Position numbers and translations under genes: made by a program
From: Tatumella ptyseos ATCC 33301
Lineage (GTDB): Bacteria > Pseudomonadota > Gammaproteobacteria > Enterobacterales > Enterobacteriaceae
Direction of reading: 5' to 3'
Assembly: GCF_000735525.1 (NCBI RefSeq)
Contig: NZ_JMPR01000028.1
Location: 1-64,000 of the forward strand
Length of the DNA: 64,000 nucleotides
In this document: positions 1 through 64,000 of the stretch, piece by piece
Position numbering within the stretch: the stretch's first letter is position 1
How the letters are laid out: each line of letters begins with the position of its first letter
The notes under the pieces: generated by a model
The model's input: only the letters and a program-made list of their open reading frames with translations
Databases searched by the model: none
Told to the model about the DNA's origin: nothing

Positions 1-183
1 ATCTTCAAGTTGCCGCAGACGGCGCAATTCTGTCACGCCCATACCGCCAAATTTCTTTTTCCAATTGTAAAACGTCGCCTCAGAAATCCCCATCTTTCTG
101 CAGACTTCCTCGACGCGAGTGCCGGTTTCAGCCTGTTTGAGTGCAAAAGCGATTTGTTCCTCGGTATAACGTGTCTTTTTCAT
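1..183 (-). CDS. IS3-family transposase OrfA, partial
   Basis: The minus-strand frame starts at 183 with MKKTRYTEEQIAFALKQAET and continues with a helix-turn-helix (EEVCRKMGISEATFYNWKKK) followed by the LRRLRQLED segment that opens the leucine zipper of OrfA. This is the DNA-binding half of an IS3 transposase, normally joined to the OrfB integrase domain by -1 frameshifting. The gene is cut by the window edge after about 61 codons. Family assignment is firm; whether the element is active cannot be judged. Confidence 0.85.
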   Translation of the reverse strand, partial: MKKTRYTEEQIAFALKQAETGTRVEEVCRKMGISEATFYNWKKKFGGMGVTELRRLRQLED

Positions 184-263
184 AACGAATGACCTCTTTT
201 GGGAAGGAAAAGAAAGGCCGAAAACTCTACTTTACAACGGTACTGAATAAAGGGGGAAGGTCA
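1..263 (-). mobile_element. IS3-family insertion sequence, 5' end only (rest lies left of the window)
   Basis: This is the upstream terminus of an IS3-family element. On the minus strand the end begins TGACCTTCCCCC at 263 and leads into the orfA start at 183, which fits the TGA-type inverted-repeat ends of the IS407-like branch of IS3. The element interrupts a P4-type integrase: the integrase frame hits a stop immediately outside the IS end. The other end and any target duplication lie outside the window, so the exact element name cannot be given. Confidence 0.75.
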
Positions 264-266
264 CGA

Positions 267-1064
267 TTAATTCCTTTTTTTGGGGATTATCCATTGAGCT
301 TCATCGAGATTAAACTCATGCCAGCGAGCAAAGCGAAGTTCGCTTGAGCGAACAAAGGTCAGCATGGTTAACTCAATAGCCAGACGTGTTATCAGGTTTC
401 CGTTAAAGTCTGCTAACTTTTGGAAAAATGGGGCTAGGTGACCTGTTTTTAATGCTGCATGATGTTTTGTATCACGCTTCTTTAACCGGATATTGAGGTC
501 ATCAGGGATAATTTCAGTTTTAGCACCACTCAATCGGGCGTATCGCACCACATCTTTTACCCGCTGTTTCAATCGATCTGCAGTATCGTGCTTTCCCATC
601 TCGTGCACTTTCTGAAATAGCGGTGTAATGCTGAAACTTTCCAGTTTGCGGATATCTAACGCGCCGATGGCAGGAAAAATGTATCGTTCTAAACTGCTTA
701 ATACCCGTTTCTGATGGTCTGCACTCCACATCTGATGATTTGCCCAGCTGCGAGCGACAGCTTCAAAAGTATAGGTTCCGTTAGCAGTTGCTTTCTCTTC
801 TCTCTGCTTCGCCTTCGGATCGATATCTTGGAGGAGGAGACCTTTGGCTTCATCTCGTCTTGCTCTGGCACCAGCCAGACTCAGATCGGGATACACACCG
901 AAGGCAAGGCGATCTTCTTTTCTGTCAGAAGGACGACGATACTTCATACGCCAGTATTTAGAACCTGTCGGAGATACTTCAAGATACAAGCCGCCCCCGT
1001 CAGAGAGTTTGTAACTTTTCTCTTTTGGTTTGGCTGTTTTACAGGTTTGTGCTTAGAGTTTGTC
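267..1064 (-). pseudogene. P4-type tyrosine recombinase (integrase) remnant, truncated at both ends
   Basis: The 240-codon open frame (989 down to 267) holds the DUF4102 N-terminal arm-binding domain, the core-binding domain and the start of the catalytic domain (TFVRSSELRFARW, containing the first catalytic Arg). It breaks off after WIIPKKRN, where the IS begins, so the His, second Arg and Tyr are missing. In the same frame the upstream bases encode KEKSYKLSDGGGLYLEV, preceded by an in-frame TAA at 1053-1055 and no start codon where the family's MKLNA-like start would lie. The gene is therefore dead at both ends. It lies next to the left prophage repeat in the same orientation as the live integrase, which suggests it belonged to an older element integrated at argW. 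Confidence 0.88.
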
Positions 1065-1245
1065 GCGGACGTTTCTGTTCATTTTGGGGGCATATTTTAC
1101 ATCGAACCGGAAGTGCCCCGGATTATGCCCCATACATGCACTGGATTTCAATAGATGTGACTGGACCTCAGAATAACTAGAATCCTTTAAGAATCAGTGG
1201 TTGATGGGGGTTTGTAGACTTTAGAAGACGTAACTGGATGTCGAT

Positions 1246-1261
1246 ATGGTGTCCCCTGCAG
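1246..1261. repeat. attL core, 16-bp direct repeat of the argW 3' end
   Basis: The 16 bases atggtgtcccctgcag are identical to 48559-48574, which form the 3' end of tRNA-Arg on the other side of the prophage. The bases just outside differ (t before the left copy, a before the right; acatc versus gaatc after). This is the expected product of site-specific integration into a tRNA 3' end, and it marks the left prophage boundary. Confidence 0.85.
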
Positions 1262-1334
1262 ACATCAAATTAGAGTTGCAGGAGACTGATTAGAAAAGGT
1301 TATTTGGTATGTGTTTGTTTTTTTACCCGCTAAT

Positions 1335-1535
1335 TTACCCATTACGTCCGGATAAAAGCCTGGATTTGAATGTGCAGTGGTCACTATATAGCCAACGGGC
1401 CCGGCCGTGAACGATGGTACTTTTCGGCAGCGTTCCGTCTTTGATGCGGTCATATATAAAGGTTTTTCCGAAGCCAGTATCTGCCATGATGAATTTCAGG
1501 TCAACCAGGGAGTCTGGCTGTAATTCATGTTGCAT
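1335..1535 (-). CDS. torI: TorI/AlpA-family excisionase (recombination directionality factor)
   Basis: The 66-residue product (MQHELQPDSLVDLKFIMADT at the N-terminus, ending LLSGRNG) matches E. coli KplE1 TorI closely from memory, including the same length and the GKTFIYDRIK and HGRARWLY blocks of its AlpA-like winged helix-turn-helix. TorI directs IntS towards excision and also binds the TorR response regulator to block torCAD. It is the last gene of the leftward operon and the nearest prophage gene to attL, while intS is at the other end, the same split layout as KplE1 and HK620. A role in the tor pathway here is untested. Confidence 0.9.
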   Translation of the reverse strand: MQHELQPDSLVDLKFIMADTGFGKTFIYDRIKDGTLPKSTIVHGRARWLYSDHCTFKSRLLSGRNG

Positions 1536-1636
1536 ATGCTTTTCCTTATTCCTGATTGGATGATACCCAACCCGCGGGCACGACGATACCGCCGGTGACC
1601 GGTGCGGGATAGGGTGGTTTGGTTTAGTGGGTGGGG

Positions 1637-1807
1637 TTACTTACCGTTGATGTGGGGATATTTCTTCAGCAGTTCAGTGGCTTTGAATGGCGGGCCCATG
1701 CCGATCCCCTTACGGTTGTTGTCTCGGTAGTTATCGAGGACGTCTTTCAGCATTTGCAATGCTTCATCGCGCTGCTTCAAAAAGTGAGAGTCGAGTTCGT
1801 TGCTCAT
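1637..1807 (-). CDS. Small conserved phage protein, 56 aa
   Basis: A 56-codon frame starts MSNELDSHFLKQRDEALQML and ends KKYPHINGK. It follows the zinc-finger gene (start 8 bases upstream of 1815) and precedes torI, so it is in the coupled left operon. The first half is predicted to be a charged amphipathic helix. I do not recognise a function. Codon use is ordinary and the start is an ATG. Confidence 0.6.
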   Translation of the reverse strand: MSNELDSHFLKQRDEALQMLKDVLDNYRDNNRKGIGMGPPFKATELLKKYPHINGK

Positions 1808-1814
1808 TCATACC

Positions 1815-2018
1815 TCAGTGGCGTTTAAACTTCGCGGCGCGTTCGCGTTTCTCGTCATCTTCACGGCAGGCTGAATCGCAATAGTGGCCTTTGTCGATGG
1901 TGTCGCCACAGCTATAGCATTTGCCGGTGAACGGCTTCGGGCGCGGGCGGTTAGCCATCGCAATCTTCAGTTGTTGCTGCTCCAGCTCTGAAGCCTGGTC
2001 GAGTGGGTCTGCGTACAT
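1815..2018 (-). CDS. Small zinc-finger protein (TraR/DksA-like), 67 aa
   Basis: The protein has a helical N-terminus (MYADPLDQASELEQQQLKIA) and a C-terminal four-cysteine cluster, CYSCG...YCDSAC, followed by a basic tail. This is the layout of short TraR/DksA-like zinc-finger proteins common in lambdoid left operons. Those that are active bind the RNA polymerase secondary channel. The acidic tip residues needed for that are not obvious here, so the biochemical role is open. Confidence 0.7.
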   Translation of the reverse strand: MYADPLDQASELEQQQLKIAMANRPRPKPFTGKCYSCGDTIDKGHYCDSACREDDEKRERAAKFKRH

Positions 2019-2036
2019 AGTGGTTTCCTTTAGGCA

Positions 2037-2062
2037 ATAAAAAACCGCCTCAGTGGGCGGTC
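2037..2062 (-). terminator. Intrinsic terminator in the left operon
   Basis: On the minus strand a hairpin (GACCGCC-CACTGA-GGCGGTT) runs into TTTTTATT. It lies between the genes at 2086-2277 and 1815-2018, so torI and its neighbours would need N-modified polymerase, or their own promoter, for full expression. Confidence 0.75.
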
Positions 2063-2085
2063 TGGATCAGAGATGAGTGGCTAGC

Positions 2086-2277
2086 TTATCGCTTTGCCAC
2101 TCTCATTACTGAGGGATAGGCTACATCGTTATTTATTGGCCCTCCAACTGTCATAACGTGGTACTGAGCAACAATCCCATCGATAGAAAGTGAAATGTCT
2201 GTTCCTGCTCTGGTGTCCTCAGGAAGGTCAATTTCCTTCACTTCCCCTGTTTCGTGAAATGTAACTTTAAAAATCAC
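2086..2277 (-). CDS. Hypothetical phage protein, 63 aa
   Basis: The protein begins MIFKVTFHETGEVKEIDLPE and is probably a small beta-rich domain (alternating hydrophobic residues throughout). Its ATG overlaps the stop of the preceding gene (ATGA), showing translational coupling. No family is recognised. Confidence 0.6.
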   Translation of the reverse strand: MIFKVTFHETGEVKEIDLPEDTRAGTDISLSIDGIVAQYHVMTVGGPINNDVAYPSVMRVAKR

Positions 2278-2516
2278 TTCCCTTCCTCCTTCGCATAAAC
2301 TGGGTCATTTCCCCGTGGTAACTTCATGGCCTCCTGCCGGTACATTGCAAGCCTTTCCCTGAAATACTCCCACAGCGCTTCCGGCTGTTGTTCCTCAACC
2401 TGCACGGGCACGACCGGCATATTCATGCGCTCTTTGTAAGCCACGCCTGACGCTGCCAAATCGGCATTAATTTTCTCGCGTTCTTCTTCTGGTCTGGCCG
2501 AAATATTGAATGACAT
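2274..2516 (-). CDS. Hypothetical lambdoid early protein, 80 aa
   Basis: The chosen ATG at 2516 gives MSFNISARPEEEREKINADL and is preceded by AATGGAGGGGTGCTT, a good ribosome-binding site. The longer frame upstream overlaps the 55-aa gene and is not needed. The product is helical and charged and resembles short HK620/P22-group left-operon proteins of unknown function. It overlaps the next gene by ATGA. Confidence 0.65.
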   Translation of the reverse strand: MSFNISARPEEEREKINADLAASGVAYKERMNMPVVPVQVEEQQPEALWEYFRERLAMYRQEAMKLPRGNDPVYAKEEGK

Positions 2517-2538
2517 AAGCACCCCTCCATTAGGGATA

Positions 2539-2706
2539 TTACATCTTTCTTTCGACTTCGCCACACAATAACTCAGCCGCCGGCCGCCGCTCATGCAGTC
2601 GGTCGATGATCAGTTGGCACTGTGTTTCGGTGGGGTAGATTGTTTCAGTGAGGGGAGTTGCCTGGTTACCGGAGAGAATAAGGATTACGTATCCGGCGAG
2701 CATCAT
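2539..2706 (-). CDS. Small protein with hydrophobic N-terminus, 55 aa
   Basis: A 55-codon frame starts MMLAGYVILILSGNQATPLT. Its start overlaps the stop of the upstream gene (ATGATG/TGA) and it ends in GEVERKM. The short hydrophobic start could be a membrane anchor but is only about 12 residues. Function is unknown. It is called because it fills the gap between coupled genes. Confidence 0.5.
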   Translation of the reverse strand: MMLAGYVILILSGNQATPLTETIYPTETQCQLIIDRLHERRPAAELLCGEVERKM

Positions 2707-2933
2707 CTTTCGAGTGCCTCAATTTTTCGCATAATCCGGTCGTAGTGTTCTGTGGTGTTAACGCCAGCCGCAACAACCTCCCGGATATCCTCGACTTCTT
2801 CTGTGGTCAGAAATTTATCCCTGTAATCACTCCAACTGACAGCTGCCAGCTTTCCGCCTAAAACATCCATGTTTGCATGAACCGGCGGCTCCTTGCCGTC
2901 TTCGTACTCGATAACATAAGTCACCTTTCCCAT
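2703..2933 (-). CDS. Hypothetical phage protein, 76 aa
   Basis: ATG at 2933 follows AGGAGG at a short distance and gives MGKVTYVIEYEDGKEPPVHA. The C-terminal part (EEVEDIREVVAAG...IMRKIEALER) is helical. It overlaps genes on both sides, so translation is probably coupled. An upstream in-frame codon would add eight residues but lacks a better binding site. No function recognised. Confidence 0.6.
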   Translation of the reverse strand: MGKVTYVIEYEDGKEPPVHANMDVLGGKLAAVSWSDYRDKFLTTEEVEDIREVVAAGVNTTEHYDRIMRKIEALER

Positions 2934-3037
2934 CACTTCCTCCTGTACGCATCCCACAGAGCAATGCGGAACGCTATTCGTTTAATGAAAGCAGGGAACC
3001 ATCCTCTGATTATCAGCATGCTTATTCTCTGGATCAT
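2933..3037 (-). CDS. Tiny membrane-like peptide, 34 aa
   Basis: The frame encodes a 34-residue peptide beginning MIQRISMLIIRGWFPAFIKR, hydrophobic and basic, ending DAYRRK. Its start overlaps the upstream stop (GATGA) and its stop overlaps the next start, so it sits exactly in the coupled chain. Such basic amphipathic micro-proteins occur in lambdoid left operons; function unknown. Confidence 0.45.
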   Translation of the reverse strand: MIQRISMLIIRGWFPAFIKRIAFRIALWDAYRRK

Positions 3038-3375
3038 CGCACCACCAAAAGGGCGCTTTGCTTCAGGTTTTCGAGCCATGTCTTATCCATTGCAGCGAGT
3101 CTCATGCTGATATTAAAGCGACCCTGATTATAAAGCCAAGCCATTGAGCCCATACAATGAGCCTCTTTGCCACTATGCTGATACTTGCCGTTAACATCTT
3201 CATGTCCTGAGAGTGTTTTGTGGCACAGGAACGGCGTTATGTCATCAGCAAGAAGCCCAGACTTAATTCCAGCCAGTCGCCCGGACTTCAGCGTGTGAGA
3301 AATGGACTCCGGAGAGTCCAGGAATGGACAGTTACTGCATGGTCTGGTTAATGCTATTGCTCGTATTTTTCCCAT
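3034..3375 (-). CDS. Cysteine-rich phage protein (DUF6283-like), 113 aa
   Basis: The protein has an N-terminal CSNCPF cluster, a central FLCHKT and a later HCMGSMAWLYNQG, an arrangement of paired Cys/His that suggests a metal-binding fold like DUF6283. The ATG at 3375 overlaps the stop of the upstream gene. Family members are scattered in phage early regions and have no defined reaction. The family call is from motif memory and is tentative. Confidence 0.6.
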   Translation of the reverse strand: MGKIRAIALTRPCSNCPFLDSPESISHTLKSGRLAGIKSGLLADDITPFLCHKTLSGHEDVNGKYQHSGKEAHCMGSMAWLYNQGRFNISMRLAAMDKTWLENLKQSALLVVR

Positions 3376-3779
3376 CACTCAGACTCCAACTTGATGCCGG
3401 CCGCGGACAGAGATGCTTTCCATTTTTCATCATGTTTTTTTATTTCCTCTCTCAACCAGCCGATACATTTTGTGCCGGGGGTATTCACTGTTCGGGCTTC
3501 CAGTTCGGCAATGCGGGCCTGCGCTTTCTCCAGTGCATCGATAATTACAGTGATGTTTTCGGGGAAGCAAAGGGCGATAAAATCCTGATCCGATTTGCTA
3601 ACCTGCAATGACGTATGACCATCTTCCATTCTATAGGAGTCGATAACACCCCCATCTTTAGCAGTGGCATCACTACTTAATCGAAGGAATGAGTTACTGG
3701 TCCACCACATCCATTTGCCCGGAGTGGCTTTCTTTGCCGCCGCTTTAATCCTCTGCACTAGTTCTGAGATATCAGTCAT
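3375..3779 (-). CDS. Ead/Ea22-like early protein, 134 aa
   Basis: The N-terminus (MTDISELVQRIKAAAKKATP, then GKWMWW) is the hallmark of Ead/Ea22-like proteins, which begin with a short helix and a TPGxW motif. A coiled-coil segment (EKAQARIAELEAR) lies near residues 85-97. In lambda, ea22 lies in the same part of the left operon and is not essential. The C-terminal part is variable in this family. Confidence 0.7.
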   Translation of the reverse strand: MTDISELVQRIKAAAKKATPGKWMWWTSNSFLRLSSDATAKDGGVIDSYRMEDGHTSLQVSKSDQDFIALCFPENITVIIDALEKAQARIAELEARTVNTPGTKCIGWLREEIKKHDEKWKASLSAAGIKLESE

Positions 3780-4341
3780 TAGCCGATTCCTCTTTCAAGA
3801 CCAGCTTGCCATTAATCAGCGCATCAATGATGACGGTGAACTCCCAGCACCATACGCGGCTATCAACGAACACTCGTAGGCCATCAGGGTAATCGTGAGC
3901 TTTGCGCTTAATGAATGCTTCCGCCGCATCGCGGGTTAGGTGGGAGTTAACGTATACCCATTCTTCCTGATAGCCATAGAGGCTCAGATAGTCCCGATCA
4001 CCCAAAAACTGCCACTGATCATCCTCGTCTAAATCCAGGAAAAACTGTTCTTCGGACTCTATGCATTCTTCATTCAGGGAACTCTTTTCATCCAGATCCA
4101 GCGAGTCCCAATATTCTTTCGGGGAAAACCATTCACGCTCATGGTCTGAGTCGGAGAGCATACGTTCCGGGTCAAATGAAAGGTCTATGCCGGTAACCCG
4201 GCGGAGTCTTTCTACGTTAAAAATTGCGTCCCGGGTGCAGTGTCGTTCAACCCCTTCACCGGCAACGTCGTGTCTCAATCTGGTAATAAAGTCCGCAAAT
4301 GTTTCAGGCGTCAGTTCCGCGCCTGTTGCTAATGTTTCCAC
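3772..4341 (-). CDS. Conserved lambdoid hypothetical protein, 189 aa
   Basis: A GTG start (GAGGAAAAA upstream) gives a 189-aa acidic protein. Recognisable blocks are FADFITRLRHDVAGEGVE near the N-terminus and RDAAEAFIKRKAHDYPDGLR with a Trp-rich YVDSRVW-like segment near the C-terminus. Similar proteins occur in the left operons of HK620, P22 and related phages. No catalytic motif is visible. It overlaps the ead-like gene by eight bases. Confidence 0.65.
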   Translation of the reverse strand: METLATGAELTPETFADFITRLRHDVAGEGVERHCTRDAIFNVERLRRVTGIDLSFDPERMLSDSDHEREWFSPKEYWDSLDLDEKSSLNEECIESEEQFFLDLDEDDQWQFLGDRDYLSLYGYQEEWVYVNSHLTRDAAEAFIKRKAHDYPDGLRVFVDSRVWCWEFTVIIDALINGKLVLKEESAND

Positions 4342-4407
4342 TTTTTCCTCTCCAACAGATAACCCTCCCGGCGCCGTAGGGCAGAGGATAGGGTGGGTGA
4401 ATGGGGT

Positions 4408-4725
4408 TTAATTGACGTAGTGCTTTCGGCTGAAGACGATCCGTGTCTTTTTTTTCGCATTAACGCGCCGTGGTTTGGCTTCCAGCCAGTAGAGCCTGTC
4501 CATGGCTCTGCCGTCAGTGGCGAATAGCTCTCCTTTGCCGAGCTTCACTGTGTCGCCTTTAAAGCTGGAGCGCATAACCTCGTTTATCCTGCCGAGGCTA
4601 AGGCCGAACTTGTCGGCCAGTTGCTGGCCGGTCATTGGTCCCTTGTTTAACTGCCAGGTTATCTTCTCCTTGATACCAGATAGCGGACATTCCCTTGTCC
4701 GGCGGTAGTGGGGCATTAGCTTCAT
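4408..4725 (-). CDS. Putative winged-helix phage protein, 105 aa
   Basis: Residues 20-55 (ITWQLNKGPMTGQQLADKFG followed by LSLGRINEVM) look like a winged helix-turn-helix, and the C-terminus is strongly basic. The start overlaps the stop of the exonuclease gene. It could bind DNA with the recombination proteins, but only the fold is suggested by the sequence. Confidence 0.55.
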   Translation of the reverse strand: MKLMPHYRRTRECPLSGIKEKITWQLNKGPMTGQQLADKFGLSLGRINEVMRSSFKGDTVKLGKGELFATDGRAMDRLYWLEAKPRRVNAKKKTRIVFSRKHYVN

Positions 4726-5342
4726 GCGGCGGCCCGGTTATTCATGATGGACGCGATCTCTTTATCGAGGTCCGAAAGAAAGTCGCTTATCTCCGACTCA
4801 ATTTCCTGCACAAGGTTAGCGTCCCTGTGAATCCTGGTTTCAAAGTAGGATAAATCTTCCGGTAACCGGTTATCAAAGCTGACGAAATCGCACCAGTTCC
4901 TGCCGGTACACATCATCTGAGCATGCATCTGCAGGATATATTCCCGCTTTGGCTTCCCTGTGCGCATGGTTTCAATGTGGGTTGCGGTATTGGGGCACTT
5001 GATCTCGATAAGTCCGTCATCATTGACCAGGCCGTCCGGAGAGGCTCCGAACCACTCGATAGTAGGGTGGGGAATAAACCCGACTTCAGTGACCTCTGCA
5101 TCGAACTGATTGAGTACATACATTTCACGCGCCAGTGGCTCAAGTTCAGTCCCGCGCATCATTGGTCCACTGGTGAATCCTGGCTCACACTTCCCTGTCA
5201 GCCGCTGGCAAATAAGCTCCATCATGTAGTTCTTGCGGCTGGCTGAATACCCGGATTTGGTTTTCGCCATCACATCTGCAAGTCGGCTTGCGGTGATACG
5301 GCCGCATCGGGCCGCAAACCAATCATCGGTTCTCTGTTCCAT
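4722..5342 (-). CDS. exo: YqaJ/lambda Exo-type 5'-3' exonuclease
   Basis: The 206-aa protein belongs to the YqaJ-like PD-(D/E)XK family. The catalytic residues are visible in GASPDGLV (Asp) and LIEIKCPN (Glu-x-Lys), and the N-terminal R-x-G-R-I-T-A-S motif is also typical. It digests one strand of double-stranded DNA ends to leave 3' overhangs for the annealing protein encoded directly upstream. The two genes overlap, as lambda bet and exo do. Length is slightly under lambda Exo (226 aa). Confidence 0.9.
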   Translation of the reverse strand: MEQRTDDWFAARCGRITASRLADVMAKTKSGYSASRKNYMMELICQRLTGKCEPGFTSGPMMRGTELEPLAREMYVLNQFDAEVTEVGFIPHPTIEWFGASPDGLVNDDGLIEIKCPNTATHIETMRTGKPKREYILQMHAQMMCTGRNWCDFVSFDNRLPEDLSYFETRIHRDANLVQEIESEISDFLSDLDKEIASIMNNRAAA

Positions 5343-6088
5343 CAGGCCACCTCCTGATTAACCAATTCTCCCTCAACAACGCCGCTTGCATCCTCGCTCA
5401 GTGTCTTGATGCGCTCCTTTTCTTCTTTTCCAATGATGTTTCTGTCTGCGATAGAGAGTGACATCCAGTGAGACTTGAACGCTTCAATCCCTTTCTTTGC
5501 GGATTCCTCTGCTGCTGAAATCAGAAGCGGCCGCTTTTCGTCAGACTGCCGACCCGCATCCACGCCAGCCGGAGTTCCTTCAATTACACGTTCCGCTTCA
5601 TCCTGATCGAATATTCCTGCGAACCCGAAAGCCATCCTGGCGCACTGAATCAGAGATTTATGACGAAGCATTCTGGTTGGATGTGACTGCCATGGCTGAG
5701 TGTTTCGCTTACACTCACCCATGTATTCGGTCACGACAGTCGGGTGAGCGCGGTCTTTCCTGTAAATCTTGCAGGTACACGCACCTTCATCCTTGTCGTA
5801 GCTAAATTCCATTCCATCAAACTGAGGGTGTTCATTGATGATTCTGGCCCAGCCATCGACTCCGACAACAGGTACGATTCCACCTTTGTCAGGAAAGGCG
5901 TAAATTTCCTTAGTCCAAGGATTAAGCCCATACTGGTTAGCCACAATCAGCAGGGCAGTGAACTGTTCATCTGTGACGTTCCCGCTTTTGAATGCAGTGT
6001 TTTTCAGCGTTGTAATCAGTTCCGTTCCGGCATCCATTCCGAGTCGGTCGGCCAATTTATTAGCCATCGTGCTTAATGCTGTGGACAT
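5342..6088 (-). CDS. bet: Bet/RecT-family single-strand annealing protein
   Basis: The 248-aa product has the Bet/RecT core: GLNPWTKEIYAFPDKGG, VVGVDGWARIINEHPQFDG and the C-terminal MLRHKSLIQCARMAFGFAGI. It anneals complementary single strands produced by the adjacent exonuclease, giving RecA-independent recombination during phage replication. No separate Gam gene is recognised next to it. A long low-complexity tail after about residue 180 is family-typical. Confidence 0.92.
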   Translation of the reverse strand: MSTALSTMANKLADRLGMDAGTELITTLKNTAFKSGNVTDEQFTALLIVANQYGLNPWTKEIYAFPDKGGIVPVVGVDGWARIINEHPQFDGMEFSYDKDEGACTCKIYRKDRAHPTVVTEYMGECKRNTQPWQSHPTRMLRHKSLIQCARMAFGFAGIFDQDEAERVIEGTPAGVDAGRQSDEKRPLLISAAEESAKKGIEAFKSHWMSLSIADRNIIGKEEKERIKTLSEDASGVVEGELVNQEVA

Positions 6089-6106
6089 GCTTTACCTCTC
6101 TAATTT

Positions 6107-6370
6107 TTACTGTTTCCACTCAGCCTCTGCCAGCTTCAGGCAAAGGCGATCGACAAATTCGGCATATTCGTCTTGGGCTTCATCGGTAGATAACATCGCC
6201 ATTAACAGGGGGTGCTCTCTCGCAAATTCCTCTACGGTGTCAGGGTACTGAGCTGACAATTCCTCGGCCCGTTCCCGCACCGCTTCGTCATAATTCAGTT
6301 CGGCGTAGTGCCGATCCCAGCGCTGTGCCTCTGCGTTCTCAGCGACTGCAAATGAAGGTTCAAGCAACAT
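6107..6370 (-). CDS. Hypothetical acidic phage protein, 87 aa
   Basis: The protein is acidic and helical (NYDEAVRERAEELSAQYPDT). It lies directly upstream of bet, with 18 bases between, and overlaps the gene before it. Position and charge recall phage inhibitors of host nucleases, but no Gam or Abc motif is seen, so no function is assigned. Confidence 0.55.
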   Translation of the reverse strand: MLLEPSFAVAENAEAQRWDRHYAELNYDEAVRERAEELSAQYPDTVEEFAREHPLLMAMLSTDEAQDEYAEFVDRLCLKLAEAEWKQ

Positions 6371-6560
6371 TCTTCACCTCCGCGAACGAGTTCACATACT
6401 CAACCAGCCAGTCAAATTCCATTTGCGCGCATAGCTCCATCTGCTGCTCTCGGGTGAGTGGCTCTATCTGGCAATCCTCAAGCTCAAAGTTGTACTTCCC
6501 TGGCCTTGCCTGCCAGCCGGTGTGCATCCCACTGCATTCGATTTTTAGGTTCAGGCTCAT
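6360..6560 (-). CDS. Hypothetical phage protein, 66 aa
   Basis: Starts MSLNLKIECSGMHTGWQARP after CTCGGAGGTCAAA, a strong binding site. It contains beta-like strands followed by a helical C-terminal half (REQQMELCAQMEFDWLVEYV). It overlaps its neighbours on both sides. No family recognised. Confidence 0.55.
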   Translation of the reverse strand: MSLNLKIECSGMHTGWQARPGKYNFELEDCQIEPLTREQQMELCAQMEFDWLVEYVNSFAEVKNVA

Positions 6561-6664
6561 TTTGACCTCCGAGTTAACTGTTCCATACGAAGCCGGCTGT
6601 CAGCGTTATCCGGCAGTGAGTAGCGCGTAAAAGCGACATTGAACTTCAGTCTTTCTTGCTTCAT
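6557..6664 (-). CDS. Short phage peptide, 35 aa
   Basis: A 35-codon frame starting MKQERLKFNVAFTRYSLPDN bridges two genes with ATGA overlaps at both ends, which is the main reason to call it. The peptide is basic. Its C-terminal codons contain the binding site (CGGAGG) of the next gene. Confidence 0.5.
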   Translation of the reverse strand: MKQERLKFNVAFTRYSLPDNADSRLRMEQLTRRSK

Positions 6665-6804
6665 GCGAAAGCCTCCGGCCCCGGACGGGCAGCATCGTTG
6701 ACGAACTTCTGGATGCGCTCCAGTTGGGTAGTGGTGAATGATTTAACGTGGTTTAACAGGTTGGTAGCAGCGCCAATGACGCCGCCGATGACGTTGGTTG
6801 TCAT
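6661..6804 (-). CDS. Short phage protein, 47 aa
   Basis: ATG at 6804 follows ACGGAGTATCGCTA and gives MTTNVIGGVIGAATNLLNHV. An upstream ATG in frame would add a weakly supported leader. The glycine-rich N-terminal part is followed by an amphipathic helix. It is the first gene after the terminator at 6874-6901. Confidence 0.5.
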   Translation of the reverse strand: MTTNVIGGVIGAATNLLNHVKSFTTTQLERIQKFVNDAARPGPEAFA

Positions 6805-6873
6805 TAGCGATACTCCGTTAGGTGTTGTGGTCATATAACCGCCCACTCAGTAAATGGACGCTGATATGAGGGC

Positions 6874-6901
6874 GTAAAAAAGCAGCTCAGTGGCTGCTTA
6901 T
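6874..6901 (-). terminator. Intrinsic terminator in the left operon
   Basis: On the minus strand AAGCAGCC-ACT-GAGCTGCTT folds into a hairpin followed by TTTTTACG. It overlaps the stop codon of the 95-aa gene. In an N-dependent operon this is one of the stops that antitermination would override. Confidence 0.75.
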
Positions 6902-7185
6902 TCGCTTCTCAGATTTTTCACGTAATTCATGCAGTAGGTAGGTGAACAATCACGCCATTTCCCTTTATGCTGCATTCTCTGTGACGGAGGGTAGTAGGCG
7001 ACCGTTCCTGCCGCTGTTCTGAATAGCAGGGTGTTATTTCCCTCTTCGAACTCAATGCCATTCTTCCTGAAGAATGCGGATATTCTGATGTGAGCCGAAT
7101 CCCTGGCCTGCTTTCTCCTTTCCTTCGTTCCATCCCTGACGTCACGCCAGTATTCACCCATATCACCCAAGACAAACTCTCCCAT
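6898..7185 (-). CDS. Hypothetical early protein, 95 aa
   Basis: The ATG at 7185 (MGEFVLGDMGEYWRDVRDGT) is chosen because the longer frame would run back through a terminator hairpin. The protein is basic in the middle (KERRKQARDSAHIRI) and has a beta-rich C-terminal half. It is the second or third gene after N. It is unusual that the start codon directly follows the U-tract of the preceding terminator. Confidence 0.55.
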   Translation of the reverse strand: MGEFVLGDMGEYWRDVRDGTKERRKQARDSAHIRISAFFRKNGIEFEEGNNTLLFRTAAGTVAYYPPSQRMQHKGKWRDCSPTYCMNYVKNLRSE

Positions 7186-7210
7186 AAAAAAGCCCCTGCA
7201 TAAGCAGAGG
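7186..7210 (-). terminator. Intrinsic terminator upstream of the 95-aa gene (tL1-like)
   Basis: The minus strand reads CCTCTGCTTATGCAGGGG followed by CTTTTTTA: a compact hairpin with a U-tract, about 290 bases after the N stop codon. This is the expected place for a tL1-type terminator that N-modified polymerase must pass. Confidence 0.75.
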
Positions 7211-7327
7211 CGAAATTTAATCAGAACAGGTCTTCCACTCCTGTTCATCGGGCAGTATTACCCACATAGCCCACTGGTTAATGAGCTATAGGGGGTTACT
7301 GGTCGGGTATGTAAAAACTCATAACCG

Positions 7328-7492
7328 CTAACCTTTAAACAGCTCCTCGAAAGCAACACGGATAGTTTTAGCAATCTTCTTTGCTTCTTCTGTCCGTTTT
7401 TCTCCCATCATATCAATCTCGGTACGCAATCCTGACGCCAGGGCTTCGGCAGCGATCGCCTGAATATCTGCTGGTAATTCGTTAATTTTCAT
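7328..7492 (-). CDS. Small early protein, 54 aa
   Basis: A 54-codon frame (MKINELPADIQAIAAEALAS to AFEELFKG) starts after GTGAGGTGAAGT, just downstream of N. It is wholly helical. Similar short proteins follow N in P22-like phages. No function assigned. Confidence 0.6.
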   Translation of the reverse strand: MKINELPADIQAIAAEALASGLRTEIDMMGEKRTEEAKKIAKTIRVAFEELFKG

Positions 7493-7500
7493 ACTTCACC

Positions 7501-7746
7501 TCACACTAAAGGAATAGACCGGCCTCTGACCTTCTGACGGCCGGTGCATGTTACCCGGTCACTTTTGGTGCGGTGGCCGGCTGAATAAATTGCTACGTCT
7601 GGCATGCACTGTGATACCTGCTCCGGACGGTTACGCCAGTTCGGTGCTTTCAGTGCCCGCTCAACGCGATCGACTGGTTTAAGCTGCATTGCTTCGGCTG
7701 CCTTGCGGGCATTGAACTCTGCCATGCGGCGTCTGTTTCTGTTCAT
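7501..7746 (-). CDS. N: Antitermination protein N
   Basis: The 81-aa product ends VTCTGRQKVRGRSIPLV, matching the C-terminus of lambda N (ITCSGRQKIKGKSIPLI), and starts with an arginine-rich motif (MNRNRRRMAEFNARKAAEA) of the kind that binds boxB RNA. The ATG at 7746 has GAGGATATCCC upstream. N binds nut RNA and, with NusA and other host factors, turns polymerase from pL and pR into a terminator-resistant form. It is the first clear gene after pL. Confidence 0.92.
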   Translation of the reverse strand: MNRNRRRMAEFNARKAAEAMQLKPVDRVERALKAPNWRNRPEQVSQCMPDVAIYSAGHRTKSDRVTCTGRQKVRGRSIPLV

Positions 7747-8096
7747 TGGGATATCCTCTGTAAGTTCTTTGGTGGAGTGGTGGCCGGTAGTCCGGCAGGG
7801 CTTACTGATTTTCTCGGCCTCTATCAAGTCCACGAAAAAACCGTGATTCGTGTATGTCGCCTTACTGATATGCCTTCTTCACCTTGCCCCTGCTGGTCGA
7901 TTACCAACGCTATGCGGGCATCATTCTCCATCTACTCACAGGATTGCAGCGCACAGCCTGCGCATTCACCACTCCCCGAAGAACTCACTTCGGCCTGTGT
8001 ATTCACAGGAACCTTGTTTTTAAATAGCAGCCTGACTTCATGTCCGGCGCGGTAGGTAGTCCGTTTACCGCATCGATGTTTCGTTTCGATGGGCTA
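7747..8096. other. pL leader region, about 350 bases without a confident gene
   Basis: This is the untranslated leader between pL and N. A nutL site is expected here, but I cannot find a clear boxA on the minus strand. One short minus-strand frame (7824-7931, 35 codons, MENDARIALVIDQQ...) could be a small gene, but its binding site is weak. Confidence 0.5.
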
Positions 8097-8125
8097 AGAA
8101 TACTTGCAGTATTTATTTATGTAAA
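8097..8125 (-). promoter_or_regulatory. Promoter pL
   Basis: On the minus strand TTTACA (8125-8120), a 17-base spacer and TATTCT (8102-8097) form a good sigma-70 promoter pointing to N. The -10 lies within one operator (8099-8113) and the -35 overlaps a second (8124-8138), so CI binding would block it. The pR promoter has the same -10 and nearly the same -35. Confidence 0.88.
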
Positions 8126-8183
8126 TACCTTTAGTATTCTTTTGTGGTGTGGTTTATCTATCGCATTGAGTATTAAGGGTATT
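8099..8183. promoter_or_regulatory. Left operators OL1, OL2 and a weak third site
   Basis: Two palindromes of the form AATAC-N5-GTATT are exact: 8099-8113 (TTGCA centre) and 8124-8138 (CTTTA centre), with centres 25 bases apart. A degenerate third candidate is at 8169-8183 (AGTAT-N5-GTATT). The same motif occurs at OR, so these are the CI/Cro binding sites of this immunity type. Confidence 0.85.
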
Positions 8184-8196
8184 TATTTTACTCATA

Positions 8197-8228
8197 CGAA
8201 AAAATCCCGCACGGAGCAGGGCGGGATA
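8197..8228 (-). terminator. Terminator 2 downstream of the NYN gene
   Basis: The minus strand folds ATCCCGC-N10-GCGGGAT followed by TTTTTTCG. Together with the hairpin at 8304-8333 it forms a tandem stop that separates the lysogenic cI/NYN transcripts from pL. Confidence 0.75.
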
Positions 8229-8303
8229 GTGTCCGAGGTTCGGTCTGGTTGTGATTTCGGGTGGTGCAGCTATCAGGAGAGGGGAGAGCAGTGGATTACA
8301 GGC

Positions 8304-8333
8304 ACAAAAAAAACCGGCGCGGTGGCCGGGGTT
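8304..8333 (-). terminator. Terminator 1 downstream of the NYN gene
   Basis: On the minus strand a GC-rich hairpin (CCGGC-CACCGC-GCCGG with flanking pairs) is followed by eight T. It begins six bases after the NYN stop codon. Confidence 0.78.
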
Positions 8334-8338
8334 AGCAG

Positions 8339-9157
8339 TTAATTTTGCTTTTTATGTCGACCAGAAGCCTGTCGGCTCCGCTGGCTTTTAGCTTTCTTTC
8401 TATCCTCCCACCAATCTGGTGCTGGGTTCGGTTCTGCATGCAATGCATCCGCAAGCCCAGTAATGAGGCTAAATGATTGAACCCCATCTATGTGTTCGGA
8501 TAGTGAAGGGCTGACGTTTTGTCTGAGGGGATCAAGAATGAAATCAATGCCTTTTATGCGGGCGTGCTTTGCTGCCGGAACAAAGTCTGAGTCCCCAGCA
8601 ACCAATACAATAACATCTACGAGTTTTTCATAAGTAAGGGTTGTAATATCTACCCCTAACTTTATATCAACCTGTTTTTGCTTGATGTCATAATAAAAAT
8701 CATCGTTAGTTAATTCGCTCCACTGCTTATGCCCCTTCATCAGGGCATCAAGAGAAAAGCTGGTTAGTTGCCAACGCTTATTGTCAACTAGGTGACCGAG
8801 CCGCAGAGCTGTCTTTCTTGTCTTTCTTAGCTCTTCGTGAAGCTCAGTTCTTAACTGATAGGACTTATCTAGCTTGAAGTTTTTACGCCCAGGGGTTTTA
8901 TTTCCTGGCTCAGGGAGTGGGTATCTTGTTTGTATATCTAAAGGAGGGCAGTCATAAAAATAGATACGGTAGAGTTCGAGTGGATCTCTTCTCTCCTGAG
9001 ATTGCTTTCTGTCCTTGAGGTGTGAAATTACCATCGACCATATCACTTTCATGATACAAGGTGCCGTTAATTCCTCAGACGAGAAGTGCTTTCTATGTGT
9101 TGCATTTAGACGCTGCATAAAAAATCCGGCGTCTATCAGTATTGCTGCTTTTTTCAT
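8339..9157 (-). CDS. NYN-domain (PIN-like, LabA-type) putative nuclease in the rexAB position
   Basis: The 272-aa protein has the NYN/LabA fold signatures: an N-terminal AAILIDAGFFMQRL strand with the first Asp, a central DIKLGVDITTL with further Asp, and VIVLVAGDSDFVPAAKHA with the terminal acidic pair. Family members are metal-dependent RNases of the PIN superfamily. After residue 245 there is a basic Ser/Arg/Lys-rich tail. It lies between cI and pL on the cI strand, exactly where lambda has rexAB, so lysogenic expression and a superinfection-blocking role are plausible but inferred. It has its own promoter and a terminator hairpin in the leader. Confidence 0.85.
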   Translation of the reverse strand: MKKAAILIDAGFFMQRLNATHRKHFSSEELTAPCIMKVIWSMVISHLKDRKQSQERRDPLELYRIYFYDCPPLDIQTRYPLPEPGNKTPGRKNFKLDKSYQLRTELHEELRKTRKTALRLGHLVDNKRWQLTSFSLDALMKGHKQWSELTNDDFYYDIKQKQVDIKLGVDITTLTYEKLVDVIVLVAGDSDFVPAAKHARIKGIDFILDPLRQNVSPSLSEHIDGVQSFSLITGLADALHAEPNPAPDWWEDRKKAKSQRSRQASGRHKKQN

Positions 9158-9165
9158 AAAAAATC

Positions 9166-9226
9166 CAAAAAAAAGCCCGGAGCCGTTATGCAGATATTAA
9201 CAATTGTCTGCGAACGGGGCCGGGCT
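9166..9226 (-). terminator. Terminator-type hairpin between the promoter and start of the NYN gene
   Basis: On the minus strand AGCCCGG (9226-9220) pairs with CCGGGCT (9180-9174), with inner complementary segments CCGTT/AACGG and GCAGA/TCTGC, followed by TTTTTTTT. The U-tract ends nine bases before the ATG at 9157. It would stop cI transcripts, and also transcripts from the promoter at 9236-9264, unless overridden. Confidence 0.8.
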
Positions 9227-9235
9227 GGTGAGTAA

Positions 9236-9264
9236 AATCTACTTAAACTTGACCCGTGAGTCAA
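9236..9264 (-). promoter_or_regulatory. Candidate promoter of the NYN gene with a palindrome at the -35
   Basis: Minus strand: TTGACT (9264-9259), 17-base spacer, TAGATT (9241-9236). The -35 is part of the inverted repeat TTGACTCACGGGTCAA, a possible regulator site. The transcript would start at about 9229, so nearly the whole 5' leader is the terminator hairpin. Confidence 0.6.
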
Positions 9265-9337
9265 ACAAAAAAACCAGAAGAATTAAAAAAAACAGAAAAG
9301 CAAAAAAAACAAAAACGTAAAAAACGGAAAAAACAAT

Positions 9338-10048
9338 TCACTTAAACCGCATCTTGGCCTCAACGGCTACGCCAATGATTTTGCAGTTCCCGTTGATCGG
9401 AACCATCGGCCAGGCCGGGTTAAGGCCTTTCAGGTACTTCTGGCCGCCATCGATAATCAGCTTCTTGAACGTTGCTTCGTTGGAATCGACCAGCTTTGCG
9501 ATCACCAGGCTTCCATTAACCGGATCTTTGCCAGTATCGAACAGGACATACATACCCTCAGGAACACTCATGCCGGTCGGCGCAGTCATTGAGTCACCCT
9601 CAACCTTCAGCCAGAACGCTTCACCCTGGATATGCGCGTCAGACTCAAGCCACTCACTTATCTCGCTTAAGGTGTAGGCTTCGATAGCTTCGGCCCAGCA
9701 ACCCGCCTGAACGGAGCTGAGGACGGGGTATCGCTTCCCGGGATGGTAAGGCTGGGGATTGCTCACATTATTTTCAAAAGCTGCAGCATACTTGCCAACT
9801 TCTTTAGCCAGCTTCGGGCTAATGTCAGACACCTGAACCTGCAATATCCTTGCGAAATCAGTCACTACAGGGACATTTAATGCGATTCTTCCATTAATGT
9901 AATGGCCGACAGCTCCCTGAGATATACCCATATCATCAGCGATTGTGTATTGAGTAACCTTTAATTGCTTCTTTTTTGACTCATACAAGGCCTTTAGACG
10001 CGCGGCATCTTCAAGCTGTTCTGTCGTCAGGGTCTTTTTAATTTCCAT
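9338..10048 (-). CDS. cI: CI repressor (S24 autocleaving)
   Basis: The 236-aa protein aligns with lambda CI throughout. It has an N-terminal helix-turn-helix (QYTIADDMGISQGAVGHYIN), the Ala-Gly cleavage site in SSVQAGCW, the catalytic Ser in VEGDSMTAPTG and the Lys in EATFKKL. RecA filaments after DNA damage stimulate cleavage, causing induction. It is transcribed leftward from OR. It ends in an A-rich spacer before the NYN gene. Confidence 0.95.
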   Translation of the reverse strand: MEIKKTLTTEQLEDAARLKALYESKKKQLKVTQYTIADDMGISQGAVGHYINGRIALNVPVVTDFARILQVQVSDISPKLAKEVGKYAAAFENNVSNPQPYHPGKRYPVLSSVQAGCWAEAIEAYTLSEISEWLESDAHIQGEAFWLKVEGDSMTAPTGMSVPEGMYVLFDTGKDPVNGSLVIAKLVDSNEATFKKLIIDGGQKYLKGLNPAWPMVPINGNCKIIGVAVEAKMRFK

Positions 10049-10059
10049 AAACGCATTGT

Positions 10060-10123
10060 AATACCAACAGTAATCAATAATGAAATACCTGGGATATTTA
10101 CTTGAATAAATACTTGTAGTATT
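10060..10123. promoter_or_regulatory. Right operators OR1, OR2, OR3
   Basis: Three AATAC-N5-GTATT-type palindromes lie at 10109-10123 (exact), 10084-10098 (AATAC-N5-ATATT) and 10060-10074 (AATAC-N5-GTAAT). Centres are about 25 bases apart, the lambda spacing. OR1 and OR2 overlap pR; OR3 is next to the cI start, which fits control of pRM. Confidence 0.88.
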
Positions 10124-10125
10124 CT
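10097..10125 (+). promoter_or_regulatory. Promoter pR
   Basis: TTTACT (10097-10102), 17 bases, TATTCT (10120-10125). The -10 overlaps OR1 and the -35 touches OR2. It drives cro, cII, O, P and the nin genes. Confidence 0.88.
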
Positions 10126-10149
10126 TTAGTCATATCCAAGGAGGTATTG

Positions 10150-10338
10150 ATGAACAAAATGACCTTAGAGGATTACGCCAAAATTCACGGCCAGGCTAAG
10201 ACTGCAAAAGACTTTGGTGTAATCCAGTGCGCTATCAGCAAGGCGATTCGTACAGGACGAAATATTTTTGTGACCGTTCTGAACGATGGCTCTGTCAAGG
10301 CTGAAGAATTAAAGCCATTCCCAAGCACCAGAAAGTAA
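10150..10338 (+). CDS. cro: Cro repressor
   Basis: The 62-aa product ([20 protein letters not shown], then [13 protein letters not shown] and AEELKPFPS) follows lambda Cro closely, including the helix-turn-helix and the C-terminal KPFPS. The ATG at 10150 is five bases from AAGGAGG; a TTG directly before it would add one residue. Cro is the first gene from pR and should bind the same operators, preferring OR3. Confidence 0.93.
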
Positions 10339-10346
10339 GCACCAAC

Positions 10347-10355
10347 CGCTCTTTA
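10347..10355 (+). promoter_or_regulatory. Candidate nutR boxA
   Basis: CGCTCTTTA, matching the boxA consensus, lies nine bases after the cro stop. A short imperfect hairpin (CCCT...AGGG at 10367-10383) follows and could be boxB, though it is not a standard 5-bp stem with a five-base loop. Confidence 0.6.
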
Positions 10356-10444
10356 TCAATCTGCCACCCTCGGAATACCAGGGACCAATTCAAGTGACAG
10401 CACCTGCTGATCACTCAACTTCACACACACAAGGATTTTCTCAA

Positions 10445-10723
10445 ATGGAAGTATCAACCACACGCAACAACGCTCGCGCAATTGAGAGCAAGTTATTGAA
10501 CAAAATCGCATTAGTCGGGCTGACCAACGTAGCGAAAGCTGTTGGCGTCGATAAGTCTCAGGTGTCGCGCTGGAAAGCTAATTTCATTCCGAAGATGTCA
10601 CTGCTACTGGCGGTGCTGGAGTGGGGAGTGGATGACGAACAGATTAACGATCTGGCCCAGCGTCTACGGGTATTGCTCACAAATGAAAGGGCCCCAAAGA
10701 ACGGCGAATTCTTTGAGGCCTGA
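10445..10723 (+). CDS. cII: Transcriptional activator CII
   Basis: The 92-aa product contains the CII core (ARAIESKLLNKIALVGLTNV, then AKAVGVDKSQVSRWK and LLAVLEWGVDDE) seen in lambda CII. The ATG at 10445 (MEVSTTRNN) is preceded by AAGGA and gives a family-typical length; a longer in-frame start upstream is less likely. CII activates pRE, pI and pAQ-type promoters to favour lysogeny. Stability is controlled by host FtsH in lambda. Confidence 0.92.
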   Translation: MEVSTTRNNARAIESKLLNKIALVGLTNVAKAVGVDKSQVSRWKANFIPKMSLLLAVLEWGVDDEQINDLAQRLRVLLTNERAPKNGEFFEA

Positions 10724-10757
10724 TAGCGAATTTTTGGACCAATTCACAGGAGGAATT

Positions 10758-10823
10758 ATGCCAGGCATAACTGGATATGTAAACAGTAAGGAGGGCAGCT
10801 ATGGCAACCGCAGCCCTTTATGA
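10758..10823 (+). CDS. 21-codon ORF overlapping the start of O
   Basis: ATG at 10758 has CAGGAGGAATT upstream, the best binding site in the area, and encodes a 21-residue peptide that ends 22 bases inside O. It may be a leader that couples translation into O, whose own start follows AAGGAGGGCAGCT. No coding similarity is known. Confidence 0.4.
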   Translation: MPGITGYVNSKEGSYGNRSPL

Positions 10824-11790
10824 TTTTAACTCCGCTCGCAATCTCAGGAGCAATCGGATGGAAAACCAGAAGTCAGGTTTTGTGCCGATGTACCGGAGTA
10901 TTTTAAAGCAGTCATGGAGGAAGGACGTTTATCTTAGAACGCTGTGGCAGGACCTGTTGTTTGCTGCACAGAAAGAGCCACGGAAGGTAAGTTTCAGAGG
11001 TCATGACTGGCAGCTTAATACCGGACAACTGGTCACAACACTGGACGATTTAGGGGCCAATCTCTGCAACAGGGAGGGGGATCCAACAAGTCGTCATGCA
11101 GTGAAAAGAATGCTTACCGTGTTCGAAAAAGAAGGGATGATTACTATCCATTCTGAGCACCGAAAAGGGACGGTGATCACCATCCTGAATTACTCAGAAT
11201 ATAACCAAAAAATGGCCGATTTACCCGCGCATAACATCGCGCACTACTCCGCGCCCAACAAACCCAGTAATACCAACGCTTCAGAGGGTGGTGCCGCGCA
11301 TAGTGCCGCGCACTACCCCGCGCACCATGAACAACAATGTAATAACAATAATAAAAACCTTACGTCTGAGAATTCTGACGAATCCTCTGACAGGCCCGAT
11401 AAAAATCCTCCTGCTCTCCGTCCCGGGGCTGCAATCCAAAGCGGAAACAAGTGGGGATCGGACGAAGACCTTCGTGCTGCTGAATGGCTTTTTGGCAAGG
11501 TCCAGGAAATCTCACCCTCTGCGAAGAAGCCGAACTATGCTGCCTGGGCTAACGACATCCGACTCATGCGGGAACGGGATAACCGAACCCACAAAGAAAT
11601 CTGCCAGTTGTTCAAGTGGGCCTGTCAGGACAGCTTCTGGCAAGGCAACGTCCTTTGCCCTGGAAAGCTCAGGGAAAAGTGGGATCAGCTGGCGATTAAG
11701 TGCAGCAAACAACAGGTTAGCGCTCAGGCTGCCATCCAGCAGGACGTACCCCACTGGAACAGCCCTGAATCATGGGAGGAATTTATATGA
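10801..11790 (+). CDS. O: Replication initiator O
   Basis: The 329-aa protein has an N-terminal winged-helix domain of the phage O/DnaD type (GFVPMYRSILKQSWRKDVYL; later SRHAVKRMLTVFEKEGM), a low-complexity His/Ala/Asn linker and a C-terminal domain (WLFGKVQEISPSAKKPNYAA... LCPGKLREKWDQL) found in O proteins that contact P. The linker DNA carries the candidate origin. Its stop overlaps the start of P. Confidence 0.87.
   Translation: MATAALYDFNSARNLRSNRMENQKSGFVPMYRSILKQSWRKDVYLRTLWQDLLFAAQKEPRKVSFRGHDWQLNTGQLVTTLDDLGANLCNREGDPTSRHAVKRMLTVFEKEGMITIHSEHRKGTVITILNYSEYNQKMADLPAHNIAHYSAPNKPSNTNASEGGAAHSAAHYPAHHEQQCNNNNKNLTSENSDESSDRPDKNPPALRPGAAIQSGNKWGSDEDLRAAEWLFGKVQEISPSAKKPNYAAWANDIRLMRERDNRTHKEICQLFKWACQDSFWQGNVLCPGKLREKWDQLAIKCSKQQVSAQAAIQQDVPHWNSPESWEEFI
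11224..11330. other. Candidate phage origin: iteron-like CGCGCA repeats inside O
   Basis: At least six close copies of a C/T-CGCGC-A/C element (for example CCGCGCATAAC, TCGCGCACTAC, CCGCGCATAGT, GCGCACTAC) cluster at 11224-11330 and are followed by an A/T-rich stretch (11335-11366). This matches lambda ori, where O iterons and an AT-rich region lie inside the O gene. Confidence 0.7.
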
Positions 11791-12485
11791 GTCGATTACT
11801 CCAGGCGGTCGCCAACCGTGACGCCGGTACGTTATCGCAGATCGCAGGTAACTATCCTGACAAGCCAACACAGAGCGTGGTCAATAGCGAGGCTGAGCAC
11901 CTGGTCGATGCGCTGTTCCGGCAGTTCAGGCAGGTATTCCCGGCGGCGGCAGCGACAAACCTGCGTACTCAGGCAGACGAATCAGCCGCGAAAAAACAGT
12001 GGATTGCTGCTTTCGCTGAAAACGGGATCACCACCCGTGAGCAACTGGCGGCCGGTATGCGGTGGGCGAGGGCGAAAGATACCCCGTTCATGCCATCCCC
12101 GGGCCAGTTCATCGAACAGTGCAAAGCTGGGGCCTGCCACGCCGCAGGATTGCCGGACGCTGACGAGTTATACCGCCGGGTGATGAAATACTGCGGGGAA
12201 CGGGGATTTTATGATTGCCCGGAAAACTACCCCTGGGATAACAACGCTGACTACTGGATGATCACCGCCCTGTACAGCCAGATGCAGGCCGGGAACCTGA
12301 CGGAATCAGAACTGCGTCATCGGTGCGGTAAGCAGCTCAAATCCATGGCTGACCGGATCACTTCCGGAGAGGATATCCCCGAACCCCGGAAGCAAATCCC
12401 GCAGTTGCACATACCGTCAAAACCCGATGTGGCGAAGTCACATATTGCAGACATCCGGGCCCGGTTCGGGCTCCGGAAAAATTAG
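11787..12485 (+). CDS. P: Replication protein P
   Basis: The 232-aa protein has lambda P features: MSRLLQAVANRDAG start, ALFRQFRQVFPAAAAT, the KKQWIAAFAENGI block and a central PFMPSPGQFIEQCK segment. P delivers the host DnaB helicase to O at ori. The ATG at 11787 overlaps the O stop; an in-frame earlier codon would begin inside the O end and has no support. Confidence 0.9.
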   Translation: MSRLLQAVANRDAGTLSQIAGNYPDKPTQSVVNSEAEHLVDALFRQFRQVFPAAAATNLRTQADESAAKKQWIAAFAENGITTREQLAAGMRWARAKDTPFMPSPGQFIEQCKAGACHAAGLPDADELYRRVMKYCGERGFYDCPENYPWDNNADYWMITALYSQMQAGNLTESELRHRCGKQLKSMADRITSGEDIPEPRKQIPQLHIPSKPDVAKSHIADIRARFGLRKN

Positions 12486-12507
12486 TGATTGGATTAAAAT
12501 ATCTGGG

Positions 12508-13155
12508 TTATTTATCTGATTTTTCTCGTTTTACTCTAACCATTTCAGGGAGTGTGAATGAATAAATCAGGAATACTTCGGTGAAGCCAATCATCTCTTC
12601 AGCTTCCTGCTGAGTGAATTCTTCATCTGAATGAACTGCTCCATTGGCATCAAATCTGACGATGTGGGCCCATTCCCTCATTTGTTCAGTTATTTTCCCT
12701 TGAGCATGGAGCATGGAAATTCGTTTTGAAAGCTGCTCTTTGCCGGAGTCATCCCCTAGAATGACTTTTGTTGATATATCTACCACTTTCCGACATAGCA
12801 TTACGGACGTTTCGTAATTCCCACGCTTCAGGTTGTCTTTTGCTTCGACAAAGAATTTTGCGGCTCTTTCTGGAGAGCTCTCTGGGGCAGAGCTAATTTC
12901 TGGCTTAGGGAAATAATCAAGAAGAGGAAATTGTGGGCTATCAGGAATCGAGGTGTCACCATAATGTTCGGCAAATCCCATGGGGTTAAAACCACCAGGA
13001 GATAAAACATTAGCTGATGTTGGATTACCGCAGCTACGGCAAAAAAAACTGACGGAGTGCTCGCTATTTTTCTTTTCAATCTGACCAAACGCCACAAGCA
13101 CAGCCTTCTCCCGAAGGCAATGAGGGCAGGTTATATCTAATGTGAGGATACCCAT
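12508..13155 (-). CDS. DUF4145-domain protein with zinc ribbon, opposite strand
   Basis: The 215-aa product has an N-terminal zinc-ribbon pattern (CPHC...CRSCG) and a C-terminal DUF4145-like helical domain (YETSVMLCRKVVDISTKVIL, ISMLHAQGKITEQM, AHIVRFDANGAVHSDEEFT). DUF4145 domains recur in restriction and other defence loci, but no activity is established. It runs against the pR operon between P and nin, so it is cargo probably expressed in the lysogen. Its ATG overlaps head to head the start of the gene at 13154. Confidence 0.8.
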   Translation of the reverse strand: MGILTLDITCPHCLREKAVLVAFGQIEKKNSEHSVSFFCRSCGNPTSANVLSPGGFNPMGFAEHYGDTSIPDSPQFPLLDYFPKPEISSAPESSPERAAKFFVEAKDNLKRGNYETSVMLCRKVVDISTKVILGDDSGKEQLSKRISMLHAQGKITEQMREWAHIVRFDANGAVHSDEEFTQQEAEEMIGFTEVFLIYSFTLPEMVRVKREKSDK

Positions 13156-13345
13156 GAATATTTCCCATATATCGAATGAAATAGAGCAAGTTTTACTTTC
13201 AGCAGAAAGGCCGGAAGTTAAATTAATTCAAATGTATCAATGTTCATCAGAAGATCAACGCTTTGTCTTTATCAGTGCTCTCATTGGTAAGGTGATAGCC
13301 CAAGACAGAATGCTTCGCCACAAAAAAGACCCCACCGCCGCTTAA
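13154..13345 (+). CDS. Small hypothetical protein, 63 aa
   Basis: The ATG at 13154 follows GAGGATACCC and gives MNISHISNEIEQVLLSAERP, a helical acidic protein ending KKDPTAA. Its start codon shares bases with the start codon of the DUF4145 gene on the other strand (CATG). A terminator follows directly. It could be functionally paired with DUF4145, but this is only positional. Confidence 0.55.
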   Translation: MNISHISNEIEQVLLSAERPEVKLIQMYQCSSEDQRFVFISALIGKVIAQDRMLRHKKDPTAA

Positions 13346-13358
13346 TGCGGTTTTTTTT
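13331..13358 (+). terminator. Intrinsic terminator after the 63-aa gene
   Basis: ACCGC-N8-GCGGT followed by eight T. The hairpin includes the last codons of the 63-aa gene. It isolates the gene from the nin genes unless polymerase is N-modified. Confidence 0.75.
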
Positions 13359-13835
13359 GTGCCTGAACACGGGGAGAACCATGAACATCCCAAAGACGGC
13401 ATCCGGTTACACACCACCAACTTTCAGGCCATAGGCCAGCAACTCTCAGAACTACTCCAGTCTGGTAACAGCTTCCGCCTCAAGGTCGAGCCATGGCGAG
13501 AACGTCGCAGCCTTTCACAGAACAGTATTCAGCATTTGTGGTACGCCGAAATGAGCCGATATCTCATCGCTCACGGTCGTCCCTTTGCGTCTGCTGAATG
13601 GGTGAAAGACGCGATGAAACATACCTACCTGGGGTACGAAGAGACTGAAAGGGTGGATGTGATAACCGGAGAGCGAACAGTAATCCAAACACTCAGACAC
13701 ACATCCCGACTCGATACCGGCGAAATGCACGACTACCTGAGCAGGGTAGAGGGCTGGGCCCGCAGCATTGGCTGCCTGCTCACCGTGCCGGATAACAGCG
13801 AGTACCGGGAATTACAGAGGAAGCAGGACGAATGA
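13359..13835 (+). CDS. ninB: NinB-like recombination protein, start uncertain
   Basis: The conserved part (PWRERRSLSQNSIQHLWYAE, then AEWVKDAMKHTYLGYE and SIGCLLTVPDNSEY) matches NinB-type proteins of P22-group phages, which bind single-stranded DNA and replace RecFOR functions. The only in-frame start is a GTG at 13359 without a binding site. A well-placed ATG (13381, after GGGGAGAACC) is in another frame and stops after 17 codons, so a one-base indel near 13395 is possible. Confidence 0.75.
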   Translation: MPEHGENHEHPKDGIRLHTTNFQAIGQQLSELLQSGNSFRLKVEPWRERRSLSQNSIQHLWYAEMSRYLIAHGRPFASAEWVKDAMKHTYLGYEETERVDVITGERTVIQTLRHTSRLDTGEMHDYLSRVEGWARSIGCLLTVPDNSEYRELQRKQDE

Positions 13836-14044
13836 GAACTTGGAAACATTACAATCAGGATGAACTCGACTACATCGTGCGAGTGGCCGGCAAGGTGCCG
13901 ATACCGGTTATCTGCAAGTCACTCAAACGCACTGAGAACTCTGTTGTACGTAAAGCTCAGGAAATGAAATTAAGCCTCACAGTGCCGAAAAGGGTATTAC
14001 TCAAGCACTGGCCTGAATATGTGAGAGGTGGTGATGAAGCGTAG
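13832..14044 (+). CDS. Small HTH-like nin-region protein, 70 aa
   Basis: MRTWKHYNQDELDYIVRVAG begins a small helix-turn-helix-like protein (IPVICKSLKRTENSVVRKAQ is SANT/Myb-like) ending in an acidic tail. The ATG overlaps the ninB stop. Similar small proteins occur in nin regions. Function unknown. Confidence 0.6.
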   Translation: MRTWKHYNQDELDYIVRVAGKVPIPVICKSLKRTENSVVRKAQEMKLSLTVPKRVLLKHWPEYVRGGDEA

Positions 14045-14204
14045 CCCGACACAACTAGCCATCGATAACCTGATATTTCGTCCCACAAAACTCTCCCGCA
14101 ATAAACCCAAGCCGATACCGATAGCCTCAGAGGTCGAAACCTATGATGCCGTCCGGCTATTGCGTAAACGGAAATATGACTGCATGAGGATGAGGCGTAT
14201 ATGA
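14034..14204 (+). CDS. ninE: NinE-like protein, 56 aa
   Basis: A 56-codon frame contains NLIFRPTKLSRNKPKPIPIA and ends in a basic KRKYDCMRMRRI, resembling P22 NinE (KRSRNKRKPIPKESDV). The ATG at 14034 follows GAGAGGTGGTG and overlaps the upstream gene. NinE is non-essential and its role is unknown. Confidence 0.72.
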   Translation: MKRSPTQLAIDNLIFRPTKLSRNKPKPIPIASEVETYDAVRLLRKRKYDCMRMRRI

Positions 14205-15373
14205 CCGCGTATTACAACGAATTCGACCCCAAGGCTGCTGCCTGGCTTAGGGAATTAATTAAACAAGGCCACATCGCACATGGCGTGGTTGATGAAAGGA
14301 GCATTACAGATGTCAGACCTGAAGACCTTACCGGATTCACTCAATGTCACTTCTTCGCTGGCATTGGTGGATGGTCATATGCACTGCGTCTTGCAGGTAT
14401 CCCCGATGATTACCCGTGCTGGACAGGATCACCACCGTGCCAGCCCTTCAGTATCGCAGGAAAGCAACTCGGACAACTCGACGATCGCCACCTTGCCCCC
14501 ACATTCATGCGGCTCGTTGAGCAGTGCAAACCTTCAATCCTCTTTGGCGAACAAGTTGCGGCAGCGATTAGAAAACACTGGCTCGATGATTTATTCACTG
14601 AGCTGGAAAGACAAGGCTACGCCTGCGGGTCGGCAGTATTGCCAGCGTGCAGCGTCGGTGCCCCGCACAAAAGGGATCGACTTTTCTTTGGGGCAGTTAA
14701 TCGACTGGCCCACTCCGGCAGTGTCAGCAATAACCAATGGAGTGAGAATGCAAAGCTGCAAGGATGGCAGGAAAAAGCCAAACAAAGTGGGCTGGGCGGC
14801 AGCTCTTTGTTCGTGGCCCACGCCGACAGCAAACAACGGCACTGGCCCGGGAACGTCGGGGCGACAGGGGGGCATGAATTTACAGACGGCGGCATCAATG
14901 GCGGCATGGCCGACACCAACAACAATCGACAACCCGCAGGTTCGCGGGGAGGGAAAAGCTGTAGGAACGTCTCGCGGGACGACGCTGGGCGGCGCGGTTC
15001 GACTAATAGACAAGCCCATCAGAATCCTCGCAATAACTGGTCAGACCCTGATTGGCTCAGCGGCAGGGATGGATATTTTAGGCCAGTTGAATCCGGCACA
15101 TTCCCGCTGGCTAATGGGATTCCCGCCAGAGTGGGACGCCTGCGCGGTTACGGCAATGCCATCGTCCCGCAAGTAGCGGCTGAGTTTATCGGGGCATTTC
15201 TCGACAGTCTGGCGGAGACGCCTTGCACAGCCTGTGGCTTCCCGGCCACTGATAACCAACTCTGCGATACCTGTGAGGAACTATACAGCGCAAAGAGCCC
15301 TAACTTTTACGACCTGGGAGGTGATGATGGTCAGGCAGAAGAAGCCGAAACCGAAAACCTGCCGCCACTGTAA
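14201..15373 (+). CDS. C5-cytosine DNA methyltransferase
   Basis: The 390-aa protein has the ordered motifs of C5 methyltransferases: FFAGIGGWSYALRLAG (motif I), GSPPCQPFSIAG (motif IV with catalytic Cys), LFGEQV (motif VI variant), GAPHKRDRLFF (motif VIII) and RGYGNAIVPQVAAEF (motif X). A CxxC...CDTC zinc-like segment follows near residues 343-360. No restriction partner is next to it, so an orphan phage methylase that protects phage DNA or changes host methylation is likely. The target recognition region (residues about 170-290) also codes in a second frame. It begins with an ATGA overlap with ninE. Confidence 0.9.
   Translation: MTAYYNEFDPKAAAWLRELIKQGHIAHGVVDERSITDVRPEDLTGFTQCHFFAGIGGWSYALRLAGIPDDYPCWTGSPPCQPFSIAGKQLGQLDDRHLAPTFMRLVEQCKPSILFGEQVAAAIRKHWLDDLFTELERQGYACGSAVLPACSVGAPHKRDRLFFGAVNRLAHSGSVSNNQWSENAKLQGWQEKAKQSGLGGSSLFVAHADSKQRHWPGNVGATGGHEFTDGGINGGMADTNNNRQPAGSRGGKSCRNVSRDDAGRRGSTNRQAHQNPRNNWSDPDWLSGRDGYFRPVESGTFPLANGIPARVGRLRGYGNAIVPQVAAEFIGAFLDSLAETPCTACGFPATDNQLCDTCEELYSAKSPNFYDLGGDDGQAEEAETENLPPL
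14310..15176 (+). CDS. Overlapping +1-frame ORF inside the methyltransferase gene (WPTP-repeat protein)
   Basis: A 289-codon open frame starts at an ATG with AAGGAGCATTACAG upstream (MSDLKTLPDSLNVTSS). It contains SLSWKDKATPAGRQY, three WPTP motifs (DWPTPAVSA, SWPTPTANN, AWPTPTTID) and ends LNPAHSRWLMGFPPEWDACA. From memory these blocks occur in proteins annotated in many phages, often as methyltransferase-like, so the frame appears conserved. The WPTP words are the shifted reading of LAHSGS, VAHADS and MADTNN in the methyltransferase frame. Real translation is not shown. Confidence 0.5.
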   Translation: MSDLKTLPDSLNVTSSLALVDGHMHCVLQVSPMITRAGQDHHRASPSVSQESNSDNSTIATLPPHSCGSLSSANLQSSLANKLRQRLENTGSMIYSLSWKDKATPAGRQYCQRAASVPRTKGIDFSLGQLIDWPTPAVSAITNGVRMQSCKDGRKKPNKVGWAAALCSWPTPTANNGTGPGTSGRQGGMNLQTAASMAAWPTPTTIDNPQVRGEGKAVGTSRGTTLGGAVRLIDKPIRILAITGQTLIGSAAGMDILGQLNPAHSRWLMGFPPEWDACAVTAMPSSRK

Positions 15374-15941
15374 ATCGAAATACTTCCCCCGCACCACCAC
15401 TCAAGTCGTCTGCTCAACCTCCTGCGCAATTCAATACAGCAAGCACCAATCAGCCAAACAGGCTGAGCGGCAGGCTATTGCCGATCGGAAAGCGCACCGG
15501 GAACGGAAAGCAGCGCTCAAGGGTATTCCAGAGTGGAGTCGGGAGGCTCAGGTGGCATTTAACAGGTACGTAAGGTGGCGAGATTTTGGCAAGGAGTGTG
15601 CGAGTTGCGGGTGCATTCTATCCTGGTCAGGTAATTACCTCACCGGGAGCGCAGTCGATGCAAGCCATTACCGGTCCCGAGGTGCCGCATCTCAACATCG
15701 GTTCAATGTCTTTAATGTCCACGCAGCTTGCACCAGGTGCAACCGCCAGTTAAGTGGAAATGCTGTTGAGTTCAGGATTCGACTTGTCCAGCGCATTGGC
15801 TTGGAGAGGGTTGAGAGGCTGGAGTCTGACAATACACCACGAAAATTCGATATCGACTATTTGAAGCGAGTGAAATCACTATTCACGCGCCGGGCCCGTC
15901 ATTACGAAAAACTGCGAAAAATACACTCGGAGGCAGCATGA
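15327..15941 (+). CDS. ninG: NinG/Rap recombination endonuclease
   Basis: The 204-aa protein equals lambda NinG in length. It has the N-terminal zinc site (CRHCKSKYFPRTTTQVVCST), the FNRYVRWRDFGKECASCG motif and DASHYRSRGAASQHRFN, then CTRCNRQLSGN. NinG (Rap) is a structure-specific endonuclease that resolves recombination branches. ATG 15327 follows GGGAGGTGATG. It overlaps the methyltransferase end and the HNH gene start. Confidence 0.93.
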   Translation: MVRQKKPKPKTCRHCKSKYFPRTTTQVVCSTSCAIQYSKHQSAKQAERQAIADRKAHRERKAALKGIPEWSREAQVAFNRYVRWRDFGKECASCGCILSWSGNYLTGSAVDASHYRSRGAASQHRFNVFNVHAACTRCNRQLSGNAVEFRIRLVQRIGLERVERLESDNTPRKFDIDYLKRVKSLFTRRARHYEKLRKIHSEAA

Positions 15942-16579
15942 AATGCAAGATTGAAGGGTGTGAGCGAGAGAGCATCTATAAAGCGCAGCAGGTCTGTCAA
16001 AAGCACTACTTCAGAATGATGCGATATGGAACATATGAACTTACTACTGTCGGAAAGCGCAAGGAACGGTCTCAAAACGCTAAGGGGTATCAGATGCTTT
16101 TCCTCCCTGACCACCCACTTGCGATGGCAAACGGCTCTGTATACGAGCACAGAAAAGTAGTTTATGACCAATATGGTGAAAACATTCCACCCTGCCAATT
16201 ATGTGGAAAATCAATTAATTGGAAAACCGTACACATCGACCATATTGACGACTCAGTAGATAACAATGACCCGGAGAATCTAAGGGCTTTGTGCAGGGCA
16301 TGCAACACAATGAGAGCGAGAGTGCATATACCTCAGCACACAGTAAAGCGCAGACATGCAATAACTTTTAAGGGGGTTACAAAGACACCGACGGAGTGGG
16401 CGAGAGAGCCAGGGGTGAGGGTTTCAGGGGCAACCATCATCAGGAGGATAAAAGACGGCATGTCTGTTGAGCAGGCACTGTTTGGTGAGAAAGTTACACA
16501 TCGCGGCACCAAAGCCAATCCGAGGCAGCCTTTATACGGCGAATACCAGGGCCCCAAATTAGTCGGTGCATCCTCATGA
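15938..16579 (+). CDS. HNH endonuclease with C-terminal DNA-binding repeat
   Basis: The 213-aa protein has a zinc-binding N-terminus (CKIEGCERESIYKAQQVCQK), an HNH core (CQLCGKSINWKTVHIDHID, then NDPENLRALCRACNTMR) and a C-terminal HTH segment (FKGVTKTPTEWAREPGVRV, IIRRIKDGMSVEQALFG) like those of homing endonucleases. It replaces small nin genes between ninG and Q. A homing nuclease or a branch-processing nin function are both possible. It is coupled to ninG by an ATGA overlap. Confidence 0.82.
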   Translation: MKCKIEGCERESIYKAQQVCQKHYFRMMRYGTYELTTVGKRKERSQNAKGYQMLFLPDHPLAMANGSVYEHRKVVYDQYGENIPPCQLCGKSINWKTVHIDHIDDSVDNNDPENLRALCRACNTMRARVHIPQHTVKRRHAITFKGVTKTPTEWAREPGVRVSGATIIRRIKDGMSVEQALFGEKVTHRGTKANPRQPLYGEYQGPKLVGASS

Positions 16580-16707
16580 CTTGGCTAACCCGAATCCTCA
16601 ACCACTTCACCCCGATCACCCCGACAGCCCACTACAAAATATCACACAGCTACCCGGCACAGCCTGGCAGTAAGCGGAGGATTAATGAATCTCGAAAACG
16701 CCGTTAA
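16576..16707 (+). CDS. Small basic protein before Q, 43 aa
   Basis: A 43-codon frame (MTWLTRILNHFTPITPTAHY ... RRINESRKRR) begins with an ATGA overlap with the HNH gene and ends 23 bases inside Q. The PGSKRRI motif and length resemble short nin proteins preceding Q in related phages. Function unknown. Confidence 0.55.
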   Translation: MTWLTRILNHFTPITPTAHYKISHSYPAQPGSKRRINESRKRR

Positions 16708-17458
16708 ATTTCACAGCCCCAAATCCCCGCAATTCACCGACTCCCCACGGGCAACCGCATCAGAGGCCTTAACCGGTACTGATGTTATGGGAGCGTTCGG
16801 AATGGTACAGAGTCGCTCTGCACTCGGATTCACAGCTTTCAGCGGCAAAATGGATCTGAGTGAGAACGACAAACGAAAGGCTATTCAGTTACTGACACAA
16901 CACGGATTAAAGCACTGCGATAAGGTGGCCGCCTTACGCAAGCTTGAAACCAAGGTTAAGGGAAAAGTGGTGCAAACACTCGCAACTTTCGCATATCGGG
17001 ACTATTGCCGATCTGCGGCCAGTACTGCAACCTGCCCATGCTGCGCCGGTAAGCGAGTGGTGCGAAAGGTTAGGGTGGTAGTTAAACACCCTGGCTGTGG
17101 GGAATCGACGCCACAAAGGGTGGCTGAGGAGTCAGTCGAGGAATTGTGCTCGAAGTGTGGCGGTCGTGGCGTCATCTCAACTGCGTGTATTAAGTGCCGC
17201 GGTCGAGGAATGGCGCTAAACAGGAAGGAGACTGAGGCGCAAGGTGTTCCGGTAATGGCATCGTGCAAGCAGTGCTCTGGCCGTGGGTATGAACGACTGC
17301 CAGCGGTTTCATGCTATCGAGCCATCAGTAAATTCACTGACTCGATTTCACCCGGCGTATGGGATAAGGCGCTCAAGCCATTTTATGAATCACTGATAAC
17401 GGAGTTGGAAAGGAAAGAATCAGAGGCAAATGATAACTTGGCGGAAGTTACTGGGTAA
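16685..17458 (+). CDS. Q: Late antitermination protein Q (phage 82 type)
   Basis: The 257-aa product matches the phage 82 Q family: MNLENAVKFHSPKSPQFTDS, an N-terminal helical part, then a DnaJ-like zinc region with CPCC, CSKCGGRG, CIKCRGRG and CKQCSGRG repeats. Q binds at pR' and loads onto paused polymerase so that late genes are transcribed through tR'. ATG 16685 follows AAGCGGAGGATTA. Confidence 0.92.
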   Translation: MNLENAVKFHSPKSPQFTDSPRATASEALTGTDVMGAFGMVQSRSALGFTAFSGKMDLSENDKRKAIQLLTQHGLKHCDKVAALRKLETKVKGKVVQTLATFAYRDYCRSAASTATCPCCAGKRVVRKVRVVVKHPGCGESTPQRVAEESVEELCSKCGGRGVISTACIKCRGRGMALNRKETEAQGVPVMASCKQCSGRGYERLPAVSCYRAISKFTDSISPGVWDKALKPFYESLITELERKESEANDNLAEVTG

Positions 17459-17483
17459 GTTTGCCTTAGGTATCGATTGCCTA

Positions 17484-17512
17484 TTGAAAAATGACGGAAG
17501 TTAGAATATCAT
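17484..17512 (+). promoter_or_regulatory. Late promoter pR'
   Basis: TTGAAA (17484-17489), 17 bases and TATCAT (17507-17512) lie just after Q, and the terminator at 17562-17590 is about 45 bases from the predicted start. This is the standard order Q - pR' - pause - tR' of lambdoid phages. Confidence 0.75.
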
Positions 17513-17561
17513 GGCTCTAATACTAGAAATCCGTTCGTTATTAACGTGATTGTCTGACAAG

Positions 17562-17590
17562 AAGCCTCGCCTAACCGCGGGGCTTTTTTG
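17562..17590 (+). terminator. Terminator tR'
   Basis: AAGCCTCGC-CTAACC-GCGGGGCTTTTTTG is a strong hairpin with a U-tract directly after pR'. Late genes would be expressed only when Q-modified polymerase ignores it. Confidence 0.85.
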
Positions 17591-17846
17591 TGCCTGCGCC
17601 ACAGAGAGATCACCCCTCGGTGGCAACGAAAGCCGCTGATCGGTCATGAGGAACTGAACGGACAGTTCGAAACTGCGGTATCCGTAAATATCATCCAGGC
17701 TCTGCTACGGCAGGGCCTTTTTTATGCCCGAATTTCACCCTCTGCCAATCGACGACCCGTTAAATATCCTCTCTGAACTGAAGCGTTAACGGCAGCGGGT
17801 GAATCCCCTACACACAACACCGTTCCGTAATCACGGAGGTGAACCT
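17591..17846. other. Late leader between tR' and the holin, no confident gene
   Basis: About 256 bases without a supported gene. A 62-codon plus frame here lacks a good start and similarity. A second small hairpin with T-run (CTCTGCTACGGCAGGGCC then TTTTTTAT at 17700-17724) may be another late terminator. Confidence 0.5.
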
Positions 17847-18095
17847 ATGAAGATCACAAACATGCCCGACAAAGTTGCTTCGGCGGCCAGCTATTGCGTC
17901 TCGGGTGGGCTGATATGTGGAGGCGGTATTTTGCAATGGTTACAACACCTGAACTGGAACACCATTGCGGTTATCGGTGGCTTCATCATCGGTATCGTTA
18001 CTTGCCTCACCAATATGTATTTCAAGCTCCGCCAGACCAGATCGTATGAGTCCGCACTACAAAGGGGAATTATTACCCCGCCACAGGAAGACTGA
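17847..18095 (+). CDS. Class II holin
   Basis: The 82-aa protein (MKITNMPDKVASAASYCVSG) has two membrane segments, residues about 16-33 (SYCVSGGLICGGGILQWL) and 38-59 (NTIAVIGGFIIGIVTCLTNM), with a charged C-terminus, typical of class II (phage 21/HP1-like) holins. The ATG follows CGGAGGTGAACCT. It releases or activates the SAR endolysin encoded next. Position is the first lysis gene. Confidence 0.87.
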   Translation: MKITNMPDKVASAASYCVSGGLICGGGILQWLQHLNWNTIAVIGGFIIGIVTCLTNMYFKLRQTRSYESALQRGIITPPQED

Positions 18096-18097
18096 CC

Positions 18098-18583
18098 ATG
18101 GCCATATCACTTTCACTCAGGAAGAAGCTGATTGCGGCCGCCGGTGGAGGTGTTATTGCCATTGCCTCGGTTCTGGTTAGTAGCCAGGAGGGTATAGAGC
18201 ACACCCCGTACCGGGACGGCGGCGGAGTCTGGACTGTCTGCAAAGGACACACCGGTCCCGACGTCATCCCCGGACGCACCTACACAGATTCTCAGTGCAA
18301 TGCCTTCCTGTCTTCGGACATCGCCATAGCTAATCGGTCGGTCACCCGTCTGGTAAAAGTTCCGATGGACGAAATGCAGGAGGCGGCTCTGACCAGTTTC
18401 GTGTTTAACGTGGGAGCCGGTAACTTCTCCCGGTCATCATTACTGCGCGAGCTTAATGCTGGCCACTACACGCAGGCATGTAATTCACTCACCCGTTGGG
18501 TATATATCGGCAAAGAAAAGTCCACAGGTCTGATGAACCGCCGGCAGGTTGAGCGTGAAGTCTGTATGTGGGGTGCTCAATGA
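18098..18583 (+). CDS. SAR endolysin (phage lysozyme, GH24)
   Basis: The 161-aa protein is close to phage 21 R. It has an N-terminal signal-anchor-release segment (LIAAAGGGVIAIASVLVSS) and the lysozyme core with Glu in SSQEGIEHTPYRDGGGVWTV followed by CKGHTG, then FVFNVGAGNF and the C-terminal EREVCMWGAQ. It cuts peptidoglycan between MurNAc and GlcNAc after release from the membrane. It overlaps Rz. Confidence 0.93.
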   Translation: MAISLSLRKKLIAAAGGGVIAIASVLVSSQEGIEHTPYRDGGGVWTVCKGHTGPDVIPGRTYTDSQCNAFLSSDIAIANRSVTRLVKVPMDEMQEAALTSFVFNVGAGNFSRSSLLRELNAGHYTQACNSLTRWVYIGKEKSTGLMNRRQVEREVCMWGAQ

Positions 18584-19056
18584 TTTGGTTATTCGAGAAT
18601 TGGCGGTATGTGGTCATCACTATCCTTGCTGGCATATCTCTGAGCCTCACAAGTCTTGTGGATCACTACCGATACTCTGCCGAATCATGGAAAGAGAAGT
18701 CACAGCAGCAATCCGCACTGGCAGACTCCCGACTAAAGACCATCACCGCGATGCAGGAACAGCAGAAATCTGTGTCTGACATCGACAACCAGTACCAGAC
18801 AACTATCAAGGAGAAAGACGATGAAATCAGTTCTCTGCGCAACAGCGTTGACTCTGGTGCTGTCCGGCTGCGCATCAAAGCAGTCTGTCCAGTCGGAGTG
18901 TCCAAAACCTCCGGCACCGCCAGCCGCACTAATGCAACCAGCGCCGAGCTCAGTCCAGACGCTCGACAAGATTATTACACCCTCCGGAGCCAACTGAATC
19001 AGGCCACTGCACAGATTAACGGCCTGCAGGCTTATATCAGGGAAATCACGAAATGA
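18580..19056 (+). CDS. Rz: Rz, inner-membrane spanin
   Basis: The 158-aa protein has an N-terminal membrane anchor (VVITILAGISLSLTSLV) and a long periplasmic coiled-coil domain (WKEKSQQQSALADSRLKTIT...). It pairs with Rz1 to fuse the inner and outer membranes in the last lysis step. The ATG overlaps the endolysin stop. Confidence 0.9.
   Translation: MIWLFENWRYVVITILAGISLSLTSLVDHYRYSAESWKEKSQQQSALADSRLKTITAMQEQQKSVSDIDNQYQTTIKEKDDEISSLRNSVDSGAVRLRIKAVCPVGVSKTSGTASRTNATSAELSPDARQDYYTLRSQLNQATAQINGLQAYIREITK
18821..18997 (+). CDS. Rz1: Rz1, outer-membrane spanin lipoprotein (embedded in Rz)
   Basis: A 58-codon frame lies wholly inside Rz in the +1 frame. It encodes MKSVLCATALTLVLSGCASK, a lipoprotein signal with lipobox LSGC, followed by a proline-rich mature part (CPKPPAPPAALMQPAP). 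This is the classical nested Rz/Rz1 arrangement. The mature protein is anchored in the outer membrane and binds the Rz tip. Confidence 0.9.
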   Translation: MKSVLCATALTLVLSGCASKQSVQSECPKPPAPPAALMQPAPSSVQTLDKIITPSGAN

Positions 19057-19370
19057 AATTCATCACCTGGCTGAAAAGCCTTTTTAACCGAGAGAAAGAG
19101 AAAATGTCAGATCAATCAGTAGTGCAACCAGAAGCAGCACAACCAGCCGCCGCTCAGTCTGTAGCGAACGAAGCAGCACAGCCAGCAGATACCGGAAGTC
19201 TAAATAGTGGTAGTGGCGCGCAGGTTGCAGACACCACCTCAACCAGTTCTCCACTGGAGCAGGCTAAAGCCAAGTTTGACGCTTTCGTCGAATTTGTTGA
19301 GCACGGCCTGGAAGTCCTCGGCGAAGAAGCCGAAGCCGATCTGGTCGCTCTGAAAGATAAGTTCCTGTAA
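19053..19370 (+). CDS. Hypothetical protein with Ala/Gln/Ser-rich linker, 105 aa
   Basis: A short basic start (MKFITWLKSLFNREKEKMSD) is followed by a low-complexity Ala/Gln/Ser-rich region (residues 20-65) and a helical acidic C-terminus (AKAKFDAFVEFVEHGLEVLG). It overlaps the Rz stop by ATGA, so it is in the late operon. Function unknown. Confidence 0.6.
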   Translation: MKFITWLKSLFNREKEKMSDQSVVQPEAAQPAAAQSVANEAAQPADTGSLNSGSGAQVADTTSTSSPLEQAKAKFDAFVEFVEHGLEVLGEEAEADLVALKDKFL

Positions 19371-19468
19371 TCAGAACAGAGGCCATTACGGTGGCCTCGA
19401 TTGTGGTTATAAAAAAATCAAAAAAAAGCTTGTTTCCATTTTGCCGCATTTAACGAACTTCCCATCCT

Positions 19469-19497
19469 AAGCCCGCCCGCAAAAGGTGGGCTTTTTT
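19469..19497 (+). terminator. Terminator after the lysis cassette
   Basis: AAGCCCGCC-CGCAAAA-GGTGGGCTT followed by TTTTATT. It separates the lysis genes from the c4-like RNA and KilA-N gene. A second GC hairpin without a U-tract is at 19378-19397. Confidence 0.75.
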
Positions 19498-19529
19498 ATT
19501 GGCGCATTCTCGTGCGCTTATATTAACCA

Positions 19530-19600
19530 GGAGTCCTTTCGGGATAGAGCTTGAGATTAAGCGGCGGTTATCGCTGACCACTCTTGGGCTGCTTCTATCT
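19530..19600 (+). ncRNA. c4: Candidate c4-type antisense RNA upstream of the KilA-N gene
   Basis: GATAGAGC (19543-19550) is exactly complementary to GCTCTATC (19611-19618), and TATCGCT (19569-19575) to AGCGATA (19632-19638), which covers the bases between the ribosome-binding site and the A of the ATG. The second element lies in the loop of a hairpin (stem 19559-19565 with 19588-19594). Two short antisense elements aimed at sites before an antirepressor start are the signature of the c4 RNA of P1/P7. Identity is inferred from this pattern; no covariance search was possible. Confidence 0.62.
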
Positions 19601-19637
19601 ACGAGAACAGGCTCTATCACCAAAAGGTAATAGCGAT

Positions 19638-20153
19638 ATGAACTATCCAACAGTAAAAGTTAATGGGATCTCTGTTCGTGTAGACGAAGAAGGGCGATAT
19701 AACCTGAACGATTTACACGCTGCCGCAGTAGCTAACGGCGAGGCGACTGAATCACAAAGACCCAGCAACTTTGCTAAAGCAGCAAAGATAAAGTCTTTCG
19801 CTCACGAATTGACCGCAGCTACAAACGTAGCGGCGCTCAAGATCATCAACGGCGGCCATAACCATGGCGTATGGGGATTAGAGCTAATCGCTATTCGATA
19901 TGCTGCGTGGCTGTCCGCAAAATTCGAGATCAAGGTTTATCAGACGTTCCAGGCTGTAATACGGAACGGCTTGGACGCACTCAACCGGTTAAACCGTATC
20001 GATGCTGTGATCAACCGGGAAACCCGAGAGGTAAGCCAGTGCGCAAGCAAAATGGCCCGATGGGGTATTGGTGGAAGAAAGCAGCTACTACATACAGCGC
20101 GTGAGCGGGTTATTCAGGAAGTGCAATTGTATCTCCCTGGCATGGCTCACTGA
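19638..20153 (+). CDS. KilA-N domain protein, likely antirepressor
   Basis: The 171-aa protein has a KilA-N domain: VKVNGISVRVDEEGRYNLND, then LHAAAVANGEATESQRPSNF and a C-terminal GVWGLELIAIRYAAWLSAKF. KilA-N proteins act as phage antirepressors or DNA-binding regulators. ATG 19638 follows AAAAGG, and this site is complementary to the upstream c4-like RNA, so translation should be repressed unless the antisense is absent. It could act against CI or the second repressor at 32282-33061. Confidence 0.82.
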   Translation: MNYPTVKVNGISVRVDEEGRYNLNDLHAAAVANGEATESQRPSNFAKAAKIKSFAHELTAATNVAALKIINGGHNHGVWGLELIAIRYAAWLSAKFEIKVYQTFQAVIRNGLDALNRLNRIDAVINRETREVSQCASKMARWGIGGRKQLLHTARERVIQEVQLYLPGMAH

Positions 20154-20197
20154 AACCAACCCGAGAGCCACTCTCACAACGGCTCTCGGGCATTGAT

Positions 20198-20410
20198 TCA
20201 TATTAAAGATTGAACTTGTGGCTTAGGTTGTGGGCCATAAAAAATCTCAGCAGACTCTCTTACTGATAAAGTCCCAAGTCCTGACGCTGCTGAAACATGG
20301 GTTACGAATTCCTCAAAATTATCAGAAACTACGTTCTTACCATTGTTTATCAGCGCTACAAATTTAATGTGTTGTGAATGCTCATAGGTAATACCTTGGA
20401 CAGTGGACAT
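20198..20410 (-). CDS. Small hypothetical cargo protein, 70 aa
   Basis: MSTVQGITYEHSQHIKFVAL starts a 70-aa soluble protein with mixed alpha/beta character. It is the last of three leftward genes opposed to the late operon, so probably expressed in the lysogen. Its leader (TAAATAAGGATTT) is shared with the gene at 20735-20944. Family unknown. Confidence 0.6.
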   Translation of the reverse strand: MSTVQGITYEHSQHIKFVALINNGKNVVSDNFEEFVTHVSAASGLGTLSVRESAEIFYGPQPKPQVQSLI

Positions 20411-20450
20411 TCTAAATCCTTATTTATGAGTATATGGAAGTGTGATTTAT

Positions 20451-20690
20451 TTAACCTCTGGCTTCCCTACCGTCTTCATCTTCATGAACTCGATAACGCC
20501 AGTATCTATCAGCTTTAACCCAAACAACATCATTGCCGCTATCAACGCGAAACTTATTGATGACCTTTGCAGATAAAGCTTGGTTACCGTCAGCATTTTC
20601 TTTCAGGTGTAACTCCTGAGCGCCCTTAACCAAGTAATCTACAACCTCTTGCTGATAGAGACATTTGTCCTTATTTAACTTGCTCATCAT
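20451..20690 (-). CDS. DUF6953-like small protein, 79 aa
   Basis: The sequence CLYQQEVVDYLVKGAQELHL, followed by AKVINKFRVDSGNDVVWVKA and RYWRYR, matches my memory of the DUF6953 pattern (a Gln/Tyr motif, a VVW strand and a basic Trp-Arg end). Either of two adjacent ATGs may start it. It is the middle gene of a three-gene leftward cargo set. No activity is known for the family. Confidence 0.62.
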   Translation of the reverse strand: MMSKLNKDKCLYQQEVVDYLVKGAQELHLKENADGNQALSAKVINKFRVDSGNDVVWVKADRYWRYRVHEDEDGREARG

Positions 20691-20734
20691 CCAATTTGAT
20701 ACATCGTCAATAGATAATTTTGGCGCGCTTGGGT

Positions 20735-20944
20735 TTATGGCTTTGGGTTTTTTTTAGTTAATGACTCCTCAGGGAATCTTGACTGTTCACTTTTTCTACC
20801 AGCGAACCACTGGCAATAGTATTCACCTGTAAATTCGTCGTGACCATTTACTATTGGGCGCTGAATGGCCATTCCAGGGCCGCCAGCAACTAGATAGACA
20901 ATTTCTCCAATATCGAATTTTGGTGAGCGAGCCTTTGTTGACAT
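20735..20944 (-). CDS. DUF2158 (YodC-like) small protein, 69 aa
   Basis: The protein follows the DUF2158 pattern: FDIGEIVYLVAGGPGMAIQR, then YYCQWFAGRKSEQSRFPEES. It is the first of three leftward genes between the KilA-N gene and the terminase. Upstream, TTTATA and TAAATAAGGATTTTTT precede the ATG. DUF2158 proteins are small uncharacterised beta-barrels that often travel on phages. Confidence 0.72.
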   Translation of the reverse strand: MSTKARSPKFDIGEIVYLVAGGPGMAIQRPIVNGHDEFTGEYYCQWFAGRKSEQSRFPEESLTKKNPKP

Positions 20945-21097
20945 AAAAAATCCTTATTTATAAAGGTAATATGGCAGTCACCGACAAACACGAATGTTCT
21001 GTCGAGAGTAACTCATGGATTCGGAAGCTATGCACGCATATCATCGTTTAGCATCATTACTGTTGATCATCCATAAACAAAACTAAAGAGAAATATC

Positions 21098-22087
21098 ATG
21101 GCAAAGCCGGATTGGAGCGAGCTTCAAGATCGGTTCCTGTCCGAACATGCCGAATCCGGCGTATCACCGAAAGAGTGGTGTGAGTCGCAGGGGCTGAACT
21201 ATGCAACTGCTCGCCGATACATAAAGAAACCTGCGCAGAGTGCGCAAAAAGGTGCGCAGCGTAAAACGCGCAGTGCGCAAAAGCAGGAATGCGCAGAAAA
21301 GCTGACAGACAGCGATGAACTGACCAGTAAGCAGCAGATATTTGTTGCGGAGTATCTGAAAGACAGCAATGCAACACAGGCTGCTATTCGGGCTGGGTAC
21401 AGTAAGAAAACAGCGAATGAGCAAGGTGCGAGACTGTTAGCAAAGGTTAGCGTCGCCAAAGCCATCGCCGAACAGCAGAAAAAATCCCTCGCACGAACCA
21501 TCGGCACTGCTGATGAAATCCTTTCACAGATGTGGCAATTAGCAACCTTTGACGCCAACGAGCTATCGCAATATCGCCGTGGCTGCTGCCGTCACTGCTG
21601 GGGCATCGACCATAAATACCAGTGGACCGAATTCGAATACCGGCAGGCTGAAGATAAAGCCGAACGCCAAGGCAAAGCACCGCCTGATGATTCCGGCGGT
21701 CTCGACTACAACCGCACCATTGACGCTAACCCCGATTGCCCTGTTTGTAGCGGCGAAGGCGTGGGGCGCGTTTATATGCAGGACACCCGCAAGCTATCCC
21801 CAATAGCTCGGCTGGCTTACTCCGGCACAAAGGTGACTAAAGGCGGTATCGAGGTTGTCAGCATCAGCCGTGAAAAGATGTTTGAAGCCATCATCAAACG
21901 GATGGGCCTGTCTGATAGCGAGATTGCGCAAAAACTACAGCAGCTTGAGCTGGAACGCAGGCAGCTTGAGATTGAAAAACTGCGCAAGGAAATCAGTGCG
22001 CAGGGAAGTGACCAGCCGATAACACGAATGGAGGTGGTAATTGTCGGGGAGAATAATCAGAACGACCCTGACGCCACCACAGGGTAA
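21098..22087 (+). CDS. terS: Terminase small subunit
   Basis: The 329-aa protein has an N-terminal DNA-binding part (SPKEWCESQGLNYATARRYI), the Terminase_2 core (LTSKQQIFVAEYLKDSNATQ, AIRAGYSKKTANEQGARLLA), a zinc-like insert (CCRHCWG...CPVCSGEG) and a coiled-coil C-terminus (QKLQQLELERRQLEIEKLRK). It recognises the packaging site and feeds DNA to the large subunit. The DNA encoding residues 45-66 carries clustered TGCGCA repeats. Confidence 0.9.
   Translation: MAKPDWSELQDRFLSEHAESGVSPKEWCESQGLNYATARRYIKKPAQSAQKGAQRKTRSAQKQECAEKLTDSDELTSKQQIFVAEYLKDSNATQAAIRAGYSKKTANEQGARLLAKVSVAKAIAEQQKKSLARTIGTADEILSQMWQLATFDANELSQYRRGCCRHCWGIDHKYQWTEFEYRQAEDKAERQGKAPPDDSGGLDYNRTIDANPDCPVCSGEGVGRVYMQDTRKLSPIARLAYSGTKVTKGGIEVVSISREKMFEAIIKRMGLSDSEIAQKLQQLELERRQLEIEKLRKEISAQGSDQPITRMEVVIVGENNQNDPDATTG
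21232..21295. repeat. Clustered TGCGCA hexamers inside terS, candidate pac/cos recognition site
   Basis: TGCGCA starts at 21232, 21241, 21253, 21274 and 21290, and CGCGCA at 21267: six palindromic hexamers in 64 bases. They encode repeated Ala-Gln. Packaging sites commonly lie in or near the small terminase gene (P22 pac is inside gene 3), so binding by TerS is plausible. Confidence 0.5.
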
Positions 22088-23309
22088 GTTTTTTAACCTT
22101 CAGTGCAAATATCCGGCCTTTGTCGGTGGCTTCGGTACCGGTAAGACGGAAACTATGGCGGTGAGCGCGTTCCGTGACGCCAGCCATTCATCTGACGCAC
22201 TGATAGCGATGTATGAACCCACCTACGACCTGATTCGCTTAATCCTCGCGCCTCGCATGGAGGATAAGCTCAGTGAGTACGGCGTCCGGTACAAGTACAA
22301 CAAATCAGAGAACATCATTTACACCGCGTCACCGGGCATTGGTGACTTTGTTCTGCGCACGCTGGATAACCCGGCGCGTATCGTCGGTTATGAGTCTTAC
22401 CGCAGCCACATTGACGAAATAGACACACTGAAAGAGCAGCACGCCACTGATGTGTGGATTAAGGTCATTGCCCGTAACCGTCAGCGACCTAACGGATTAC
22501 CTGACCCGTTCAACCGGGTAAGCGTCTACACCACGCCGGAAGGTTTCCGGTTCGTGTACAAGACGTGGAAGCGCAACCCGAAGCCTGGTTACGAGATGGT
22601 TCAGGCCAGCACCTACAGCAACCCGTTTCTGCCGCCGGATTACGCCGACACATTGCGCAGCTCTTATCCTGCGCAGTTAATCGAGGCGTATCTGAACGGC
22701 GATTTCGTCAACCTGACCAGCGGCACGGTATATCACTGTTATGACCGCAAGCTGAATGGCAGCAGCGAAGTGGTCAGCGGTAATGAACCGATTCATGTCG
22801 GCATGGACTTCAACGTCGGCAAGATGTCGGCGATTGTCCATGTCCTGCGTGGCGAACTGCCTCATGCAGTGGATGAAATTACGAGCGGCTACGATACGCC
22901 TGACGTGATTAAGACGCTGCAAAACCGGTTCCCGGCTAATAGGGTGCATGTCTATCCAGACGCCAGCGGCAACAGTCGCAAATCAGTCAATGCCTCGGAA
23001 ACAGACCTCAGCCTGTTACGCACCGCTGGCTTTACCGTCCACGTAAACGGCACAAACCCGTCAGTTAAAGACAGGGTGAATTCAGTGAATGCAATGCTGC
23101 TGAATGCCGAAGGTGATCGCCGGTACCGCATAAATGCCGACAGGTGCCCTGTGTACGCGGAATCACTGGAGCAGCAGATTTGGTCACCCAGCGGCGAGCC
23201 TGACAAAACGGCGGGATTTGACCATACGAATGATGCAGGCGGTTATTTCATTGTGAAGCGATTCCCGATCATCAAGCCAACTGGCAAAGTAACTCAACTC
23301 CGGATGTAA
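22041..23309 (+). CDS. terL: Terminase large subunit
   Basis: The 422-aa protein has a Walker A (VGGFGTGKTETM), a Walker B (SHIDEID), and the RNase H-like nuclease acidic residues in HVGMDFNVGKM and VYPDASGN. The best start is TTG at 22041, six bases after GGAGG and overlapping the end of terS. It is the ATP-driven packaging motor and cuts the concatemer. Confidence 0.93.
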   Translation: MSGRIIRTTLTPPQGKFFNLQCKYPAFVGGFGTGKTETMAVSAFRDASHSSDALIAMYEPTYDLIRLILAPRMEDKLSEYGVRYKYNKSENIIYTASPGIGDFVLRTLDNPARIVGYESYRSHIDEIDTLKEQHATDVWIKVIARNRQRPNGLPDPFNRVSVYTTPEGFRFVYKTWKRNPKPGYEMVQASTYSNPFLPPDYADTLRSSYPAQLIEAYLNGDFVNLTSGTVYHCYDRKLNGSSEVVSGNEPIHVGMDFNVGKMSAIVHVLRGELPHAVDEITSGYDTPDVIKTLQNRFPANRVHVYPDASGNSRKSVNASETDLSLLRTAGFTVHVNGTNPSVKDRVNSVNAMLLNAEGDRRYRINADRCPVYAESLEQQIWSPSGEPDKTAGFDHTNDAGGYFIVKRFPIIKPTGKVTQLRM

Positions 23310-23312
23310 ACC

Positions 23313-24764
23313 ATGGCAGATATTTCTACACCCAATCTCGACTACAACGATATGTGCGAGGCGTGGGACATCAATGATGCGCTCATGGGCGGAACGCTGG
23401 AAATGCGCCGCCAGGGTGAAATCTATCTCCCGCGCTGGCCGAACGAAGACAAAGAGAGCTATAAACAGCGACTCTGTGCAGCAACCCTTCTTCCTGTCTA
23501 CGAGGAAACAATCAAACAGAACATTGGCCGCATCTTCGCCGAGCCGACTGTACTCAGCACATCAACACCGCCGAAAATACAGGCGCTTGCTGAAAACATC
23601 GATATGGAAGGCAACCGGCTTGATGTCTGGGCGCAGCAGTTCTTCAGCATCGCGTTTCAGTACGGGCTGGCTCACGCCCTTGTCGACTATCCGAAAACTG
23701 ACCCGACTGCGGTGAAAACCCGTGCTGATGAACAGCAATCCGGCGCACGGCCATATGTCACCATGCTGAACCCGCGGCAAATCATCGGCTGGCAGTCTGC
23801 TATTCAGGGCGGAAAGGTCGTGTTGACCGATCTGCGTATCAAAGAAATTGTTGTTGTCGAAGGTGACGATTTCGGGCAGGAAAAGGTTGAGCAAATCCGG
23901 CACATCATGCCCGGGAAGGTAGAGATTTACCGGACACCGATGGGTGATGACGGGGCAAAAACATGGGTCATGGTCGACCAGTGGGAAACCAGCCGGCAGG
24001 ATATACCGTTGGTGACGCTATACACCAAGCGCACCGGCTTCATGCGCGGCGCACCGCCATTGCTTAATCTGGCGCACCTGAATATCAAACACTGGCAGTC
24101 ACAGTCTGAGCAGGACAACATCCTGCACGTTGCCCGCGTTCCGCTGTTATCGGTCTACGGGCTTACGGAAGGTCAGGAACTGACTATCGGCTCATCATGT
24201 GCAACGCAATTCTCTGACCGCTCAACTCAAGGCATGGAGTATACAGAGCATTCCGGAACAGCTATCGGCGCAGGAAAAACCTCTCTCGACGACCTGGAAA
24301 ACCAGATGCGTCAGGCAGGGGCGAAACTCGTTCGCGCACAGAACACGTCCACCAAGTCTATTGAGCAGAACCATTCCGAGCACATGCAGGAAAACTCGCC
24401 GCTTTACACCATGGCGAATTCACTGGAAGACGCGCTGGATAACATTCTGCAGATTATGGCTGAGTGGATTGGCGAGAAAGATGGCGGAAATGTCGACATC
24501 AGGACTGAGCTGGACGTTTCCACACAGACCTACGATGCACCGTCGGCGCTTGCCGTTCAGTCTCTTGAGCAGGGCGGTATTATCCGCAAAATTGACGCCG
24601 TCATGACGCTCCAGGCGCTTAAATTCATCGATCCGGACGCAGACCCGAATGATGTCGTTGACCAGCTTAACAACCTGCCGGTCGCAATCGCGCCTTCGCC
24701 AGCACCCACGCCACCAGTGACGCCGGAATCAATAGCGAGCATGACCAATGACGACAGCCAATGA
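23313..24764 (+). CDS. Portal protein (DUF4055)
   Basis: The 483-aa protein matches DUF4055 portals: an N-terminal RQGEIYLPRWPNEDKESYKQ block, TLLPVYEETIKQNIGRIFAE and a central ARPYVTMLNPRQIIGWQ. It should form the dodecameric DNA channel at one capsid vertex. It follows terL directly and overlaps the Mu F-like gene by 17 bases. Confidence 0.88.
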   Translation: MADISTPNLDYNDMCEAWDINDALMGGTLEMRRQGEIYLPRWPNEDKESYKQRLCAATLLPVYEETIKQNIGRIFAEPTVLSTSTPPKIQALAENIDMEGNRLDVWAQQFFSIAFQYGLAHALVDYPKTDPTAVKTRADEQQSGARPYVTMLNPRQIIGWQSAIQGGKVVLTDLRIKEIVVVEGDDFGQEKVEQIRHIMPGKVEIYRTPMGDDGAKTWVMVDQWETSRQDIPLVTLYTKRTGFMRGAPPLLNLAHLNIKHWQSQSEQDNILHVARVPLLSVYGLTEGQELTIGSSCATQFSDRSTQGMEYTEHSGTAIGAGKTSLDDLENQMRQAGAKLVRAQNTSTKSIEQNHSEHMQENSPLYTMANSLEDALDNILQIMAEWIGEKDGGNVDIRTELDVSTQTYDAPSALAVQSLEQGGIIRKIDAVMTLQALKFIDPDADPNDVVDQLNNLPVAIAPSPAPTPPVTPESIASMTNDDSQ

Positions 24765-25863
24765 GACGCTACGTGATGAATACATCGCCCACGCCATATG
24801 GGTGAGCAGATTCGGGACCGGCGTCGCAAACAGGATGGTTAATATCCTCAACGAGAGCGACGCAGAGCTGACGGCACGATTACTGGTTGCAATGGATGGC
24901 CTGAGCGCGAGTAACTTCACTGTGACGCGCCTGGAGGCTTTGCTGGGCGGTGTGCGCTCCGTTAACTCCCAGGCAGTCAGCGCAATGCTGACCAGCCTCA
25001 ATGATGAAATCCATCAGCTTGCCTTGCATGAAGCAGGCTATCAGCTCGATCTCTTTCACCACGCAATACCTGATTCGGTGCTGGCATTGCACCCGCTGAC
25101 AGGCATTCATCCGGATGCGCTTTACGCGGCCACAATGGCAAGGCCATTCCAGGGGCAATTGCTGAGTGAGTGGGCGTCGAATCTGGAAGCCGACCGGATG
25201 ACCAAAATCCGCAATACTGTCAGGCAGGGCTTTTTGCTCGGCGATACCGCGGAGCAGATTGCGAAGAAAGTCCGTGGCCATGCGAATAACGGTTACAAAG
25301 ACGGCGTTTTACAGGTGAGCCGGGCAAATGCTGCCAGTATCGCTAAAACAGCGGTAGGGCATCTCGCAGCAACAGCCAGAGACAGCTTTGCATCGGCTAA
25401 CGATGACATCATGAAAGGCAAACAATGGCTGTCGACGCTGGATAACCGCACAACGCCGGAATGCCGCATTCGTGACCGCCTGAAGTACACGCTGGATAAC
25501 AAGCCCATCGGTCACAAAATACCGTATCTGCAGGGGCCCGGAAAGCTTCACTGGTGCTGCCGCTCGACTGAAACCTACATTCTCAAATCTGCCGCAGAAC
25601 TCGGCATTGATATCAGAGAAATCCCGCCATCAGCCCGCGCCAGTATGGACGGACAGGTGCCGGGTGATACGGATTATCAGAGCTGGTTTGCCCGGCAGTC
25701 ATATGACCGGCAGAAGCAGATTGTGGGTGAGAAACGGGCGCGGTTAATACGGGATGGCGGCATGAAGCCGGACGCATTCTACAGCGATAACGGGGAGTGG
25801 CTGACGCTTGCACAGCTAAAGGATCGGGACGCCACGGCGTTCGATAAAGCAGGAATCAATTAA
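24748..25863 (+). CDS. Mu gpF-like head morphogenesis protein
   Basis: The 371-aa protein contains the Mu F-like C-terminal motif (TTPECRIRDRLKYTLDNKPI and GKLHWCCRSTETYI), preceded by a helical region. These minor capsid proteins bind the portal and often enter the capsid interior. ATG 24748 lies inside the portal end. Confidence 0.87.
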   Translation: MTTANETLRDEYIAHAIWVSRFGTGVANRMVNILNESDAELTARLLVAMDGLSASNFTVTRLEALLGGVRSVNSQAVSAMLTSLNDEIHQLALHEAGYQLDLFHHAIPDSVLALHPLTGIHPDALYAATMARPFQGQLLSEWASNLEADRMTKIRNTVRQGFLLGDTAEQIAKKVRGHANNGYKDGVLQVSRANAASIAKTAVGHLAATARDSFASANDDIMKGKQWLSTLDNRTTPECRIRDRLKYTLDNKPIGHKIPYLQGPGKLHWCCRSTETYILKSAAELGIDIREIPPSARASMDGQVPGDTDYQSWFARQSYDRQKQIVGEKRARLIRDGGMKPDAFYSDNGEWLTLAQLKDRDATAFDKAGIN

Positions 25864-25865
25864 CA

Positions 25866-25890
25866 GGGTCACTTCGGTGGCCTTTTTTTA
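25866..25890 (+). terminator. Terminator between head genes
   Basis: GGTCAC-TTCG-GTGGCC followed by TTTTTTTAT, directly after the F-like gene. Q-modified polymerase would pass it; it may limit unmodified transcription. Confidence 0.75.
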
Positions 25891-25950
25891 TGGCCGCAAT
25901 CCGGATGGTGAGTGGCGCAACGGTCGGATGACCAAACCAAAGGTATAAGC

Positions 25951-26715
25951 ATGAAACTGAAAACAGTAGAAGTGAACGGTCAGCAATTCGCAGCTCTCGA
26001 CAACAACGGTTTGCCGGTGTACGTCCATGAAGATGGCAAAGAAATCGGCTTCGATGCTGCACAGGCTATCGGGAAAATCTCGGCGCTGAATGGCGAGGCT
26101 AAATCTCACCGTGAAGCGAAAGAAGCAGCAGAATCCAGCCTGGCGAAGTTCTCCGGCATCAGCGACCCGTCAAAAGCGCTGGAAGCTCTGGAAATGATGA
26201 CCAAAATTGACCAGAAAAAACTGATTGATGCCGGTTCCGTTGACCAGGTTAAAGCCGAGATCACCAAGTCATTTCAGGCCCAACTGGAAGAGGCTGCAAA
26301 TCGCAGTAAGGCTCTGGAAGGTCAGCTTTATGACGCGAAGATCGGCGGCAGTTTCGCTGGCTCCAAGTTCATTTCTGAAAAGATGGCAATCCCTTCTGAT
26401 TTCGTTCAGGCCCGCTTTGGTCAGTCATTCAAAATCGAAGACGGTCAGGTCGTTGCCTATGACGGCAGCGGTAACAAGGTTTACTCCCGCTCCAAGCCTG
26501 GTGAACTCGCCGGATTTGATGAAGCGCTGGAGTACCTGGTCGAGCAATACCCGCAGAAAGACCACATTCTGAAAGCCAGCGGCAATAACGGCGGCGGCTC
26601 TCAGACCTCGCAGCATGCTGTCGGACAGAAGACCATCAAGCGCTCTGCGTTTGACTCACTGGACGCCACCGGCAGGCAATCTGCACTTAAAGACGGCGTA
26701 ACCATCGTCGATTAA
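25951..26715 (+). CDS. Scaffold-type head protein (DUF6651-like)
   Basis: The ATG at 25951 follows AAAGGTATAAGC and gives MKLKTVEVNGQQFAALDNNG, a 254-aa protein with a small beta N-terminus, a long Ala/Glu/Lys coiled-coil (residues about 40-125) and a C-terminal Gly/Ser/Gln-rich part. Position immediately before the coat gene and this layout point to a scaffold. The C-terminus is basic (KTIKRSAFDSL), as expected for coat binding. Confidence 0.75.
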   Translation: MKLKTVEVNGQQFAALDNNGLPVYVHEDGKEIGFDAAQAIGKISALNGEAKSHREAKEAAESSLAKFSGISDPSKALEALEMMTKIDQKKLIDAGSVDQVKAEITKSFQAQLEEAANRSKALEGQLYDAKIGGSFAGSKFISEKMAIPSDFVQARFGQSFKIEDGQVVAYDGSGNKVYSRSKPGELAGFDEALEYLVEQYPQKDHILKASGNNGGGSQTSQHAVGQKTIKRSAFDSLDATGRQSALKDGVTIVD

Positions 26716-26802
26716 TCCTCATTTGCCATTCCCCGGATGGGGACTGGCGCCAGAGCTGGATAGCTCAAACAACCCTCAATTTAAGCGAAAGGAATTTATA
26801 AC

Positions 26803-27939
26803 ATGAGTAACACTCTGACCGGGTTGATCCCGACTATCTATACCGCTCTGGACGTCGTATCACGCGAGCAGGTCGGTTTTATCCCTGCTGTCGCCCGTAA
26901 CTCCAAAGCTGACGCTGCGGCAAAAGGGCAGTCAGTCACCGCGCCAGTAGCTCCGGTCGCAACCACTGTTGACATCACGCCGGGTGCAACCGCACCGAAT
27001 GACGGAGATCAGGATATTGGTAGTGTTAACGTGCAAATCACCAAGTCTAAAATGGCCTCGGTCAAATGGAACGGTGAAGAACAACTGGCTATCGGCCCAT
27101 CCGGTACCTACAACACCATTCTGGCTGACCAGTTCAAGCAGGCGTTCCGCGCACTGGCTAACGAAGTCGATGCCGACCTTGGTGCGCTGTATCTGAACTC
27201 GTCCCGTGCAGTCGGTACAGCAGGCACTACACCGTTCGGCGTAAAAGAAGACCTCTCCGATGCGGCACTAGCCCGTCAGGTGCTGGAAGACAACGGCGCA
27301 CCGACTACCGATCTGCAAATGGTACTTGGTTCGGCGGCTGTCGCTAACCTGCGTGGCAAACAGGCTGTGCTGTTCAAGGTAAACGAGGCAGGCACCGACC
27401 AGCTTCTGCGCGAGGGCGTCATCGGCAGACTGGAAGGTTTTAACCTGCATAGCTCTGCCGGTGTGGCTAAAACTGCAGCAACAACAGCATCAGGCTATCT
27501 GGTGAACGGTGCCAAAAACGAAGGTGATGTGATCATCGCGGTGGACTCCGGTACTGGCGGCATCCTGCAGGGCAATGCAGTGAAATTTGCGGGAGATGAT
27601 AATACCTATTTGGTAGTAGCGACGACCGCAACAACCATCACCCTGGCAGCCCCCGGCCTGCAGCAGGCTCTGGCTGATAATGCTGAAATCACCGTTATCG
27701 GCGGATTCACTGCCAACATGGCATTTGACCGCAATGCCTTCCTGCTGGCTGCCCGTACTCCGGCAATGCCGCAGGGTGGTGATACCGCTGATGATGTGAT
27801 GAACGTCACCGACCCGGTTTCCGGCATTACTTTCCAGGTGGCGCTGTACCGTCAGTACCGTCAGGTGCGCTATGAAGTTGGCCTGGCGTGGGGTGTGGCA
27901 TCTATCAAGCCTGAGCATAGCTGCGTTCTGCTGGCCTAA
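26803..27939 (+). CDS. Major capsid protein, P22 coat family
   Basis: The 378-aa product begins MSNTLTGLIPTIYTALDVVS and includes REQVGFIPAVARNSKADAAA and a C-terminal DPVSGITFQVALYRQYRQVR, features of the P22 coat family (PF11651). Length is slightly below P22 gp5 (430 aa). A segment at residues 240-305 (AVDSGTGGILQGNAVKFAGD...) probably forms the inserted domain. Occurrence of this coat type in a long-tailed phage is a mosaic feature. Confidence 0.9.
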   Translation: MSNTLTGLIPTIYTALDVVSREQVGFIPAVARNSKADAAAKGQSVTAPVAPVATTVDITPGATAPNDGDQDIGSVNVQITKSKMASVKWNGEEQLAIGPSGTYNTILADQFKQAFRALANEVDADLGALYLNSSRAVGTAGTTPFGVKEDLSDAALARQVLEDNGAPTTDLQMVLGSAAVANLRGKQAVLFKVNEAGTDQLLREGVIGRLEGFNLHSSAGVAKTAATTASGYLVNGAKNEGDVIIAVDSGTGGILQGNAVKFAGDDNTYLVVATTATTITLAAPGLQQALADNAEITVIGGFTANMAFDRNAFLLAARTPAMPQGGDTADDVMNVTDPVSGITFQVALYRQYRQVRYEVGLAWGVASIKPEHSCVLLA

Positions 27940-27988
27940 TGTCTGCCAATAACCTTGGGGCTTCGGCACCGTTTTTACAGGAGGGCTT

Positions 27989-28168
27989 ATGGCCGGACTT
28001 ACAAAAGAACAGCGGGCGCAGCGCGAGGCTGAAAAGGCTCAAAGCCAGCAGGAATTTGTCTGCATGGTGACAGAGTTTCCGGCATTTGAAGGTGCGCCAA
28101 CGCGGGCCGACGTGCATCCGGAAGAGGTTGAGGCCTGGAAAGCACATGGCTGGAAAGTCGGGGTGTAA
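27989..28168 (+). CDS. Small virion-region protein, 59 aa
   Basis: A 59-codon frame (MAGLTKEQRAQREAEKAQSQ ... WKAHGWKVGV) has CAGGAGGGCTT before its ATG. It has a charged helix at the start and a compact C-terminal half (RADVHPEEVEAWKAHGW). It lies between the coat and neck genes, a common place for small head-tail connector accessories. Function not assigned. Confidence 0.7.
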   Translation: MAGLTKEQRAQREAEKAQSQQEFVCMVTEFPAFEGAPTRADVHPEEVEAWKAHGWKVGV

Positions 28169-28170
28169 TC

Positions 28171-28581
28171 ATGATCACCTTCATCACGACGGATGATGTC
28201 GATACCACTCTCGGCAGCACATGGGCTGATGCCAGCGCCAAAGCAAAAGCTGTCCTGATGGCGAATACCTGGCTCAACGGCGCTTCATTACGTCTGCCGC
28301 ATGACAGGGTCACACATGAGCTGATTATCCCTGACGATGTGAAAGTTGCCGGTGCTTATGTGGCGCTTGCGGCTGCAAATAACGGCCTGTATCAGCAAAA
28401 GACTGATTCCGGAGCAATCCTGAGCAAGTCGGTTGATGCAAACGGCGTCAGTGTGTCAAAGACCTTTGCTGACCTGTATGCGAATAGCGCTTCTCTGCTG
28501 GACTCAAACCTGCAACTGGCAATGGCGATGCTCAAACCCTACGGGCTGAGTACGTCGCAAATCCGGATTGTGAGAGGCTGA
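28171..28581 (+). CDS. DnaT-like head-tail adaptor, 136 aa
   Basis: The protein (MITFITTDDVDTTLGSTWAD, then KAKAVLMANTWLNGA and DDVKVAGAYVALAAANNGLY) matches the 'putative DnaT-like' structural family located after the coat gene in many siphoviruses, where it forms part of the neck. Order and size support head-tail adaptor. Confidence 0.72.
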   Translation: MITFITTDDVDTTLGSTWADASAKAKAVLMANTWLNGASLRLPHDRVTHELIIPDDVKVAGAYVALAAANNGLYQQKTDSGAILSKSVDANGVSVSKTFADLYANSASLLDSNLQLAMAMLKPYGLSTSQIRIVRG

Positions 28582-28582
28582 T

Positions 28583-28972
28583 ATGGGGATGCGTGACGAT
28601 TTGCAGGCAGAACTTGCAGAGGCATTTGATAGCGCAGACTGGCTGGGTGATGCCGTGAATACGTTTGCCGGTAGTTATGTCGTTGCCGGCGAAGTCGATC
28701 CGGTTACAGAGGAATCGACCAGCCAGACGGTGACCTATTCCGGGCGTGGTGTGCTGTCGGGATACAGTCTGAGCCGCATTGATGGCGTCAATATCCTGCA
28801 TGGTGACCTGAAGCTCACGGCACTGACAAATGAAGTAACGGATAAGCCTGCGGAGAATCACGTCATCACGGCTCCGGATCTGGTTACAGGGAAGCAGCAG
28901 GCGTACAAGGTCGTCACTGTCGGTACTGATGCGGCGAAGGCCACGTATTCTATCCAGTTGCGGAGGGCATAG
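28583..28972 (+). CDS. Neck protein (head closure candidate), 129 aa
   Basis: MGMRDDLQAELAEAFDSADW opens a 129-aa protein with a beta-rich C-terminal domain. In the order adaptor, closure, gp10-like, terminator it takes the place of the head-closure protein. There is no diagnostic motif; the call is by position and length. Confidence 0.62.
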   Translation: MGMRDDLQAELAEAFDSADWLGDAVNTFAGSYVVAGEVDPVTEESTSQTVTYSGRGVLSGYSLSRIDGVNILHGDLKLTALTNEVTDKPAENHVITAPDLVTGKQQAYKVVTVGTDAAKATYSIQLRRA

Positions 28973-28973
28973 C

Positions 28974-29396
28974 ATGGCGAAAGGCTGGAGTTTTGACCCG
29001 TCAGAGTTTGCTGGAATGGTTGAGGAGGATGTCGGGAAAAAGCTGAGGGTTATTTCCGTCCAGTTGCTGAATGAGATTGTGATGACCTCTCCGGTCGGGA
29101 ATCCCGAACTGTGGATGAGTAAACCACCTCCCGGCTATGTCGGCGGTACGTTCCGGGCGTCAAACCTTGTCAGTGTCGATGAACCTGATTACTCAGAGCC
29201 TGCCGGTCCGGATGAAGAAGGCTCGCGCACCATCCAGCAGGGGAATGCAGTCATCGCTACCGGCAAACCTTTCTCAGTTATCTATATCCAGTCAAACCTG
29301 CCATACAGTGTGGCCCTCGAAAACGGACACTCAAAGCAGGCACCGACCGGCATATATGCCAATGCATTTAACGGAATAGCGCAGGCCAACAAATGA
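28974..29396 (+). CDS. HK97 gp10-like tail-completion protein, 140 aa
   Basis: ATG 28974 (MAKGWSFDPSEFAGMVEEDV) starts a protein with TSPVGNPELWMSKPPPGYVG and YIQSNLPYSVALENGHSKQA, the motif set of HK97 gp10-like proteins (TPVdTG...n.ypYa..le.Gts). It binds between head completion and tail. It overlaps the next gene. Confidence 0.8.
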   Translation: MAKGWSFDPSEFAGMVEEDVGKKLRVISVQLLNEIVMTSPVGNPELWMSKPPPGYVGGTFRASNLVSVDEPDYSEPAGPDEEGSRTIQQGNAVIATGKPFSVIYIQSNLPYSVALENGHSKQAPTGIYANAFNGIAQANK

Positions 29397-29785
29397 CCCT
29401 CACCGAAATAAGAAACGCTGTCATTAAGCGAATGACGGCGCAGGCGGCTATGCCTGCAGGTTCTGTGACCTATCCGAATGATCCTACCTTCGACCCGACA
29501 GGCAAAACCATCTGGGCCAGATTAACAAATCTCCCCGGGATCGCCGGAGCGGTTGAGATTGGCGACGGTCCTGTAGTTCACCGCACAGGGACCATCATCA
29601 TTCAGTTATTCGTCCCGACCGGATCGCGCTCACTTCTCATTACCGAAACCGCTGATGCTATCCGGGAATTGTTCGAGTTTCAGACGGACGGTGCGCTGGA
29701 TTACTTTGCTGTTAGCGCGGTCGATGCCGGAGAAACCGACGGATGGGCGCAGTTAAATCTTTCCATTCCATATCGCGCTATGTAG
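29393..29785 (+). CDS. Tail terminator protein (DUF4128-like), 130 aa
   Basis: MTLTEIRNAVIKRMTAQAAM begins a protein of lambda U/HK97 gp11 size and layout, with WARLTNLPGIAGAVEIGDGP and IIIQLFVPTGSRSLLITETA. Tail terminators cap the tube end for joining to the head. It starts in an ATGA overlap with the gp10-like gene. Confidence 0.75.
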   Translation: MTLTEIRNAVIKRMTAQAAMPAGSVTYPNDPTFDPTGKTIWARLTNLPGIAGAVEIGDGPVVHRTGTIIIQLFVPTGSRSLLITETADAIRELFEFQTDGALDYFAVSAVDAGETDGWAQLNLSIPYRAM

Positions 29786-29803
29786 CGCCAATCAGGAGAC
29801 AAC

Positions 29804-30973
29804 ATGTCATCTGGAGCTAAGATTCAAACGGCATATTGCCGTGAAACAACACCAGGCACCACTCCGGCTAGTCCGGCGTGGCTGCTTTTAAAGCGCGTCA
29901 CTAACGGTCTGAAACCCACTCAGAACATGGTAGAGAACGCGGAGATCGGCGGCACCCGCATGGCGAACGGTAAGACTCCGGGCACTACTGATGTCGGCGG
30001 TGATGTGGTCTGCAAATACCGTTACGGCCAGCATGATGACTTCCTTGCATCATGCTTCGGCAATGACTGGGTTAATAACGTGCTGACTATGGGGAATAAC
30101 CGCATCGCATTTTCCGTGGCGTCATTCGCCTCAGATATCGGTGTAGCGTCAATTGCTACCGGCTGCCAGGTCGGCACATTTAAGCTGGAAATCCCGAACG
30201 ATGGTGATTTGCAGGCCACTATTACCCTGGCTGGCCTTGACTGGAACGATAAAGACGACGGCACCAGTTATTTTGACTCACCAACGGATGCGGCCGGCAC
30301 ACTGCGTTACTCATTCAAACAGGTCACGGCAATCAGCCTGAATGGTATTGCTGGCGGCTCTGGTTTCTGTGTGGATACCTTTGATATCCAGTTTGATAAC
30401 GGACTGAAAACGCAGCGCTGTATCGGTACCGGCACTGGCTTTGCTGGCGCGAACATCCCGACCACGTTCACGCCATCCGGGCAAATTACCCTTTCATGGT
30501 CAAAATCGGCCTATGAAACGTGGAAAAAAACGCTGACCGGTGCTGCGATGCCATTCAGCTTCACAATTGCGAATGATGAAGGCTCTTACACCTTCGATTT
30601 TCCTTCTGTGCAGGTTGATGGTGACTGGCCTGATGGCGGCAATACCGACATTGTTCAGGTGAAACTGAACATCACCGGTTCTGATATTCCACCAACCATC
30701 ACCCGCGCACCGGCCGCAGTAGCTGTCACCGGAATCACCGTGACGCCGACCACTGCATCCGTGGCTGTGGGGTCGACTACCACGCTGGCTGCAGCGCTAA
30801 CGCCGTCAAATACCACTGACAGCACCGTGACCTGGTCGTCCAGCGATAACACTATTGCAACGGTCGACCCTTCAACCGGTGTCGTGACCGGCGTAGCTGC
30901 AGGTTCTGCCACTATCACAGCAAGCGCTGGCGGCGTGACTGCAACATCTGCAGTTACCGTAACCGCAGCATAA
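29804..30973 (+). CDS. Major tail tube protein with C-terminal Ig-like (Big2) domain
   Basis: The 389-aa protein has a tube domain (residues 1-300; TAYCRETTPGTTPASPAW-like start, FKLEIPNDGDLQATITLAGL) and a C-terminal bacterial Ig-like domain from about residue 305 (VAVTGITVTPTTASVAVGST, TWSSSDNTIATVDPSTGVVT, GVAAGSATITASAGG). Such Ig domains decorate the tube surface and are thought to help attach to polysaccharides. A hairpin with TTTT at 30987-31022 follows. Confidence 0.9.
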   Translation: MSSGAKIQTAYCRETTPGTTPASPAWLLLKRVTNGLKPTQNMVENAEIGGTRMANGKTPGTTDVGGDVVCKYRYGQHDDFLASCFGNDWVNNVLTMGNNRIAFSVASFASDIGVASIATGCQVGTFKLEIPNDGDLQATITLAGLDWNDKDDGTSYFDSPTDAAGTLRYSFKQVTAISLNGIAGGSGFCVDTFDIQFDNGLKTQRCIGTGTGFAGANIPTTFTPSGQITLSWSKSAYETWKKTLTGAAMPFSFTIANDEGSYTFDFPSVQVDGDWPDGGNTDIVQVKLNITGSDIPPTITRAPAAVAVTGITVTPTTASVAVGSTTTLAAALTPSNTTDSTVTWSSSDNTIATVDPSTGVVTGVAAGSATITASAGGVTATSAVTVTAA

Positions 30974-31036
30974 TAATCCCACCTTTTGCCCGTTGCGTTC
31001 TGCGTGACGCTTCGGGCCTTTTAACGCAGAGGCACT

Positions 31037-31465
31037 ATGTTAATTATCAATAAACACCTGGACGCTGACGGAACCCGCTGGATTGAGCCGGTAAAGGGTC
31101 TGAAACTCAAAGTCGGCAGCGTATCAAGTCACGGGTTCAAATCCCGCAGCGCACTGGTGCGCCGCCATATCGATAAGCTGGACAACCTGTTTAAAGCCGG
31201 CACCACTGATTTTAGTCTGAATTCTGTGGGTGACATCGACTCGATGGACGATCTGCTGCTGGAAACGTGTGCCGGACACCTGTTGCTTGACTGGGAGGGT
31301 GTCGGTGAAGTTGTCGACGGCAAAGAGCAGGCGATCCCTTACACGCCGGAAGCCGGACTGATTTTCCTGCAACAAAATCCGGAGTTCTACTGGTTCATTC
31401 TCAAAGCTGGCTCAGATATTGCCGCCGGTAAAGAAGAACAAAAACAGGATGCCGTGGGAAAGTAA
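31037..31465 (+). CDS. Tail assembly chaperone G
   Basis: The 142-aa zero-frame product (MLIINKHLDADGTRWIEPVK ... KEEQKQDAVGK) is the G-type chaperone between tube and tape measure genes. It ends at TAA 31463-31465, directly after the slippery sequence GGGAAAG. Most ribosomes should make this form; a minority shift to GT. Confidence 0.85.
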   Translation: MLIINKHLDADGTRWIEPVKGLKLKVGSVSSHGFKSRSALVRRHIDKLDNLFKAGTTDFSLNSVGDIDSMDDLLLETCAGHLLLDWEGVGEVVDGKEQAIPYTPEAGLIFLQQNPEFYWFILKAGSDIAAGKEEQKQDAVGK

Positions 31466-31806
31466 TAGCCGCTCAGAAGTGGCTTAACCGGTATTCGGGG
31501 CCTGAAGGTGAGCGTAATCGCTGGCGTGAAGAACGTCTGGGTATTAAGCCAAGTGAAGAGCCGGAAATTGATGAACTGTCAGCGCTGATATTGTCTGCCT
31601 ATGCCGCTATCAGTCGCGGCAGGCAATATGTCGGCATGATGGCATCACCGCTTCCATTATCTCTCAGGGACGTTGATACCTACCTGACGTCAAGGCCCGT
31701 AACGATTGACCGGGAGTTATTGGAAGAGGCGATTTTCGCCCTTGATGACGTTTACCGCGATGAATGGGCGAGAGATCAGGGTGATGAAGATGGTGATGAA
31801 GATTGA
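31037..31806 (+). CDS. Tail assembly chaperone GT, made by -1 frameshift
   Basis: A shift of -1 at 31456-31462 continues reading as VIAAQKWLNRYSGPEGERNR and runs open to 31806, giving about 256 residues. The T part has a helical, acidic C-terminus (EEAIFALDDVYRDEWARDQG). In lambda the GT fusion binds the tape measure and recruits tube subunits. The -1 frame from the slip joins the downstream open frame without a stop, which supports the model strongly. Confidence 0.88.
31456..31462 (+). promoter_or_regulatory. -1 frameshift slippery site GGGAAAG
   Basis: The heptamer reads G GGA AAG in the G frame, the same heptamer as in lambda G/GT, and is followed immediately by the G stop codon TAA. Confidence 0.92.
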
Positions 31807-31883
31807 TTGTTAAGTATTTTTTATTGAAGAGAATCCGTTTCTTGTTAAGATGTTTCTGATTGCAATCAAATGGAAACAAAATA

Positions 31884-32243
31884 ATGAAAAAGATGTTCGC
31901 TTTAGCTGTTGTTGGTGTGGCTTTACTTAGCGGGTGTAGTGCACGAGTTGCTGACCTGACGATAGGCAGTACGAAAAACTATGACATCAACTCAAATCAC
32001 TTCATCAAGGGTGCTCGTGTTACGGGTGAAGATTCAGCGCCTGTTGTGATTTTCCCTCTGGGAATACCTAACGTTAAAACAGCTATAGACAACGCTATCG
32101 AGAAAGATAAGTGCTCTGTAGCGTTATCTGATTTAGTAGTAACTCAGTACAATCACTCTTTCCTCTTTGGTAAGTTCGGCTTCATCGTTGAGGGTAATCA
32201 GGTGATTGACCGTTCACAGCCTGGTTGTGAAAACGCGAACTAA
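31884..32243 (+). CDS. Cargo lipoprotein, 119 aa
   Basis: ATG 31884 gives MKKMFALAVVGVALLSGCSA, a clear lipoprotein signal with lipobox LLSGC. The mature part (RVADLTIGSTKNYDINSNHF, then KGARVTGEDSAPVVIFPLGI and PNVKTAIDNAIEK) resembles widespread small phage and bacterial lipoproteins of unknown role. It lies between GT and tape measure, where HK97 carries its superinfection-exclusion gene 15, so an exclusion role is plausible but unproved. Confidence 0.8.
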   Translation: MKKMFALAVVGVALLSGCSARVADLTIGSTKNYDINSNHFIKGARVTGEDSAPVVIFPLGIPNVKTAIDNAIEKDKCSVALSDLVVTQYNHSFLFGKFGFIVEGNQVIDRSQPGCENAN

Positions 32244-32247
32244 TATG

Positions 32248-32270
32248 AAGCCACCTCCGGGTGGCTTTTT
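32248..32270. terminator. Bidirectional terminator between the lipoprotein and repressor genes
   Basis: AAGCCACC-TCC-GGGTGGCTT with TTTTTG on the plus side. The two flanking genes converge on it. Confidence 0.72.
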
Positions 32271-32281
32271 GCTTTCTTGGG

Positions 32282-33061
32282 TTAGGGCTTTTTGTCGTTC
32301 CTCTGTTCTACCAGCAGAATCCCAGCATCAATTGCCTTTGTCATTAGCTCCTCTAACCTTTCTATTCTGAGCTCAATATCGCTTTTTTCCTTAGGTGTAT
32401 GGTGTGTGACTACATGATTTGAGTTGATATATGTCTGGGCGTGGAGCGCCTTACCGATAGCAATGATGTTGTAACCGCATGGGAGTATAGGCCACGCAGG
32501 ATTAAGCCCTTTTAGGTAATGTTTACCCTGATCTATCACGAGCTGCTTGAATGTTGCTTCAGTTGAATCTCGCAGGAAAAACAATCCAAAATCCCCATGT
32601 TCAGGTTTTACGTCTGGATCAATGGTAATAATGGTACCGTCAGGAAAACTCACCGGGCCATTGCAGGTCATTGAGTCCCCTTGAACTATGAACGCAAATG
32701 AGTTCTCTCCAGCCCCTTCAGGGCAAGCGATGAAGTCTGATGCTGATGATGCTGCTATTCCTTCAGTAGCAGCAGATGCTTGAATGATTGTATAAACGGG
32801 GATGAGGGGAACTGTAACGGTCTTTCTTACGTTTTTCACGTCAGGGCCAATTCCAGACCCAGTTGCTAGCCAGTCGGATGTTGTACCCAGCGCCGCTGCA
32901 AGGTTATGAAGTGCTTTATCCCTTGGGCGTGCCTCTCCTCCTTCGTAGGCAGCTATCTGACGTGCCACTACGCCGACTTTTTTAGCTAACTCTGCCTGAG
33001 TAAATCCTAATGAATTCCGTGCCATAGCAACACGCAAAGGAAATGAACTATCAAAACTCAT
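32282..33061 (-). CDS. Second S24-type repressor, inside the tail gene cluster
   Basis: The 259-aa protein has an N-terminal XRE helix-turn-helix (LRVAMARNSLGFTQAELAKK, VGVVARQIAAYEGGEARP), an S24 peptidase domain with Ser in VQGDSMTCNG and Lys in EATFKQLV, and a C-terminal helix. The segment that should hold the Ala-Gly cleavage bond reads YTIIQASAATEG, with Ala-Ser instead. It lies on the opposite strand, divergent from an Arc-like gene and an antirepressor, as in the immI region of P22. It is distinct from CI. Confidence 0.88.
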   Translation of the reverse strand: MSFDSSFPLRVAMARNSLGFTQAELAKKVGVVARQIAAYEGGEARPRDKALHNLAAALGTTSDWLATGSGIGPDVKNVRKTVTVPLIPVYTIIQASAATEGIAASSASDFIACPEGAGENSFAFIVQGDSMTCNGPVSFPDGTIITIDPDVKPEHGDFGLFFLRDSTEATFKQLVIDQGKHYLKGLNPAWPILPCGYNIIAIGKALHAQTYINSNHVVTHHTPKEKSDIELRIERLEELMTKAIDAGILLVEQRNDKKP

Positions 33062-33081
33062 AGTTGAACCTTAAAAAGACA

Positions 33082-33121
33082 TTGACTCATAATGTATGGT
33101 GCGGCATATTTAATTCCGCAC
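33082..33121 (+). promoter_or_regulatory. Divergent control region: promoter and operator of the Arc/Ant genes
   Basis: TTGACT (33082-33087), 17 bases, CATATT (33105-33110) point towards the Arc-like gene. The inverted repeat GTGCGG-N11-CCGCAC (33099-33121) overlaps the -10 region and is the likely binding site of the 32282-33061 repressor or the Arc-like protein. Confidence 0.65.
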
Positions 33122-33158
33122 ATGAGTTACTGTGTTTAAAAAATGCATGAGGTGAATA

Positions 33159-33332
33159 ATGGAACAGAAGAAAAAAGATATCAAGCCTATGGCATACCGG
33201 ATGACTCCGGAGGTGAAAGAATTCGTTGATAGTAATGCCAAAAAAACCTATCGGTCAGCGCAGGGGATGATGGACTACCTGATCTCTAAAGTGATGGAAA
33301 TGGAGAAGAAAGGTGAATTTATCATTCAGTAA
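33159..33332 (+). CDS. arc: Arc-like ribbon-helix-helix repressor, 57 aa
   Basis: A 57-codon frame ([20 protein letters not shown], then [20 protein letters not shown]) follows ATGAGGTGAATA. The beta strand ([10 protein letters not shown]) followed by two helices is the Arc/Mnt fold. In P22, Arc turns off ant. It lies immediately before the antirepressor and in the same direction. The frame was too short for the usual 60-residue cut. Confidence 0.82.
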
Positions 33333-33402
33333 AAGCGAAGAAACCCCAACCGCGGCAACGGATGAGGTTTCAATTTTGTTAGCCATTTCTAAGGAACCAA
33401 CA

Positions 33403-34275
33403 ATGAAAATCATAGCAAAAGAAAACCAAGAGTTCACCATTTTCCGTTTTGGTGATAGCGAAATTCGAGTAATTAACAAACAGGGTGAGCCGTGGTTTGT
33501 TGCTCAAGATGTTTGTGATGCATTGATGTTAAGCAACTCCCGCATGTCTCTTAAAGCGCTAGATGAGGATGAAAAGGGTGTAAGTTCAACTTACACCCTT
33601 AAAGGAAATCAAGAGGTTGCGGTGATTTCGGAGTCTGGCATGTACACATTAGTTCTCCGTTGCCGTGACGCAGTTAACAAAGGCTCTGTCCCCCATAAAT
33701 TCCGAAAATGGGTGACAGGCGAAGTACTGCCATCAATTCGCAAAACTGGAAGCTATGAAAAACCGTTGTCTCGTAAAAGTACCACTGAAGAAAGGACACC
33801 GCTTCGGGACGCCGTGAACATGCTGGTCAGTAAAAGGCACATGATGTACCCGGAGGCATATGCGCTTATTCATCAGCGTTTCCAGATCAGCAGCTTCGAG
33901 CAATTGACCCCGGAACAAATTGAGCCGGCTATTGAGTATGTCCACTCTGTCATTTTGGAAGGCGAGTTACTTTCACGGCAGGATAAGCAAATGGCTTTGC
34001 CTTTGTCTTACCCGATGGCTTATTTCGATAGCTACCGACACATAATCCAGCCCAAGGAATTAACCGCACCTTGGCGCTATAAGCCCAGCCATTTAAGACC
34101 GGATGGGGACAACCCAAATCCATTGGGCGCGCTGATTATTCAGTTAAAGAATCTTGGTTATAACGTTGATGCTGCTCAGTTCCAATTAATGTCATTTCAG
34201 CATCACATGGAAGATGTCCGGCGCCAGATATCAGCAATTGAACGAGTTGTGATGCGCCAGCAAGAAAGAGGGTAA
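33403..34275 (+). CDS. ant: BRO-N domain antirepressor (P22 Ant-like)
   Basis: ATG 33403 follows AAGGAACCAACA; the upstream part of the open frame overlaps the Arc-like gene and is not needed. The 290-aa protein has a BRO-N domain ([74 protein letters not shown]) followed by a variable C-terminal domain. In P22 Ant binds and inactivates the prophage repressor without proteolysis. The target here may be CI or the adjacent repressor. Confidence 0.88.
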
Positions 34276-34279
34276 TGAA

Positions 34280-34534
34280 ATGTCTTTATGTGTAATTGGT
34301 GAGCAAAAGATTTCAAGTTTCAGCTTCAAGGTAGATGAGGATATATTTTCAGCAACTATATCCTCAATTCTCGCTGAAGGTGATGGTGGTAAGGAGGAGT
34401 ACCATTACTCTGTTATTGTCACTGATAGGAGTGGCAATCTAGTGATGAAGGAGATTCACCAAGATTTCCAAGTGGCATACGATGTCTTTGACAGACTATC
34501 CATCCTTGTCGGTAGCAAGATTTCCCATAGCTAG
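34280..34534 (+). CDS. Hypothetical cargo protein, 84 aa
   Basis: MSLCVIGEQKISSFSFKVDE begins a beta-rich 84-aa protein four bases after ant. No membrane segment or motif. Probably co-transcribed with ant. Weak hairpin ACCCGC-TTAACT-GCGGGT follows at 34556-34573. Confidence 0.6.
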   Translation: MSLCVIGEQKISSFSFKVDEDIFSATISSILAEGDGGKEEYHYSVIVTDRSGNLVMKEIHQDFQVAYDVFDRLSILVGSKISHS

Positions 34535-34640
34535 CAAACAACCAGCAATCCAATAACCCGCTTAACTGCGGGTTTCTTGCTTCCCATTGCATAAGTTTCC
34601 CTTTAGGATTGGTCTTAACTTTACTAATGGGGATAGGGAT

Positions 34641-35153
34641 GTGGAATTACTGCTAATCTGTGCCGTTTTAGGCTGTATACCTGCTGCGATAGCAAGTAGC
34701 AAAGGTCGATCATTTGGTGCGTGGTGGGTTTATGGTGCATTACTATTCATCGTTGCCCTTATTCACTCCCTTTGTATTAAAAGAGACCATAAGGCAATAG
34801 AGAAAGAGCAACTTTCTGAAGGTCTCGTTAAGTGCCCGTACTGCGCTGAAATGGTGAAGCCAGAGGCAATCAAGTGCAAGCATTGTGGAAGTGATCTGCA
34901 GCCCTTGCCTATGAAGTCTGCGCTTGTACCTATTGCAAAAATCGGAGTTACCAGGAACTTAGCAGACTCCGTGATTCTCGATGATTTTAAGGTGAGCGAG
35001 ATTTGTACAAGGATGCGTATTGGTAACGAAAGGAAAAGTGTTCAGGAATTATTGGATGAATACTCAGGGGAGTTAACAGCGATAAAGGATAAAATTCCGG
35101 AGTCTCTGCACAATAAGTTCGATGAATCATTAATTAATCATCTGAATAAGTAA
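34641..35153 (+). CDS. Membrane protein with zinc-ribbon, 170 aa (possible exclusion protein)
   Basis: A GTG start at 34641 (after GGGGATAGGGAT) gives two membrane segments (ELLLICAVLGCIPAAIASSK and FGAWWVYGALLFIVALIHSL), then a zinc ribbon (VKCPYCAEMVKPEAIKCKHC) and a helical C-terminus. Cargo membrane proteins at this place before the tape measure gene are often superinfection-exclusion factors (HK97 gp15 is the model). No direct similarity to a tested one is claimed. Confidence 0.7.
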   Translation: MELLLICAVLGCIPAAIASSKGRSFGAWWVYGALLFIVALIHSLCIKRDHKAIEKEQLSEGLVKCPYCAEMVKPEAIKCKHCGSDLQPLPMKSALVPIAKIGVTRNLADSVILDDFKVSEICTRMRIGNERKSVQELLDEYSGELTAIKDKIPESLHNKFDESLINHLNK

Positions 35154-35190
35154 GTTATTTCACTTTTTAAGGAAATAAATTATTGCCCAT

Positions 35191-35216
35191 AACCTCGCTC
35201 CGGCGGGGTTTTTTTA
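35191..35216 (+). terminator. Terminator before the tape measure gene
   Basis: AACCTCGC-TCCG-GCGGGGTT followed by TTTTTTAT. It marks the end of the cargo island. Late transcription must read through it. Confidence 0.8.
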
Positions 35217-35233
35217 TGCCCGGAGAAAAGCAA

Positions 35234-38200
35234 ATGGCAGAACAAACATCCCGCCTCGCCGTCATCATCGACAGCTCCGGCGCTCAAAAAAGTGCTGAAA
35301 CACTGGCGAGTGCCCTGGATAATCTCTCTCAGGAGGGTAAAAAGGCAGAAACTGCAACTGATAACCTATCCTCCGCTACCAAAGATTTAAATTCATGGCT
35401 GAAACAGGGCCCAAAGGCGGCATCTGATGCTTCAAAGGCAATCGAAGATGAAGCGAAGTCATTAAACTCGTTACTCGAAAAAATCAGGCCGACAAATAAG
35501 GCATTGTCTCAACTGGATAGCATGAGCAAGCAGTTATCCCAGTCATTCTCTAAAGGATTGATTAACGAGTCCCAGTTTAATACTTACGATAAAATTCTGG
35601 GTAATTTAGTCGATAAATACGAGAAGGTTGATGATGAACTAACCGGTATAGCTCAGGCTGAGAGAGAAGCTGCAGCAGCTGCTAAAGCCACCCAGCAAGC
35701 TCATGAAGCCGAAGCCCTGGCACTCCAGAAAATGCTTGATAAGCTCGACCCAGTGTCAGCATCTGTACGGCGATTGGAGCAGGATCAGCAATCACTTCAA
35801 TCGGCGCTTTCATCCGGGAGAATTTCCGGCGAAGAATATGACAAATATTCAGAAAGCATAGCGCGTGCCAGAAAAGAGGTTACAGGGGAAGCCCAGGCTG
35901 AACGCGATGCAGCAAAAGCAAGAGAGCAGCAAGAGCAGTCGTTCCAGAGGATGCTGGATAAAATCGATCCTGTTTCCTCAGCCCTCCGTAACCTGGAGAA
36001 ACAGCAGAATGACCTGTCAGCGGCCCTATCCAGTGGCAAAATCAGCGCGGGTCAATATGGGCTTTACGCCCAAAAGGTAGACGAGGCCCGCCGTGAAGTT
36101 AACGGAGAAGCCCAGGCCGAGCGGGACGCAGCAAAGGCGCATGATGCACAGGTCGCATCACTTCAAAGGCTGTTAGCTCAGTTGGACCCGCTTGGCGAAT
36201 CGTTCAGAAAGTTATCCCAACAGCAGCAACAGCTTGATGATGCTAAATCTTCCGGGATGCTATCCACAGACCGCTACACTGAATTATCTGCAGCTCTGAC
36301 CAAAACCAGAGATGAATTGCAAAAAACTGCTGAAGTGTCACACACCACAGCTCATGCAATGCAAATGCTGCCGATGCAAATGTCTTATATCTTAAGCGGC
36401 CTTGCCAGTGGCCAGTCGCCGTTTATGGTTCTGATCCAGCAGGGTGGTTGGCTTACCGGAATGTTTGGCGGGCTCGGGGCCACTATCAAGGGCGTTGGCA
36501 CGTATGTCGCAGGGTTGGTAAATCCTTTTACAGTGGCAGCTGCAGCCGTTGGCGTTCTCGGGCTTGCGTATTATGAAGGGGCCGCAGAGCAGGAGGAATT
36601 CCGGAAATCCCTGATACTCACCGGTAACCAGGTTGGAAAGACATCCGGCCAGTTATCAGAAATGGCTGCCACCATCAGCAATGTTACAGGGTCAACGCAC
36701 GGTCAAGCGGCATCAGTTATTAATCAGGTTGTCTCGGCTGGTAACATTGCCGGCGACTCTCTACAGAAAGTCTCTTCTGCAATTGTCAGCATCAGCGATG
36801 CAACCGGACAGGCCACTGATAAATTAGTCTCCGATTTCAGCAATATTGCCAATGACCCGGTAGCGGCGGTCACAAAACTGAACGACCAGTACCATTTCCT
36901 CACGCTGGCAACCTACAACCAGATAAAGGCACTCCAAGATGAAGGTAATCAGCAGGATGCCGCGAGAGTTGCTAATGACGCCTATGCCAATGCGCTAACC
37001 CAGAGAGCGGGAGAGATTAAAAACAGTCTGGGTACACTGGAAACCATCTGGAATTCAGTTGGTGAGGCTGCGAAGGGTGCCTGGGATAGCATGTTGGATA
37101 TTGGTCGTGGCCAGACGCTACAGCAGCAGATAGCTAATGTCCAAAAGCAAATATCCGACATTCAAGGCAACGTGAAGCCCGGAGCCTTTGGGTTGGGAGG
37201 GATTGGTGATGACGGGGTTCAGAATAAACAGCTTGCGGCTCTTAAATCTCAGTTGTTATTTTTGCAAAGTCAGGCCACGACCCAGGATGTTTTGAATGGA
37301 TTTGTCGATAAGCACAACCAGGCGCAGCAGGCCGGTATAAAGGCGCAAGAGTACATTGATAACCTCCAACAACAATCCCTGTCTAATGCTGAAAAAAGGA
37401 CTAAAGAGCAGAACCTGCTCACCGAAGCCTTGGAAAAGACTCGCGCTGCTGGTACGAGCATAAGCGCCGCTGAGGAAGCACAGCTTCGCCAGGATATAGA
37501 CAATAAATATAAAGACCCGGCCGCACCGAAACAGCGCCAGGGGAAAGCCTACACCGAAGATGCAGGCAGCAGGTTGGTTGACCAAATCGATCAGCAAACC
37601 GCCGCACTGTCAGCACAGTTAAATACGACAGAGAAACTATCTTCAGTTACACAGCAGCGGGTTAAGTTTGAACAACAATTAGCTGAAATACAAAGGAAGG
37701 TAGCTAACAGCCAACCAATCACGGCTGACCAGCAATCACTACTTAACCATCAGAAAGAAATTCAACAAGCTTACGATAGGCAAGAGGCCCTTCAGAAAAG
37801 TGTCACCACTCTGGATGACTACCGCAAAATGATGCTGGAGATTGCACCGAAAGAGCAGAAACAGAACGATGTTTTGCAAAAGCGGCTGGATATTCTCAAG
37901 CAAATGGTGGCACTTAAAAAACTGTCTCCAGAGGATGCCTCGAAGCAGGCGTCTGACCTGATCAGCAAATCAGTGCTACCCGACTCGGTTATCTCTGGCG
38001 TGAATGCGGCCGGTGGAACGCTGAAGTCCGGAGCTACTAACAGCGACTTATCCGGTCAAGGAATGAACATGATCGGATTGCAGTCCAATCCTCAGTTGGA
38101 GACTATCGCCAAGCTCAGAAAGGCCCAGACTGATTATGCGTCTTGGCTTAATAGTCAGGAAAAAGCGATTAACTCGGCCTCATTCGCCAATGAGCAGGAC

Positions 38201-38947
38201 CGGCAAAAGGCGCTGATGGATGTCCAAAGCAAAGGTGCGGCCAACCAGCAGGCTATCAGCCTAGCACTTCACAAAACGGAGATGGAATCAGCGCAGACGT
38301 CATTCTCTACTATCACCGACTCAATGGGTACTATGTTCGGGCAGCAGTCGGGAATGTATAAAGCCGCGTTTGCCACACAAAAGGCATTTGCTATTGCTCA
38401 GGCAGGAATACAGCTACCCATGGCAATGGCTCAGGCCATGGCTAACCTGCCGTTTCCAGCCAACTTAGCCGCGGTTGCCAACGTTGTCGCACTGATGAGC
38501 ACCATCACCTCAAGCATCACCAGTGTCGCCGCGAACGGCTTCCAGTCAGGAGGGTATACCGGTAACGGTGGCGTGAGTGATATTGCCGGTGTTGTTCACG
38601 GACAGGAGTTCGTTATGGATGCTGCGGCAACGAAGCGGATCGGCGTCAGCAATCTTGAAGCCATTCGCAGAAATGGGCTGGATGCCACTCTGTCACGTTC
38701 AGGTTTCGGGACTGGCGCCAAAAATGTCAGTAATTCAACAGCCACAACTAATCAGACGCAGCATGTTACTCAGCAGATATCAATCAATGGCAACCCATCT
38801 GATGCAACCATCCAGCTTGTGCAGCAAGCCGCAAAACAGGGCGCTCAGCAGGGGTACAAGATGGTTGCAGGAGATCTGGCTGCGGGAAAGGGGCAAGTGC
38901 ATAAGTCACTGACTGCCGGATATAACACTTCAAGGAGAACGGGTTAA
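35234..38947 (+). CDS. Tail tape measure protein
   Basis: The 1237-aa protein (ATG 35234, MAEQTSRLAVIIDSSGAQKS) has an N-terminal TMP_2-type repeat region (residues about 60-390) in which a unit of about 80 residues recurs (LDPVSASVRRLEQDQQSLQS, IDPVSSALRNLEKQQNDLSA, LDPLGESFRKLSQQQQQLDD), a hydrophobic central segment (FGGLGATIKGVGTYVAGLVN, VAAAAVGVLGLAYYEGA) and a C-terminal lambda-tape-measure domain (FQSGGYTGNGGVSDIAGVVH). It sets tail length and helps DNA entry. Confidence 0.93.
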   Translation: MAEQTSRLAVIIDSSGAQKSAETLASALDNLSQEGKKAETATDNLSSATKDLNSWLKQGPKAASDASKAIEDEAKSLNSLLEKIRPTNKALSQLDSMSKQLSQSFSKGLINESQFNTYDKILGNLVDKYEKVDDELTGIAQAEREAAAAAKATQQAHEAEALALQKMLDKLDPVSASVRRLEQDQQSLQSALSSGRISGEEYDKYSESIARARKEVTGEAQAERDAAKAREQQEQSFQRMLDKIDPVSSALRNLEKQQNDLSAALSSGKISAGQYGLYAQKVDEARREVNGEAQAERDAAKAHDAQVASLQRLLAQLDPLGESFRKLSQQQQQLDDAKSSGMLSTDRYTELSAALTKTRDELQKTAEVSHTTAHAMQMLPMQMSYILSGLASGQSPFMVLIQQGGWLTGMFGGLGATIKGVGTYVAGLVNPFTVAAAAVGVLGLAYYEGAAEQEEFRKSLILTGNQVGKTSGQLSEMAATISNVTGSTHGQAASVINQVVSAGNIAGDSLQKVSSAIVSISDATGQATDKLVSDFSNIANDPVAAVTKLNDQYHFLTLATYNQIKALQDEGNQQDAARVANDAYANALTQRAGEIKNSLGTLETIWNSVGEAAKGAWDSMLDIGRGQTLQQQIANVQKQISDIQGNVKPGAFGLGGIGDDGVQNKQLAALKSQLLFLQSQATTQDVLNGFVDKHNQAQQAGIKAQEYIDNLQQQSLSNAEKRTKEQNLLTEALEKTRAAGTSISAAEEAQLRQDIDNKYKDPAAPKQRQGKAYTEDAGSRLVDQIDQQTAALSAQLNTTEKLSSVTQQRVKFEQQLAEIQRKVANSQPITADQQSLLNHQKEIQQAYDRQEALQKSVTTLDDYRKMMLEIAPKEQKQNDVLQKRLDILKQMVALKKLSPEDASKQASDLISKSVLPDSVISGVNAAGGTLKSGATNSDLSGQGMNMIGLQSNPQLETIAKLRKAQTDYASWLNSQEKAINSASFANEQDRQKALMDVQSKGAANQQAISLALHKTEMESAQTSFSTITDSMGTMFGQQSGMYKAAFATQKAFAIAQAGIQLPMAMAQAMANLPFPANLAAVANVVALMSTITSSITSVAANGFQSGGYTGNGGVSDIAGVVHGQEFVMDAAATKRIGVSNLEAIRRNGLDATLSRSGFGTGAKNVSNSTATTNQTQHVTQQISINGNPSDATIQLVQQAAKQGAQQGYKMVAGDLAAGKGQVHKSLTAGYNTSRRTG

Positions 38948-39411
38948 TGGCAGACATCTACTATCCACACCAATATCTGCCATTACCTCAGCAGGATGGC
39001 TATGCGTTCCAGCCTATCAGCCCGCTCCGGCGCACAGACCTTACATCCGGTCGTGCGAGGCAGCGCAGGCTGTATACCTCAACTCCCACCCAGGCGTCAG
39101 TGACCTGGCTGTTTACCACTGACCCGCAGTGCCAGGTGTTTGAGGCGTGGTTCCGGGATGCTCTAACAGACGGTGCATCCTGGTTCTATATGCGCCTGCA
39201 GACTCCGGTAGGCACCAAGGACTATAAATGCCGTTTCACGGATATTTATCAGGGCCCGACGCTGGTTGCCCCGATTTATTGGCAATACACCGCCACGCTG
39301 GAATTGTGGGAACGGCCTTTGCCGCCGGTTGGCTGGGGTAATTATCCGGAGCTGCTTATCGGTTCCGATATCATTGATATTGCCATCAACAAGGAGTGGC
39401 CGCAGGCATGA
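38947..39411 (+). CDS. Tail tip protein (gpM-like position), 154 aa
   Basis: MADIYYPHQYLPLPQQDGYA starts a 154-aa protein with TWLFTTDPQCQVFEAWFRDA and WQYTATLELWERP. It follows the tape measure in the slot of lambda M and resembles tip proteins of this type. The start overlaps the tape-measure stop. Confidence 0.72.
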   Translation: MADIYYPHQYLPLPQQDGYAFQPISPLRRTDLTSGRARQRRLYTSTPTQASVTWLFTTDPQCQVFEAWFRDALTDGASWFYMRLQTPVGTKDYKCRFTDIYQGPTLVAPIYWQYTATLELWERPLPPVGWGNYPELLIGSDIIDIAINKEWPQA

Positions 39412-39890
39412 CAGTATTAAACCGGCTCTATGCATCGTCCGGCCCGGAAGTGCTGATTAACACTCTGCAAATCAATGTAGGCGATGACGTTTATTATCTC
39501 TGCCAGGGGTATGACGACATTGTCGCTACAGACGAAAGTGGCAATAGCCTGACGTTTACTGCATGCGCTATGGATGTCGCGCTTCCGGCCAGAAACACAG
39601 ACGGTACGCAGGATTTGAATATAGCGATCAGCAACGTTGACGGGATTGTCTCCACTACTATCCGGAATGCTCTGAACTCTCTCAGCGGAGCGACAGTGAC
39701 ATACCGGCAATACATTTCCACCGACCTTTCAGCACCGTCATCAACGCCTTATACCATGGCGATTAAAACAGGCCAATGGACATCCCTGCAGGTGCAAATC
39801 ACCGCCGGTTACATGAACTGGCTTGATACAGCGTGGCCGCGTTACCGGTACACGCTTCCCGATCACCCCGGGCTTCGTTACATCAGCTAA
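39408..39890 (+). CDS. Tail tip protein (DUF1833, gpL-like), 160 aa
   Basis: ATG 39408 (MTVLNRLYASSGPEVLINTL) overlaps the previous stop. The sequence DDVYYLCQGYDDIVATDESG, AMDVALPARNTDG and YMNWLDTAWPRYRYTLPDHP matches DUF1833 tail proteins, which fill the lambda L position. A structural role at the tip is likely. Confidence 0.78.
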   Translation: MTVLNRLYASSGPEVLINTLQINVGDDVYYLCQGYDDIVATDESGNSLTFTACAMDVALPARNTDGTQDLNIAISNVDGIVSTTIRNALNSLSGATVTYRQYISTDLSAPSSTPYTMAIKTGQWTSLQVQITAGYMNWLDTAWPRYRYTLPDHPGLRYIS

Positions 39891-39899
39891 GAGGCATCC

Positions 39900-40280
39900 A
39901 TGTTCAATCCAGACAAATACCTGACTGTCCGCTGGCAGATGGGGGGAAGGGTGTACCCGGTCCTCGACTGCTACGGCCTTGTTCATGAGGTCAGGAGAGA
40001 CCTGGGATTTCCTGAGTGGCCGCTGTTTGAGTCGGTCACGAAAGACGGCAGGCAGATGGCCGACTTCTGCGATGAATACCGGAAGCAGATAAAACCGTGC
40101 CAGCCATCGCCCGGCGCAGTTGCGGCCTGCTACAGCGGCGGCCTGATTGGTCATCTTGCTGTGGTGGTCGAGATTAATGGCGAACTGATGGCGGCAGAAT
40201 CCAACCCGAAGCGGAATATCACCTTTATGCCGATGTCCCGCTTTGAGCGGCGATTTCAAAAAGTGGAGTATTACCAGTGA
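39900..40280 (+). CDS. NlpC/P60-type tail peptidase (gpK-like), 126 aa
   Basis: The conserved Cys lies in VLDCYGLVHEVRRDLGFPEW and the His in GLIGHLAVVVEINGELM, with the following NPKRNITFMPMSRF. These form an NlpC/P60 active site as in the C-terminal half of lambda K. It may cut peptidoglycan during DNA entry. It ends in an ATGA overlap with the I-J-like gene. Confidence 0.85.
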   Translation: MFNPDKYLTVRWQMGGRVYPVLDCYGLVHEVRRDLGFPEWPLFESVTKDGRQMADFCDEYRKQIKPCQPSPGAVAACYSGGLIGHLAVVVEINGELMAAESNPKRNITFMPMSRFERRFQKVEYYQ

Positions 40281-43200
40281 CCATCAGAATTTACCCATCA
40301 AGGCTGCCAGGAGAGCCGCTGGAAACGCATGAGCATGGTGACACGACCATTCATCAATGGATGGCGGAAAACGTCAGTGGCTATGGGCCAGATAATCCGC
40401 AAAGAGTTATCTTCGAGGTCAACCGACGCGCGGTACCTCCCGGTGAGTGGGCATTATGTTATATCAGGCCAGATACAGATGTGAAAGTCTACCCGATACC
40501 CGGAGCCGACCCCGTCACCTGGGCTGTGGTTGCAGCGGTTGTAATTTCAGTGGCATCAGCGGCGTACTCAATCGTGATGATGTCAAAGCTCGGAAAGGGG
40601 GCTTCGACCGCAACGGGCGATCAGCTTAACCTGAATCCGGCGCAGGCCAATACCGCAAAGCTTGGCGACCCAATCCGGGAAATATTCGGCCAATATCGGG
40701 TTTATCCGGATTATCTTGTCCAGCCTGTCAGTCGTTTTGATACCAGCGATCCGCAGATTTACCGCACAGAAATGTTTCTCAGTATTGGCGTGGGGAATTT
40801 CTCAATCAGCAGTGCAGATATCAAAATCGGGAATACACCTATTTCATCATTCGGAGATGATGCCACGTTTACGCTCTACGCTCCTGGCGCTGACGTGTCT
40901 GGCGATAGTCGTGCAGACAACTGGTATAACTCGACCGAGGTTGGCGGCACTACTTCCGGAACGTCCGGCCTTGATCTGGCATCGACGGGCTCAAATAAAG
41001 TGAGTATCAGCGCTGATGCTATTACTGTGTCCGGGAACACTATCACTCTGATAGGGGAGACAGCTTCAGATGATGATGACGATGATACTGCGGCAGAAAC
41101 TGATACCAAGGTGCCTGATTCCTGGGTGAGCGGGACAGTTCTTACTGTGGTTGTGCCGGATAGCTTCACAGTAGCGACTGAGTCGGGGCACACGCGGATT
41201 TATGGTGATTTCACTGAACTGGCTCCCTACGTCGGAATGCCGGTAAGCGCGGAATGGAGCTCATTCGATTATGACTTATATATTGCGTCGTATGACAAAG
41301 GGACTACAGCAGTGCCGGGCGCTGGCGGTAATGCCGCATCAGTAACAGCCAGCGCCGCTCCGACGACATATGACTTCAGCTCGTCTGCATTGTCGTTCAC
41401 TCTGACCTGGTCAGGCGTGAGTTATATCATTTCGCTGTCTGCCAATTACACCACGATGTCTGGCCTGGTTGACACGATCACAGACCAGTTAACGGGTAGC
41501 GGGTTAGTTGCTCAGGATAATAGCGGCCGGCTTGAAATTGTCGAGCCTACAAGCCCGTTCAGTGGGAACAGCATTGGCTACACCGTATTGCCTTCCGCCA
41601 TTTTTGGCGGCTCTCCGGTGGTTGTTAGCGGAACCGCATCAAGTGGCGGGACTCCGGAGGTTTTGCCATCAATCACCCTGGCATATGGTAGTGCGACCGG
41701 TACATTGTTTAATGGTATGCCTACCGGTACGCAGAGGATCGCTTTCGGGCCGAAGGGTAACCAGTATCAGATCACCGATGTTGACGGGCTAGCCATTACC
41801 GTTGAACGGATTATCGAAGTTGCCGCAACCACAACAACTGCAAGCACGACGAAAGTTGATGCAGACTGGCCGGGGTTTACAGAGCGCACTTTGCTGGACG
41901 CCACTGTCACAGGGATTAATGACAGCTACAACTGGATGGGTCCATTCCTATGCTGCCCTGATGGCGAAACCACTACCGAAGTAGAGCTTAATTTCATCTA
42001 CCCACAAGGATTATTGTATGTGGGAAGCAAAGATGGCTCCTGGCACTATCATGAGGTACAGATCACCGTTCAGTACCGGATTTTAGGAGCTACAGACTGG
42101 ACATCTGTGGCTATCACTCACGGTAATGAGACAATTAATGAAATCGGGTATACGAACGTCATAACTTTGCCGTCTGCCGGAAATTATGAGTTTCGTATGA
42201 AGCGTGACACTCCGCTGTGGAGCTCCCCGACCCGTGACTCCGTGCAGTGGCAGGCAATGAGGTCGAAACTATCCAAACGACCGGGCAGTTACAAAAACAT
42301 CACCACCCTGGGTGTCACCATCCGCACTGGTAACCGTCTGGCGTCACAGTCAGATCGCCGGGTGAGCGTTGTTGCTAATCGTCTTTATGATGGCTACACA
42401 TCCAGGAGCATCAGTGGCGCACTGAATCACCTTCTCGCCGATACCGGGGCGCAGGTAGATACCGATGCCATAAGCGCATTGGAAACTAATTACTGGACGC
42501 CACGCGGTGAAACTTTCGATTTCTCCGCTGACACTGACAGTACCTCAATGCTGGATATCATGCAGAAGATCGCAACAGCCGGGATGGGGTACTTTCACCT
42601 GAGTGACGGGCTGGCGACGGTAGGCCGGGAAGGTATAAAAAGCTGGTCCGGGGTAATCAGTCCGCAGGAAACAACGGAGGAGCTGACGACCTCATTTAAG
42701 GCGCCATCCTCGGATGATTATGACGGAGTGGATGTCACGTTTATTAGTTCAACGACCTGGGCTGAGGAAACGGTCCAGTGCCGGACCTCTGATAATCCGA
42801 CGCCGACTAAAGTGGAGGCTTATAAACTGGATGGCGTGGTGACGCAGGATCGGGCTTATCGAATCGGTATGCGCCGCCTAATGAAGTATACCTATCAGCG
42901 GTTATCTTTCTCTTTATCCACCGAGCTTGATGCACTGTGCTATCGGTTTGGTGACAGGCTAATACTGACGGACGATATTCCTGGCAGTAACACAATCAGC
43001 TGTCTTGTCACTGATATGAGTTATACCAGTGACCTGATAATCATAGGCGTATCGGAGCCTCTCGACTGGACATTCACAAATCCACGGATTGTTATCCGGT
43101 ACCAGGACGGCAGCGCATCAGCGTTGCTTACACCCACTCAGATTGATGACTTCACTTTCAGCATCCCTTACAGCACCGATATTGCACCTGAAGCATGGGA

Positions 43201-43384
43201 GATGAGTATGGGGGCAATTGAGCCACCACGGGTAATTTTCTGCAGTTCAGAAAGCGTGGGCTATGACTCACTGATTTCAGAGATTGCACCGGAGAGTGAC
43301 GGGACCTGCCAGGTAACGGCTACGGCCTACGATGAACGGTTCTATCAGCATGACGACGACACCTATCCGGGTGATGTCAGCTAA
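40277..43384 (+). CDS. Tip attachment protein, fused I-like and J-like parts, 1035 aa
   Basis: The N-terminal 110 residues (MTIRIYPSRLPGEPLETHEH, a membrane-like WAVVAAVVISVASAAYSIV) resemble lambda I-type tail assembly proteins, and the rest (LGDPIREIFGQYRVYPDYLV, SGALNHLLADTGAQVDTDAI, AGMGYFHLSDGLATVGREGI) resembles the J/TipJ core that binds the host receptor. Inserts at residues 215-530 are Ser/Thr/Gly-rich. Two genes of lambda therefore appear joined into one frame here. Confidence 0.85.
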   Translation: MTIRIYPSRLPGEPLETHEHGDTTIHQWMAENVSGYGPDNPQRVIFEVNRRAVPPGEWALCYIRPDTDVKVYPIPGADPVTWAVVAAVVISVASAAYSIVMMSKLGKGASTATGDQLNLNPAQANTAKLGDPIREIFGQYRVYPDYLVQPVSRFDTSDPQIYRTEMFLSIGVGNFSISSADIKIGNTPISSFGDDATFTLYAPGADVSGDSRADNWYNSTEVGGTTSGTSGLDLASTGSNKVSISADAITVSGNTITLIGETASDDDDDDTAAETDTKVPDSWVSGTVLTVVVPDSFTVATESGHTRIYGDFTELAPYVGMPVSAEWSSFDYDLYIASYDKGTTAVPGAGGNAASVTASAAPTTYDFSSSALSFTLTWSGVSYIISLSANYTTMSGLVDTITDQLTGSGLVAQDNSGRLEIVEPTSPFSGNSIGYTVLPSAIFGGSPVVVSGTASSGGTPEVLPSITLAYGSATGTLFNGMPTGTQRIAFGPKGNQYQITDVDGLAITVERIIEVAATTTTASTTKVDADWPGFTERTLLDATVTGINDSYNWMGPFLCCPDGETTTEVELNFIYPQGLLYVGSKDGSWHYHEVQITVQYRILGATDWTSVAITHGNETINEIGYTNVITLPSAGNYEFRMKRDTPLWSSPTRDSVQWQAMRSKLSKRPGSYKNITTLGVTIRTGNRLASQSDRRVSVVANRLYDGYTSRSISGALNHLLADTGAQVDTDAISALETNYWTPRGETFDFSADTDSTSMLDIMQKIATAGMGYFHLSDGLATVGREGIKSWSGVISPQETTEELTTSFKAPSSDDYDGVDVTFISSTTWAEETVQCRTSDNPTPTKVEAYKLDGVVTQDRAYRIGMRRLMKYTYQRLSFSLSTELDALCYRFGDRLILTDDIPGSNTISCLVTDMSYTSDLIIIGVSEPLDWTFTNPRIVIRYQDGSASALLTPTQIDDFTFSIPYSTDIAPEAWEMSMGAIEPPRVIFCSSESVGYDSLISEIAPESDGTCQVTATAYDERFYQHDDDTYPGDVS

Positions 43385-43402
43385 CTAAATCTAATCAAAA
43401 TT

Positions 43403-43425
43403 AACCCGCTTCGGCGGGTTTTCTC
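43403..43425 (+). terminator. Terminator between tip and fibre genes
   Basis: AACCCGC-TTCG-GCGGGTTTTCTC, a compact hairpin with a partial U-tract just after the tip gene. Confidence 0.65.
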
Positions 43426-43442
43426 GTTTCTGAGGCTTATAA

Positions 43443-45344
43443 ATGGCGACTTACAATACGAACAACCCTTTAGGCTCTGCCGATCCGCGCGACCTGCTTG
43501 ATAACTCACAGATTGCCGACCATTTCGTGAGCGATCCAGAGAATGAGTCCTGGCCTGACAGGTTCGGTAATGCGCGAAAGACATGGAAGGGTATTGAAGC
43601 AGATGCGGCCGCAAAGCTTGACCAGATTGCAGACAATGCTTCCAGCCAATTAGCTGCAGAGAATGATAGCTTCCAGCAGTTCCTGCTGAACTCTGGCTAT
43701 GAGCCACTGGCTGATTATGTTGATGGACCAATTACGTTTGAGCGGCGCAACCAAATCACTGCATATAACGGCGAGTTTTATCGACCAAAAGCCTCCGTAA
43801 CCCTCCCATACACCACCACCGGCAATACAGCGACAACCTGGGCGACAGACGAGAGTAATTTTGTTGCTGTGGGTGATGCAGTGCTGCGGCAGGATCTGGC
43901 ATCCACTTCCGGCTACAAGATAGTCGGCGGCTTTTACTCGCAGGAGGGTGATCCGACAACATCCCCGGATTCAGGCAATAATCTCGACGGGCGACGAGGC
44001 GCTCGCGGACAATTCGATGTTATATCTGCGCCCTGGGAGCCGAAGGGTGTAGCCGGGATCACATTCGGGGGAGATAACGGACGGGGTACATTCACCATAG
44101 ACGAGCGAGGTATGGTCCGAACTTCCGTCTGGTATAAAGGGCTCAGGATGCAGAGTAATGTCCTGCTGCCAGTGCTTCAAAGTCTCGGGTTTAAGTCTGG
44201 CCCCGACTCACTTGAAGGTGTGATGCTTCGCATGGGGAACCCGGACTCATCCCCTACGATATTTGTGGATTATGATGCGTCTGGGCTGCCGGTTCTTGGC
44301 CTGATGAATGCACAGCAATTCGGCGAATATGGGTACCCTAATCCGTCAGATGAGGGGTACTCATATAATTTGTACTGGACAAGGAAGCAGGTTCAATCTG
44401 CAATCAATACGGCAATATCTGGATATCAGCAATATTTTACTTACCCCTTGCCAAGTAATGACACTACCAGTCATGTATGGGTGCCGGTTGCTAAATTCAC
44501 TACAGCAACAGGAACAGGAAACGCGAACGGGGTATTTAAGGCACTAATAACGGTCGCTGGTAATGTATTCCCGAATGGTCGTTCATACCTTATTTCGGGT
44601 AACTCCAGAGGATTAAGCAGTGTTTCACTAACCTCATCAAATGTTAATTCATATTTTAATATTACTGCATTAGATGCCCCGGCTTCAGATGATGCCAATA
44701 ATGTAAATTACATTCTCAGTATGGGTGTTGTTCAGTCTGCGAATACAGTAACACTGTATGCAAAAATGCCATATAGTTGTGCTTATTCAACTATAAAAGC
44801 TCTAAATGTTGGATTTTCCGGATACGTGGCTTACACCCCATCGGCATTCACATCAGTATCAACTGAACCATCAGGGATAATTTATTTAACAACAATCAAG
44901 CCATACAACTCTTCAAATGTAACCGTTTCGTCAGATGGTACATTAATGGCAGCTTCACCAATTGTAAGGGTTGCTACCGACACAAATACATCTGACAGGG
45001 CAGATATTAACTCGGGGGGATTTAACTGGTCTGGTTCAGGCGCTGTTAATACTGAAGCATTCGAATATTCCGTTACTCATTCTTCAACGGGTACATATTT
45101 AATTCCTGGTGCAAAACTCGCAACAGAGGGTTGGCAATTTAAATCACCGAAATCTCCTACCGGTGGTGACGATCTTGCAGTAGTCGAAGTTTCCGATACT
45201 GACTCAGGAGTTCAGGTTCTGGTGTATGAGCGAACAATGCAAATAAGCGGTTCGTCCGTATCCATTGTTAAAGGGGATTTGATGGACGTTCCGTCAGATT
45301 CATGGGTTGATGTCAGGTTGTATGAAACTCCGGTTACTTATTAA
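43443..45344 (+). CDS. Tail fibre protein, 633 aa
   Basis: The N-terminal part (MATYNTNNPLGSADPRDLLD, then NSQIADHFVSDPENESWPDR, FGNARKTWKGIEADAAAKLD) is the virion-binding domain found on many phage fibres and endosialidase-type spikes. The middle is a Gly-rich beta region, and the C-terminal 300 residues are Ser/Thr/Asn-rich and more AT-rich than the N-terminus, a sign of recent exchange. No catalytic motif is visible. It is the likely anchor for the following spike. Confidence 0.8.
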   Translation: MATYNTNNPLGSADPRDLLDNSQIADHFVSDPENESWPDRFGNARKTWKGIEADAAAKLDQIADNASSQLAAENDSFQQFLLNSGYEPLADYVDGPITFERRNQITAYNGEFYRPKASVTLPYTTTGNTATTWATDESNFVAVGDAVLRQDLASTSGYKIVGGFYSQEGDPTTSPDSGNNLDGRRGARGQFDVISAPWEPKGVAGITFGGDNGRGTFTIDERGMVRTSVWYKGLRMQSNVLLPVLQSLGFKSGPDSLEGVMLRMGNPDSSPTIFVDYDASGLPVLGLMNAQQFGEYGYPNPSDEGYSYNLYWTRKQVQSAINTAISGYQQYFTYPLPSNDTTSHVWVPVAKFTTATGTGNANGVFKALITVAGNVFPNGRSYLISGNSRGLSSVSLTSSNVNSYFNITALDAPASDDANNVNYILSMGVVQSANTVTLYAKMPYSCAYSTIKALNVGFSGYVAYTPSAFTSVSTEPSGIIYLTTIKPYNSSNVTVSSDGTLMAASPIVRVATDTNTSDRADINSGGFNWSGSGAVNTEAFEYSVTHSSTGTYLIPGAKLATEGWQFKSPKSPTGGDDLAVVEVSDTDSGVQVLVYERTMQISGSSVSIVKGDLMDVPSDSWVDVRLYETPVTY

Positions 45345-45352
45345 GGACTAAT

Positions 45353-46936
45353 ATGAATAATTATTATATAGACCCATCAGCAGCGGAAAATGGCACAGGA
45401 ACAATCGATAGTCCCTATAATTCCTGGGCAATACTGGAAACGCTGCAGCCTTCATTTCCTTTTACTATCAACGTGAAAAGGGGTACATCTGAGAGGGGGA
45501 ACTTTAGCTATCTTTCGCTCAGAAACCTTGTGTCAACAAGTGATGAACAGTCATTTATTCAGCCTTATGGAACCGGAGCTAACCCTGTAATTATTCAGGA
45601 TGACGGAACGGTGCCAGCCCTGGGAATAGTAATCCGGAAGACCACCCTGCTGATGATTGATTTTATCACCAATGAGGTAACACAGTCTGCCGATGTGGTT
45701 GCTTTGTCTGCGTTAACTACACTCACTGATACGTCAGTCGATGTGTATGCATCTAACTGCAATTTTAAATCGTTCCCGCACACGATGATAAGCCAGTATT
45801 GCAAGGGCATAGCAATTGTAGCTAACCGGGACGTTAATGCTGCAGCTAATAAAATGGGGTGCATTAATTGTACTTTTGATTATTTATCCAGGGGGGTTCA
45901 GATTTTAGGCAACTATAATGTTCCGTCAGACCAGGATGCCACAACAAATGTCGGTGACCGATATCGTACGAATGGCGCTATAGTTGACGGCTGCTCTTTT
46001 ACAAATATGCGGGATGACGGAGCTATCCTGAATCGCTGCACATCCCCGGAATCAGCTAATTATGACACTACCAATCCGCTGGTTTCTAAAATAAGTAACT
46101 GTTACTACTCAAGCTACAGGTCAAACACTGCAGCTACAGATAACTACACTCAAGCCCCTGCGGTTGCCTTCTGGACTGTTTACTCGAACAGAACGGTCAT
46201 TGAGTATTGTTCTGCTATTGGGTCATATGCATCCAGAGCAGACAGGATGGCTTTCGATTTTGATATTATGACGTGGGATTGTGTTATTCGTTATTGCTAC
46301 TCTGCTAATAACGCTGGCGGGATTTTGCTCTTTATATCCAATGCTGATGGTGACGGCTCTCAAGCGCAGCCATCAGGCACCAGTAACACCGAATGGTTTA
46401 TTAATCGCAGGTGGGGGCAGGGTAACAATGTCATGCATGATTGCGTATCATTTAACGATGGAATTAGCAGGGCAGCATCAGCATCAGCGCTTTGGATGTC
46501 TAAATTCAGATATTTCGGATACGCCAGCAATTGCACCGTGAAAAACTTAACTATTATTGACACTTTATCTGCTAACAGAGCGGCAATAGTGCATCAATAC
46601 GGAAAGTTCACTGCATCCGACAATGTCACCAGCATTAATATACAAGATACGATTTTTCACTATCGAAGATTAGCTGTTGCCCCTGGGATAATTCGCGGTG
46701 ATACAACCACTGACACACAAGGACTGGTTAAGTTTAAGTCTAACAACATGTATTCGGAAGCTGCGACAGGATTGTTTTCTATTCCGACTTACGCCGATGC
46801 AGGCGGTAACACATCTACAGATCCTGAGTTTGAATATATCCCGCAAGATGCGCCATCTACATTTGATTCAGCTAAACTGATAAGGATGATGAAAACCTCA
46901 GCATATTATGGAACGCTAGGTAATTTGGTTACCTGA
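45353..46936 (+). CDS. Tailspike-like right-handed beta-helix protein, 527 aa
   Basis: MNNYYIDPSAAENGTGTIDS opens a pectin-lyase-like beta-helix (repeated short strands with Asn ladders, e.g. KISNCYYSSYRSNTA, DGCSFTNMRDDGAILNRCTS, YCYSANNAGGILLF). Such proteins are polysaccharide-binding or depolymerising spikes. It has no virion-binding domain of its own, so it may attach to the 43443-45344 fibre. Base composition is more AT-rich than the tail genes. Confidence 0.75.
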   Translation: MNNYYIDPSAAENGTGTIDSPYNSWAILETLQPSFPFTINVKRGTSERGNFSYLSLRNLVSTSDEQSFIQPYGTGANPVIIQDDGTVPALGIVIRKTTLLMIDFITNEVTQSADVVALSALTTLTDTSVDVYASNCNFKSFPHTMISQYCKGIAIVANRDVNAAANKMGCINCTFDYLSRGVQILGNYNVPSDQDATTNVGDRYRTNGAIVDGCSFTNMRDDGAILNRCTSPESANYDTTNPLVSKISNCYYSSYRSNTAATDNYTQAPAVAFWTVYSNRTVIEYCSAIGSYASRADRMAFDFDIMTWDCVIRYCYSANNAGGILLFISNADGDGSQAQPSGTSNTEWFINRRWGQGNNVMHDCVSFNDGISRAASASALWMSKFRYFGYASNCTVKNLTIIDTLSANRAAIVHQYGKFTASDNVTSINIQDTIFHYRRLAVAPGIIRGDTTTDTQGLVKFKSNNMYSEAATGLFSIPTYADAGGNTSTDPEFEYIPQDAPSTFDSAKLIRMMKTSAYYGTLGNLVT

Positions 46937-46950
46937 CATGAGGAATTAAA

Positions 46951-47244
46951 ATGGCCTTCCCATCCCCAGCAGCAGATTACGTCGAAGCACGTTTAACCCC
47001 TGAGTCAGTGATGGGGATCACCGAATCCTCCGTCATCATCCCGACAGATGAAGGTTATGCCGTGGCCGAACCGGGCCTGCGGGTGAAGATGGGTAAAGTC
47101 GTTTTACTGGAGGTGTCCGGCCAGAAGGTATTCGCCACGGTAGGCGCTGGCCGGTTTATCACTGACGGTGGAATTATCGAAGGTGACGCACTGGACGATG
47201 CCAGAGTGATCGGAGTGGTGACGTACTTCGTGAAGAGTTTGTGA
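46951..47244 (+). CDS. Hypothetical phage protein at the distal end, 97 aa
   Basis: MAFPSPAADYVEARLTPESV begins like UmuD/LexA-type phage proteins (FPSPAxDYxExRL), and the rest (GLRVKMGKVVLLEVSGQKVF, GGIIEGDALDDARVIGVVTY) fits an S24-like beta fold, but the Ser/Lys catalytic pair is missing. It is the last rightward gene, convergent with the integrase. The function is unknown. Confidence 0.62.
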   Translation: MAFPSPAADYVEARLTPESVMGITESSVIIPTDEGYAVAEPGLRVKMGKVVLLEVSGQKVFATVGAGRFITDGGIIEGDALDDARVIGVVTYFVKSL

Positions 47245-48399
47245 TTAAACCTTTCCGTCAATCCAGTCAGCCCACCACTGCATCATCTCTATACGGGTCC
47301 GCATATATTCAGCATGGTTGTACACTCCACGGATGGAGTTCTTATCAGAGTGCGCGAGCTGCTTCTCTATTGCATCATGTGGCCACCCGTTCTCGTTCAG
47401 TATTGTGCTGAATTGATGACGAAAGCCGTGGCCAGACGCCAACCCCTCATAGCCAATCTGCCTGATGACGAGTAACACGGCGTTTTCACTGATGGGCTTC
47501 TTCTTATCATTCCTGCCTGCAAAAACGAAATCAGACACCGGCTGAGTCATTGGCCGGATGGTTTCCAGCAATTGCACCACCTGATCTGACATCGGAACCA
47601 GGTGGGTCTTCCTTCCTTTCATGACACCTTCATCAATGGTGATCACTCTGTTTTCAAAGTCGACGTTTTCCCATTGCATAGAACGGAGTTCTTTTGTTCT
47701 CACTGCGGTGTACTGCAAGATCTGTGTAGCGATGCGGGAAACCACGCTTCCGGTATATGTGGACAGGGCTTCATTAAACGCCGGTATCTGACTGGCCGGC
47801 AGAAAAGGGTAGTTTTTTTTCCTGTAGCCCTTCATTGCATCGGCAAGGTCAGGAGCTGGATTATATTTTGCCCTGCCGGTGACTATGGCGTAGCGAAATA
47901 CCTCACCACACCGCCGCCGTGCTTTGTTGGCGCGTTCCATGGCGCCGCGGCTTTCAAAGTGCCTGATGACTGACAGAACCTGCATGGGCTCAATTTCGTT
48001 AATGTCCATCGAGCCGATCATCGGCAGAATGTCGTCATCAAACATACGCCCAAGCTCTAACCCATACCCCTCCGACCACACATCCTTTTTGTGCAGGTAC
48101 CATTCGCGATAGATAGACGAAAATGAATTGTCATTATCTGTCTTTTTTTTCGACTGGACAGGATCGAATCCTTCGCTGACCGTTTTCCTGGCTTCGTATG
48201 ATTTCTCTCTGGCTTCCTGCAGTGACATGAACGGGTATTTACCCACCGTCATCACCTTTTCTTTACCCGAAATTTTATACCTAAGTTGCCAGACCTTTTT
48301 CCCGGAAACCGGCACGTACAGATACAGGCCGTTGGCATCCAGAATGCGGTATGGCTTATCTTTTGGCTTCGCTGCCTCTATCTGCTTGACTGTCAGCAT
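47245..48399 (-). CDS. intS: Integrase IntS (HK620/KplE1 type)
   Basis: The 384-aa tyrosine recombinase starts MLTVKQIEAAKPKDKPYRIL, close to E. coli IntS, with the DUF4102 arm-binding domain, core-binding domain (EGYGLELGRMFDDDILPMIG) and the catalytic set Arg (AVRTKELRSMQW), His-x-x-Arg (SGHGFRHQFSTI) and Tyr (SIRGVYNHAEYM). It integrates at the 3' end of tRNA-Arg(CCU). It reads leftward, away from att, and overlaps no other gene. Its promoter lies amid three repeats that probably bind IntS. Confidence 0.95.
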   Translation of the reverse strand: MLTVKQIEAAKPKDKPYRILDANGLYLYVPVSGKKVWQLRYKISGKEKVMTVGKYPFMSLQEAREKSYEARKTVSEGFDPVQSKKKTDNDNSFSSIYREWYLHKKDVWSEGYGLELGRMFDDDILPMIGSMDINEIEPMQVLSVIRHFESRGAMERANKARRRCGEVFRYAIVTGRAKYNPAPDLADAMKGYRKKNYPFLPASQIPAFNEALSTYTGSVVSRIATQILQYTAVRTKELRSMQWENVDFENRVITIDEGVMKGRKTHLVPMSDQVVQLLETIRPMTQPVSDFVFAGRNDKKKPISENAVLLVIRQIGYEGLASGHGFRHQFSTILNENGWPHDAIEKQLAHSDKNSIRGVYNHAEYMRTRIEMMQWWADWIDGKV

Positions 48400-48434
48400 G
48401 GGTAAAAATCCGGTGGGTAAAAATATTTATCCGT

Positions 48435-48464
48435 TTTTTACCCGCTTTAGAGTGCGGCTGTCAA
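48435..48464 (-). promoter_or_regulatory. intS promoter
   Basis: Minus strand: TTGACA (48464-48459), 18-base spacer, TAAAAA (48440-48435). One TGGCGAACTAT repeat lies 7 bases upstream of the -35. Overlap with IntS sites predicts autorepression, as in KplE1. Confidence 0.7.
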
Positions 48465-48471
48465 CGAACTT

Positions 48472-48555
48472 TGGCGAACTATGACGAACGGTTTTTTTGC
48501 CTGGATACTGATTCAATGGGGGTTTGGCGAACTATTACGGAGGGTGGCGAACTAT
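48472..48555. repeat. Three TGGCGAACTAT direct repeats, candidate IntS arm-type sites
   Basis: Identical 11-mers start at 48472, 48525 and 48545, between the integrase and the att core; degenerate half copies (ACGAAC) lie between. Arm-type binding sites of integrases are usually short direct repeats in this location. Confidence 0.75.
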
Positions 48556-48558
48556 GGA

Positions 48559-48574
48559 ATGGTGTCCCCTGCAG
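48559..48574. repeat. attR core, 16-bp repeat overlapping the argW 3' end
   Basis: Identical to 1246-1261. It covers CCA and the acceptor/T-arm end of the tRNA, so integration kept a complete tRNA gene on this side. Confidence 0.88.
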
Positions 48575-48634
48575 GAATCGAACCTGCAACTAGCCCTTAG
48601 GAGGGGCTCGTTATATCCATTTAACTAAGGAGAC
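48560..48634 (-). tRNA. argW: tRNA-Arg (anticodon CCU)
   Basis: The 75-nt minus-strand gene has the acceptor stem GTCTCCT/AGGGGAC, anticodon loop with CCU (read from GCCCCTCCTAAGGGC), T arm GCAGGTTCGATTCCTGC and encoded CCA. It matches E. coli argW except for a few bases in the acceptor stem and anticodon arm. It is the prophage attachment gene, and yfdC flanks it as in E. coli. Confidence 0.97.
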
Positions 48635-48946
48635 GTAAAACTGCGGACAGGCAGGATATCGCGCTGTCTTTCTATGTTACCGTAAATGCTCAGGTTTTTA
48701 CAAGTACAACCTTCTCTCTGGTGGCTTCCTGTTGCCGGGCAGATGAGGGGGGCGGGGACTGCTGGCCCGAAAGTTTTGGCCATAGCAGGTTTCTGCCGCG
48801 GGAAGACTGCGGCAGAAACATCGGGGTTGATGCACAACGACCTGGAATTAGTCATGTGTGTCATACTCAGATAATGGCAGTGATTATTGTGCGGGGCAGG
48901 CCGGTTTCCGCTAATTGCAGAAGACCAGAGCCTGCAGCCAATCTTG
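48635..48946. other. Intergenic region between argW and yfdC
   Basis: About 310 bases that should carry the argW promoter and the end of yfdC transcription. A minus-strand 79-codon frame here lacks similarity and overlaps the tRNA, so it is not called. Confidence 0.6.
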
Positions 48947-49822
48947 CTATTTATGCTGTTTATTCAGCTCACTCATGTCATTACGGATTTGAACATGACT
49001 GAGCAGGGCGAAAATGAACGTTCCTCCGGTAATGTTTCCGAGCAGTGTCGGAAGTGCAAATGGCCAGAAAAATTCCGCCCAGGTCATATGACCATTAAAG
49101 ACCAGATAGAAAGCTTCTACCGACCCCACAACAATATGTGACAGCCCTGCCAGCGACATAATCCAGGTGATCATTATGATCACGAAGACTTTTGCCGATC
49201 CCGCGTGCGGGAACATCCATACCATCGTTGCAATCAGCCAGCCCGAGATAAGTGCGCCACAAAACATCTGCAATGCATCATGTCTGACGGCGGTTTCGCT
49301 AAGATGCACAAAGGCCTGTTGCAGGGTGTCATCAAAAACCGGCAGATGGTTAAAGGCCAGTGCTATCAGCGCAGTACCTATAAAATTACCGACCAGTACA
49401 ATGCCCCATAGCCGTAGTAGTAACAAAATATTCCCTTTTACCGGCTTGTGCATCACCGGTAGCACGGCCGTGATGGTGTTTTCGGTGAAGAGTTGCTGAT
49501 GTGCAAGAATGACGATAATAAAGCCCACACAATAACCAAAGTTCTCAAGCAAAAAACTGCCCGGCATACCTTCGGTGTGCACCTGCAATAATCCTTTTAC
49601 CAGCAGGGATGTCCCCATTGATAATCCGGCGGTAACTGCGGAAAGCAGCAATGCCATACTGTCTCTTTCCAGTTCCTTTTCACCGCTCTGGCGGATCGTT
49701 TCATGAATAGCGACCGCAGAGGAGGGTAATTCTTCTTCGGAGGTGGTGATTTCATCCTCATTACTTTTTTCATCACTGTCGACTTCTTTTGCCCGCATAC
49801 GCGGTGTTTCAGGATTCTGCAT
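48947..49822 (-). CDS. yfdC: YfdC, formate/nitrite transporter (FNT) family membrane protein
   Basis: The ATG at 49822 has CGGAGAGCAGA before it and gives 291 residues. The N-terminal 60 residues are acidic and soluble; then follow six membrane segments (LLLSAVTAGLSMGTSLLVKG, YCVGFIIVILAHQQLFTENT, LWGIVLVGNFIGTALIALAF, MFCGALISGWLIATMVWMF, VFVIIMITWIMSLAGLSHIV and FALPTLLGNITGGTFIFALL) of the FNT fold. The substrate of YfdC is not firmly known. In E. coli it lies next to argW as here. Confidence 0.9.
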   Translation of the reverse strand: MQNPETPRMRAKEVDSDEKSNEDEITTSEEELPSSAVAIHETIRQSGEKELERDSMALLLSAVTAGLSMGTSLLVKGLLQVHTEGMPGSFLLENFGYCVGFIIVILAHQQLFTENTITAVLPVMHKPVKGNILLLLRLWGIVLVGNFIGTALIALAFNHLPVFDDTLQQAFVHLSETAVRHDALQMFCGALISGWLIATMVWMFPHAGSAKVFVIIMITWIMSLAGLSHIVVGSVEAFYLVFNGHMTWAEFFWPFALPTLLGNITGGTFIFALLSHVQIRNDMSELNKQHK

Positions 49823-49882
49823 TCTGCTCTCCGACGGAAAATTAACGGATCTGTGACGTTTAAGTTTAGTCTTTTTTCTCAA

Positions 49883-50281
49883 TATTTCAGGCGGTCATAC
49901 GGAGGATTTGCAGGTTAATAGCGTTGTTACTTTCATGTTGGTTTTATGAGGGTGAGATGTAATTTATCAGTTCGGGTAACGGAACCCTGAAAAATGGACT
50001 TTCGTTCACAAAGCGTGAACTTTTTTCAAAAACAGCGGTTTTATCGGGCTGATACCGGTAACTGCGGAAGAGATTTTTCAGTAGTAAGCGCAGGCGGTCC
50101 TCCAGCCTTAACCTGATGGATAACAAAATAAACGTAACAAAATTTTATCATTGTCTGTTTTTTGGACGAAAAGGTGTCTGTCAGAGCTTTTTTATGGAAC
50201 CGTAACCATTTTCACCATTCGGCAGCCGATTTCCTTATGCTATAGTTCGGTTTCATTTATGTTAACGCGAATAGATTCTGC
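49883..50281. other. Divergent intergenic region between yfdC and ccmA
   Basis: About 400 bases with no supported gene. It should hold both promoters. Upstream of ccmA, TTCGGC-N17-TATAGT (50219-50247) is a weak promoter candidate. Confidence 0.5.
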
Positions 50282-50908
50282 ATGCTGGAAGCCAAAAACC
50301 TGACCTGCGTTCGTGATGAAAGGGTGCTTTTTGAACAGCTCTCGTTCAATGTGGAACGCGGCGATATTGTTCAGATAGAAGGGCCGAATGGGGCAGGTAA
50401 AACCTCTTTGTTACGTCTGTTGTCTGGCCTGAGCCGTGCTGAATCCGGAGACATTCTCTGGGAAGGCACCCCGATAGCCGCTCAGCGTGATATCTGGCAG
50501 CGGCAGATGATTTATCTGGGCCATCTGCCCGGAATTAAAGGTGTTCTCTCCGCGCTGGAAAATCTGCGTTTTTTTCATCCTGCCTGCAGTAATGAGCAAA
50601 TATTTCATGCGCTGGAAGAGGTAGAGCTTACGGGTTATGAGGATGCACTGGTCTCCCAGCTCTCCGCAGGGCAACAGCGCAGGGTTGCGCTGGCACGGTT
50701 ATGGTTAACAGAAGCACCGCTCTGGATCCTCGATGAACCGTTGACGGCAATAGATAAAGCAGGTGTTGAAAAAATAATGTCACAATTTTCAGTACATGCC
50801 CGGCAGGGGGGATCCGTTATTCTGACAACGCATCAGGATCTGCCAGCGCGTACGGTCCCGGTAAGGAAAATACGCTTACTGGCGGAAGGAAACGAGCCAT
50901 GCTGGTAA
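50282..50908 (+). CDS. ccmA: CcmA, haem exporter ATP-binding subunit
   Basis: The 208-aa ABC protein has a Walker A (GPNGAGKTSLLR), signature (VSQLSAGQQRRVALARLW) and Walker B (PLWILDEPLTAID). With CcmB, CcmC and CcmD it drives release of holo-CcmE in cytochrome c maturation. It starts an eight-gene run with overlapping reading frames. Confidence 0.95.
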   Translation: MLEAKNLTCVRDERVLFEQLSFNVERGDIVQIEGPNGAGKTSLLRLLSGLSRAESGDILWEGTPIAAQRDIWQRQMIYLGHLPGIKGVLSALENLRFFHPACSNEQIFHALEEVELTGYEDALVSQLSAGQQRRVALARLWLTEAPLWILDEPLTAIDKAGVEKIMSQFSVHARQGGSVILTTHQDLPARTVPVRKIRLLAEGNEPCW

Positions 50909-51558
50909 GCATTATTCGTCGGGAATTAAAAGTAGCGTTTCGCAACAGTTCGGAACTGATTAATCCGTTATGGTTTTTTCTGATTGTGATCACGCTGTTT
51001 CCGTTGGGGATCGGTCCGGAGTCTGCATTACTGGCCAGGATAGCGCCAGGCGTTGTCTGGGTGGCAGCCCTGCTGTCGTCATTACTGGCGCTTGAGCGGT
51101 TGTTCCGCGATGACTTCCTGGACGGCTCGCTGGAACAACTGGTGCTATTGCCTGCACCGTTACCTCTGACGGTTTTAGGAAAGGTCATTGCACACTGGCT
51201 GGTGACCGGGGTGCCGTTGATCATTCTGTCGCCACTGGCCTCTTTGCTGCTGTCGCTGAGCTTTGCCGGCTGGTGTGGTCTGGCGCTGACGTTATTGCTG
51301 GGAACGCCGATCCTGAGTTTCCTCGGTGCCATCGGGGTCGGGCTGACCGTCGGGTTAAGACGAGGCGGGGTCTTATTAAGTCTACTGGTTCTGCCACTGG
51401 CGGTCCCGGTACTGATTTTTTCAAGTGCAGCCATTGATGCTGCCAGCCAGGGAGTCTCCATCGGGGGCTACCTGGCCATATTAGGCGCAATGCTAATCGC
51501 CAGTATTACTCTGGCACCTTTTGCCACAGCCGCAGCGTTACGGATCAGTCTGCAATAA
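50899..51558 (+). CDS. ccmB: CcmB, haem exporter membrane subunit
   Basis: The 219-aa protein has six membrane segments and the typical start MLVSIIRRELKVAFRNSSEL, then NPLWFFLIVITLFPLGIGPE. It overlaps ccmA by ten bases, which implies coupled translation. It forms the membrane part of the ABC module with CcmA. Confidence 0.95.
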   Translation: MLVSIIRRELKVAFRNSSELINPLWFFLIVITLFPLGIGPESALLARIAPGVVWVAALLSSLLALERLFRDDFLDGSLEQLVLLPAPLPLTVLGKVIAHWLVTGVPLIILSPLASLLLSLSFAGWCGLALTLLLGTPILSFLGAIGVGLTVGLRRGGVLLSLLVLPLAVPVLIFSSAAIDAASQGVSIGGYLAILGAMLIASITLAPFATAAALRISLQ

Positions 51559-51605
51559 GCTGCGTGTTGTGCCGCTTTTAGTAACTATCAGTGAGCAATA
51601 CGAAA

Positions 51606-52343
51606 ATGTGGAAATGGTTACATCAACTGGCAAGGCCTGAAAGGCTTTATCACCTGTGCGGCAGGTTTATTCCCTGGTTTGCGCTGGCGGCAACAATCAC
51701 TCTGTTACTCGGCTGGGCCTGGGGCTTTGGCTTTGCGCCTGCAGATTATCAGCAGGGTGACAGCTACCGGATTATGTATCTTCATGTGCCGGCAGCCATG
51801 TGGTCGATGGGGGTGTATGCTTCCATGGCGATTGCCGCCTTTATCGGTCTGGTCTGGCAGATGAAAATGTCTGATCTGGTCGCTGCAGCGATGGCTCCGG
51901 TGGGGGCTGTTTTCACCTTTATTGCGCTGGTCACCGGCTCTGCCTGGGGCAAACCGATGTGGGGAACCTGGTGGATATGGGATGCCCGTCTCACTTCTGA
52001 ACTGGTCCTGCTCTTTATCTATATGGGGGTGATTACCCTGTATAACGCGTTCGATGACCGCCGTGTGGCCGGACGAGCGGCCGGAATTCTTATTCTGGTT
52101 GGGGTTGTTAACCTGCCTATCATCCATTATTCCGTTCAGTGGTGGAATACTCTGCACCAGGGCTCGTCCGGTTTCTTTCAGCAGGATATCGCACGGCCGA
52201 TGCGTACACCGCTGCAGTGGTCTATCCTCGGGTACCTGCTGGTCTTTATTACACTGACATTAATACGCCTGCGAACGCTTATTCTGTTTACCGAACGAAA
52301 CCGTCCCTGGGTTTCCGTTATTGCTAACAAGGGGCGTAAATAA
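51606..52343 (+). CDS. ccmC: CcmC, haem handling protein
   Basis: The ATG at 51606 (MWKWLHQLARPERLYHLCGR) gives 245 residues, the same length as E. coli CcmC; an upstream GTG at 51591 is less likely. The haem-binding WWD domain is visible (AWGKPMWGTWWIWDARLTSE) with six membrane segments and flanking His. It loads haem on CcmE. Confidence 0.95.
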   Translation: MWKWLHQLARPERLYHLCGRFIPWFALAATITLLLGWAWGFGFAPADYQQGDSYRIMYLHVPAAMWSMGVYASMAIAAFIGLVWQMKMSDLVAAAMAPVGAVFTFIALVTGSAWGKPMWGTWWIWDARLTSELVLLFIYMGVITLYNAFDDRRVAGRAAGILILVGVVNLPIIHYSVQWWNTLHQGSSGFFQQDIARPMRTPLQWSILGYLLVFITLTLIRLRTLILFTERNRPWVSVIANKGRK

Positions 52344-52573
52344 TGACTCCTGCATTTTCTTCATGGGCCGATTTCTTCCGAATGGGGGGGTATGCCTTTT
52401 ACGTCTGGTTGTCCGTTTTCTTCACTCTGTTGGCCTTCACTGTGCTTATCATTCACACGCGGGTACAAAGAACGCTTTTATTAAAACAGATAAGGCAGCG
52501 TGAATCCCGCGAACGTCGGGTCAGCGCGGCGAAACAAAAGAAAGCTGCAGCTAAAACGGGAGAACCCCTGTGA
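52343..52573 (+). CDS. ccmD: CcmD, small haem exporter protein
   Basis: A 76-aa protein with one membrane segment ([20 protein letters not shown]) and a basic cytoplasmic C-terminus ([18 protein letters not shown]), as in CcmD, which stabilises the CcmABC-CcmE complex. It overlaps both neighbours. Confidence 0.93.
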
Positions 52574-53061
52574 ATATTCGTCGCCGTCGCCGCTTGATGG
52601 TCGTCGTGGCAATACTGGTGGGGCTTGGGCTGGCCACCGCATTAGTCATGTACGCACTGCGTTCAAATATTGATCTGTTCTATACCCCGAGTGAAATTCT
52701 TTACGGACGGGGGGCTGATCATGCGGATAAACCGCATCCGGGTCAGCAGTTACGCATCGGTGGCATAGTGATGCCGGGCAGTGTTAAACGTGACCCTGAC
52801 ACCCTGGCGGTACAGTTCAAACTCTATGATGCCAATGGCGTGGTCGGGGTGACCTATGTGGGTATTCTTCCCGATCTCTTCCGTGAAGGGCAGGGGATTG
52901 TTGCCGAGGGCATACTGGAGGATGGCAATGTCATCAAAGCCCGGCAGGTACTGGCAAAACACGATGCGAAGTATACGCCACCGGAAATTACTAATGCGAT
53001 GAAAAAGAACCCTGACGATCCGGCTTTGAATATGCAGACCATGCAAGGTGAGCAACAATGA
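52570..53061 (+). CDS. ccmE: CcmE, periplasmic haem chaperone
   Basis: The 163-aa protein has an N-terminal membrane anchor ([20 protein letters not shown]), an OB-fold domain and the haem-binding motif HDAKY (in [12 protein letters not shown]), where His forms the covalent bond with haem. It delivers haem to CcmF/CcmH. Confidence 0.96.
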
Positions 53062-55019
53062 TCCCTGAAATAGGCAGTTTTTTGTTATGTCTGGCACTCG
53101 GCCTGGCATTACTGTTAAGTATTTACCCGCTATGGGGGGCAGCACGGCTCGATAGCCGCCTGATGGGGATGGCCCGTCCGCTGAGTTACGGGATGTTTGC
53201 CTGTATTGCCGGGGCCTTTCTGATTCTGGTACATGCGTTTATTGTTAATGACTTCTCTGTTGCTTATGTGGCAGAAAACTCAAATACCCTGTTACCGGTC
53301 TGGTACCGTATTGCAGCCACCTGGGGCGCTCACGAAGGCTCATTGCTGTTGTGGCTGCTGATGCTGAGCGGCTGGACACTGGCCGTCGCGTTACTGAGCC
53401 GGGGGATGCCACAGGACGCCATTGCCAGAGTACTTGCCGTGATGGGCATGATTAACCTGGGTTTTCTGCTGTTTATTACCCTGACTTCCAATCCTTTCAT
53501 TCGTACACTGCCTGACTTCCCGGTCGATGGGAATGACCTTAACCCTATGCTTCAGGATATCGGCCTGATTTTCCATCCGCCGTTATTGTATATGGGCTAT
53601 GTCGGTTTCTCGGTCGCCTTTGCCTTTGCCATTGCCTCCCTGATGACTGGCCGCCTGGATACCGCATGGGCTCGTTGGTCACGTCCCTGGACCACTGCAG
53701 CCTGGGTATTCCTGACCATTGGTATTGTTCTGGGATCCGCCTGGTCCTACTATGTTCTTGGCTGGGGCGGCTGGTGGTTCTGGGATCCGGTAGAAAATGC
53801 TTCCCTGATGCCGTGGCTGGCAGGTACGGCATTGATTCATTCCCTGGCGGTGACTGAAAAACGCGGAACTTTTAAATCCTGGACCGTACTGCTGGCGATC
53901 ACTGCGTTTTCTCTGAGCCTGCTCGGAACATTCCTGGTCAGGTCAGGGGTACTGGTTTCTGTGCACTCCTTCGCGTCCGATCCTTCACGCGGTATTTTCA
54001 TCCTGATTTTCCTGGTGATTGTCATCGGTAGCTCACTACTGCTCTACGCTCTGCGTGGCGGGCAGGTACGTAGTCGTGTGCAGAATGAAGGCTGGTCACG
54101 TGAATCCTTCCTGCTCGGCAATAACGTACTCCTGATTGCTGCCATGCTGGTGGTGTTACTGGGGACGCTGTTACCGCTGGTTCATAAAGAACTGGGGCTG
54201 GGGAGTATTTCGATTGGTGCGCCGTTCTTTAATACTATGTTCACCTGGATCATGGCGCCTTTTGCGCTGATGCTGGGGATTGGTCCGCTGGTACGCTGGC
54301 GTCGTGATGAGCCGAAAAAGCTCGTTAAGCGACTGCTTGTTGCCGTGGTTGTGACCCTGATTTGTTCAATTGCGTTACCACTCATTCTGCAGGACCGTAT
54401 TGAAGCGATGGCGGTTGTCGGCTTGCTGATGTCGGTATGGGTGATCCTGCTGACGTTAATGGAGTTGCATGAGCGTGCTACCCACCGTCATCGTTTTTTC
54501 CGTGGCTTACTGCATCTTTCCCGCAGTCACTGGGGCATGGTATTGGGGCACCTGGGCGTCGCGGTGACGGTTATCGGTATTGCATTCAGTACTCAATACA
54601 GTGTGGAACGCGATGTCCGCATGAAACCTGGTGATAACATCGATATTCATAATTATCATTTTATTTTCCGTGATGTGCAGCGACTGACCGGGCCTAATTA
54701 CTCGGGCGGGCAGGCCATTATTGACGTCTCGCATCAAGGTAAGCAGGTCGCCGTGCTTCATGCCGAAAAACGCTATTACCCGGTCGCGCAAACCATGATG
54801 ACCGAAGCGGCCATCAGCGGTGGCTTTGCCTGTGACCTTTATGCCGCACTGGGTGAAGAGATTGGCGATGGGTCCTGGGCGGTACGCCTCTACTATAAAC
54901 CTTTTGTACGCTGGATCTGGTTCGGGGGTGTCTTTATGGCTGTCGGGGGTGTTCTGTGTCTGCTGGATCCCCGTTACCGTTCCCGTAAAAAACATCAGTC
55001 CGGGGAGGATCAGCACTGA
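53058..55019 (+). CDS. ccmF: CcmF, cytochrome c haem lyase subunit
   Basis: The 653-aa membrane protein has the WWD motif ([20 protein letters not shown]), the [17 protein letters not shown] and the [10 protein letters not shown] blocks of CcmF. It moves haem from CcmE to apocytochrome, with CcmH and CcmI. Confidence 0.96.
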
Positions 55020-55576
55020 TGAAGAGAAAAATTCTGTTTATCCCGTTGGTGTTATTTTTACTGCTGGCCGCCGCATTGCTCTGGCAGTTAAACCGTAATG
55101 CCCATGGGGATGATCCTACCCTGCTGGAATCTGCATTAGTGGGTAAACCGATGCCGGTATTTAAACTGGAATCATTGCAAAACCCGGGCAAATTCTATGA
55201 CCAGACAGCATTACTGAACGGCAAACCTCTGCTGCTAAATGTCTGGGCAACCTGGTGCCCGACCTGTCGTGCTGAACACCAGTACCTGAATACGTTGGCT
55301 GAAAAAGGTATCCGTATCGTCGGGCTGAATTATAAAGATGATCGGGTTAAAGCCGTCAATTGGCTGAATACCCTGGGTAATCCGTATTCCCTCAGCCTGT
55401 ACGATGGCAACGGTATGCTGGGGCTGGATCTGGGGGTGTACGGTGCGCCGGAAACGTTCCTTATCGACGGTCAAGGCATTATCCGTTACCGCCATGCAGG
55501 GAATGTGGATGCTCAGGTCTGGCAGCAGCAGATCCAGCCGCTGTGGAATAAGTACAGCCAGTTAGCGGAGAAATAA
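55019..55576 (+). CDS. ccmG: CcmG (DsbE), thioredoxin-like reductase
   Basis: The 185-aa product has an N-terminal membrane anchor and the active site WATWCPTCRAEH. It reduces the disulphide of CcmH and apocytochrome c. Its start shares bases with the ccmF stop. Confidence 0.95.
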   Translation: MKRKILFIPLVLFLLLAAALLWQLNRNAHGDDPTLLESALVGKPMPVFKLESLQNPGKFYDQTALLNGKPLLLNVWATWCPTCRAEHQYLNTLAEKGIRIVGLNYKDDRVKAVNWLNTLGNPYSLSLYDGNGMLGLDLGVYGAPETFLIDGQGIIRYRHAGNVDAQVWQQQIQPLWNKYSQLAEK

Positions 55577-55579
55577 TCG

Positions 55580-56038
55580 ATGAAAAGACTCCTGCTTTTC
55601 ATGGCAGCCATGATGACCAGCTTTAGTCTCTGGGCCGCCATCGATACTTATCAATTTAAGTCGCTGGCCCAGGAAGAGCAGTATCGCTCACTGACAGAGT
55701 CCTTGCGTTGTCCGAAATGTCAGAATAACAGCATTGCCGATTCCGGAGCGATGATCGCGGCAGATATGCGACAGAAGGTCTATGAGATGCTGCAACAAGG
55801 GCAAAGCCGCCAGCAGATTATCGGTTATATGGTGAGCCGCTACGGTAACTTTGTGACGTATGAGCCGCCGGTCACTCCGTCAACGATCATTCTTTGGGTC
55901 GGTCCGGCGTGTTTTATTATTGCAGGTGCTGCGTTGATTATTTTACGTAGCAGAAGAAAGAATATGCGCAGTGAGCTTGATCAGGCTGAACAGCAAAGAC
56001 TGGCTGCGTTACTGGATAATGACAGGAAGCCGCTATGA
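55580..56038 (+). CDS. ccmH: CcmH, apocytochrome c disulphide reductase subunit
   Basis: The 152-aa protein has a signal peptide (LLLFMAAMMTSFSLWA), the redox motif LRCPKCQNNSIADS and a C-terminal membrane segment. In E. coli CcmH is fused to the CcmI-like domain; here the two are separate genes with a 4-base overlap. Confidence 0.95.
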   Translation: MKRLLLFMAAMMTSFSLWAAIDTYQFKSLAQEEQYRSLTESLRCPKCQNNSIADSGAMIAADMRQKVYEMLQQGQSRQQIIGYMVSRYGNFVTYEPPVTPSTIILWVGPACFIIAGAALIILRSRRKNMRSELDQAEQQRLAALLDNDRKPL

Positions 56039-57246
56039 GCGCGTTATGGTTAAGTATTTGTATTATCTTGCTGGCGGCATGTGCTCTGGTGCTCACCAGT
56101 GGCTGGCGTTCCGGGAAAGACACCAGCACTCAGCGCGATCAGCTTAATAAAACGTTTTACCGTCAGCGTCTGAATGAACTGGATGAAGATGAACAGCAGG
56201 GCGTTGTGGCTGAAAAACAGGAGATGATCACCGAATTACAGCAAACGCTGCTGACGGATATTCCTGAACAACAAACGGTTATCCGCCGTAGTTCCGGTCG
56301 CTGGGTGCTCTGGCCGGGACTTATTATTCTGGTACTGGTGACTCTGGGCATGTATCTGAAAACCGGAGGGCTGGCTCAGGTGCTGGCATGGGAGCAGATT
56401 AACGCTCAATACCCTAAGCTTCGTGCTCAGTTAATGAACCCGCAGGATAAAGCGCTGAATATCCGGGAACTGGAAGAGTTTGAGGTGGGTCTGAGAACTT
56501 CACTGCAATCGCATCCTGACAATATAAATGACTGGGCGATGCTGGGACGGTTGGGGATGGTGCTGAATAATACACCGCTTGCCAGCCAGGCGTTCCAGAG
56601 AGCCTTAAAACTGTCACCGAATAACAATGAACTCAAACTGGCTTATGCCAGTGTACTGGTTCGTTCTCAGGACCCTCAGGATAATCGTCAGGCTCAGGTG
56701 ATGCTCAGTAATATGCTGACTGCCGAGCCAAATAGTTTACGCATCTTAAGTTTACTGGCAGCGGTAAACTATACCCAACAAAATTACGATACGGCGATCG
56801 GTTATTGGCAAAAAATGCTGCCATTGCTGCCTGCAAATTCCAAAGAGGCGAACGCAGTAGAGCAGGGGATCGAGCTTGCCCGTACGAATGCAGGGCAACA
56901 AAGCAGTAAACTCACGCTGAATGTGGCCATTTCGCCTACTGCAGAAAAAATGTTAACCCCGAACGGAATATTGTATATTTCAGTGACCGATGGTGTATCT
57001 CCGGTCCCGGTGGCAGTGAAACGCATCCCGCTGAGTCATTTTCCGCTGACTGTTACTCTTGATGACAGCAACGCAATGGTTCAGCAACGTTTACTCTCAG
57101 CACAGCACAATATTCAGGTGAGAGTGCGTATTTCTCGTGACGGAAGTGCGGATCCGCAATCGGGCGACTGGTATGGCCAGACGGGGAAATTACCGTATAA
57201 CGGTCATCAGACGGTCGCTGTGGTGATTAACCAGCAGCAACCCTGA
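56035..57246 (+). CDS. ccmI: CcmI, TPR-domain apocytochrome chaperone
   Basis: The 403-aa protein has two membrane segments (residues about 4-20 and 90-108, WVLWPGLIILVLVTLGMYL), a TPR region (DNINDWAMLGRLGMVLNNTP, NELKLAYASVLVRSQDPQDN) and a C-terminal beta-rich domain (TEKM...VSPVPVAVKRIPLSHFPLTV). It binds apocytochrome c C-termini for the lyase. It is last in the operon and is followed by mlaA. Confidence 0.9.
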   Translation: MSALWLSICIILLAACALVLTSGWRSGKDTSTQRDQLNKTFYRQRLNELDEDEQQGVVAEKQEMITELQQTLLTDIPEQQTVIRRSSGRWVLWPGLIILVLVTLGMYLKTGGLAQVLAWEQINAQYPKLRAQLMNPQDKALNIRELEEFEVGLRTSLQSHPDNINDWAMLGRLGMVLNNTPLASQAFQRALKLSPNNNELKLAYASVLVRSQDPQDNRQAQVMLSNMLTAEPNSLRILSLLAAVNYTQQNYDTAIGYWQKMLPLLPANSKEANAVEQGIELARTNAGQQSSKLTLNVAISPTAEKMLTPNGILYISVTDGVSPVPVAVKRIPLSHFPLTVTLDDSNAMVQQRLLSAQHNIQVRVRISRDGSADPQSGDWYGQTGKLPYNGHQTVAVVINQQQP

Positions 57247-57279
57247 TGGTCTTTCAGATCATTGCACAGGGAGATCAGC

Positions 57280-58125
57280 ATGCATTACCGCCTGACCATT
57301 CTGGGGGTGGCCAGTTTACTGCTGGTAGGGTGTGCCGGAAGTCATCCGGCCACTGAAAAAAATAACCAGGTGATAAAGCCTGAAGCACAGCAGGTTTCGC
57401 AGCCAGTCGCACAGGTGCCTGTTCCGCAGGCGGCATCGGGATCAGCGAATCGCAGTGATCCGCTGGAAAGTTTTAACCGTACCATGTTCAACCTGAACTA
57501 CAACGTGCTGGATCCGTATATTGTGCGTCCGGTGGCGGTTGCGTGGCGGAACTATGTACCGATACCTGCCCGAAACGGGATCAGTAATGCATTGAGTAAC
57601 CTCGATGAGCCTTCAAGCATGGTGAACTATCTGCTGGAAGGAGACGTACATCGTGCGGCTATTCACTTTACCCGTTTCTTCCTGAACTCCACGCTGGGGC
57701 TGGGCGGGTTGATTGATGTGGCCGGTAAAGCCAATCCGGCACTGGCCCGTGAACATGCACAGGGCTTTGGTACTACACTGGGCCATTACGGGGTAGGTTA
57801 CGGTCCGTATGTTGAGTTACCGGGCTATGGCAGCTTTACATTACGTCAGGACGGCGGGGATATGGTCGATGCCCTGTATCCGCCACTCAGCTTTCTGACT
57901 ATCTGGATGTCGGCAGGAAAATGGGTGTTAGAAGGAATTGAGACTCGTGCCGAATTACTGGATTCCGATGGCATGCTGAAACAACAGAGCGATCCTTATG
58001 CCTTTATCCGTAATGCTTACTTCCAGCGTTATGATTTCCTCGCCAATGGCGGTAAGTTGAAACCGGAAGTCAACCCGAACGCCCAGGCCATTCAGGGCGA
58101 CCTGAGCGAGATTGACTCCGATTAA
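57280..58125 (+). CDS. mlaA: MlaA (VacJ), outer-membrane phospholipid-retrieval lipoprotein
   Basis: ATG 57280 (MHYRLTILGVASLLLVGCAG) follows CAGGGAGATCAGC and starts a lipoprotein with lipobox LLVGC. Conserved blocks SDPLESFNRTMFNLNYNVLD, PARNGISNALSNLDEP and LGHYGVGYGPYVELPGYGSF match VacJ/MlaA. It removes mis-located phospholipids from the outer leaflet and passes them to the MlaC/MlaFEDB system. It follows ccmI by 33 bases. In E. coli it lies next to fadL, which is missing here. Confidence 0.95.
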   Translation: MHYRLTILGVASLLLVGCAGSHPATEKNNQVIKPEAQQVSQPVAQVPVPQAASGSANRSDPLESFNRTMFNLNYNVLDPYIVRPVAVAWRNYVPIPARNGISNALSNLDEPSSMVNYLLEGDVHRAAIHFTRFFLNSTLGLGGLIDVAGKANPALAREHAQGFGTTLGHYGVGYGPYVELPGYGSFTLRQDGGDMVDALYPPLSFLTIWMSAGKWVLEGIETRAELLDSDGMLKQQSDPYAFIRNAYFQRYDFLANGGKLKPEVNPNAQAIQGDLSEIDSD

Positions 58126-58151
58126 TTCGCGATCAACGCAGTAGTGTACAG

Positions 58152-58183
58152 ACGGGTCTGAAATTTCAGGCCCGTTTTTTTTG
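58152..58183 (+). terminator. Terminator after mlaA
   Basis: ACGGGTCTGAAATTTCAGGCCCGT followed by TTTTTTT: near-perfect hairpin with a U-tract, ending the ccm-mlaA run. Confidence 0.85.
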
Positions 58184-58415
58184 TGTTATCCCTCTTAATG
58201 TTGATGGCTGCCCCCTGGCTGGCAGTGTTGATCCCGGCTTCCGGAAAAAAGAGTTAACGCTCCCGGCGGGAGATGGCAAAGACTGTCCGGCAGAGGGGTT
58301 GCGGTGGATCAAAGTTTGTGTGCTCTTTGCCGCGAAATCGGGGTTTCGTATAGCTGAGGGGCTCTTTACGGGCGTACACTGTGTTGAGTGATTATTAACT
58401 CTACCGGAGCGCACA
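58184..58415. other. Intergenic region between mlaA and yfcZ
   Basis: About 230 bases with no gene; in E. coli fadL lies here. I see no remnant of it. It probably holds the yfcZ promoter. Confidence 0.55.
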
Positions 58416-58712
58416 ATGACTGATGCGATTAAAAAATGCAGTGCGAATGAGACGGCCGCGTGTTGTTGTATGGATGTCGGCACGGTGATGGACAACAGTG
58501 ACTGCACAGCCGACTGGTCGGCCGTTTATCCCGACAGGGCGGCGGCAGAAGCAGCTCTGGCACAACTCACGTGTAATGCCAGGGCGGTGGAGTCAGAACC
58601 TTGTACCATCGAGAGCGAAATCAGTGAGGGGGCCGATGGGGTTCGTTTACAGGCGACGTTTACCTTCAGCTGTCAGGCCGAGAGTATGATCTTCCAGCTC
58701 GGCCTGCGTTAG
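58416..58712 (+). CDS. yfcZ: YfcZ/YiiS-family protein, 98 aa
   Basis: The product (MTDAIKKCSANETAACCCMD, VGTVMDNSDCTADW, then CTIESEISEGADGVRLQATF) has the cysteine-rich N-terminus and overall pattern of YfcZ, a small cytoplasmic protein of unknown role conserved in enterobacteria. Neighbours agree with E. coli order except for missing fad genes. Confidence 0.88.
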   Translation: MTDAIKKCSANETAACCCMDVGTVMDNSDCTADWSAVYPDRAAAEAALAQLTCNARAVESEPCTIESEISEGADGVRLQATFTFSCQAESMIFQLGLR

Positions 58713-59257
58713 CGGGCTGCCCGCCGGTTTTTCTGCAATATTCAATCTTTGTTACGTTTTGGCTGAAAGCCTGAATATTAACCTGTTCTCCGCGCCGTCC
58801 TGATACGGGGGGCGCGGAGGGTATTTTGTTTTTGCCGCCGGTATTTCAGACAGAGTGACTGACTGTAGAGAGAATACTTTGCTTCCGCGAGGCTCTGTCT
58901 GATGGCCATGGAAGTCACCGTAACCAATCAACGCAATGATTTTTAGAGGTTTTATATGCTGCCGGCCCGGTACTGATGTGGTGCTATGCTGATCCGACAG
59001 CCCACCCATGCAAATATCCTATGCATCCCGTTCACAGACTCTGATAACCTGCAGAACCGGCGTTAACCGGTATTTAATCTCCTTGTTATCCTGTCGGCGG
59101 AATTGCGCCGTATCAATTTAACCGGATATTTGTTGTGCATAAAATGGCCATTCAGTTGACTGCAAGCCGGCCTTTAGGTACAACACCTGCTTCATAACGC
59201 TATGCAGCATGCTGCAGTTCATGAAACCGTTCTTTTTTCAATTAACAGCGGTGTACT
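58713..59257. other. Long intergenic region between yfcZ and sixA
   Basis: About 545 bases without a supported gene, the place where fadI and fadJ are in E. coli. It contains a strong GC hairpin (CTCCGCGCC 58788-58796 with GGCGCGGAG 58811-58819) followed by a T-rich tail, probably the yfcZ terminator. A minus-strand 85-codon frame has no similarity and is not called. Confidence 0.55.
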
Positions 59258-59740
59258 ATGCAAGTTTATATCATGCGTCACGGCGAAGCGGCGCTGGAAG
59301 CGGACAGCGATGCAGCCAGACCTCTGACTCATTGCGGATGCGATGAGTCAAAACAGATGGCACACTGGCTCGATAATCAGGTCGTGGATATTGAGCGCGT
59401 GCTGGTCAGCCCTTACCTTCGGGCCGAACAGACGCTGAAAGTTGTCCGTGAAGGAATGCTTCTGCCGCAGGAAAGCGATGTTTTACCGGAACTGACCCCT
59501 TCAGGCGATGCCGGCAGGGTGGCCCGATACATCGAAGCGCTTGCACATGAAGGCGTTAGCTCTGTTCTGGTGCTCTCTCATTTACCGCTGGTCGGCTATC
59601 TGGTGTCAGAACTTTGTCCGCAGGAAGCTCCCCCGATGTTCGCGACCTCCGGGATTGCTTTGGTCGACTATGACGAACAAACGGCAACAGGCCAGCTGAA
59701 ATGGCAGGTCAGCCCGTCCCGATTGGATAAAGCTATCTGA
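59258..59740 (+). CDS. sixA: SixA phosphohistidine phosphatase
   Basis: The 160-aa protein has the RHG signature (MQVYIMRHGEAALEADSDAA) and the second His in VLVLSHLPLVGYLV. SixA removes phosphate from His residues of phosphotransfer proteins such as PtsO/NPr or ArcB. Length is as in E. coli (161 aa). Confidence 0.94.
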   Translation: MQVYIMRHGEAALEADSDAARPLTHCGCDESKQMAHWLDNQVVDIERVLVSPYLRAEQTLKVVREGMLLPQESDVLPELTPSGDAGRVARYIEALAHEGVSSVLVLSHLPLVGYLVSELCPQEAPPMFATSGIALVDYDEQTATGQLKWQVSPSRLDKAI

Positions 59741-59778
59741 TCTGCCCTGAATTACCGCGGCAGGACGCTGCCGGTGAT

Positions 59779-60330
59779 TCAGGGAAGCTCCGGCGGTTGC
59801 CACTCTTCTGTTTCTATCAATACCAGGATCGCCGCATCCCCTCCGAACAGTTTTGGAGCCTGATGAAACGCCATCACATAGGGATGCTGTGCCAGCCATA
59901 ACGGTGTCTGTTGCTTGAGAATATGTTTGCCGTGCCCGTGCATAATGCTGGCACAGAACAGATGTTCTCTCCGGCAGGCTGCCAGTAATGCCCCCAGCTC
60001 TTTTTTCGCCTGTTGCTGTGTCAGCCCGTGAAGGTCGAGGAAAATCTCCGGTGTGTAATCGCCCCGGCGTAATTTTTTAAGCTCATAGTGACTGACATCG
60101 GCACGAACATACCTTACCGGCCCCTCCTCTGCCAGCAACGGCTGGAATTCGTCGGAAAAATAATGACTGTTATCCGCTTGTTCCGATTGCAGGCGCTTCT
60201 GCGGGATGACTCTGCTTTGCGGGCGTACCGGTGCATGCTGCACAGTATCCTGTTTCAGTTTCCGTGTATCAGACATTAACTGCCGGAACAGTAACTGATC
60301 CTCCTGGCTAAGTGTTTTCTTCGGGTTCAT
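59779..60330 (-). CDS. smrB: SmrB, ribosome-collision endonuclease
   Basis: The 183-aa protein has the basic N-terminal helix and the Smr domain ([40 protein letters not shown]). SmrB cuts mRNA between collided ribosomes. It diverges from prmB, as in E. coli. Confidence 0.94.
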
Positions 60331-60604
60331 AAGATAACTGGCTTTATGATGAGGGAGAGTCTCGTATTTTTCCTGGCTTAAAGGGAAAAAGCAAATGCCT
60401 TTCTGCTCTTCCGTTGTACATTTTCGTTATCAGGTGTTCAGGCACAGAGTTTTTTATGCGCCAAAAAGACCGTTTTTTCAGGGTCAGGTCTCTCTGCGGG
60501 TGGATAAGAGATAAAAGCGGGCTTTTTATTAATACAGCGCTGAATTCTGAGTCACTTCATGGCAAACTATCGCCCGTATTCAGATCTCGTCCCCGGAGGA
60601 CAAA
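60331..60604. other. Intergenic region between smrB and prmB
   Basis: About 274 bases with divergent promoters expected. A 73-codon plus frame overlaps the prmB start and has no similarity, so it is not called. No strong regulatory motif is seen. Confidence 0.5.
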
Positions 60605-61537
60605 GTGGACAAAATTTTCGTTGATGAAGCAGTAAACGAACTGCACACCATTCAGGATATGCTGCGCTGGGCGGTGAGCCGTTTTTCCGCGGCTGATATC
60701 TGGTACGGACACGGTACCGACAATCCCTGGGACGAGGCGGTTCAGCTGGTATTACCGACCCTCTATCTGCCACCTGAATTTCCTGAAGAAATGTATCAGG
60801 CACGCCTGACCCGTAGTGAGAAAAACCGGATAGTGGAGCGGGTGATCCGCCGGGTTAATGATCGGATACCTGTCGCCTATCTGACGAATAAAGCCTGGTT
60901 TTGCGGGCATGAATTTTATGTGGATGAGCGGGTATTAGTCCCGCGTTCGCCGATTGGCGAGCTTATCAGTCAGCGTTTTGCCGGGCTTATTAATCATACC
61001 CCTGAGCGTATTCTGGATATGTGTACCGGGAGTGGTTGTATTGCTATTGCCTGTGCTTATGAATTTCCTGAGGCCGAAGTCGATGCCGCCGATATCTCGC
61101 CGGAGGCACTGGCGGTCACTGAGCAGAATATTGAATCGCACGGCCTGATGCATCAGGTCACACCGCTGCGTTCAGACCTGTTCCGTGAGATCCCCCCGGT
61201 AAAATATGACCTTATCGTCACGAATCCGCCGTATGTGGATGCGGAAGATATGGATGACCTCCCGGGCGAGTACCGCCACGAACCGGAGCTGGGACTGGCT
61301 GCGGGCAGCGATGGCCTGGTGCTGGTGCAACGTATTCTGGCGAATGCGGCAGAATATCTGAGTGAAGACGGTGTACTGATCTGTGAAGTGGGTAACAGCA
61401 TGGTGCATATGATGGAGCAGTATCCGGAGGTGCCCTTTACCTGGCTTGAATTTGAACATGGCGGGGACGGGGTATTTATGCTCGACAGACAGCAATTGGT
61501 TGAGGCGCTTCCGTACTTCAGACAATATCAGTTTTAA
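60605..61537 (+). CDS. prmB: PrmB, ribosomal protein uL3 glutamine methyltransferase
   Basis: The 310-aa protein starts with GTG at 60605 after CGGAGGACAAA ([20 protein letters not shown]). It has the methyltransferase motif I ([20 protein letters not shown]) and NPPY ([13 protein letters not shown]), which holds the Gln side chain. It methylates uL3 on the ribosome. Length equals E. coli PrmB. Confidence 0.95.
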
Positions 61538-61591
61538 TTCCCGGACGGGCCGCTGCCAGGCGGCCTGTGTTTTTTGATACAAGGAACTACC

Positions 61592-62677
61592 ATGGCCGGA
61601 AACAGCATAGGGCAGCTTTTTAAAGTCACCACCTTTGGTGAATCTCATGGGATCGCATTAGGGTGCATCGTCGATGGTGTTCCCCCGGGCATTCCGTTGA
61701 CAGAAGAAGATATTCAGCAGGATCTGGACCGCCGTCGTCCGGGGACGTCCCGTTATACCACTCAGCGCCGTGAGCCGGATCAGGTACGTATTCTGTCCGG
61801 AGTCTTTGAGGGTGTCACCACCGGAACATCTATCGGTCTGCTGATCGAAAATACCGACCAACGTTCGCAGGATTATGGTGCGATAAAAGATCTGTTTCGC
61901 CCGGGACATGCTGACTATACCTATGAGCAAAAATACGGGCTGCGTGATTATCGCGGGGGCGGACGCTCTTCTGCCCGTGAAACGGCGATGCGTGTGGCTG
62001 CCGGCGCTATCGCAAAAAAATATTTGCAGATGAAACACGGTATCGTGGTTCGCGGGTATCTGGCCCAGATGGGCGAAGTGAAGTGTGAACTCCGCGACTG
62101 GCAGCAGGTCGGCCAGAACCCGTTTTTCTCTCCGGATGAAACCACACTGGAAGCCCTGGATGAACTGCTACGCGGTCTGAAGAAAGAAGGGGATTCTATC
62201 GGCGCGAAAGTGACCGTGGTGGCGGAAGGCGTGCCTCCGGGACTGGGTGAACCGGTATTTGATCGTCTGGATGCCGACCTGGCCCATGCACTGATGAGCA
62301 TTAATGCGGTCAAAGGCGTCGAAATCGGTGACGGATTTGCCGTCGTGGAGCAACGCGGCAGCGAACACCGTGATGAAATTCGTCATGAGGGTTTCCTGAG
62401 CAACCATGCCGGTGGCGTTCTTGGCGGGATCAGCAGCGGGCAGACCATTCTGGCGAATCTGGCGCTGAAACCGACGTCCAGCATTACGGTGCCGGGTAAA
62501 ACCATTACCCGGACAGGTGAAGAAGTGGAGATGATCACCAAAGGGCGTCATGACCCTTGTGTCGGGATCCGGGCGGTGCCTATCGCTGAAGCAATGATGG
62601 CTATTACTCTGATGGATCACTTGCTGCGTCACCGCGCCCAGTGTGCCGATGTCACCACCGCCATACCACGCTGGTAA
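61592..62677 (+). CDS. aroC: AroC, chorismate synthase
   Basis: The ATG at 61592 ([20 protein letters not shown]) gives 361 residues as in E. coli; an in-frame ATG six codons upstream is not needed. The family signatures [34 protein letters not shown] and [17 protein letters not shown] are present. It converts EPSP to chorismate with reduced FMN. Confidence 0.97.
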
Positions 62678-62681
62678 TACC

Positions 62682-63506
62682 ATGAAAAAATACGCGCTGG
62701 CTGTTCTGATGTTACTTCTGAAAACCCCGGCAATGGCGGCGGCAACCCCCTGGCAGAGTATTCAGCATCCTGTCAGTGGTGCTCCGCAATCGATAGGCAG
62801 TTTTGCCAATGGTTGCATTATCGGGGCACAGCAACTGCCTCCGGACGCGGCTGATTATCAGGTGATGCGTCCGGATCAGCGGCGCTATTTTGGTCATCCG
62901 GATCTGATCCGCTTTATCCAGCGTTTCTCCGCGAGTGTTGCCGCAGAGGATAACGGAGAAGTGTTGATCGGCGATATGGGAATGGCGGCGGGGGGCCGTT
63001 TCAGTAGCGGTCATGCCAGCCACCAGACCGGTCTGGATGTGGATATCTGGCTTCAGTTACCTGCCCGTCGCTGGACGGCACAACAACTCCTGCATCCGCA
63101 ACCTCTTGACCTGGTCAGTGCCGATGGCAAACATATCGTAGCCAGGCACTGGTCACCCGGCGTGATGCAGATGATCAAGCTGGCCGCTGAAGACCCGGAA
63201 GTCACCCGGATTTTTGTGAACCCGGCGATTAAACAACAGTTGTGTCTGCAGGCGGGCAGTGACAGGGGCTGGCTGCAGAAAGTACGGCCGTGGTTCGGGC
63301 ATCGTGCCCATATGCATGTCCGGTTACGTTGTCCGGCAGGCAGCACGCAATGCCAGGATCAGCCCGCACCGCCTGCCGGGGATGGTTGCGGTGCCGAACT
63401 TGCCAGCTGGTTCCTGCCAGCGAAGCCTTCTGCCAGCTCTCCGGTGAAGCGGACACCTCCGCTGCCGCCGGCCTGCCAGGCTCTGCTCGATAATCACGTT
63501 TTGTAA
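62682..63506 (+). CDS. mepA: MepA, penicillin-insensitive murein endopeptidase
   Basis: ATG 62682 ([20 protein letters not shown]) encodes a signal peptide and a 274-aa LAS-family enzyme. Zinc ligands are visible in [16 protein letters not shown] (His and Asp) and in [13 protein letters not shown] (His-x-His). It cuts D-Ala-mDAP cross-links in the periplasm. It is four bases from aroC. Confidence 0.95.
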
Positions 63507-63514
63507 GGAACGCT

Positions 63515-64000
63515 ATGGAATGGTTTTTAGTCAGCCCCGTTACGGTTGCGGTACTGTTTATTGTGGCGGTGGCGGCGGCCTTTATTGATTCAATTGCCGG
63601 GGGCGGGGGATTACTGACGGTACCTGCCTTGCTGGCGGCCGGGCTGTCACCGGCGCAGGCACTGGCGACCAATAAACTGCAGTCTGTCGGCGGTTCTTTT
63701 TCGGCCACGCTGTACTTTATCCGGCGCGGAGCGATAAACATTGCTGAACAGCGGCTGAATATCGCCATGACATTTCTCGGTGCGATGTGCGGTGCCATCC
63801 TTATTCAGCATATGCAGCCTAATCTGCTGCGCCAGATCCTGCCTGCGTTTCTGATTGGTATCGGCTTATGGTTTTTATTTATGCCGAAGCTTGGTGAAAA
63901 CGATCGGGCTGCACGGCTAGGGGGCTTACCTTATGCGTTGATTGGCGGCGGCTGCGTAGGCTTTTACGACGGCTTTCTGGGCCCGGGAGCGGGTTCCTTC
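63515..64000 (+). CDS. yfcA: YfcA, TSUP-family membrane transporter, partial
   Basis: The frame begins at ATG 63515 after TAAGGAACGCT and runs past the window end. It has SIAGGGGLLTVPALLAAGLS, ATNKLQSVGGSFSATLYFIR and GGCVGFYDGFLGPGAGSF, all typical of YfcA and the TSUP (sulphite/anion exporter) family. Its natural substrate is unknown. Confidence 0.94.
   Translation, partial: MEWFLVSPVTVAVLFIVAVAAAFIDSIAGGGGLLTVPALLAAGLSPAQALATNKLQSVGGSFSATLYFIRRGAINIAEQRLNIAMTFLGAMCGAILIQHMQPNLLRQILPAFLIGIGLWFLFMPKLGENDRAARLGGLPYALIGGGCVGFYDGFLGPGAGSF

What the first reader, a model, noticed from the sequence alone, without database searches (positions are those of the whole stretch)
9157..9337. NYN-domain gene with a terminator placed between its promoter and start codon
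The promoter at 9236-9264 would start RNA near 9229. The leader is almost entirely a nested hairpin (9226-9174) with an eight-U tract that ends nine bases before the ATG. The promoter -35 lies in the palindrome TTGACTCACGGGTCAA. A putative nuclease gene in the rexAB position would thus be expressed only when termination is overridden or the hairpin is disrupted. This may be an infection-triggered exclusion system: superinfecting phage N or another antiterminator, or a change in RNA folding, could switch it on.
Basis: partly seen in the sequence, partly recalled or inferred. Interest (0 to 1): 0.8.

Follow-up and report, generated by a model that had tools for sequence, protein, structure and literature searches.

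The report
Structured RNA guarding a phage nuclease
In a prophage, a gene for a probable RNA-cutting enzyme sits right behind a tiny, strongly conserved RNA that ends transcription before the gene, and the same RNA-plus-enzyme pair recurs in phages and plasmids of very different bacteria, which suggests an undescribed system in which a small RNA holds a toxic nuclease in check.

Summary
In detail: promoter 9264-9236 (-), hairpin 9226-9174, eight-U tract ending nine bases before the ATG of a NYN-domain gene (8339-9157, -). The proposed reading, an attenuator overridden by phage N, is not supported: RNA should begin at the hairpin, leaving no room for a nut site or antiterminator. Instead the hairpin is itself a conserved small RNA. 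Against E. coli-type phages the RNA is 96% identical, third codon positions about 40%, upstream DNA under 50%. Such RNAs precede NYN genes in phages, plasmids and genomes (two phyla by model score, four by layout) with strong covariation. A search blind to NYN found 12 strong copies; 9 lie directly before NYN. RNA subtype I matches one protein clade (100/100). Damaged NYN genes keep the RNA. Rfam has no such family; nine paper searches listed no description. Best reading: a type III-like toxin-antitoxin module in which a single-unit RNA, abundant because of its terminator, neutralises an NYN ribonuclease made only by read-through. It lacks two features of type III (repeats, ToxN fold), so it is a new variant. 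Toxicity, binding and phage defence are untested. Some NYN clades lack the RNA and some RNAs lack NYN. The -35 palindrome TTGAC-N6-GTCAA is also conserved.

The parts
9338..10048 (-). cI-like LexA/S24 repressor gene, upstream neighbour
   Evidence: HTH_3 and Peptidase_S24
9236..9264 (-). sigma-70-type promoter, TTGACT-17-TAGATT
   Evidence: 49 of 71 distinct relatives score at least 9 of 12 in the 70 nt before the hairpin, against 12.9% of shuffles
9249..9264 (.). palindrome TTGAC-N6-GTCAA over the -35, candidate operator
   Evidence: exact at 8 of 48 TTGAC sites in 97 distinct promoters of relatives (Tatumella's own included), 0.035 expected; only copy in the window
9174..9226 (-). conserved structured small RNA (subtype I), which is also the terminator hairpin
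   Evidence: covariation; conservation; R2, 83.5 bits for 9167-9226; the window is one of R2's own seed sequences
9167..9174 (-). eight-U tract of the intrinsic terminator
9158..9166 (-). nine-base gap GGATTTTTT with a weak Shine-Dalgarno (GGA), before the ATG
   Evidence: the Shine-Dalgarno reading is by eye
8339..9157 (-). NYN-domain protein, 272 aa, predicted ribonuclease (putative toxin)
   Evidence: PF01936; phrog_5783 E 1.2e-113; model pLDDT 91.9, best solved match MARF1 NYN; D9, D164, D170, D189, D191 invariant in the 28 sequences
8314..8329 (-). intrinsic terminator after the NYN gene
7501..7746 (-). N antitermination protein gene; fixes the rexAB-like position
   Evidence: PF25694

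Best explanation
The locus is a two-part module: a promoter drives a 55-60-nt structured RNA whose own outer stem and U tract form an intrinsic terminator, and the NYN ribonuclease gene behind it is transcribed by read-through. Most likely the abundant small RNA binds and neutralises the rare NYN ribonuclease, as in type III toxin-antitoxin systems and AbiF. When RNA synthesis stops or the RNA is lost (phage shut-off, loss of the element), the stable nuclease is freed and cuts cellular or phage RNA. Shown here by computation: the anatomy, the conservation and covariation of the RNA, its tight association with NYN genes, the match of RNA subtype I to one protein clade, and an intact-looking NYN fold. 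Inferred: that the RNA accumulates, binds the protein and inhibits it, that the protein is toxic, and that phage infection is the trigger.
For: Leaders of 112 distinct NYN relatives: 84 with long hairpin plus T tract, controls 28 of 432 and 20 of 336. Covariation: subtype I (15 sequences) 12 of 17 pairs changed on both sides, score 0.486 against 0.240 in shuffles, 0 of 500, slid structures at most 0.129; subtype II (25 sequences) 12 of 14 pairs, 0.475 against 0.185, 0 of 500, slid at most 0.276. RNA 96% identical where codon position 3 is 38-42% (the 5 E. coli-type ones of 15 relatives; 57-96% over all 15). NYN-blind DNA pattern in 2.9 million viral contigs: 62 matches, 12 strong by model R1 at E<1e-6; 9 of these 12 have NYN 17-44 nt downstream on the same strand, and none of the other 50 pattern loci (nor the one) has NYN (one of the 9, L240, is the contig of a seed sequence). 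Subtype I pattern: 33 of 33 directly before NYN, all on contigs already fetched, so what it adds is that no copy away from NYN was found. 369 genomes: 10 R1 hits at E<1e-4, 8 before NYN (6 of them seeds), 1 before a NYN C-terminal remnant, 1 alone. Subtype I is one protein clade, support 100/100; all RNA labels need 4 changes against 20 in shuffles. E. coli: RNA at 95% identity or more in 274 of 5426 genomes, RNA plus gene at least 80% covered in 73. Same layout as the shown AbiF/RCd22 system (passages of PMC12373285).
Against: No expression, binding or toxicity data. [quoted passage not shown] Of the 17 of 369 genomes with NYN at E<=1e-20, only 8 have an R1 hit at E<1e-4; the 9 others include the window's own (subtype I), two with a hairpin that R1 scores weakly (L081, L083) and fragments or genes without a recognisable RNA. 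The Rhodanobacteraceae-like NYN clade (L006, L007, L010, L018, L172) and Campylobacter pTet copies (L074, L075) have no recognisable RNA, so NYN can persist without it. Some RNA copies have no NYN (L204, L218, L237, L266). Model support outside Pseudomonadota, Bacillota phages and viral contigs is weak (L011 E 0.006, L072 0.02, L019 0.21). A conserved RNA could equally activate or guide the nuclease. In E. coli 25 of the 44 damaged rows listed are labelled O157, so few independent events.
Confidence: 0.6

Rival explanations
1. RNA-guided or RNA-activated nuclease: the small RNA is a required cofactor (scaffold, guide or sensor) of the NYN enzyme, not an inhibitor.
For: Single-unit RNA with conserved loop residues, RNA subtype I matched to one protein clade, one strong RNA match per locus.
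Against: No variable stretch that could serve as a guide was seen by eye; parts of the apical loop are conserved. Damaged NYN genes keep the RNA, which fits an antitoxin better; NYN clades without RNA exist.
Confidence: 0.2
2. Cis-acting attenuator or riboregulator: the hairpin only controls NYN expression, perhaps by autogenous binding or cleavage by the NYN protein.
For: Terminator shortly before the start codon (median 23 nt over all extracted hairpins, range 9-66); one structure for terminator and RNA.
Against: In most members no upstream sequence for an alternative fold (43 of 52); conserved internal-loop and apical-loop sequence; orphan copies without an NYN gene behind them.
Confidence: 0.15
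3. One reading: an exclusion gene switched on when a superinfecting phage's N or other antiterminator overrides the terminator.
For: Position between cI and pL/N, also in E. coli prophages and phage ev099 (in one search a DUF3024 gene lies between cI and NYN) and after cI in a Proteus phage.
Against: No space for a nut site between promoter and hairpin; the arrangement is the same on Gram-positive phages and on plasmids.
Confidence: 0.03
4. Plain terminator of cI that happens to sit before NYN.
For: It would also stop read-through from cI; no other hairpin is seen by eye between cI and NYN.
Against: Conserved far beyond a terminator's needs, present where cI is not the neighbour, and with its own promoter in most members.
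Confidence: 0.02

Closest known systems
AbiF / RCd22 RNA antitoxin module of Clostridioides difficile phage phi027 (PMC12373285, passages read)
   Same: Prophage-borne; one promoter, a small RNA ending in an intrinsic terminator, no promoter between terminator and gene, gene read by read-through; RNA neutralises the protein in trans (that part shown only for AbiF).
   Different: AbiF is an Abi_2 family protein with links to Cas13, not NYN; its RNA has two motifs and a separate terminator hairpin; here one hairpin serves as both.
Type III toxin-antitoxin systems ToxIN, CptIN, TenpIN, AbiQ
   Same: RNA gene, intrinsic terminator, ribonuclease gene in that order.
   Different: Toxin fold (ToxN) differs from NYN; antitoxin RNA is a tandem array there, a single unit here.
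NYN (PIN-like) ribonucleases, e.g. MARF1, LabA/DUF88
   Same: PF01936 domain and fold.
   Different: Family-specific conserved stretches (YRIxFYDC, RLG); paired with a conserved RNA.
VapC-type PIN toxins (recalled)
   Same: PIN-like ribonuclease on mobile elements; one, VapC20, cuts the 23S sarcin-ricin loop (recalled, no call).
   Different: VapB antitoxins are proteins (recalled); in the window no small protein gene lies between cI and NYN.
Lambda rexAB (recalled)
   Same: Position between cI and the left operator, likely expressed in the lysogen.
   Different: Unrelated protein; own promoter and RNA here.

Membership tests
Type III toxin-antitoxin | RNA gene, intrinsic terminator, toxin gene, one promoter | tested here: met
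   (sequence only)
Type III toxin-antitoxin | antitoxin RNA made of tandem repeats | tested here: not met
   one strong model match in each leader
Type III toxin-antitoxin | ToxN/AbiQ-fold toxin | tested here: not met
   Pfam gives NYN only; no ToxN-named chain among the 50 listed fold matches
Type III toxin-antitoxin | protein toxic, RNA neutralises it by binding | not testable with these tools
   needs bench work
AbiF | Abi_2 domain protein | tested here: not met
NYN ribonuclease | NYN domain above the curated cut-off | tested here: met
   37.6 bits, cut-off 24.2
NYN ribonuclease | conserved acidic residues and NYN fold | tested here: met
   D9, D164, D170, D189, D191 invariant in 28 sequences; in the wider set of 27 D164 and D191 are only nearly so, since L022 has lost them; MARF1 NYN is the best solved match, E 7e-4, TM by target 0.67-0.69, by query 0.39-0.41
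NYN ribonuclease | cuts RNA | not testable with these tools
   no assay
Any Rfam family | match at gathering score | tested here: not met
   window, 18 relatives, window 9100-9340 at E up to 5: no family fits the RNA
Transcription attenuator (N/nut or alternative fold) | nut site or antiterminator sequence between promoter and terminator | tested here: not met
   9 nt between -10 and first paired base in Tatumella, 8-16 nt in 43 of 52 relatives
Lambda RexAB | homology to RexA or RexB | tested here: not met
   Pfam and PHROGs searches of the protein, give only NYN and an unnamed family

The most novel reading that the evidence does not exclude
An RNA-neutralised NYN nuclease family in which the RNA is a decoy of the nuclease's target. 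In most subtype II members the internal loop reads (A/U)GUA on one strand and NGA on the other, the signature (recalled) of the loop E or bulged-G motif, and AGUACG also stands in the 23S sarcin-ricin loop, which the PIN toxin VapC20 cuts (recalled). The nuclease would then cut that ribosomal loop when freed, and solitary copies of the RNA on phages (L218, L237, L266) would be counter-toxin decoys. The window's own subtype I RNA lacks this motif, so there the decoy would have to differ.
Probability: 0.12. Interest if true: 0.92.

Novelty: new variant of a known kind. Interest (0 to 1): 0.77.

Why it matters
It would add a widespread RNA family, with no match in Rfam, and an unrelated nuclease fold to the few RNA-protein toxin-antitoxin modules, on mobile elements of two bacterial phyla by model score and four by layout. 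AbiF-like modules are linked to the origin of Cas13, so a second, independent RNA-plus-nuclease pair makes the question of how RNA-controlled nucleases arise testable. It also gives a function to test for a gene family now annotated only as 'NYN domain-containing protein', PIN or hypothetical, whole or broken in 274 of 5426 complete E. coli genomes.

Tried and rejected
Rejected: N-controlled attenuator, plain cI terminator, leader-peptide attenuation (no room), Rex homology, antisense (type I) pairing (the RNA lies on the same strand as the gene). PADLOC gave only weak matches (NYN E 2.9e-4, HEC-09 E 5.6e-4), no system. PDB sequence search found nothing useful. Rfam at E up to 5 gave two chance-level hits. 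R1 does not find the window's RNA (weak hits elsewhere only) and R2 gives L013 only 27 bits, so common descent of the two RNA subtypes is inferred from position and protein homology. The palindrome occurs four times in the whole genome, about what chance gives by my own estimate, so no regulator could be named; it was seen by eye before it was tested, and over all 16 gaps tried there are 12 exact matches against 0.8 expected. One search repeated with other rows. The degenerate pattern was expected to give about 66 chance matches (my own estimate, not the tool's); 50 of 62 were not strong by R1. In E. coli the annotation splits the NYN gene of L062 and L316, yet the frame of L062 is open over 285 codons. 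Ten hairpins judged not of the family (L008, L018, L074, L086, L088, L089, L154, L183, L185, L187) were dropped for the promoter and palindrome tests; they stay in the 112. Some of the 112 'leaders' are mis-starts of gene fragments (for example L087, L184, L186-L190) and were kept, which lowers the fraction. Many of the 195 loci are the same contig fetched twice, hence the collapse to 112. The tree used 59 chosen proteins, and its RNA labels were given by me. R1 hits between 1e-3 and 1e-2 (6 places) and three weak R2 genomes were not followed.

Full report
What is there. On the minus strand, in order: cI-like repressor (9338-10048), a T-rich spacer, promoter TTGACT-17-TAGATT (9264-9236), a 53-nt hairpin (9226-9174), eight U (9174-9167), nine bases, and the ATG of a 272-aa NYN-domain protein (8339-9157), followed by a terminator (8329-8314), a pL-like promoter site and N (7501-7746). 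The leader folds at -26.1 kcal/mol, z -4.37. The genome is Tatumella-like: the NYN of Tatumella sp. JGM118 is identical and a genome of the same genus carries the same pair.

The hairpin is a conserved RNA. Megablast against 5426 E. coli genomes gives matches in 274; in the 20 records listed the alignment runs from window base 9229, the predicted start of transcription, into the gene, and nothing upstream of it aligns. Between the window and the five E. coli-type relatives (L025, L027, L032, L036, L039; the leader of L032 is that of the E. coli loci L062 and L063) the 53-nt RNA is 96% identical, codon position 3 is 38-42% identical and the 160 nt upstream 16-47% (15 relatives examined, RNA identity 57-96%). 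The two differences are a G-C to A-U exchange in the outer stem.

Reach. Of 195 loci read, many fetched twice, 112 leaders are distinct; 84 of 112 have a long hairpin directly followed by a T tract, against 28 of 432 leaders of other ORFs in the same loci and 20 of 336 shuffled leaders. Hosts with this layout include Pseudomonadota, Actinomycetota (L011, L012, L014, L019), Bacillota (phages L066-L068) and Thermus (L072). By model R1 the match is good in Pseudomonadota, in Bacillota phages (L066 3e-5, L067 1e-5, L068 0.002) and in a human-gut phage (L069 1e-13), but weak in L011 (0.006), L072 (0.02) and L019 (0.21), so the two last phyla rest on layout. The hairpin ends a median 23 nt before the start codon.

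Structure. Subtype I (window, other enterobacteria, Pseudomonas and others; 15 sequences) has an outer stem, a middle stem, an inner stem and a 12-nt loop with conserved AU and UUA: 96.1% of cells paired, 12 of 17 pairs with changes on both sides, covariation 0.486 against 0.240 in shuffles (0 of 500) and at most 0.129 when slid; but further pair types were not above shuffles (15 against 18.8). Subtype II (25 sequences) gives 84.1% of cells paired, 12 of 14 pairs, 0.475 against 0.185, 0 of 500, at most 0.276 when slid. Related sequences inflate such shuffles, and the structures were drawn on these sequences; the slid controls fall well short. In 45 of 56 distinct R1-scored subtype II copies the internal loop reads (A/U)GUA opposite NGA; 11 of the 56 were selected for that motif, so the fair figure is 34 of 45, and among copies neither seed nor pattern-selected 12 of 20.

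Association with NYN. A DNA pattern that knows nothing of NYN gave 62 matches in viral contigs. Model R1 scored 12 of them at E<1e-6. Nine of the 12 have NYN 17-44 nt downstream on the same strand; none of the other 50 has NYN. One of the nine (L240) is the contig of a seed sequence. A second pattern gave one locus, L274, negative in both. The subtype I pattern gave 33 of 33 before NYN, all on contigs already fetched. In 369 genomes R1 gave 10 hits at E<1e-4: eight before NYN genes (six are seeds), one before the C-terminal remnant of a NYN gene (L200, read by eye from the DNA) and one alone (L204); six hits between 1e-3 and 1e-2 were not followed. Conversely, 17 of the 369 have NYN at E<=1e-20 and 9 of these 17 have no such R1 hit: the window's own (subtype I), L081 and L083 (hairpin present, scored weakly) and six others, among them fragments and genes without a recognisable RNA. 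In 119 genomes of the family, R2 hit strongly in two, both before NYN; a third genome has a partial NYN with an in-frame stop and no R2 hit, and three more have weak R2 hits that were not followed.

Co-inheritance and decay. In a 59-protein tree RNA subtype I is one clade (100/100); all labels need 4 changes against 20 in shuffles. A Rhodanobacteraceae-like clade, Campylobacter pTet (L075) and L088 lack the RNA. In E. coli the RNA is present in 274 of 5426 genomes, at 99% or more in 269 of 275 records, while RNA plus gene is at least 80% covered in 73 genomes. In the other genomes the gene is truncated or interrupted by this measure; 25 of the 44 such rows listed are labelled O157, so this is few events, but the gene is damaged while the RNA stays, as expected for an antitoxin.

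Promoter. 49 of 71 distinct relatives score at least 9 of 12 for a sigma-70 promoter (12.9% of shuffles); of the 52 with 8 or more, the -10 ends 8-16 nt before the first paired base in 43 and 22-41 nt before it in 9. In most members the transcript is therefore little more than the hairpin, which leaves no room for a nut site or an alternative fold. The -35 palindrome TTGAC-N6-GTCAA is exact at 8 of 48 TTGAC sites in 97 promoters (14 with at most one mismatch; four have N9, three of them from one lineage), expected 0.035. Some DNA-binding regulator probably acts here; I cannot name it.

Protein. PF01936, phrog_5783 without a function. AlphaFold2 model pLDDT 91.9, pTM 0.86. Best solved match: MARF1 NYN, E 7e-4, one of two targets (both chains of 5yaa) under 0.001. 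D9, D164, D170, D189 and D191 are invariant in 28 sequences; L022 has lost two of them.

Mechanism. The layout is that of type III modules and of AbiF/RCd22, where most transcripts stop at a terminator before the gene, the RNA accumulates, and it neutralises the protein in trans (passages of PMC12373285). I commit to an RNA-neutralised NYN ribonuclease at 0.6. A cofactor or guide RNA (0.2) and a cis regulator (0.15) remain. By the repeat and fold criteria it is not a member of type III as defined so far.

Literature. Nine searches of open-access full text listed no NYN-RNA module; four of them listed only the 20 best of 59 to 1,186 papers. Seen were search listings with the start of abstracts, and passages of PMC12373285, PMC5571608 (one E. 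coli NYN in a table) and PMC3710099 (a citation of the NYN paper). Subscription journals and supplements were not searched, so a description elsewhere is possible.

Noticed in passing
L218 9219-9276; L237 9256-9308; L266 7786-7841 (-); L204: Strong copies of the RNA without an NYN gene behind them, in phage contigs and one genome. Possibly remnants, or decoys against NYN modules.
   Followed up: partly
L237 9252-9569 (-): A ToxN-like (type III toxin) reading frame, PF13958 E 1.3e-18, runs antisense into the orphan RNA, as if two RNA-toxin modules had met at a junction.
   Followed up: partly
L218 9531-10181: A RelA/SpoT-domain gene lies about 254 nt downstream of the orphan RNA; upstream are two repressor-like genes (one HTH_3 by Pfam, one by eye).
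   Followed up: partly
window 9249-9264: TTGAC-N6-GTCAA palindrome over the -35, conserved in distant NYN modules; a N9 form in L119, L127, L128, L177.
   Followed up: partly
window 12508-13155 (-): DUF4145 gene with a HEPN match just below that family's cut-off, on the strand opposite to the neighbouring early genes (neighbours judged by eye).
   Followed up: no
window 9268-9337: Seven runs of T, 4 to 8 long, between the cI stop and the promoter, starts mostly 6-10 nt apart, possibly bent DNA.
   Followed up: no
L006, L007, L010, L018, L172: Rhodanobacteraceae-like NYN clade without a recognisable RNA.
   Followed up: no
L004 2557-2642 (-); L020 4457-4541 (+): C4 antisense RNA near a Pseudomonas NYN locus and sRNA-Xcc1 near a Gallibacterium one.
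   Followed up: no
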